Shown here: one piece after another, positions 1 to 35,353 of the stretch
Position numbering within the stretch: position 1 is the first letter of the stretch
How the letters are laid out: the number at the start of each line of letters is the position of its first letter
The notes under the pieces: model-generated
Databases searched by the model: none
Seen by the model: only the letters and a program-made list of their open reading frames with translations
Told to the model about the DNA's origin: nothing
Assembly (NCBI GenBank): GCA_016869175.1
Contig: VGEV01000021.1
Coordinates: 1 to 35,353 of the forward strand
Length of the DNA stretch: 35,353 nt
From: Alphaproteobacteria bacterium
GTDB taxonomy: Bacteria; Pseudomonadota; Alphaproteobacteria; GCA-2731375
Reading direction: 5' to 3'
Translations under genes and position numbers: made by a program

Positions 1-85
1 CCGCTCACTGCATCGACACGCCACCGCAGACCAAATAGACCCCGCCACAGCACCCAATCCGCAGGCTGGGCCGCAGGCCATGCCC

Positions 86-451
86 TCATCGGCGATGCTT
101 CGTCGTCAATGATGGGGTTCTTCGAGGCGTCCTGTCGCCCAGATAGGCCACGGTGCCGGCTTGGCCCGCGCTCAGCGCCGGCCCGCGCAGCCCTTCGGCA
201 TTGATGCTGTAGCGCACGTCGAAGTCATGGTTGAGATGGCTGCCGAGCCAGCCTGGGCTGAGCCGCCAGCCCAGCCCCTCGTCGTAACGGGTGAGGCCGG
301 GCTGCAATCGGTCGCTGCTTTCGATCTGCCGGCGCAGCGCGGCCAGACCGATTTCCAGCAAGGCGAAGCCCAGCGCAAGACCGAGGCCGACAGCGATGGC
401 GGCGAACAGGCGCTGGCGGCCGCGCGTGGCGGCAGGGGCGGGCGGGCTCAC
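86..451 (-). pseudogene. SGNH/GDSL-type hydrolase, N-terminal part only (signal anchor then NAEGLRGP...VAYLGD), truncated at the catalytic block
   Basis: GTG start overlaps the permease stop (GTGA). Protein reads MSPPAPAATRGRQRLFAAIAVGLGLALGFALLEIGL...YSINAEGLRGPALSAGQAGTVAYLGD and then becomes unrelated RTPRRTPSLTTKHRR-stop where GDSFTFG-like sequence is expected. Confidence 0.5.
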
Positions 452-1662
452 GTCCGCGCCAGAACGGCCGCGACATCCAGCCGGTAGGCGCGCCACGCGG
501 CCGGCAGCGCGGCCAGGACGGCCAGCAACATCGCGCCGCCAGCCGGCAGCAATTCCTGCCATTGCCAGCCCAGGCCGCTCAGCGGCACCTGCTGGCTGGC
601 GGCGAGCCAGGTCGCCAAGCCCCACGCGGCCAGATGGCCCACTAGCAGTCCCAGGCCGGCTCCCGCCAGGCCGATCAAGCCGCCCTCCAGCAGCAATTGC
701 CCGAACAGCCGCCAGCGGCTGGCGCCGACCGCGCGCATGATGGCCAGGTCATATTGCCGCTGACGCAGCGCGCCATAGAGCGCCGCGAACAGGCCGAGGG
801 CCGACGTCGTGAACAGCAGGTAGGCAAAGCCGCGGAAGGCGTCCAGGGCAAAGCCGACCAGGGCGAAGAGCCGCGCCGCCTCGGTCGCCGGAGAGGCGGC
901 TTGCATGGATGTCTCGGAGTTGATCCAACGCGGCAGCACGGCGGCGGCCATGGGCGAACGATAGACCACCAGCAGGGCAGTGAGCTCGTCGCGGGCCTCG
1001 GCCGGCTGGATGCCGCCGATACCGGTGCGCGCAGGCCCGGGCTTGCGTTCGTGTACCCGCCACACGCTTTCGACCGCGGTCAGGATGACGCGGTCCAGGC
1101 TGCCGCCCGTCGCTGCCAACACGCCCACTACTTCAAAGGGATGCTCGTCATGGCCGTGGCCGCCGCCGGCGCCAAGTCCGTGCGAGCCGACGAACCGGTC
1201 GCCCAGTCCCAGGCCCAGACGCCGGGCAACGCTTGCGCCCAGCACGGCCTGCAACTCGTCCTGCCACAACCGCCCAGCCGCCAGACGGCCGCCCTGCAAG
1301 GCGACATAGTCGGCGGTGGTGCCGACGATGCGAAAACCGGCCAGGCTGTCGCCCAGCGCCAGCGGCACCGCGCGCGCCACCAGCCGATGGTTGGCCACGG
1401 CCTCGGCCTGGGCGCGGTCGATGTTGCCGGTTGGGACATCCAGGTGGAACACCGCCGACAAGATGAGTTGCAACGGGCTGCCCTTGGCGCCAACGACCAG
1501 GTCGATGCCTTTCAGGTCGCGTGTCAGGCGACCCTTCAGCTCGGCATCCAGCAGCAGCAACACGACCATGGTGCCGACCGCCAATGCCGCCAGGCAGAGG
1601 GTGACCAGGGCCTCGATCGGCCGATGCCTGAGAAACGCCCAGGCCAGCGCCAGCGCGCTCAT
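448..1662 (-). CDS. ABC transporter permease, FtsX/MacB-like, with His-rich loop (GGGHGHDEHP)
   Basis: 404 aa; N-terminal TM, long periplasmic domain, C-terminal FtsX-like TM region (LYGALRQRQYDLAIMRAVGASRWRLFGQLLLEG). ATGA overlap with upstream ATPase gene. Confidence 0.85.
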   Translation of the reverse strand: MSALALAWAFLRHRPIEALVTLCLAALAVGTMVVLLLLDAELKGRLTRDLKGIDLVVGAKGSPLQLILSAVFHLDVPTGNIDRAQAEAVANHRLVARAVPLALGDSLAGFRIVGTTADYVALQGGRLAAGRLWQDELQAVLGASVARRLGLGLGDRFVGSHGLGAGGGHGHDEHPFEVVGVLAATGGSLDRVILTAVESVWRVHERKPGPARTGIGGIQPAEARDELTALLVVYRSPMAAAVLPRWINSETSMQAASPATEAARLFALVGFALDAFRGFAYLLFTTSALGLFAALYGALRQRQYDLAIMRAVGASRWRLFGQLLLEGGLIGLAGAGLGLLVGHLAAWGLATWLAASQQVPLSGLGWQWQELLPAGGAMLLAVLAALPAAWRAYRLDVAAVLART

Positions 1663-2297
1663 GTCGCTTTCGGCAGCGTCAAGTGCCGCACGAAACGGGC
1701 CGCGGCGCGGGCATCGTGCGTGGCGACGATGAGGGCGGCACCCACCGCCTTGGCTTCGCCCGTCAGCAGGTCGAGCGCACGGTCGGCATTGTCGTCGTCC
1801 AGACTGGAGGTGGGCTCGTCGGCCAGCAGCAATTGCGGCCGGTTGACCAGCGCGCGCGCCAAGGCGACGCGTTGCGCTTCGCCGCGGCTCAGTGCGGCCG
1901 GCTTGGCGGCGGCCCGCTCGGACAGCCCCAGTCGGGACAGCAAGTCGGCCAGATGGCGCCGGTCGACCGGTTGCCCAGCCAGGCTCTGTGCCAGCGCCAG
2001 GTTTTGCAGCACGCTCAACGCCTCAAGCAGATGCAGGCGCTGGAAGACGATGCCGACACTGCGTCCGCGCCGCCGGTCGCGTTCGCCCGCCGGCAGTGCA
2101 TAAAGGTCGGTGCCGGCCAAGCGCACGCTGCCGCCGCTGGGGCGCAACAGGCCGGCGACGATGTGCAGCAATGTGCTCTTGCCCGAGCCCGAGGGACCGA
2201 GCAGCAGCCAATGCTCGCCGGCCGCCACCTGCCACGCGTCGAGCGCCAGCACGGTCCGTCCGGCATAGGCATGGGTCAGCGTCGTTATTTCCAGCAT
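1659..2297 (-). CDS. ABC transporter ATP-binding protein (LolD/MacB-type)
   Basis: Walker A GPSGSGKST, signature LSRGEAQRVALARALVNRPQLLLADEPTSSLD. Confidence 0.92.
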   Translation of the reverse strand: MLEITTLTHAYAGRTVLALDAWQVAAGEHWLLLGPSGSGKSTLLHIVAGLLRPSGGSVRLAGTDLYALPAGERDRRRGRSVGIVFQRLHLLEALSVLQNLALAQSLAGQPVDRRHLADLLSRLGLSERAAAKPAALSRGEAQRVALARALVNRPQLLLADEPTSSLDDDNADRALDLLTGEAKAVGAALIVATHDARAAARFVRHLTLPKAT

Positions 2298-2347
2298 CGA
2301 TGGGCCGACGCTACCGTGCCGGCCGCGGCTTCGCTATAGTGCCGGCG

Positions 2348-2854
2348 ATGCGACAGCGGGCCAGGGACGGCGGCGCGGCGGGGCGGACCGGGCCGGGACA
2401 CGATCACGATCTCTGCATCGCCGATGCGCTTGAGGCCGCGGCGCGGGTCTGTGCCGCGCGCGGCCAGCGGCTGACGCCCATTCGGCGGCGCGTACTGGAG
2501 CTGGTCTGGCAGAGCCACAGCCCGATCGGCGCCTACGAGATCATGCGCCGGCTGGGCCAGGGCCGCCCGGCGGCACCGCCCACGGTCTACCGCGCGCTGG
2601 ACTTCCTGGTGGCGCAGCATCTCGTGCACCGCATCAATTCCCGCAACGCCTTCATCGGCTGCGCCTATCCGGAACGGCAGCACGATGCCTGCTTCCTGCT
2701 GTGCGAGAATTGCGGCAGCGCCGACGAACTGAGCGATGCGGCGCTGTTGCGGGCTTTGGCGGAGGTAGCCGACAGCCACGGCTTCGCGGTGACGCAGCAG
2801 ACCGTCGAGTTGCGCGGCCGGTGCCGGCAATGCCGTGACGGCAGCCGTGCTTGA
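2348..2854 (+). CDS. zur: Fur-family transcriptional regulator, probable Zur
   Basis: RGQRLTPIRRRVLELVWQSHSPIGAYEIMRRLG...PPTVYRALDFLVAQHLVHRINSRNAFIGCAYPERQHDACFLLCENCGSADEL...RCRQC; Zur-like lack of the Fur HHH...C pattern and C-terminal CRQC. Confidence 0.8.
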   Translation: MRQRARDGGAAGRTGPGHDHDLCIADALEAAARVCAARGQRLTPIRRRVLELVWQSHSPIGAYEIMRRLGQGRPAAPPTVYRALDFLVAQHLVHRINSRNAFIGCAYPERQHDACFLLCENCGSADELSDAALLRALAEVADSHGFAVTQQTVELRGRCRQCRDGSRA

Positions 2855-3233
2855 GCTTAACCTGCCGGACGTGGTGGCGGAGGTGGAGGCGGCCTTTCGG
2901 CGCTACGAGGCGGCGTTGATGGCGAACGACGTGGCCCAGCTCAACGAACTGTTCTGGCGGAGCCCGTGCACCTTGCGCTTCGGCATTGCCGAGAACCTGT
3001 ACGGCCACGAGGCCATCGCCCGCTACCGGCGCGAGCGGGCGGCGACGGATATCGGCCGGCGTCTGGAAAACACCGCGATCACTACCTTCGGTCGCGAGCT
3101 TGCCGTGGCCAATACCGAGTTCCGCCGCAATGTCGGCGGCGCGCGCGGACGGCAAAGCCAGACCTGGCTGCGCACCGAGCAGGGCTGGCGCATCGTGGCG
3201 GCGCATGTCTCGCTGCTGCCGCCACAATCCTAG
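2835..3233 (+). CDS. AtzH/HpxZ-like (DUF3225, NTF2-fold) protein
   Basis: 132 aa: FRRYEAALMANDVAQLNELFWRSPCTLRFGIAENLYGHEAIARYRRER...TWLRTEQGWRIVAAHVSLLP. GTG start overlaps zur 3' end by 20 nt. Confidence 0.75.
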   Translation: MTAAVLELNLPDVVAEVEAAFRRYEAALMANDVAQLNELFWRSPCTLRFGIAENLYGHEAIARYRRERAATDIGRRLENTAITTFGRELAVANTEFRRNVGGARGRQSQTWLRTEQGWRIVAAHVSLLPPQS

Positions 3234-3245
3234 CGCAGGTGCTGC

Positions 3246-3968
3246 TCAGGTATTGAACACGATCTGCACGCGGTCGCCGGCGAAACGCGCGATGCCATAG
3301 TCGATCGGCTGGCCGGCGGTGTCGACATTGACGCTCTCGGTCACCAGGACCGGCCGATTGACCGGTTGGCGCAGCCGCTCGGCTTCGTCGGGTTCCGGCA
3401 GCCGGGCGGTGACGCGGGTGGTCTTGCGGGCGTAGTCGGCGACGCCGAATCGGCGTAGCGCGTTGCTGATCGAGCCGCTGGCGGCATAGGCGGCATCGAT
3501 GCCGCGAAACCGTTCCGCGGGGAAATTGTGGCTGGCCAGGCTGATCGGCCGACCATCGGCTTCGCCCAGTGTTTCCAGCACCACGACCGTGGCTTGCCGC
3601 TTCAGCGCCAGTGCCTTGGCGATGGCGGCGCTCGGCCGTTCCTCGCGCACCGCCAGCAGCCGCCCACTCGGCAGCCGCTGCTGCGCCTGCACGATCTCGG
3701 AAAAGCGCGTGCGACGGCCGATCACGTAGTCCAGCATGTCCTCGTTGACGAAGGTGCCGCGGCCCTGCTCGATGCGAATGAGGCCGCGTTCGTTCAACGC
3801 CGCCAGCGCCTGGCGCAACGTGTGGCGGTTGACCTCGAAACGCTTGGCGAGCTCGGCTTCGGTCGGCAGCCGCATGTCGCCCGGGTAGTCGCCGGCGCCG
3901 ATCTCCGCGGCCAGCGTCGTCTCGATCTGCCGCCACAAGGCGATGCCACCGCCCCGCCGCAAGGCCAT
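3246..3968 (-). CDS. phnF: GntR/HutC-type phosphonate utilisation regulator PhnF
   Basis: wHTH LPTEAELAKRFEVNRHTLRQALAALNERGLIRIEQGRGTFV plus UTRA domain; divergent from phnG. Confidence 0.9.
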   Translation of the reverse strand: MALRRGGGIALWRQIETTLAAEIGAGDYPGDMRLPTEAELAKRFEVNRHTLRQALAALNERGLIRIEQGRGTFVNEDMLDYVIGRRTRFSEIVQAQQRLPSGRLLAVREERPSAAIAKALALKRQATVVVLETLGEADGRPISLASHNFPAERFRGIDAAYAASGSISNALRRFGVADYARKTTRVTARLPEPDEAERLRQPVNRPVLVTESVNVDTAGQPIDYGIARFAGDRVQIVFNT

Positions 3969-4052
3969 CCCTCTCTCCCAGGGCCGATGCCATCGGTTGG
4001 TAACAGCCGCGCGCTTTACTCGCACGCGGGCTTGCGGCATAGTCCGCGAGAT

Positions 4053-4072
4053 AGATCTAGATGTCTAGACCA
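4053..4072. promoter_or_regulatory. Candidate PhnF operator in the phnF-phnG intergenic region
   Basis: AGATCTAGATGTCTAGACCA; the segment ATGTCTAGACCA fits the HutC-subfamily GntR consensus NYGTMTAKACNY, with an adjacent second TCTAGA half. Confidence 0.6.
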
Positions 4073-4092
4073 ATAGCAAGGGGCGTGGCGGA

Positions 4093-4596
4093 ATGCCGAA
4101 CCGAAGCAAAGTGCCCACGCCGCCCGCCGCCGCGCCGGGGCCGGGGCGAGAGGCGGCCGGCGACGCGCGGCAGGAATGGCTTGGCGTACTGGCGCGGGCG
4201 CGCAACGCCGATCTGCAAATGCTCTGGCGCGATCTGCCGGACAAGCCAAGCTGGACGCGGCTGCGGGGACCCGAGAGTGGCCTGATCATGTTGCGCGGCC
4301 GGCTGGGCGGCGATGGGCGGCCGTTCAATCTGGGCGAGATGAGCGTGACGCGCTGCTCGGTAAGACTGGGCTGTGGCCGGGTAGGGCATGGCTATGTCGG
4401 GCGGCAGGACGCCTGGCAGGCGGAGGTCGCGGCGGTGCTCGACGGCTTGCTGCAGGAAGCGGCCAGTCACCAAGCGGCGGTTGCCGGCATCATCGGCCCC
4501 TTGCGGCGGATCGAGCAGGACCGGCGGGAGCGGGCGAGCCGGCAGGCCGCGGCGACCCGGGCCGAGTTCTTCACCGTGGCCCGCGGCGAGGCCTAG
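4093..4596 (+). CDS. phnG: C-P lyase subunit PhnG
   Basis: RQEWLGVLARARNADLQMLW...PESGLIMLRGRLGGDGRPFNLGEMSVTRCSVRL...GHGYVGRQDAWQAEVAAVLDGLLQ. Confidence 0.93.
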   Translation: MPNRSKVPTPPAAAPGPGREAAGDARQEWLGVLARARNADLQMLWRDLPDKPSWTRLRGPESGLIMLRGRLGGDGRPFNLGEMSVTRCSVRLGCGRVGHGYVGRQDAWQAEVAAVLDGLLQEAASHQAAVAGIIGPLRRIEQDRRERASRQAAATRAEFFTVARGEA

Positions 4597-4599
4597 GCG

Positions 4600-5196
4600 A
4601 TGGCCATGCCCGGCATCGCCGACGCGAAACTGGCGCCCGGCTTCGCCGACCCGGGGCGCGACAGCCAAAGGGTTTTCCGGGCGGCGCTCGCGGCCATGGC
4701 GGAGCCTGGGCGCATCGCGACGTTGGATTTGCGCCTGCAACCGACGCCACCCCTGGGCTTGGCGCAATCGGCGCTGGCGCTGACCTTGCTCGACTTCGAG
4801 GTCGCGCTATGGCTCGACGGGCCAGTCGCGCCGGCGGCCGACTATTTGCGGTTCCACACCGGCGTCCGTCTGGCCGCGCGGCCGGAGGACGCTGACTATT
4901 GCCTGATCGCCGGCCCGCTGCCGCCGCTGTCGAGCTTCAAGGCGGGCAGCGAGGAGGAGCCGGAGGCGGGGGCCACGCTGATCGTCGCCGTCGCGGGCTT
5001 GTTGGGCGATGGCCCCTGGCGGCTGAAGGGGCCGGGCTTGCCGCACGAAGGGCGCCTGGGGGTCGGCGGCTTGCCCGCCGACTTCGCCGCGCAGTGGGCG
5101 CAGAACCAACGCGCCTTCCCGCGGGGGATCGATCTCTTCCTCTGCGCCGGCAGCCGCCTGGTCGGCCTGCCGCGCACACTTACGATCGAGGGCTAG
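4600..5196 (+). CDS. phnH: C-P lyase subunit PhnH
   Basis: PGFADPGRDSQRVFRAALAAMAEPGRI...LALTLLDFEVALWL; position between phnG and phnI. Confidence 0.92.
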   Translation: MAMPGIADAKLAPGFADPGRDSQRVFRAALAAMAEPGRIATLDLRLQPTPPLGLAQSALALTLLDFEVALWLDGPVAPAADYLRFHTGVRLAARPEDADYCLIAGPLPPLSSFKAGSEEEPEAGATLIVAVAGLLGDGPWRLKGPGLPHEGRLGVGGLPADFAAQWAQNQRAFPRGIDLFLCAGSRLVGLPRTLTIEG

Positions 5197-5198
5197 GC

Positions 5199-6299
5199 AT
5201 GTATGTTCCGGTCAAGGGCGGCGAACAGGCGATCGACAACGCTGCCAGGCTGCTGGCCGAGAGCCGGCGGGGCGATCCGGCGGTTCCGGAACTGACGCTG
5301 GCGCAGATCGAGGGCCAACTCGCCCATGCCGTCGACCGGGTGATGGCGGAGGGTTCGCTTTATGACCGCAAGCTGGCGGCGCTCGCCATCAAGCAGGCGC
5401 GCGGCGACTTGGTGGAAGCGATCTTTCTGTTGCGCGCCTATCGGACCACTTTGCTGAGGTTTGGCGCGAGCGAGCCGCTGGACACCCGCCGCATGGCGAT
5501 CCGCCGGCGGATCTCCGCCACTTTCAAGGACCTGCCCGGAGGTCAGGTGCTGGGTGCCAGCTTCGACTACACCCATCGGCTGCTGGACTTCTCGTTGGCC
5601 GAGACCGGCGGTCCGTGCCCGGCAGCGGCCAAGGCAAGCCAGGCGCTGCCCTCCGACATGCCTTCCATCGCCGACATCCTTGAGCGGGAAGGCTTGATCG
5701 AGCGCGAGCCGGCCGAGAGCGGCGGCGCCGTGGCCGACCTGACGCGCGAGCCCCTGCGGTTTCCGGCCGCTCGGCCGGTGCGGTTGCAGGCGCTCGCCCG
5801 CGCCGACGAAGGGTTCCTGCTCGGGCTCGGCTATTCCACGCAGCGCGGCTACGGCAACAATCACCCGTTCGCCGGCGAAATCCGCCACGGCATGGTGACG
5901 GTCGAGTTCGTGCCCGAAGAACTGGGCTTTGCCGTCGCGCTCGGCGAAGTGGAGTTGACCGAATGCCAGATGGTCAACCAGTTCAAGGGCTCCGCCGCGC
6001 AGCCGCCGCACTTTACCCGCGGCTACGGGGTCGCATTCGGCCATGCCGAGCGCAAGGCGATGGCGATGGCGCTGGTCGATCGGTCCTTGCGCGCGGCCGA
6101 ACTGGGCGAGGAAGTGACGGCGCCGGCGCAAGACCCCGAATTCGTGCTCTACCACGGCGACAACGTCGAGGCCTCCGGCTTCGTGCAGCACCTGAAGCTG
6201 CCGCACTATGTCGACTTCCAGGCCGAATTGGTGACGGTCAGGGACTTGCGTCGGGAATTCAACGAACGCGCCGCCGGCCGGCGGGAGGCGGCAGAATGA
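5199..6299 (+). CDS. phnI: C-P lyase subunit PhnI
   Basis: MYVPVKGGEQAIDNAARLLAESRRGD...GYSTQRGYGNNHPFAGEIRHGMVTVEFVPEELGF. Confidence 0.96.
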   Translation: MYVPVKGGEQAIDNAARLLAESRRGDPAVPELTLAQIEGQLAHAVDRVMAEGSLYDRKLAALAIKQARGDLVEAIFLLRAYRTTLLRFGASEPLDTRRMAIRRRISATFKDLPGGQVLGASFDYTHRLLDFSLAETGGPCPAAAKASQALPSDMPSIADILEREGLIEREPAESGGAVADLTREPLRFPAARPVRLQALARADEGFLLGLGYSTQRGYGNNHPFAGEIRHGMVTVEFVPEELGFAVALGEVELTECQMVNQFKGSAAQPPHFTRGYGVAFGHAERKAMAMALVDRSLRAAELGEEVTAPAQDPEFVLYHGDNVEASGFVQHLKLPHYVDFQAELVTVRDLRREFNERAAGRREAAE

Positions 6300-7183
6300 A
6301 GCCGTCCAGCCCGGCCATGGCGGGCGAGCCGTCGGCCAACTACAACTTCGCCTTCCTCGACGAGCAGACCAAGCGGATGATCCGCCGGGGGCTGCTCAAG
6401 GCGGTCGCCATCCCGGGCCACCAGATCCCGTTCGGCAGCCGCGAGATGCCGCTGCCCTATGGCTGGGGCACCGGCGGCATCCAGATCACCGCCAGCATCG
6501 TCGGTCCTGACGACGTGCTGAAGGTGATCGATCAGGGGGCCGACGACACCACCAACGCCATCAACATCCGCCGTTTCTTCGCGCGCACGGCAGGGATCGC
6601 CACCACCGAGCGCACGGACCGGGCCAGCATCGTGCAAACCCGTCACCGGGTGCCCGAAAAGCCGTTGCGGGCGGGCCAAATCCTGGTGTTCCAGGTGCCG
6701 ACCCCCGAGCCGCTGCGCTGGCTGGAGCGGCGCGAGGCGGAGACGCGCAAGATGCATGCGCTGGCGGAATACGGCGCCATGCATGTCAACCTCTACGAGG
6801 ACATCGCCCGGTTCGGCCGCATCGCCAAGTCGTACGACTATCCGGTCCTGGTCAACGGCCGCTACATCATGAGCCCGAGCCCGATACCGAAATTCGACAA
6901 TCCGAAGCTGCACATGAGTCCGGCCTTGCAGCTCTACGGCGCCGGCCGCGAGAAGCGGCTCTACGCCGTGCCGCCCTACACGGAAGTCAAGAGCCTGGAC
7001 TTCGAGGACCATCCGTTCCGCATCGAACGCTGGACCGAGGCTTGTGCCCTGTGCGGCGCCGGCGACAGCTTCCTTGACGAGGTGGTGATGGACGATGCCG
7101 GGGGGCGGATGCTAGTCTGCTCGGACAGCGAGTATTGCGCCGAGCGGCGGGCGGCCGGCCATCGCGGCAAGGCGGCACCGTGA
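6296..7183 (+). CDS. phnJ: Alpha-D-ribose 1-methylphosphonate 5-phosphate C-P lyase PhnJ (radical SAM)
   Basis: Conserved PhnJ sequence; C-terminal CALC-x21-C-SDSEY-C equals the CX2CX21CX5C pattern of PhnJ. ATGA overlap with phnI. Confidence 0.97.
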   Translation: MKPSSPAMAGEPSANYNFAFLDEQTKRMIRRGLLKAVAIPGHQIPFGSREMPLPYGWGTGGIQITASIVGPDDVLKVIDQGADDTTNAINIRRFFARTAGIATTERTDRASIVQTRHRVPEKPLRAGQILVFQVPTPEPLRWLERREAETRKMHALAEYGAMHVNLYEDIARFGRIAKSYDYPVLVNGRYIMSPSPIPKFDNPKLHMSPALQLYGAGREKRLYAVPPYTEVKSLDFEDHPFRIERWTEACALCGAGDSFLDEVVMDDAGGRMLVCSDSEYCAERRAAGHRGKAAP

Positions 7184-7956
7184 GCCGGGTGCCGCTGCTC
7201 TGCGCGGAGGGCGTCGCCAAGTCGTTCGGTGCCCGGGTTGCCTGCCGCGATGTCGGCTTCGAACTGCATGCCGGCGAGATCCTGGGCGTGGTGGGCGAGT
7301 CAGGTTCGGGCAAGACCACGCTGCTGCGCTGCCTCGCCGGACAACTCACGCCCGATGCCGGTCGGGTCGCCTATGCCGACCGGTCCGGCGCGCTGCGGGA
7401 CGTGTTTGCCATGAGCGAAGCCGAACGGCGACGCCTGGCACGCACCGAATGGGGCTTTGTGCACCAGAATCCGCGCGACGGCCTGCGCATGGGCATCTCC
7501 GCCGGCGCCAATGTCGGCGAGCGGCTGATGGCGGTCGGCTGGCGCCATTACGGCGCCATCCGCGCCAGCGCGCTGGCCTGGCTCGCCAATGTCGAGATCG
7601 CCGCCGACCGGATCGACGACCTGCCGGCCGGATTCTCCGGCGGCATGCAGCAGCGCTTGCAGATTGCCCGCAACCTGGTGTCCGAACCGCGTCTCGTCTA
7701 CATGGACGAGCCGACCGGCGGCCTCGACGTCTCGGTGCAGGCGCGCCTCCTCGACCTGCTGCGCCGGTTGGTGCAGCGACTGCAGCTGGCTTCGGTCGTT
7801 GTCACCCACGACCTCGGTGTGGTGCGCATGCTCTGCGACCGCCTGATGGTGATGCAGGCGGGCGAAGTGGTCGAAGAAGGCCTGACCGACCAGGTGCTGG
7901 ACGACCCGCAGCACGCCTATACCCAGCTTCTCGTCTCCTCGATCCTGCCGGCCTAG
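7180..7956 (+). CDS. phnK: Phosphonate C-P lyase system ATP-binding protein PhnK
   Basis: Walker A GESGSGKT, signature FSGGMQQRLQIARNLVSEPRLVYMDEPTGGLDVSVQARLLDLLR; GTGA overlap with phnJ. Confidence 0.94.
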   Translation: MSRVPLLCAEGVAKSFGARVACRDVGFELHAGEILGVVGESGSGKTTLLRCLAGQLTPDAGRVAYADRSGALRDVFAMSEAERRRLARTEWGFVHQNPRDGLRMGISAGANVGERLMAVGWRHYGAIRASALAWLANVEIAADRIDDLPAGFSGGMQQRLQIARNLVSEPRLVYMDEPTGGLDVSVQARLLDLLRRLVQRLQLASVVVTHDLGVVRMLCDRLMVMQAGEVVEEGLTDQVLDDPQHAYTQLLVSSILPA

Positions 7957-7960
7957 GACA

Positions 7961-8671
7961 ATGGCGCGAACCGCGGAACCCATGCTGACGGCGCAGGCTC
8001 TGCGCAAGTCCTTCACGCTGCACCTGCGCGGGGGCGTGACCCTGCCGGTGCTGGAGGGCAACGACCTGACGGTCGCCGCCGGCGAGTGCGTCGGGCTGCT
8101 CGGCCCCTCGGGCGTCGGTAAGTCGACCTTGCTGCGCTGTCTTTATGGCAATTACCGGCCGCAAGCCGGCCGCATCCGTGTCAGGCATGACGGGGCGATG
8201 GTCGATCTGGTCGGCGCGCCGCCATATCTTCTGCTGGCGGTCCGCCGACGCACGATCGGTTATGTCAGCCAGTTCCTGCGCGTCATCCCGCGCATCGGCG
8301 CGCTCGACCTGGTCATCGAACGGGCGCTGGCCTTCACCCCGAGCGAGGAGGAAGCACGCATCCGCGCCATGACGATGCTGACCGCATTGAACCTGCCGGC
8401 CCGGCTGTGGGCGCTGCCGCCGGCGACCTTTTCCGGCGGCGAGCAGCAGCGCGTGAACCTGGCGCGCGTCCTGGTCGGCGACTATCCGATCCTGTTGTTG
8501 GACGAACCGACCGCCGCTCTCGACCAGCAGAACCGCGATGCCGCAATCGAGCTCATAGGCCAGCGGGTGCGATCGGGCGCCGCCGCGGTCGGCATTTTTC
8601 ACGATGCCGATGCGCGTCGCCGGCTGACCGACCGTGGCGTCGAACTTGTGCCGGCACGGGAGACCGCATGA
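7961..8671 (+). CDS. phnL: Phosphonate C-P lyase system ATP-binding protein PhnL
   Basis: GPSGVGKSTLLRCLYGNYRP...FSGGEQQRVNLARVLVGDYPILLLDEPTAALDQQNRDAAIELI. Confidence 0.94.
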   Translation: MARTAEPMLTAQALRKSFTLHLRGGVTLPVLEGNDLTVAAGECVGLLGPSGVGKSTLLRCLYGNYRPQAGRIRVRHDGAMVDLVGAPPYLLLAVRRRTIGYVSQFLRVIPRIGALDLVIERALAFTPSEEEARIRAMTMLTALNLPARLWALPPATFSGGEQQRVNLARVLVGDYPILLLDEPTAALDQQNRDAAIELIGQRVRSGAAAVGIFHDADARRRLTDRGVELVPARETA

Positions 8672-9813
8672 AGACGGCGCTGCGGCTGGGCAACGCCCAA
8701 CTGGTGCTGCCGGACGGCGTGCGCCGGGGAGCCGTCGTTTGCGGGGAAGGCGCAATCGCGGCGATCGACGAGGGGGCGGGAAGCGCGGCGCAGGCGCTCG
8801 ATCTCGAGGGCGACTATCTGCTGCCCGGTTTCGTCGAGCTGCATACCGACGACCTGGAGCGCCACGTCACACCGCGGCCGGCGGTGCGCTGGCCGACCCT
8901 GCCGGCACTGCTGGTGCATGACGCGGAGGTCGCGGCGGCGGGGATCACCACGGTCTGCGATGCCTTGCGCGCGGGCATCATGTCGTCCGAGACGTGGAGT
9001 CGGCTGGACATGTTGCACGACACCGTCGCCGGCATCGCCCGCTGCCAGGATGGCGGCCTGCTGCGGTCGGAGCATCTGCTGCACATGCGCTGCGAGGTGG
9101 CGAGCGACAACGTGATGGAGATGTTCCAGCCGTTTCTTGGCAACCGCCTGTTGCGCCTGGTTTCGGTCATGGATCACACCCCAGGCGCGCGGCAGTTCCG
9201 CAATGTCGACTATTGGAAGGTCTACTATCGTGGTCGCTACCAGTTCTCGGAGGCCGAGATCGATCGGATGATCGCCGAACGGCTGGACCTGCAAGGCCGC
9301 AATTCCGAACGCCATCGCCAGGCCATCGCCGGCGCCTGCAAGGGTTGCGATGTGGTGTTGGCTAGCCATGACGATACTCTGGCCGAGCATATCGACGAGG
9401 CGCGCGCGCTGGGGCTGACGATTTCCGAATTCCCGACCACCTTGGAAGCCGCCGAGGCCGCGCATGCCCAAGGCATGACGACCGTCGGCGGCGCGCCCAA
9501 CATGGTGCGTGGCGGTTCGCATTCCGGCAACGTCGCGGCGATGGACCTGGCGCGGGCCGGATTGCTCGACGCGCTGTCCTCGGACTACGTGCCGGCCAGC
9601 CTGCTGCACGCGGCATTCCTGATGCACCGGCAAGTCGGCTTGCCGTTGCAGCAGGCAGTGGCGACCATTTCGGTCAATCCAGCCCGCATGTTGGGCTTGG
9701 CCGATCGGGGCGAGATCGCGGTCGGCCAACGCGCCGACCTGGTGCGGGTGGCGCTGTGCGATGGGCTGCCGGTGGTGCGCCAAGTCTGGCGCTCCGGCCG
9801 GCGCGTGGTTTGA
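8668..9813 (+). CDS. phnM: Alpha-D-ribose 1-methylphosphonate 5-triphosphate diphosphatase PhnM
   Basis: Amidohydrolase fold: LLPGFVELHTDDLERHVTPRPAVRWP...VLASHDDT...GAPNMVRGGSHSGNVAAMDLA...SSDYVPASLL. ATGA overlap with phnL. Confidence 0.95.
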   Translation: MKTALRLGNAQLVLPDGVRRGAVVCGEGAIAAIDEGAGSAAQALDLEGDYLLPGFVELHTDDLERHVTPRPAVRWPTLPALLVHDAEVAAAGITTVCDALRAGIMSSETWSRLDMLHDTVAGIARCQDGGLLRSEHLLHMRCEVASDNVMEMFQPFLGNRLLRLVSVMDHTPGARQFRNVDYWKVYYRGRYQFSEAEIDRMIAERLDLQGRNSERHRQAIAGACKGCDVVLASHDDTLAEHIDEARALGLTISEFPTTLEAAEAAHAQGMTTVGGAPNMVRGGSHSGNVAAMDLARAGLLDALSSDYVPASLLHAAFLMHRQVGLPLQQAVATISVNPARMLGLADRGEIAVGQRADLVRVALCDGLPVVRQVWRSGRRVV

Positions 9814-9824
9814 CGGAGGGCAGG

Positions 9825-10376
9825 ATGTCGGCGGTCGATGCGATCATCCAGATCATGGCGCGGGGTGGCGCGCGCGACTATGGCGGCGAGCGGATCAGCC
9901 AGCTGGCGCACGGCCTGCAATGCGCGCAGTTGGCCGAGCGGCAGGGAGCGACGCCAAGCCTGATCGTCGCGGCCCTGCTGCACGACATCGGTCACCTGCT
10001 CAACGCCGACGAATGGGCGGCCTTTCAGCGCGGCGAGGATGCGCGGCACGAGGAGCGCGGCGCCGATTTCCTGGCGCGGCATTTCGGTCCGGAGGTGAGC
10101 GAGCCGGTCCGGCTGCATGTCGCCGCCAAGCGCTACCTGACCGCCGTCGAGCCCGGCTATCACGACGGCCTGTCGCCGGTTTCCGGACGCACGCTGCAAC
10201 TGCAAGGCGGCCCCTTCAGCCCGGCCGAGGCGGCAGCCTTCGCCGGCGCCGCGCACGCGCAGGCGGCGATCGCGGTCCGCCGCTGGGATGAGCAGGGCAA
10301 GGATCCGGCCGCACCGACGCCAGACCTGCGGCATTTCGCGCCGTATCTGCTGACCGCTCTGGCCCGACCGGTTTGA
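9825..10376 (+). CDS. Phosphonate-degradation-associated HD-domain protein, PhnZ-type diiron oxygenase candidate
   Basis: DYGGERISQLAH...LLHDIGHL...ARHEERGADFL...VRLHVAAKRYL...RRWDEQGK; the Y-x2-E-x6-H plus HD/H/H/D ligand pattern resembles PhnZ. Confidence 0.85.
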   Translation: MSAVDAIIQIMARGGARDYGGERISQLAHGLQCAQLAERQGATPSLIVAALLHDIGHLLNADEWAAFQRGEDARHEERGADFLARHFGPEVSEPVRLHVAAKRYLTAVEPGYHDGLSPVSGRTLQLQGGPFSPAEAAAFAGAAHAQAAIAVRRWDEQGKDPAAPTPDLRHFAPYLLTALARPV

Positions 10377-11065
10377 GCAGACGGATCGCGCTCTATTTCG
10401 CGCCGGCATCAGGTTCGGCGTTGGCCGAGTTCGGCGCGCGGTGGCTTGGCCGCGATGCGCTCGAGGACCGGGCGCTGGCGCAACCGCGGCTGGTCGGCAT
10501 CGCGCCCGAGCGACTGACGGCCATCACCGCTTCGCCCCGCCACTACGGCTTTCACGCGACCTTGAAGCCGCCCTTCGCGCTGTCGGCCGGACAGTCCGCG
10601 CAAGCGGTGCATCGTGCGGCCGCGGCGTTCGCCCGTCGGCAGCCGGCATTCGCGCTGCCGGCCTTGCGGCTGGTATCGCTGGGCGGCTTCCTGGCACTGG
10701 TGCCGGCCGCGCCCTCGCGCCAACTGCGCCTGCTGGCGGATGCCTGCGTCGTCGAATTCGATGGCTTTCGTGCCCGGCCCGGCGCCGCCGAACTGACCAG
10801 ACGACGGGCCAGCGGCCTGTCCCAGAGACAGGATGCCCTGCTCGCGCGCTGGGGCTATCCCTTCGTCTTGGAGGAATATCGCTTTCACCTGACTCTGACC
10901 GAGCGGCTTGCGGAACCGGAACGCACGCAGGTGCTGCACGCCCTGGCGCCGCTCTGCGAGCCGTTCTGCCAGTCGCCCCTCGGCATCGACGCGCTGACCC
11001 TGTTCGAGCAGACCGAGCGCGCCCGCGACTTCGTGATCAGCGCCCGCTATCCGTTCGCCGGCTGA
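10373..11065 (+). CDS. DUF1045 phosphonate metabolism protein, 2H-phosphoesterase-like
   Basis: Two HxTL motifs: HYGFHATLKPPF and YRFHLTLTERL. TTG start overlaps the HD gene stop. Confidence 0.87.
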   Translation: MSRRIALYFAPASGSALAEFGARWLGRDALEDRALAQPRLVGIAPERLTAITASPRHYGFHATLKPPFALSAGQSAQAVHRAAAAFARRQPAFALPALRLVSLGGFLALVPAAPSRQLRLLADACVVEFDGFRARPGAAELTRRRASGLSQRQDALLARWGYPFVLEEYRFHLTLTERLAEPERTQVLHALAPLCEPFCQSPLGIDALTLFEQTERARDFVISARYPFAG

Positions 11066-11618
11066 TCGCCTCCAGGGTGCGCACGAACTTGCCGGTCGCT
11101 TCGCCGAGCGGCCGGTCGTTGCGGAAGGTCACGACATCCGCGCCGCTGACGACGAAGGCTTCCGCCCGCGCCAGCCGTCCGGCGATCTCGGCCGGGGTCT
11201 CGCGCCCGCGCTCTGCCAAGCGGGCGACGAGCAGGTCGGCGGGCACGCGCACGTCGATCACCGTCAGTCGGCGATAGCGGGTTCGCGCCTGGTCGAGCAC
11301 GCCGCGCGAGACATTGACTACGACGTGCCGGCCCATGGCCAGATGGTCGTCGATGACGACTGGAATGCCGTAGCAAAGACCGTGCGCGCTCCAGTTCAAG
11401 GCGTAGGCGCCGGCCACCACGCGGTACGCAAACGTCGCTTCGTCGATTTCCACATGCGGCTCTCCGCCGCTGTCGGCCGGCCGCGTCACTTCGCGCCGGG
11501 GAAAGCTGAAACGCTCAGCCGGCGCCAGCGCATTCCGCGCGCCGGCGATCAGGCTGTCCTTGCCCGCCCCGGAAGCGCCTACCACCAGGATCAGCGCTCC
11601 GGCCGCGGACCGGTTCAT
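11037..11618 (-). CDS. phnN: Ribose 1,5-bisphosphate phosphokinase PhnN
   Basis: P-loop VVGASGAGKDSL, PRREVTRP, guanylate-kinase-like; 3' end overlaps DUF1045 gene 3' end by 29 nt (convergent). Confidence 0.92.
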   Translation of the reverse strand: MNRSAAGALILVVGASGAGKDSLIAGARNALAPAERFSFPRREVTRPADSGGEPHVEIDEATFAYRVVAGAYALNWSAHGLCYGIPVVIDDHLAMGRHVVVNVSRGVLDQARTRYRRLTVIDVRVPADLLVARLAERGRETPAEIAGRLARAEAFVVSGADVVTFRNDRPLGEATGKFVRTLEAISRRTDSGR

Positions 11619-12256
11619 TCGGCGCCGCTGGCCGGCCGGGACAGCGGCCCGGCTGCCACGCGGGCCACTTCGGCGTCGCGGCGACGCTTGTGCCGGCGCA
11701 TCAGCAACCAAACCACGACCAGAAAGCCCGCCAGCACGGCCAGGCCGATATACTTGCCGACCTGCGGCAGCAGCGTGGCCAGGGCGTGGCCGAAGACGTA
11801 GCCGATGCCAGCGAAACTGATCGCCCAAAGGCCGGCCGCGATCAGGTTGAGCACGAAGAAGCGCAGCCAATGCAACTCGCTCAGCCCACAAGCGAACGAA
11901 CTGACGTTGCGGATGCCATAGATGAAGCGGAAGGACAGGATGAAGCCGGTATTGTAGCGATGCAGCAGGTCAAGCGCGATCTGCGCGCGGAGCTGCCATT
12001 TCGGCCGCCGGGCGAGCAAGCGCTGACCGAAGCGCCGGCCAAGGAAAAAGTAGGCTTGATCGCCCAGGAAACTGCCGGACCAGGCGAACAGAACGATCAG
12101 CCAGAAACTCAGCTTTTCGAGGAAAGCGGCATAGCCGGCGAAAATGACGAAGGTCTCGCCTTCCAGGAAGGTCCAGACGAAAATGCCTGGGTAGACATAG
12201 TGTTCGTACTCGGCCAGCAACCGGTCGAAGTCGAACAACAGGCGAAAGAACTCCAT
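11615..12256 (-). CDS. DedA/VTT-family membrane protein
   Basis: FLEGETFVIFAGYAAFLEKLSFWLIVLFAWSGSFLGDQAYFFLGRRFG...RFIYGIRNVSSFACGLSELHWLRFFVLNLIAAGLWA. Confidence 0.9.
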   Translation of the reverse strand: MEFFRLLFDFDRLLAEYEHYVYPGIFVWTFLEGETFVIFAGYAAFLEKLSFWLIVLFAWSGSFLGDQAYFFLGRRFGQRLLARRPKWQLRAQIALDLLHRYNTGFILSFRFIYGIRNVSSFACGLSELHWLRFFVLNLIAAGLWAISFAGIGYVFGHALATLLPQVGKYIGLAVLAGFLVVVWLLMRRHKRRRDAEVARVAAGPLSRPASGAE

Positions 12257-12335
12257 ACGCTCTCCTCGCGCACGGCCGTCGGCGTTGCGCTACAAATCCC
12301 GAAAGCAGCGCCCGGGCAAGCGAAATTCCAAGCGG

Positions 12336-14423
<2,088 letters not shown>

Positions 14424-14453
14424 GGACGCTTCCTCATGCCCGCGGCCGTCAAC

Positions 14454-15506
14454 CTAGCCGCGCGTCGGGTCGGGTGACACGCGCACCAGCAGCTTGCCGA
14501 AGTTCGCGCCCCTCAGCAGGCCCTGGAAGGCACGCGGCGCGTTCTCCAGCCCTTCCACGATGTCCTCGCGAAACTTGACCCGGCCCTCGCGCAGGTAGCC
14601 GCCGACCTCGCGGTAGAAATCGGACGCGCGGGCGGTGTGATCGCTGATGATGAAACCGCGGATGGTCAGGCGGCGGAACAGCGCCAGGCGCATCATCAAC
14701 GGCAACTTGTCGGGGCCTGGCGGCGCCTGCGTCGCATTGTACCCGGCAATCTGGCCGCACACCGGAATGCGGCCGTGGGTGTTCATCAGTGGCAGCACCG
14801 CTTCCAGCACCGCGCCGCCGACATTCTCGAAATAGACGTCGATGCCGTTCGGGCAGGCTTCCGCCAGCCGCCCGGCGAGATCGTCGGCACGGTGGTCGAG
14901 GCAGAAATCGTAGCCGAGTTCCTTGGCCGCATAGTCGCACTTGGCCGGGCCGCCAGCGATGCCCACGGCCCGGCAGCCCTTGAGCTTGGCAAGCTGGCCG
15001 ACCAGCGAGCCCACCGCCCCGGTGGCGGCGGACACCACCACGGTCTCGCCGGGCTTCGGCTGGCCCAGGTCCAGCAGCCCGACATAGGCGGTCAGACCCG
15101 GCATGCCCAGCACGCCCAATGCGGTCGAGATCGGCGCCGCTTCCGGGTCCAGCTTGCGCGCTCCCTTGCCGTCCGACAGGCCGTGACTTTGCCAACCGAT
15201 ATCGGCGAACACGAAGTCGCCCGCGCGATAGCCGGGGTGCCTGCTTTCCAGCACCTGCCCGACCGAACGGCCGGTCATCGGCTGGCCAAGCTCGACCGGC
15301 GCCGCGTAGGACGCCCCGGCGCTCATGCGGCCCCGCATATAGGGATCGAGCGAGAGATAGATCGTGCGCAGCAGGAACTGCCCTTCGCCCGGCGCCGGCA
15401 AGGCAAACGCTTCCTGCCGAAAGTCGCCGTCCTTCGGTTCGCCAACCGGCCGCGCCGCCAGCACGATGCGCCTGCCCAACTCCGTCGCCACGTCAGCCGC
15501 CCCCAA
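14454..15506 (-). CDS. NADP-dependent MDR-family oxidoreductase (CurA/leukotriene B4 12-hydroxydehydrogenase-like); start codon uncertain
   Basis: SLDPYMRGRMS...GLTAYVGLLDLGQPKPGETVVVSAATGAVGSLVGQLAKLKGCRAVGIAGG...YFENVGGAVLEAVL. Listed start is TTG; a GTG at 15491 is an alternative. Confidence 0.9.
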   Translation of the reverse strand: MGAADVATELGRRIVLAARPVGEPKDGDFRQEAFALPAPGEGQFLLRTIYLSLDPYMRGRMSAGASYAAPVELGQPMTGRSVGQVLESRHPGYRAGDFVFADIGWQSHGLSDGKGARKLDPEAAPISTALGVLGMPGLTAYVGLLDLGQPKPGETVVVSAATGAVGSLVGQLAKLKGCRAVGIAGGPAKCDYAAKELGYDFCLDHRADDLAGRLAEACPNGIDVYFENVGGAVLEAVLPLMNTHGRIPVCGQIAGYNATQAPPGPDKLPLMMRLALFRRLTIRGFIISDHTARASDFYREVGGYLREGRVKFREDIVEGLENAPRAFQGLLRGANFGKLLVRVSPDPTRG

Positions 15507-15518
15507 TTTGCCCTGAGC

Positions 15519-15593
15519 CTAGTGTCCCGATTCCGAAGTTCGCAAGTCCCTGCTGCCACTCTGATGCGAACTTCGGAATCAGGGGGACACTAG
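15519..15593. repeat. Inverted-repeat element A (REP/BIME-like)
   Basis: Left arm CTAGTGTCCCGATTCCGAAGTTCGCA (15519-15544); right arm TGCGAACTTCGGAATCAGGGGGACACTAG (15565-15593); identical apart from a 3-nt insertion in one arm. Confidence 0.9.
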
Positions 15594-15610
15594 CAATCCT
15601 ATGATTCTAG

Positions 15611-15679
15611 TGTGGCTTTGGATTTGCAGTTCTTCACCGAGCCGGCCGCCAGAATCGGAGGAACTGCAAATCCGCCACA
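15611..15679. repeat. Inverted-repeat element B, diverged relative of element A
   Basis: Left TGTGGCTTTGGATTTGCAGTTC (15611-15632); right GAACTGCAAATCCGCCACA (15661-15679); arms match apart from a TTT insertion. Confidence 0.85.
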
Positions 15680-15769
15680 ACAGCGCAAGGCAGAGCCATT
15701 GGGCGAGCGCGTTGACCCGCGATCCGTCGGCGCTTCATGGTGTCTGACCTGGATCGGACGGGGACAAAG

Positions 15770-16906
15770 ATGGGCGAGGCCTTGCCGCTGGCTGGCATCA
15801 CGGTGGTGGAGATGGGCAACAACGTGGCGTTGCCCTATGGCACCTGGGTCCTGGGCCGGCTGGGCGCGCGGGTGATCAAGGTAGAGCGGCCGCAGAGCGG
15901 CGACGACGCGCGCGCCTGGGGGCCGCCGTTCTGGCAGGGCACCGCCGCGATCTTCCAGGTGCTGAACGCCGGCAAGCAGTCAATGGTGGTCGATCTGCAG
16001 AACGAAGCCGAGCGGGCGCGGCTGCGGCGTCTCATCCTGGAAGAGGCGGACGCCGTGCTGCAAAGCTACCGGCCCGGCGTGGTGGCCAAGCTGGGGCTGG
16101 ACGGCCCGCGCCTGAGGCGCGACAAGCCCGGCCTGATCTACTGCAACCTCGGCGCCTTCGGCCACAAGGGACCGCTCAAGGACCGGCCGGGCTACGATGC
16201 CCTGATGCAGGCCTTCGGCGGCATCATGAGCGTGACCGGCGAGGAAGGTCGGCCACCGGTGCGGGTGGGCGTTTCCATCGTCGACAGCGGCACCGGCATG
16301 TGGTGCGTCATCGGCGTGCTGGCGGCCTTGCAGCGCCGGGCGGCCACCGGCCAGGGCTGCGTCATCGACGCCTCGCTCTACGAAACCGCGCTCGGCTGGA
16401 TGAACGTGCATGCCGGCGACTTCCACTCGGTCGGCCAGATCAATCGGCGGCGCGGCACGGCGACGCGCGGCATCGCCCCCTACCAGGGCTATGAATGCGC
16501 CGACGGCTTCCTGATCATCGGCGCCGCCAACGACCGGCTGTTCCGCGCGCTCTGCCAAGCGCTGGGCCACCCCGAATGGGGTGCGGATCCGCGCTTCCTC
16601 GACAACGCCAAGCGCTATGCCAACCTGGCCGAGTTGAACCGCCTGCTCGGCGACCTGCTCAACACCAAGCCGCGCGCGCATTGGCAAGCGCTGCTCGACG
16701 CCGCTTCGGTGCCGAACGCGCCGATCCAGGCGATCGACGAGGTGTTGGCGCATCCGCAGACCCAGGCCCTGGGCATGGTCCAGGCGACCGACGACGGGCG
16801 GCTGCGACAGATGGCCCTGCCGCTTAGCTTCGATGGCGAACGGCCGCCGGCCGGCGCCAGCGCGCCTGGGCTGGGTCAGCATGGCGCGGCGGTGAAAAGC
16901 GGCTAG
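15770..16906 (+). CDS. CaiB/BaiF family CoA transferase (class III)
   Basis: LAGITVVEMGNNVALPYGTWVLGRLGARVIKVERPQSGDDAR...LIYCNLGAFGHKGPLKDRPGYDALMQAFGGIMSVTGE. Upstream in-frame start at 15737 possible. Confidence 0.93.
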   Translation: MGEALPLAGITVVEMGNNVALPYGTWVLGRLGARVIKVERPQSGDDARAWGPPFWQGTAAIFQVLNAGKQSMVVDLQNEAERARLRRLILEEADAVLQSYRPGVVAKLGLDGPRLRRDKPGLIYCNLGAFGHKGPLKDRPGYDALMQAFGGIMSVTGEEGRPPVRVGVSIVDSGTGMWCVIGVLAALQRRAATGQGCVIDASLYETALGWMNVHAGDFHSVGQINRRRGTATRGIAPYQGYECADGFLIIGAANDRLFRALCQALGHPEWGADPRFLDNAKRYANLAELNRLLGDLLNTKPRAHWQALLDAASVPNAPIQAIDEVLAHPQTQALGMVQATDDGRLRQMALPLSFDGERPPAGASAPGLGQHGAAVKSG

Positions 16907-16940
16907 AATTGCCGGCAAACGGCATCCAAGGGAGTTTGCC

Positions 16941-17894
16941 ATGCGCGAAGGCATCGACGTGCAGGTCTGCGAGGTCGGGCTGCGGGACGGCCTGCAGGGC
17001 TTGCATACCTTCTTTCCCACCGAGGCCAAGAAGCAGTGGATCGAAATCGAGGCCGCGGCTGGCATGCCGGCCATCGAGGTCTGTTCGTTCGTGCCGACTT
17101 CGGTGTCGATCCAGTTCACCGATGCTCAGGAGAGCGTGGCGCATGCCCTGGCGCAGCCGGGGCTCCATGTCATGGCGCTCATCCCCAACCTGAAGGGCGC
17201 CGAACGAGCCCTGCCGACCGGCGTGCACCAGCTCAACTACGTCACCTCGGTCTCGGAGGAGCACAACCTGCGCAACGTCAGGCGCACGGTGGAGGAGTCG
17301 CTCACCGAATTCGGCCGCGTGGCGGCCTTGCGCAACAGCAAGCCAGAATGGAAGAAGACCCGAATCTGCGGCGCCATGGCGACCGCGCTCGGCTGCACCA
17401 TCAAGGGCCAGGTGGAGACCAAGGACGTGCTGCGGATGGGCGAGCGCTACCTGAAGCTCGGCGCCGACGAGCTGGCCATCGCCGATACCGTCGGCTATGC
17501 CAGCCCGCGCCAGGTCAAGGCGATGTTCCAGGAAGCGGCGCGCGCCTTCCCGGGGGTGCCGCTGACCGCGCATTTCCACGACACCCGCGGGCTCGGCCTC
17601 GCCAACGTGGTGGCGGCGCTGGAGGCCGGCTGCCGGCGCTTCGACGCCTCGCTGGCGGGGTTGGGCGGCTGCCCGTTCGCACCCGGCGCCACCGGCAACA
17701 TCGTCATGGACGATCTCATCTTCCTGCTGGAATCGATGGGCCTGAAGACCGGCGTCGCTCTGAGCAAGCTGCTGGAGGCGCGTGCCATCATCCGTGCCAA
17801 CCTGAAGGACGAGCCGCTCTACGGCGCAATCGCCAAGGCCGGCCTGCCGAAGGGCTTCCGGCCGGCGAGCCCGCTGCCGTTGGCGGCGGAATAG
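16941..17894 (+). CDS. Hydroxymethylglutaryl-CoA lyase-like protein
   Basis: VCEVGLRDGLQG N-terminus; SLAGLGGCPFAPGATGNIVMDDLIFLLESMG signature. Confidence 0.9.
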   Translation: MREGIDVQVCEVGLRDGLQGLHTFFPTEAKKQWIEIEAAAGMPAIEVCSFVPTSVSIQFTDAQESVAHALAQPGLHVMALIPNLKGAERALPTGVHQLNYVTSVSEEHNLRNVRRTVEESLTEFGRVAALRNSKPEWKKTRICGAMATALGCTIKGQVETKDVLRMGERYLKLGADELAIADTVGYASPRQVKAMFQEAARAFPGVPLTAHFHDTRGLGLANVVAALEAGCRRFDASLAGLGGCPFAPGATGNIVMDDLIFLLESMGLKTGVALSKLLEARAIIRANLKDEPLYGAIAKAGLPKGFRPASPLPLAAE

Positions 17895-17903
17895 GCCGGC
17901 GGC

Positions 17904-18455
17904 TCACAGCACCGTGGTCTGACCCTCGCGGCCGCGTTCCAGCAAGGTCAGGTGGCTGCCGTCGGCCTGCAGGATGGTGCACGAGCAGTTGTCGGGACGG
18001 AAGCCGACCACGCGGTCGTCGCCCGTGGCAGCGCCGACCGCGACGTTGATGGCGATGAAGTGGCTCACCACCACGGTATCGCGCGGCAGCGCGACCAAGC
18101 AGTCGATCACTCCCTGCCGCCAGGGCTGCAGCCAGACTTCGACCTCGCCCCAGCGCTGGCCCATGATGCCGCGAAGCCACAGCGTGCGGGCCTGCAGGTC
18201 GTTGTCCCGTGAGGGGATCTCGGCCACGCGGCGCTCGACCACCGGATCGATCTCCCAGCGCTGGCAGAGCGGCAGCGCGGTCTCCCGGGTTCGACGCAGC
18301 GGGCTGACCAGCACCGGCAGCGGCCCCAGCGGCGCCAGGCGCTTGGTCAGATCGATCGCCTGTTCGCGGCCCCGGTCGTCCAGGCCAGGATCCGTCGCCT
18401 CGGCGAAGGTGGCCGCCGCCTTGCCGTGGCGGACCAGGTAGACGCGCGCCACCAT
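17904..18455 (-). CDS. Histidine phosphatase family protein
   Basis: VYLVRHGKAAATF...VLVSPLRRTRETA...DTVVVSHFIAINVAVG. Confidence 0.88.
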   Translation of the reverse strand: MVARVYLVRHGKAAATFAEATDPGLDDRGREQAIDLTKRLAPLGPLPVLVSPLRRTRETALPLCQRWEIDPVVERRVAEIPSRDNDLQARTLWLRGIMGQRWGEVEVWLQPWRQGVIDCLVALPRDTVVVSHFIAINVAVGAATGDDRVVGFRPDNCSCTILQADGSHLTLLERGREGQTTVL

Positions 18456-18458
18456 GCG

Positions 18459-19091
18459 CTAGTAGAGCCGCGTGCGCAGGCTTTCCTGCACCATCGCCTC
18501 GGCCTGCTCCGGATCGATCGCGGCCTTGGTCTGCTCGACGATCATGTGTCCCAATGGCGGCAGCAGCTTGCGGTCGACCTTGGCCCCGTCGTCCCACAAA
18601 CGGCCGCGATGGATCGCCTTGCTGCAATGCAGGAATACCTGCCGGACGGCAATCACGATGGCGGCGGTCGGCAACTTGCCGTTGACAACGAAGCTGGCCA
18701 ACAGGGCGGGGTCGCGCGTGATCCGCGCCTGGCCGTTGACGCGCAGGATCTCGGCAATGCCGGGAATGAGGAACATCAGGCCGACATTGGGGTTGGCGAC
18801 GATGTTGGCAAGCGAGTCCAGGCGGTTGTTGCCGGGCCGGTCGGGCAGGGCCAGGGTGCGTTCGTCCACCACCTTGACGAAGCCCGGCGCATCGCCGCGC
18901 GGCGAGACGTCGGCCGCGCCGTCGGCCCGCGCGGTGCCCAGGCAGGCAAACGGCGAGGCGGCGATGAAGGTGCGGGCGTAGCGGTCCAGATGGTCGAGTT
19001 CCTTGATGCGGGCGAGCTGGCTGACCGGCGGATAAAGCGCACGAAGCGCCGACTCGCTGGTGATGGTATGGATTTGCGACAGATCGTCCAT
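18459..19091 (-). CDS. Pyridoxamine 5'-phosphate oxidase-like, flavin-nucleotide-binding family protein
   Basis: RTFIAASPFACLGTARADGAADVSPRGDAPGFVKVVDERTLALPDRPGNNRLDSLANIVANPNVGLMFLIPG. Confidence 0.88.
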   Translation of the reverse strand: MDDLSQIHTITSESALRALYPPVSQLARIKELDHLDRYARTFIAASPFACLGTARADGAADVSPRGDAPGFVKVVDERTLALPDRPGNNRLDSLANIVANPNVGLMFLIPGIAEILRVNGQARITRDPALLASFVVNGKLPTAAIVIAVRQVFLHCSKAIHRGRLWDDGAKVDRKLLPPLGHMIVEQTKAAIDPEQAEAMVQESLRTRLY

Positions 19092-19203
19092 GGCGCCGGC
19101 TCCGCAAGAAAGAGGCATGCTACAGGCGTTGGCGGGACCCGGCAAACCGCGCGCGGACGTGCTATGAGCAAGCCACGCGGCGAGCGAGGGGAAAGGCGAG
19201 GCC

Positions 19204-21293
<2,090 letters not shown>

Positions 21294-21297
<4 letters not shown>

Positions 21298-21369
21298 CGT
21301 CGCTTCGAATTCCGCGATGCGCAGGGCAGCGGCCGGATGGAGCTGCGAACTGCGGAATCGGGACGCCAG
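21294..21369. repeat. Inverted-repeat element C, same family as A/B
   Basis: Left CTAGCGTCGCTTCGAATTCCGCGATGCGCAG (21294-21324); right CTGCGAACTGCGGAATCGGGACGCCAG (21343-21369), whose reverse complement CTGGCGTCCCGATTCCGCAGTTCGCAG closely matches element A. Confidence 0.75.
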
Positions 21370-21442
21370 CCGCCGGCGCCGAGGTTGCCGTTGGCGCTTG
21401 GCGCGGCCAATGCCATCTCTGGCTTGTTCGGACTATCGCGAT

Positions 21443-21502
21443 TGTAAGGCCGTTTTACAGGAAGTCGCGCCGAGCCGGCGAAACTGTAAGCCGTGCTTTA
21501 CG
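21443..21502. promoter_or_regulatory. Two tandem TGTAA-N7/8-TTAC inverted motifs, putative activator (enhancer) sites
   Basis: TGTAAGGCCGTTTTACA (21443-21459) and TGTAAGCCGTGCTTTACG (21485-21502), 42 bp apart, upstream of the sigma-54-like promoter. Confidence 0.5.
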
Positions 21503-21576
21503 CGGTGGCAGGGCCACGTTTTTTGGCCAGAAAATAAGCGACTGAAATCATTTCACGTTCGTCATTGAAGCGGGGC

Positions 21577-21592
21577 TGGCGCAGGTCTTGCA
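21577..21592 (+). promoter_or_regulatory. Sigma-54 (RpoN) -24/-12 promoter
   Basis: TGGCGCAGGTCTTGCA versus consensus TGGCACN5TTGCW, with correct GG/GC spacing, about 58 nt upstream of the PEP-CTERM start codon. Confidence 0.75.
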
Positions 21593-21649
21593 CTGATCTG
21601 GGCCAAGGCCTGGCAAACCGGCCCTGTACAAGAATGTATGGGGGAAATC

Positions 21650-22716
21650 ATGACGATCCGCATGCGGCGCACCCTGCGGGGTGGGCTGGGCGCGTCCGCC
21701 TCGTGCCTGCTCGCCTGCGCCACTCTGGCCGATCCCGCCGTGGCGATGCCGATGAGCCATGTGGTCATTCAGGACACCATCCTGGTGCATGGCTACAAGG
21801 GCGGTGCCAATGCCAACAACCCGGCGACCACGGGGCCCTATAGCTAATTCGTCGATGTGATCGGCGATCGCAAGATCTGGGATACCCAGCGCGTTGAAGT
21901 CACCCGCACGCCGGACCTGGTGAAGATCGAGATCTTCACCAACAAGCATAAGAACGACGAGGGCGGCGTGCCGTTTGCCGACTTGGCGTTCGACCTGTCG
22001 CCGGACGACGCGATCGATGGCCCGTTCAATATCTGGCACCTGGGGATCGATTTCCAATACAACGCCGGCGATCCGGCCGACGTCGTCACCAAGGTCTCCG
22101 GCAAGGAGGTGAGCCGGGTCGGTCAGCGTCGACTCTATGGCCTGAATGCCAACACGCTCTGGCAGACCTCCTACGAAACCTACGGCCAGTTCCAGGGGAC
22201 CGGAACGATTTATGGCGGGCGTTTCCGGGCCGCGGATTGCGGCGCGCCCAACGCCGGCGACGGCGACCCGGCGGCCTGCAACGACGCAACCCCGGTGGCC
22301 GAGGATGAGAAGGGTTTCGAGCCGCCGGTCAACATCCCGCTCGGCGTGGCCGGCGTGACCCATCTCGGCAATGTCAGCTTCCGCATCGATCAGATCGAGG
22401 TCCCGGGTCTCACCAGCCCCTATCTCGACGACAACAACGTCGACACGCCGTCGACCAAGATCACGCTCGAACTGAGCGGCTTGGCGTTCGGCAAGTCCGG
22501 CCTGGGCCTGGATCCATTCGATCTCTACTGGGGCACCGGCCAGTGTTCGAACGACGGCATCTGGGGCAACGTTCCGGGCATTTCGGAGCCGGCGACGCTG
22601 GCGCTGTTCGGCCTCGGCCTGACCATTCTGGGTTTTTTCGTCGCCGTCCGCGCCGACACGATTCGGCCTCGGCGAGGCGGGCGGGGTGCTGTCCCGCCGG
22701 CTGGCCCCCGGGTTAG
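21650..22716 (+). pseudogene. PEP-CTERM sorting-domain protein interrupted by in-frame TAA (21845-21847) and an apparent frame change at a T6 tract (22633-22638)
   Basis: Signal peptide MTIRMRRTLRGGLGASASCLLACATLADPAVAM; same frame continues after TAA as FVDVIGDRKIWDTQRVEVTR...; C-terminus GISEPATLALFGLGLTILGFF, then RRRPRR only in the -1 frame (stop TAG at 22714). Confidence 0.75.
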
Positions 22717-23048
22717 GGCGACAGTTCGAAATAGCCGCGCTTCAAGGCATGGCGCAAGGCGCCGAAGCCGAGCAAGGCTTCCTCATACGCCTCGCGTCGG
22801 CGCTTCAGCTCGTTGGCGCTTTCGTCGGCGCAACGGTTGCCATCGGCGAGGCATAGCACGGCGTTGAGATAGTCGGCCCGCAGCCGCGCAACCGCGATCG
22901 CTGCCTTGAGGAAATGCTCCTTGCCGATGCCACCGGTCACGCGGCTGATACAGCTCGTGTTGGCCTCGCGGATCGCCTGTTCGAACTCGTGAAAGACGCG
23001 CTCCCGTTTCAGCTCCTCGGTGAAACTGTCGTGCTCATGGATGCTCAC
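22713..23048 (-). CDS. Hypothetical protein, 111 aa
   Basis: Complete ORF with plausible start, MSIHEHDSFTEELKRERVFHEFEQAIREANTSCISRVTGGIGKEHFLKAAIAVARLRADYLNAVLCLADGN; no family recognised. Confidence 0.6.
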   Translation of the reverse strand: MSIHEHDSFTEELKRERVFHEFEQAIREANTSCISRVTGGIGKEHFLKAAIAVARLRADYLNAVLCLADGNRCADESANELKRRREAYEEALLGFGALRHALKRGYFELSP

Positions 23049-23168
23049 GCGCGGCTCCTGCAGGGCGGGCCAGAACCCGTGCCGAGGCTAGGCGGCGAGC
23101 CGTTGCGCAAGCGTTAACGCGGACTGGGCATTAACGGCGCCGACAAAGCGTCTTATGGTCCGCAGCCG

Positions 23169-24158
23169 ATGGCGATCCGTCTCGACAAAGCGGCGGACTT
23201 GGCGACCGCGGTGCGGAGGGGCGACCGGCGGGCGTTGGCGCGCGCCATCACGGCGGCCGAATCCTCGCGGCCCGAGCATCGCCAGTTGGCCGAGGCCGTC
23301 CTCTCGGCGGTGGTGCCGCATCGGGGTGCAAGTTTCCGCTTGGGCATTTCCGGCGCGCCCGGGGCCGGCAAATCGACCTTTATCGAAGCCTTCGGTTTGC
23401 ACTTGCTGGGCGCCGGCCGGCGGGTGGCCGTGCTGGCGGTCGATCCGTCCTCGGCCCTGTCGGGGGGCGCCATTCTGGGCGACAAGACCCGCATGCCGCG
23501 GCTGGCGCGCGCGGCCGACGCCTATATCCGGCCCAGCGCCGCTGGGCTGACGCTGGGCGGCGTGGCGCGACGCACGCGCGAAGCGATCCTGCTGGTGGAG
23601 GCGGCCGGCTTCGACATTGTGCTGGTGGAGACCGTTGGCGTCGGCCAGTCGGAGACGGCGGTCGCCGACATGGTCGACATGTTCCTGCTGCTGCTGCCCC
23701 CGGCCGCGGGTGACGAGTTGCAGGGGGTGAAGCGCGGCATTATCGAGCTGGCCGACCTGGTGGTCGTGACCAAATCCGACGGTGCCCTGCTGGCGGCCGC
23801 CAATCATGCCGCCTCGGACTACCGCAGCGCACTCTCGCTGTTGCGGCCTCGCCTGCCGCCCTGGCAGCCGGAAGTCGTGCCGGTGTCGGCGCTGGAAGGG
23901 CGCGGTCTCGATCTGGTCTGGGTGGCTGCCCAGCGTTTCCAGGCGCTGCTGCAAGCCGGCGGCCTGCTGCAAAGCCGACGCGCCGAGCAAGCGCGGCGCT
24001 GGCTGTGGTCCGAGCTCGAGCAGGGGCTGATCGAAGCGCTCCGGGCACGCGCCGACTTGCGGCAGCGCGCTTGCGACCTGGAGGCAGAGGTGGTGGCCGG
24101 CCGGCGGGCCGCGACCCTGGCGGCGCGCGAATTGCTGGAGCGGTTCCTGTCCGGCTAG
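23169..24158 (+). CDS. meaB: Methylmalonyl-CoA mutase-associated GTPase MeaB (ArgK family)
   Basis: GISGAPGAGKSTFIEAFG...VAVLAVDPSS...GDKTRM...FDIVLVETVGVGQSETAVADMVDMFLLLLPPAAGDELQGVKRGIIELADLVVVTKSD. Confidence 0.95.
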   Translation: MAIRLDKAADLATAVRRGDRRALARAITAAESSRPEHRQLAEAVLSAVVPHRGASFRLGISGAPGAGKSTFIEAFGLHLLGAGRRVAVLAVDPSSALSGGAILGDKTRMPRLARAADAYIRPSAAGLTLGGVARRTREAILLVEAAGFDIVLVETVGVGQSETAVADMVDMFLLLLPPAAGDELQGVKRGIIELADLVVVTKSDGALLAAANHAASDYRSALSLLRPRLPPWQPEVVPVSALEGRGLDLVWVAAQRFQALLQAGGLLQSRRAEQARRWLWSELEQGLIEALRARADLRQRACDLEAEVVAGRRAATLAARELLERFLSG

Positions 24159-24165
24159 CGCGGTG

Positions 24166-24207
24166 TCCGATCAGATGGCATCGCTGGTGGCGATCCACCG
24201 GATCGGA
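24166..24207 (+). terminator. Hairpin downstream of meaB, possible terminator (no U-tract)
   Basis: TCCGATC...GATCGGA outer stem with inner ATCGC-TGGTG-GCGAT stem. Confidence 0.3.
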
Positions 24208-24289
24208 GCCGACTGCGCCGCGGCCATGGTGCAGGGCAATGGCTTGCGGTGAAACCGAACCGGCCGGTCCGATTGGATGGGAGATCGCC

Positions 24290-24760
24290 CTAGACCGCCA
24301 GGTGCCTGGCCGCGCCCGGTTGGCGATTTTGCCGATCCGTCATCTTGCTCAGGACTTTGTGCAGCTTGTCGGGCGGCAGGCCAAGCTGGACCAGCGCCTC
24401 GCCGATCCTGGGCACATCCTCATAGAAGGCAAGCAGCCCGTCGCGCAGACGGAAATGGCCGCAACCTTCCATCACCACCCGGCGGCCGTTGGCCTGGGGC
24501 AGGGTCGCGGTATAGCTGAAAAGCCAGCGGGCATAGCCCGTCCTGCCGTCGCTGACCGGCTCGATCATCTCCCAGTGGAAATCCTGGCCATCTCGGTGGA
24601 AGTAGTTTTCCAGCATGTCCTTGATCGCGGGGCGGCCGTGGAAACTGCCGTAGAACACGTCGTGATAGACGCCGTCGGGGGCGAAACAGGCGGCCAGCGC
24701 GGTGCCGTCACCCGCCTTTACGGCAGCGCAGAAACGCTCCAGTAAAGCCTTGAATTCCAT
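24290..24760 (-). CDS. Nuclear transport factor 2/SnoaL-like protein
   Basis: FKALLERFCAAVKAGDGTALAACFAPDGVYHDVFYGSFHGRPAIKDMLENYFHRDGQDFHWEM. Confidence 0.85.
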   Translation of the reverse strand: MEFKALLERFCAAVKAGDGTALAACFAPDGVYHDVFYGSFHGRPAIKDMLENYFHRDGQDFHWEMIEPVSDGRTGYARWLFSYTATLPQANGRRVVMEGCGHFRLRDGLLAFYEDVPRIGEALVQLGLPPDKLHKVLSKMTDRQNRQPGAARHLAV

Positions 24761-24907
24761 GCTCTTCCTCTGCCCTGTCCGGCTTGCCCGCGCTTGACGG
24801 CGGGCGCGGCTTGGCCTATCTAGCGCGCCTGCCCGCAGGGCACGGCGCCCTGGCGATTTCAGCATGGAACGCGTTCGCGCGCACGCCCCCCGTAAAGGAT
24901 CACCGCC

Positions 24908-25207
24908 ATGTCCAGACGCTGCGAACTGACCGGCAAGGGCATCCTCTATGGGCACAATGTCAGCCATTCCAATATCAAGACCAAGCGGCGGTTCCTGCCC
25001 AACGTGCAGACGGTGTCGCTGCGCTCCGACGCACTGAAACGGTCGGTGACGCTGAAGATCTCGATGAACGCGCTGCGCTCGGTGGAGCACAATGGCGGGC
25101 TCGACGGCTTCTTGTTGAAGGCCGACAACGAAGTGCTGTCGTTGAAGGCTCGCCGGCTGAAGCGCGATGTCGTTCGCACCCAATCGGGCGAGACGCCCGC
25201 CGCCTGA
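24908..25207 (+). CDS. rpmB: 50S ribosomal protein L28
   Basis: [70 protein letters not shown]. Confidence 0.97.
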
Positions 25208-25209
25208 TC

Positions 25210-25803
25210 ATGACCGCCCCCGGGCCAAGCTGGCGCGCCCTGGCGCCGGCCGTGGCGGCGATGGCATTCCTCGTCGTCGTCTCCAATGTCCTGGTCGCCT
25301 ATCCCTTGCCCTATTTCGGCCTGGGCGAGTGGTTGACCTGGGCGGCGTTCACCTATCCGGTCACCTTCGTCGTCAACGATCTAACCAATCGCCGGTTTGG
25401 TCCGGCCGCGGCGATGCGCGTCGTTGCCGTCGGCTTCGCGCTCGGCGTGATCTTGTCGGTGGCGGCGGCGGGCCTGCGCATCGGCCTGGCTTCGGGCATC
25501 GCCTTCCTGGCGGCGCAGTTGCTCGACGCGCTGGTGTTCGACCGCCTGCGACGCCAAACCTGGTGGCGGGCGCCGGCGATTTCCTCGGTGCTGGGCTCGA
25601 TCCTCGACACCGCGCTGTTCTTCAGCATCGCATTCGCCTTCACCTCGGTGCCGTGGATCACGCTGGCGGTGGGCGATCTGGCGGTGAAGCTGTTGCTGGC
25701 GCTTGTCATGTTGGCGCCTTTCCGGCTGGCCATGGCGCACATTCGGGCGCTGCCTAATCCGGCAAGTGGAACTGCAGCAACAGGGTGCGCTGCAGCGGGT
25801 TGA
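25210..25803 (+). CDS. Queuosine precursor transporter-like (VUT/YhhQ family) membrane protein
   Basis: WLTWAAFTYPVTFVVNDLTNRRFGPAAAMRVV...SGIAFLAAQLLDALVFDRLRRQTWWRAPAISSVLGSILDTALFFSIAF. Confidence 0.88.
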   Translation: MTAPGPSWRALAPAVAAMAFLVVVSNVLVAYPLPYFGLGEWLTWAAFTYPVTFVVNDLTNRRFGPAAAMRVVAVGFALGVILSVAAAGLRIGLASGIAFLAAQLLDALVFDRLRRQTWWRAPAISSVLGSILDTALFFSIAFAFTSVPWITLAVGDLAVKLLLALVMLAPFRLAMAHIRALPNPASGTAATGCAAAG

Positions 25804-26773
25804 AATTGTCGTCCGACACGAGATAGAGCCAGAGGCCGCCCTCTGGGTGGGTGGCCACCGCCAGTCCTTCGAAATTGTCGAGTTCGAGCGGCCGCTCCAG
25901 GCGGGCGATTTCCTGGCCTTCCAGCACGGCGCCCGGCCGGATCGAAGCGGCCGCGAGCCGCGCCAGACGGGCGGCAACGCCGCCGACCCAGCTGAACCGG
26001 CGCTCCAGTACCAGCACGTCACCCGATGGCAGCAGCGCCAGGTCGGTCGGCCGGAACTGGCCGGTCGGTCGATAGCGGATGGGCTGCCATTTGCCCGGAT
26101 GGCCGAGCCAACCGACCAGCATTCCATCGCCGTCGGTCAGCTCCTCCGCGATCGCCAGCAGTTCGCCCGTTGCAAGCGCGACCAAGGCCTCGATCCCGCC
26201 ATTGTCGGGCGCTTGCGTCAAGTCGCGCGGCGATGCGAGCGCAACCGGCACGGCAGTCGCGGGATCGGCGCTGAACGCATAGCGCCACAGCCGGTGGCGG
26301 TGCTCGAACGCCACCACCAGGCTGCCGTCGGGCTCTCTGGTCAAGGCTTCGGCATCGATCGACAAGCCCCGCACGCCGGTTCTGCCATCGAGCGACAGCA
26401 TCGGACTGAGGTCACCCTGTTCAAGGCCGACAAGTCGGCCGTCGGCCGAGCGCAACAGACGGGCGGTGAACCAGCGCCCACGATCGCTGACCGCGATCAG
26501 ACGGTTGGTCGCGCCCTCGATCACGAGGCCCGACAGGCCGCCGAAACGGCCATCGGGGCTGGTGAGCTCCAGGCCGGCGACGAAGGAAAGCTGGCCGATT
26601 CGTGGCGCGACCTCGCCCGGCAGCAGTTCGAACGACCGGGCATCGATGCCGATCGTCTCGGCACCGGCGGTTGGGCTCGCACCCAGGCAGACGAACGCGA
26701 CCAACCACTTGGCGAGCCGATAGCCCAATGGGGTCAAGCTCGTGCGAACGCGATTGGCGGCGCCGGAGGACAT
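25754..26773 (-). CDS. Esterase-like activity of phytase family protein, secreted
   Basis: Signal peptide; GGLSGLVIEGATNRLIAVSDRGRWFTARL...DAEALTREPDGSLVVAFEHRHRLWRY...NFEGLAVATHPEGGLWLYLVSDDNFNPLQRTLLLQF. Confidence 0.9.
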   Translation of the reverse strand: MSSGAANRVRTSLTPLGYRLAKWLVAFVCLGASPTAGAETIGIDARSFELLPGEVAPRIGQLSFVAGLELTSPDGRFGGLSGLVIEGATNRLIAVSDRGRWFTARLLRSADGRLVGLEQGDLSPMLSLDGRTGVRGLSIDAEALTREPDGSLVVAFEHRHRLWRYAFSADPATAVPVALASPRDLTQAPDNGGIEALVALATGELLAIAEELTDGDGMLVGWLGHPGKWQPIRYRPTGQFRPTDLALLPSGDVLVLERRFSWVGGVAARLARLAAASIRPGAVLEGQEIARLERPLELDNFEGLAVATHPEGGLWLYLVSDDNFNPLQRTLLLQFHLPD

Positions 26774-26815
26774 CGCCTAGTTTGCACGCGCTAACGCGAT
26801 GGGAGGAAGATCGGC

Positions 26816-27580
26816 ATGCTGGCGCGGCGCGAGGTGATGAAAGTTGCGGCCGGGCTGCCGTTGGCGACGGTGCTGGCGGAGCCTCGGCTGGCCGCGGCGG
26901 CGGCGGCGGGCTTGGAGGCCATCACTGTCACGTGGCCCGACGGGCGCAAGCTGCAGGCCGCGCTCGCCCATCCCGTGCGCCAGCCGGCGCCGACCCTGGT
27001 GCTGGTGCACGAATGGTGGGGTCTCAACAACCAGATCAAGGCAGCCGCGGCGGAGTTCGGAAAGGAGGGCTATCTGGCCCTGGCAATCGATCTCTATGAC
27101 GGCAAGGTGGCCGAAACGCCGGATGCGGCACAGGCTTTGATGCGCGGCGTCGAGCCCGAAACCGCGACCAAGACCATGAGCTTCTGGGGTGATTGGCTGG
27201 CCCAGCACGAGGCGGGCAACCGGAAAGTCGGCATCGCTGGCTGGTGTTTTGGCGGCGGCATGGCGCTGCTTGGCTCGATCAACCGGCCGATGGACGCGAC
27301 CGTCGTCTACTACGGCAACGTCAAGCGCCCAGTCGAGGAGCTGCGCAGGCTGAAAGGGCCAGTGCTCGGCCATTTCGCCACGCGCGACCAGTGGATCAAC
27401 CGCGAGATGGTGACCGGCTTCGAGGCGGCCATGAAGGAGGCCGGCAAGCCGTTCGAGAACCACTGGTACGAGGCCGACCACGCCTTCGCCAATCCGACGG
27501 TCGCCCGCTACAACGAGCCGGCGGCGCAGCTTTCCTGGAGCCGGACGTTCGCCTTTCTCGGCAAGCATCTGTCGGGCTAG
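26816..27580 (+). CDS. Dienelactone hydrolase family protein
   Basis: [36 protein letters not shown]...[14 protein letters not shown]...[20 protein letters not shown] Shine-Dalgarno. Confidence 0.93.
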
Positions 27581-29499
27581 GCCCGTCCGCGGCGGCCCGC
27601 GGCGGCCGTCCTGCCCTGGGCCTGGGGCGCCCGGCGCGGCCCGGCGGCGGCGGGCTGCTCGGGCTTCTCGTCGAACAGCTCGGCCAGCTTCTCCATCATC
27701 GCGCCGCCGAGCTGCTCGGCGTCGACGATGGTGACCGCGCGCCGGTAATAGCGCGTCACGTCGTGGCCGATGCCAATGGCGATGAGCTCGACCGGCGAGC
27801 GGGTCTCGATCCACTCGATCACCTGGCGCAAGTGCTTCTCCAGGTAATTGCCAGGGTTGACCGACAGCGTGCTGTCGTCGACCGGGGCGCCGTCCGAGAT
27901 CACCATGAGGATCCGCCGCTGCTCCTGCCGCGCCATCAGCCGATCGTGCGCCCAGATCAGCGCCTCGCCGTCGATGTTCTCCTTCAACAGGCCTTCGCGC
28001 ATCATCAGGCCGAGATTCTTGCGCGCCCGCCGCCAGGGCGCGTCGGCCGACTTGTAGACGATGTGCCTGAGATCGTTGAGCCGCCCGGGATTGGCGGGCT
28101 TGCCTTCGCGCAGCCAGCGCTCGCGCGCCTGACCGCCCTTCCAGGCGCGAGTGGTAAAACCCAGAATCTCCACCTTGACGGCGCAGCGCTCCAGCGTGCG
28201 CGCCAGGATGTCCGCGCACATCGCGGCGACGGTGATCGGCCGACCGCGCATCGAGCCGGAATTATCGAGCAGCAGCGTCACCACGGTGTCGCGGAACTCG
28301 GTGTCCTTTTCCATCTTGTAGGACAGCGGGTTCATCGGATTGACCACCACCCGGGCTAGCCGCCCGGCGTCCAGCAGCCCCTCGTCGAGATCGAACTGCC
28401 AGGAGCGGTTCTGCTTGGCGAGCAAGCGGCGCTGCAGCCGGTTGGCCAGTTTGGCCACCACGCCCAGCAGGCTGTGCAGTTGCTGGTCGAGATAGGCGCG
28501 CAGCCGGGTCAGTTCTTCCTGGTCGCAGAGATCGTTCGCTTCGATCACCTCGTCGAATTCGCGGGTGAAGGCGCGATAGGGCGGTTCGTTCGACAGGTTG
28601 GGGTTGAGTTCGCCCGGCCGCCATTGCCGCCGGCCGCGGCCCGGGTCCTCGCTGCCGAGCGAGGGGGCCATGTCCTGTGCTTCGACCGCGGTCGAGGCAT
28701 CGGCGTCGTCGTCGCTGTCGCCTTCGCGCGTGTCGGCGCGTTGCGGCGTGCCGGTCTCGTCGGTGCTGCCGTCGCCGCCCTCGCCCTCGCCCTCGCCGTC
28801 GCCCTGCGGCTGCTGATTGGCCGAGTCGTCCGGCTGGTCCTCGCTCGTCTCCTCCTCGCTGAGGTCGTCCTCGCCCAGGTTTAGGTCGGCGATCAGGCGC
28901 CGGGTCAGCCGAGCGAAAGCCGGCTGGTCGCCGATCGCCTTGGCGAGATCTGCCAGATCCTCGGCCGCCCGCTCCTCGACCCACGGCCGCAGGTTTTCCA
29001 CCATCGCGCGGGCGCCTTCGGGCGGCGGTCGTCCGGTCAGCTTCTCGCGCACCATGAAGCCGATCACATCGGGCAATTGCGCATCGTTCGGCTGCAGCAC
29101 GTTGGCATAGCCGCGCGCCTTGCAGCGCTGCTCCAGCATGGCGTCGAGATTGTCGGCAACGCCGGAGAAGCGGCGCGCGCCCAGTGCCTCGCATCGTGCC
29201 TGCTCGGCTGCCTCGAACACCGCGCGCGGCACCGCGCCCTTTGGCTGGATGCGGGCATGCACCTTGTTGTCGTGATGCCGCACCCACAGCGCAAGCGCAT
29301 CCCCCGAACCGCGGATCTGCGCCACTTCCTCCGGCGGCAGATCGCGCGAGGGCTGCGGCAGCCGCGCCTTGCCGGTGCGCACCGCGACCGGCTCGTTGCC
29401 GAAGCTGACCGCCAGGTCGCGGCTACGGGCCACTGCCCGAACCGCGGCCGAAACAACCCGCTTGAACGCCTCTGCCGGTGGTTCGTTCTTGGCTGCCAA
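27577..29499 (-). CDS. cobT: Cobaltochelatase subunit CobT
   Basis: Acidic central linker; VWA domain [52 protein letters not shown]. Confidence 0.95.
28778..28797. repeat. Short CCCTCG hexanucleotide tandem repeat in the CobT linker
   Basis: Three and a third tandem copies of CCCTCG (CCCTCGCCCTCGCCCTCGCC), encoding Gly-Glu repeats. Confidence 0.7.
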
Positions 29500-29511
29500 G
29501 ATGTGCGCCCG

Positions 29512-30513
29512 TCAGTTCCGCTTCTTGGTGACCGCCTCGGGCAGGTCCTTGCCGAAGCTGCGCTGGTAGTACTCGGCGATGGTCGAGCGCTCGATCTCGT
29601 CGCAGCGGTTCAGGAAGCTGAGCCGGAAGGCCAGGCCGACATCGCCGAAGATAAGGGCGTTCTCGGCCCAGGTGATCGCCGTGCGAGGCGACATCACCGT
29701 CGAAATGTCGCCGGCGATGAAGCCGCTGCGCGTCAGGTCGGCAACCGCCACCATCGCGGCGATGGTCTTGCGGCCTTCCGCGGTCTCGTATTTGGGCACT
29801 TTGGACAGCACGATCCGGGTCTCGTCGTCGTGCGGCAGGTAGTTCAGGGTCGTCACAATGCTCCAGCGGTCCATCTGGCCCTGGTTGATCTGCTGGGTGC
29901 CATGATAGAGCCCGGTGGTGTCGCCCAGGCCGATGGTGTTGGTGGTGGCGAACAGGCGGAACGACTTGTGCGGCCGGACCACCCGGTTCTGGTCCAGCAA
30001 GGTCAGCCGGCCTTCCACCTCCAGCACGCGCTGAATGACGAACATCACGTCGGGTCGGCCGGCGTCGTATTCGTCGAACACCAAGGCGCAAGGATGCTGC
30101 AACGCCCAGGGCAGGATGCCCTCGCGGAACTCGGTCACCTGTTTGCCATCGCGGATGACGATGGCGTCCTTGCCAATCAGGTCGATGCGGCTGATGTGGC
30201 TGTCCAGGTTGACCCGGATGCAGGGCCAGTTCAGCCGGCAGGCGACCTGTTCGATATGGGTCGACTTGCCGGTGCCGTGATAGCCCTGCACCATCACGCG
30301 CCGGTTATGCGCGAAGCCCGCCAGTATCGCCATCGTGGTGTCGTGGTCGAACTGGTAGGCATCGTCGCGGTTCGGCACCAGGTCGCTGGACTGCGAAAAG
30401 GCCGGCACCACCATGTCGGTGTCGAGGCCGAACTCCTGACGCACACTGATGCGGATATCGGGCAAGTCCAGTTTGTGCACCGAGCCCGGCTCGGTGGTGC
30501 TCAAAGCCGTCAT
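29512..30513 (-). CDS. cobS: Cobaltochelatase subunit CobS (AAA+)
   Basis: Walker [44 protein letters not shown]; adjacent to cobT. Confidence 0.95.
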
Positions 30514-30566
30514 TTTAGCGTGGCCTCGCTTGCGGAATTCCCATTGCGCCGCGGCTGGCGGGTGCC

Positions 30567-31112
30567 TCAGGCATAACCACAGCCCATCAAGTAGCTGTAC
30601 GCCTCGGTGATTACCTTGAAACGTTCCTCGGCCTCGACCGCGCCGCCATTCGCGTCCGGATGGAAGCGTTTGACGAGTTGTTTATAGCGAGCCTTGACCT
30701 CCTGCAAGCCGACTCCGGCCGGCAGGTCCAAGGTGGCGAGCGCACGTCGCTCGCGCTCGCTGGTTGGTCGGCGGAGCGGGCTGGGCCCGCTGGTCTCGCC
30801 GGCCGCTTCCCAGGGCGCCTTGCCGCTGCGCAACGCGCCAAAAGGCCAGGTGGGCCGATGGCCGAACACCGCCTCGGCCCGGAACCGCTCGATCTCGCCC
30901 TGGCTCATGCCGCGGAAATAGTCCCAGGCTGCATTGTAGGCTCTGACATGCTCCAGACAGAATTGATGGTACTCGCCCAACCGGTCGCGCGAGCGGGGCG
31001 CGCGAAAGCGGCCGGCCTCACGACACCCTGGATACTCGCAGGCCGGTTCGCCCGGCGCCCCGCCGGGCGGCTCGGTGATTTGGGCGAGCGGGATGTCCTT
31101 GCGTTGCGGCAT
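30567..31112 (-). CDS. J-domain-containing protein
   Basis: C-terminal J domain [52 protein letters not shown]. Confidence 0.92.
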
Positions 31113-31199
31113 GGTGGATCACAAGTATGGTGGCCCGAAGCGGGGCAAGCAACCGGCCGCCCGCCGGCAAATCAACAGGTAGGGAAAGGAGAACCCGAC

Positions 31200-31475
31200 T
31201 TGGCCGGATCCCTGCGCCAGATCATCCATGACAAGTTGTTGGCGGCATTGAAGCCGACGCAACTGCTGGTGATCGATGAGTCGGCCGCGCATGCCGGCCA
31301 TGCGGGCGCCCGGCCCGGCGGCGAGACGCATTTCCGCGTGATCGTGGAGGCCCCGGCATTTGCCGGGCAAGGCCGTGTCGCCCGTCAGCGACTGGTGCAT
31401 GCCGCGTTGGCGAACGAGCTGGCGGGCGGCGTGCACGCGCTGGCGATCAGCGCTCGCGCGCCGGGCGAGACCTAA
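31200..31475 (+). CDS. BolA family protein
   Basis: SLRQIIHDKLLAALKPTQLLVIDESAAHAGHAGARPGGETHFRVIVEAPAFAGQGRVARQRLVHAAL; TTG start preceded by GGAAAGGAG. Confidence 0.9.
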   Translation: MAGSLRQIIHDKLLAALKPTQLLVIDESAAHAGHAGARPGGETHFRVIVEAPAFAGQGRVARQRLVHAALANELAGGVHALAISARAPGET

Positions 31476-31485
31476 CCGTGCGCGA

Positions 31486-33048
31486 TCAGAGCGGTCGGCG
31501 CAGCACATGGATGACCGACCAGCGCGCTTCCTCGCCGCAGAACTCGCGCCCGCCGAGGAACAGCAGGTAAGGCGGCAGGAAGGCAAGCTGCACTTCCGCC
31601 CCGCCGTCGCGATGGGTGAACAGGCGACGCCCGGGGTCATAGACGAAGCGGGCCGACAACGCGCATTCATGCGCCAGCCTGCCCGGGGCGAATGCCTCGA
31701 CATCGATGGCGCCGTTGCCAAGGGGTCGCACCGTCAGGAACTCCAGCGAGCGGCGCAACAGCCTTTGCAGGCGGGCCGGGGGGAACTGCGGCTCGTCTTC
31801 GGCGCCGCTTGGCGGGAAGCTGGCCGCGGGACCGTAAAGTCCCGCGGGCGGTGACGAGGCCGCCGCCGTGTCGCTGCCGTTGTCGATCTGGTTCAGCAAT
31901 TGCTGGACATAACCTTGCTTCAGGCAGCCTGAGACGTCGTTCAGCTTTGGGCATTCCGTGAGACGTTGCTGCCAGGCCGACCGGCGCTCGCCGGACGGCC
32001 GTTCGCCTTCGTGCCGGCTCGCCAACCGCGACAGCGCGGCGACGTCCGGATCACCGCAGACCGCTTGCTCCAGCGGATCGGTGGCTTCGACGCAGGCGAG
32101 CCAAGCCGGAAAGGAACCATCGGCGTTGGCGCGCCAGTTGGCCAGCAAGGCCCTGATCTCCTGGGCTGAGAACGTCACCGGCCACGCTTCCGAGACCGCC
32201 GAGGGGGCGATTTCCAGCGTTTCGAACCGCGCCGACAAGGCAGCCGTCAGATAGCGCGCATCGAGGGTCGCGTCGTCGAGCCGGCTGCCAGCCAGATTGA
32301 TCGGCAGGTCGAGTGCGGCCAACGTCGCTCCGCTCAACTCGGCGTTCGCCAGATCGAGCTCGCCGACCTGCGCCGGGCAGGGCTCGCCCAACGACGCTTC
32401 GTCGCAGAACAACAGGGCGCCGCGCAGGTTCGCGGCGCGAAAATCAGCCCCGGCCAACAGATTGGCGTGCAGGACCGCCTCCTCCCAGCGGCTCTTGCGG
32501 GCGCTGAGCTGCGACAGGTTGCTGCGCACAATGGCCGCGAGGCCCAGATCGGCCTTGTTGAGCCGCGAACCGGTGAGGTCGCTGTCGCAAATGCGTGCCT
32601 GGCGCAGTGTGGCGCGGCTGAGGTCGCTGTTCAGCAGGCGCACCCGTTCCAGCACGGCGCCATCCAAGTTGGCGCCCGCCAGGTTGACATCGTGCAGCAC
32701 GACGTCGCCGAGATAGGCGCCCGCCAGGTCGATGCCGCGCAAGTCAAGGCCGCTTGCCTCGATGTCGCGCAACAACAGGGGCCGGCCTGCCGCTTCCCGC
32801 AGTTGCTCGGCCAAATTCTCGGCATCGTCGATCTGACGGGCGCCGGCCAGCGCCGTCTCGATGCGGGCGCTGGCGCAGCTTGCCAGGGCGCGCTGGCCGA
32901 GTTCCGACCAAAATGGGTTCTTGCGCGAACGCGGCTCGCCGGCAGTGGCGAGGCCCGCGGACAGCAAGCCCAGGAACAAGGCGCAGCAGGCCAGGCCGCC
33001 CTTGACACGACCGCTCGAGCTTGCCTGGCCAGGATTACGAACCCGCAC
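31486..33048 (-). CDS. Secreted pentapeptide-repeat protein with a possible LprI-like (DUF1311) domain
   Basis: Signal peptide; DLRGIDLAGAYLGDVVLHDVNLAGANLDGAVLERVRLLNSDLSRATLRQARI repeats; then WLACVEATDPLEQAVCGDPDVAALSRL. Confidence 0.8.
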   Translation of the reverse strand: MRVRNPGQASSSGRVKGGLACCALFLGLLSAGLATAGEPRSRKNPFWSELGQRALASCASARIETALAGARQIDDAENLAEQLREAAGRPLLLRDIEASGLDLRGIDLAGAYLGDVVLHDVNLAGANLDGAVLERVRLLNSDLSRATLRQARICDSDLTGSRLNKADLGLAAIVRSNLSQLSARKSRWEEAVLHANLLAGADFRAANLRGALLFCDEASLGEPCPAQVGELDLANAELSGATLAALDLPINLAGSRLDDATLDARYLTAALSARFETLEIAPSAVSEAWPVTFSAQEIRALLANWRANADGSFPAWLACVEATDPLEQAVCGDPDVAALSRLASRHEGERPSGERRSAWQQRLTECPKLNDVSGCLKQGYVQQLLNQIDNGSDTAAASSPPAGLYGPAASFPPSGAEDEPQFPPARLQRLLRRSLEFLTVRPLGNGAIDVEAFAPGRLAHECALSARFVYDPGRRLFTHRDGGAEVQLAFLPPYLLFLGGREFCGEEARWSVIHVLRRPL

Positions 33049-33116
33049 TTTTGGCCCTCGCTGCGCCGGCGGTCAGCGCGCCCGGCCGCGCCCGCCCCGC
33101 GTTATACTCCCGCCCG

Positions 33117-33455
33117 ATGTATCCCGCCCGCCTGCGGACCCGGATCTGGATAGCCTCGCAGGTGCGCGCCTGCGGCGTCGCCGGCGTGGTGGCCACCGTC
33201 GTCCGCCGCGGTGACGAGGATAGCGGGGCGGTGTTGATAAAGTTAAACCGATACGCGGTCGGCTTCACGGTCCTTGTGCAGACCCGGGTGGCCGACGATG
33301 CGGTTGCCTGGCTGCGCGGTACGGGGGCCGAGCCGGTCGGCGAGGAGGTATGCGACGCCTATATCGAAAGGGCGGTGGCCCGCGATCCCGATCTCTGGGT
33401 GCTGGAGATCGAGGACCCCGACGGTCGGGCGCCGCTTGGTGGCCGCATCGCATAG
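33117..33455 (+). CDS. DUF1491 family protein
   Basis: MYPARLRTRIWIASQVRACGVAGVVATVVRRGDEDSGAVLIKLNRYAVGFTVLVQTR. Confidence 0.85.
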   Translation: MYPARLRTRIWIASQVRACGVAGVVATVVRRGDEDSGAVLIKLNRYAVGFTVLVQTRVADDAVAWLRGTGAEPVGEEVCDAYIERAVARDPDLWVLEIEDPDGRAPLGGRIA

Positions 33456-33458
33456 GCG

Positions 33459-34508
33459 CTAGCTGCCGTGCGGCGCGACCGGCGCCCAGAGGACATCCTC
33501 GATCCGGTTGGCACCGGTCGCCAGCATGACCAGGCGGTCAAAGCCGAGTGCGATACCGGCGGCCGGCGGCATGCCAAAGGCCAGCGCCGCCAGGAAGTCC
33601 TCGTCGATCGGGTAGGCCACGCCGTAAAGCCGCCGCTTCAGTTCCTGGTCGGCCTGGAAGCGTCGACGCTGCTCGACCGGGTCGGTCAGTTCGCCAAAGG
33701 CGTTGGCCAGTTCCAGGCCGCAGACATAGAGCTCGAAGCGTTCGGCCAGGTGCGGGGCGCCCGGCTTAGGCCGCGACAGGGCCGCCATGTGGATCGGGTA
33801 GTCGCAGAGCAGCGTGGGGACCGGGTGGCCCAAGCCCGGCTCGATCCGTTCCAGGAAAATGCGAAAAAAGAGATCGTCCCAGCCATCGCCGTCCGCCACC
33901 CGCACCCCGGCCGCGCGCGCCTGCTCGGCCAGCCGCCCAGGTTCCGGCGCGTCCGGCCGATCGATCGTCGCCAGAAGGTCGAAGCCGGCGTGCCGGTGAA
34001 AAGCCTCGGCCACGCTCAAGCGCTGCCAGGGCTGGCCGGGATCGCTGTCCTGTCCCCGCCAATGGAATCGCTCCCGGCCGGTTGCCACCAGCGCACCCCG
34101 CAGCAGGTCCTGGCAATCCGCCATGAGCCGCTCATAGCCTTGGTCGGCGCGATACCATTCCAGCATGGTGAATTCAGGGTGGTGGGTATCGGCGCGCTCG
34201 CCGTCGCGGAACACCCGGGCGAACTGGAACAACCGCGGCTCGCCCGCCACCAGCAGCTTCTTCATGGCGAACTCCGGCGAGGTGTGCAGATAGAGCCGGT
34301 CGCTGGCGCCGTCCGGTTGGGTCAGCCGGGTGGCGAACGCCTTGAGATGCGGCTCCATCCCGGGCGACACCTGCAGGGCCGGCGTTTCCACTTCGACGAA
34401 GTCCTGCGCCTGGAAGTACCGCCGGGTCGCCTGGGCGATCCGGCCGCGGGCCAGCAGTGCCGGCCGGCGCAAGGCATAGCGGTCGGGCCGCCACCAACTC
34501 TGCCGCAT
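33459..34508 (-). CDS. epmA: Elongation factor P--(R)-beta-lysine ligase EpmA (GenX/PoxA)
   Basis: Class II LysRS-like without anticodon domain: FVEVETPALQVSPGMEPHLKAF...LHTSPEFAMKKLLVAGEPRLFQFARVFRDGE...HHPEFTMLEWYRAD...GIALGFDRLVML; divergent from efp. Confidence 0.93.
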   Translation of the reverse strand: MRQSWWRPDRYALRRPALLARGRIAQATRRYFQAQDFVEVETPALQVSPGMEPHLKAFATRLTQPDGASDRLYLHTSPEFAMKKLLVAGEPRLFQFARVFRDGERADTHHPEFTMLEWYRADQGYERLMADCQDLLRGALVATGRERFHWRGQDSDPGQPWQRLSVAEAFHRHAGFDLLATIDRPDAPEPGRLAEQARAAGVRVADGDGWDDLFFRIFLERIEPGLGHPVPTLLCDYPIHMAALSRPKPGAPHLAERFELYVCGLELANAFGELTDPVEQRRRFQADQELKRRLYGVAYPIDEDFLAALAFGMPPAAGIALGFDRLVMLATGANRIEDVLWAPVAPHGS

Positions 34509-34619
34509 CGGCCGATCGCTCCTTTCCCTGCCTCCAGCGGGCGACCGTTGTCGGTCCCGATGCCCCGTGCTAAGGGACCGGCCGAGCACGGTTCCACCCC
34601 GCCCACCGGTTAGGCGTCC

Positions 34620-35186
34620 ATGAAGGTCAATGCAAGCCAGCTTCGCGCCGGCAATGTCGTGGAGCGCAATGGCAAGCTCTATGTCGTGCTGAAGGCGCAG
34701 AACATCCAGCCCGGCAAGGGCGCGGCGGTCACCCAGATCGACATGCGCGGCATGACCGACGGGATCAAGACCAACGAGCGGTACCGCACCACCGAGCAGG
34801 TCGAACGGGTGTTCATCGAGTTTCGTGAGTTCCAGTTCCTCTACCGGGAAGGGGATGTCTGCACCTTCATGGACAACGAGACCTTCGATCAGGTCACCAT
34901 GACGGAGGAACAGATCGGCGAGCAGGCGCAGTTCCTGCAAGAAGGCATGAAGGTCAACATCAGCCTCTATGAAGGCAATCCGGTATCGGTGGAATTGCCG
35001 CAGAGCGTGGTATTGACGGTGACCGAAACCGAACCGACCACCAAAGGACAGACTGCCGCGTCGTCTTACAAGCCGGCGCTGCTGGACAATGGCGTGCGGG
35101 TCATGGTGCCGCCGCATATCGGCACCGGCACCCGGGTCGTCGTGCGGATCGAGGACGCGACCTACATCGAGCGCGCCAAGAATTGA
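34620..35186 (+). CDS. efp: Elongation factor P
   Basis: MKVNASQLRAGNVVERNGKLYVVLKAQNIQPGKGAAVTQIDMRG...YEGNPVSVELPQSVVLTV...DNGVRVMVPPHIGTGTRVVVRIEDATYIERAKN. Confidence 0.97.
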   Translation: MKVNASQLRAGNVVERNGKLYVVLKAQNIQPGKGAAVTQIDMRGMTDGIKTNERYRTTEQVERVFIEFREFQFLYREGDVCTFMDNETFDQVTMTEEQIGEQAQFLQEGMKVNISLYEGNPVSVELPQSVVLTVTETEPTTKGQTAASSYKPALLDNGVRVMVPPHIGTGTRVVVRIEDATYIERAKN

Positions 35187-35281
35187 TCCCGCATTCGCCG
35201 GATGACACCGTATTGTGATGCAATTTCTTAGAGATTCAGATATAAGAATCAATAAGTTAATCTGGATTGAACGAGGCTATT

Positions 35282-35353
35282 TTGCAGAACCCAACGGGTG
35301 AATCAGGTGATGGTCCGCTCCGGCTCAATTTCGACCGCCGCGTGAAGCTGGAG
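35282..35353 (+). mobile_element. Start of an IS1380-family-like transposase, cut by the window edge
   Basis: Open frame from TTG: LQNPTGESGDGPLRLNFDRRVKLE, resembling IS1380-type N-termini (VxFDxxxxLT...); preceded by AT-rich leader unlike the rest of the window. Confidence 0.5.

Follow-up and report, generated by a model that had tools for sequence, protein, structure and literature searches.

A probable decayed duplicate of a PEP-CTERM protein gene

The gene that starts at position 21650 of the window (the whole 35,353-nucleotide stretch of DNA that was analysed) is probably a pseudogene, namely a recently inactivated duplicate of a gene for a lineage-restricted surface protein of the PEP-CTERM type. 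This reading is favoured because two independent lesions of different kind, a premature TAA and a frame break, are present in one gene, and because an intact paralogue, relative to which both lesions are evident, is located elsewhere in the same genome.

The frame-0 part of the gene (21650..22639, plus strand) was delimited by translation, by alignment with the paralogue and by third-position GC, which is 0.79-0.88 throughout. It encodes a signal-peptide-like N-terminus, a unique body and SEPATLALFGLGLTILGFF. A GGGGGA Shine-Dalgarno-like stretch precedes the ATG at 21650; a sigma-70 promoter scan found none. As far as the frame break, the composition by codon position is still that of a gene; this is a point against decay, and it indicates that either the decay is recent or one of the lesions is a sequence error. 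The first lesion is an in-frame TAA at codon 66 (21845..21847, plus strand). It was identified in the translation and in the paralogue alignment, where the corresponding column is AAC (Asn), and a genome search also counted one TAA within this match. The second lesion is located at the heptamer T TTT TTC (22633..22639, plus strand). Here, at the run of six Ts, past the membrane segment but still ahead of the basic cluster, frame 0 leaves the ancestral frame; the position of the break is bounded by the paralogue alignment, in which the last frame-0 match is LG, followed by RRRPR in the -1 frame.

After the T run the -1 frame begins RRRPRR... and encodes the tail RRRPRRHDSASARRAGCCPAGWPPG (22639..22716, plus strand), which ends at a TAG (22714-22716). 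This assignment is based on the translation, on the Pfam PEP-CTERM score (see below) and on the match to QRRRPRQ of the paralogue. The frame-0 run-on past the break (22640..22867, plus strand) extends to a TGA (22865-22867) and is antisense to a convergent ORF; its codon-position GC (0.75/0.79/0.54) is not gene-like. The coordinates that the first-pass annotation had given for the heptamer, the end of the zero frame and the -1 frame stop were all confirmed. The convergent ORF (22713..23048, minus strand, 111 aa) matched no known family and showed no relative in 14 other genomes of its family; its terminal TAA shares bases with the TAG of the -1 frame (TTAG, 22713-22716).

The intact paralogue is located on contig C115 (10552-11472, minus strand; locus L002). 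It consists of a single frame, and 151 of the 297 residues aligned with the gene at 21650 (51%) are identical. It ends SEPATLALFAGALFGLGWQRRRPRQACA-stop, with the tail QRRRPRQACA-stop in one frame. No T6 run was found near this paralogue; the heptamer is absent and no shift is needed. Since the intact single-frame paralogue ends in this way, the -1 frame is taken as ancestral after about position 22639.

Other homologues were sought in 96 relatives, 385 genomes of the class and 399 genomes of the phylum (about 880 genomes), plus a species-wide contig collection. No full-length homologue besides the paralogue was found in any of them, the class and phylum matches covering the C-terminal region only, and a plasmid collection was without a match to the PEP-CTERM gene. 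One candidate, L003 of genome G001, was rejected as a homologue; it is another PEP-CTERM protein, aligning over the C-terminal third only (E 9.8e-4). The dN (0.46) and dS (0.92) values against the paralogue inform on past constraint only, with no assignable polarity. That these values cannot be polarised, and that no orthologue was found to date the lesions, may be counted against decay. At the end of contig C115 (L002, 2948-3422), near the intact paralogue, an open frame that by eye resembles an IS5-type transposase was observed, reaching the contig end.

Decay of the gene could have proceeded through a point mutation giving rise to the TAA and through a single-base deletion within or next to the T run, which would produce the frame break. 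A ribosome starting at 21650 would then synthesize about 65 residues, re-initiation at the GTG at 21857 would yield a protein without the signal peptide, and the exported, tag-bearing protein would no longer be made. The loss of a single T was one of the options raised in the first-pass annotation, where the TAA was regarded as favouring decay. Comparison with the intact paralogue agrees with this option in revealing two lesions, of which the frame break would be the result of the single-base loss.

Two further lines of evidence argue for a pseudogene. In 1106 genomes, conserved frame transitions corresponded to 4010 pseudogene clusters versus 146 recoding clusters (Antonov et al. 2013, PMC3711429). 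In addition, PEP-CTERM proteins are among the fastest-evolving sets, with frequent duplication and loss (PMC1569441). Like the bacterial pseudogenes with frame transitions described by Antonov et al. (2013, PMC3711429), the locus carries both a frame break and a premature stop and has an intact paralogue at another place in the genome; no feature distinguishing it from ordinary bacterial pseudogenes was found. As a pseudogene, the locus illustrates the quick turnover of PEP-CTERM repertoires.

A rival reading is that one or both lesions arose during sequencing or assembly, the living cell having an intact single-frame gene. Homopolymer miscounts are a common type of error, the gene retains coding composition and the draft comprises 285 contigs. 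However, this explanation requires the same gene to have been hit by two separate errors of unlike kind, T6 is a short run, and the overlong tail described below would stay unexplained. Moreover, the completeness of the genome is rated at 100% and its contamination at 0.13%. Those genes of the window that have a family match and were checked proved intact; PhnG-PhnM, two FadJ-like genes, MeaB, CobT/CobS and a CoA-transferase are among those in a single frame. Since the family-matched genes around the locus are intact, poor sequence quality is not an obvious cause, and these intact genes together with the completeness rating make two errors in one gene unlikely. Hence, we consider an intact gene hidden by such errors unlikely, and one of the two lesions could be a sequence error.

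The C-terminal sorting tail

It had been proposed in the first-pass annotation that a -1 shift restores a canonical PEP-CTERM tail. The observation was confirmed, with qualifications. With the -1 tail, the score of the C-terminal segment against Pfam PEP-CTERM (PF07589; cut-off 20.7 bits) rose from 22.6 bits in frame 0 to 26.7 bits, TIGR02595 gave 24.6 bits (cut-off 16), and the alignment score of the tail to the paralogue increased from 48 in frame 0 to 73 in the -1 frame. The Arg cluster of the -1 tail matches that of the paralogue, and this match is beyond chance because, over 400 kb of this genome, stretches with at least five Arg in six codons occur at only 0.15% of positions. The term canonical, however, overstates the case. 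The tail motif is SEP instead of PEP (the same as in the paralogue), and past the basic cluster the -1 frame continues for about 22 residues (about 70 further residues in frame 0), so that even in the restored -1 tail the PEP-CTERM domain is not placed at the extreme C-terminus. Frame 0 scores above the Pfam cut-off by itself, so the tag is weakened in frame 0 and not absent. The openness of the -1 frame was rejected as evidence, since this frame is open from 22309 onward irrespective of the heptamer.

The locus resembles PEP-CTERM proteins (PF07589, TIGR02595) in its signal-peptide-like N-terminus, unique body, (P/S)EP-A-T motif, hydrophobic segment and, in the -1 frame, Arg cluster, and in having an intact paralogue in the genome. 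It differs from them in the premature TAA, in the frame break before the Arg cluster and in the approximately 22 trailing residues, against a median of 3 residues past the basic cluster (87% of these proteins have fewer than 10), and it has been suggested that PEP-CTERM proteins with much longer tails are possibly non-functional (Haft et al. 2006, PMC1569441). The overrun of the restored tail is therefore a further argument for a pseudogene.

The genome under study (G000) contains 13 PEP-CTERM matches at E<=0.001, and genome G001 of the same family contains 70. No exosortase was detected in G000 with PF09721 or TIGR02602 at E<=10 (TIGR04178 gave a chance-level 9.3 bits), nor in G001 with PF09721 or TIGR02602. 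Exosortases were found in the same-family genomes G004, G008 and G013, which indicates that the search works. It is possible that the draft of G000 misses the gene, that the sortase was lost or that it has diverged too far. Its loss would relax selection on the tags, yet the other tags that were read are intact.

The T6 heptamer and the proposed programmed frameshifting

The presence of a T6 slippery heptamer at the frame break was confirmed, and relative to the ATG at 21650 it reads GG[T TTT TTC], i.e. in X XXY YYZ phase. This is a heptamer of the right type in the right phase for programmed -1 ribosomal frameshifting, which would control completion of the sorting tag, and the predicted product matches the tail of the paralogue. 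It is also the sole in-phase T TTT TTC among the 333 genes predicted in 435 kb sampled from the genome. This uniqueness carries little weight, because it concerns a single site among 333 genes, in a genome rich in GC, and the site was chosen since it had already been noticed. Within the window, counting both strands, T TTT TTC occurs twice versus 0.84 times expected and is not enriched.

Programmed frameshifting is very improbable on several grounds. The TAA at codon 66 halts frame 0 about 790 bases before the slip site, and since it lies upstream and in frame, a shift at the heptamer cannot rescue the gene. Recoding of this TAA as a sense codon was rejected; the genes here use normal stops, and a TAA ends the convergent ORF. 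Spacers between a slip site and its stimulator are typically 5-9 nt (PMC5009743), whereas the predicted helices start 1 nt and about 36 nt past the heptamer, the second being the hairpin that the first-pass annotation had placed ~30-40 nt downstream and beyond the usual spacing. No 3' stimulator 5-9 nt downstream and stabler than chance was found when pseudoknot-free folds were compared with shuffled sequences, the folding of the downstream RNA being at the level of the shuffles (z 0.10 and -0.63). By eye, no purine-rich Shine-Dalgarno-like stimulator was seen upstream of the heptamer.

Conservation of the site was not observed either. The heptamer is absent from the paralogue, the sole homologue found; no orthologue showing a conserved site appeared in the searched genomes; and ten further PEP-CTERM tails that were read from this genome are each single-frame and lack a T6 run ahead of their basic cluster. 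Furthermore, no exosortase was found in the genome, so there is perhaps no sorting step to control. The locus shares the type and phase of its heptamer with programmed -1 cassettes of the X XXY YYZ kind, such as A AAA AAG of E. coli dnaX. Unlike these cassettes, it has a stop upstream in the same frame, and it lacks a Shine-Dalgarno stimulator (by eye), a well-spaced or unusually stable hairpin and conservation. Among the papers searched, none was found that combines PEP-CTERM with frameshift.

Consequently, we give very little credence to a PEP-CTERM substrate existing in sorted and unsorted forms, in which a -1 shift at T TTT TTC would be the sole means of completing the tag and the TAA would be read through or an artefact. 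If programmed, the locus would be a recoding switch acting on protein sorting; as a pseudogene, it illustrates that a textbook in-phase heptamer is weak evidence without conservation.

Polymerase slippage, the other option of the first-pass annotation, by which some mRNA would gain an extra base on T6 and hence the full tail, is extremely improbable, because although a homopolymer run is located at the frame break, T6 is short compared with the runs of 9 A or T at which efficient bacterial slippage is documented (PMC5009743), and the upstream TAA would persist regardless.

Other genes in the window

An apparently complete C-P lyase phosphonate cluster was observed at 3246-11065, with genes for PhnF, PhnG, PhnH, PhnI, PhnJ, PhnK and PhnM, a second ABC ATPase (at the PhnL position), an oxygenase with an HD domain and one more phosphonate protein. 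Two genes for multifunctional FadJ-like enoyl-CoA hydratase / 3-hydroxyacyl-CoA dehydrogenase proteins (12336-14423, minus strand, and 19204-21297, plus strand) are located 5 kb apart in opposite orientation.
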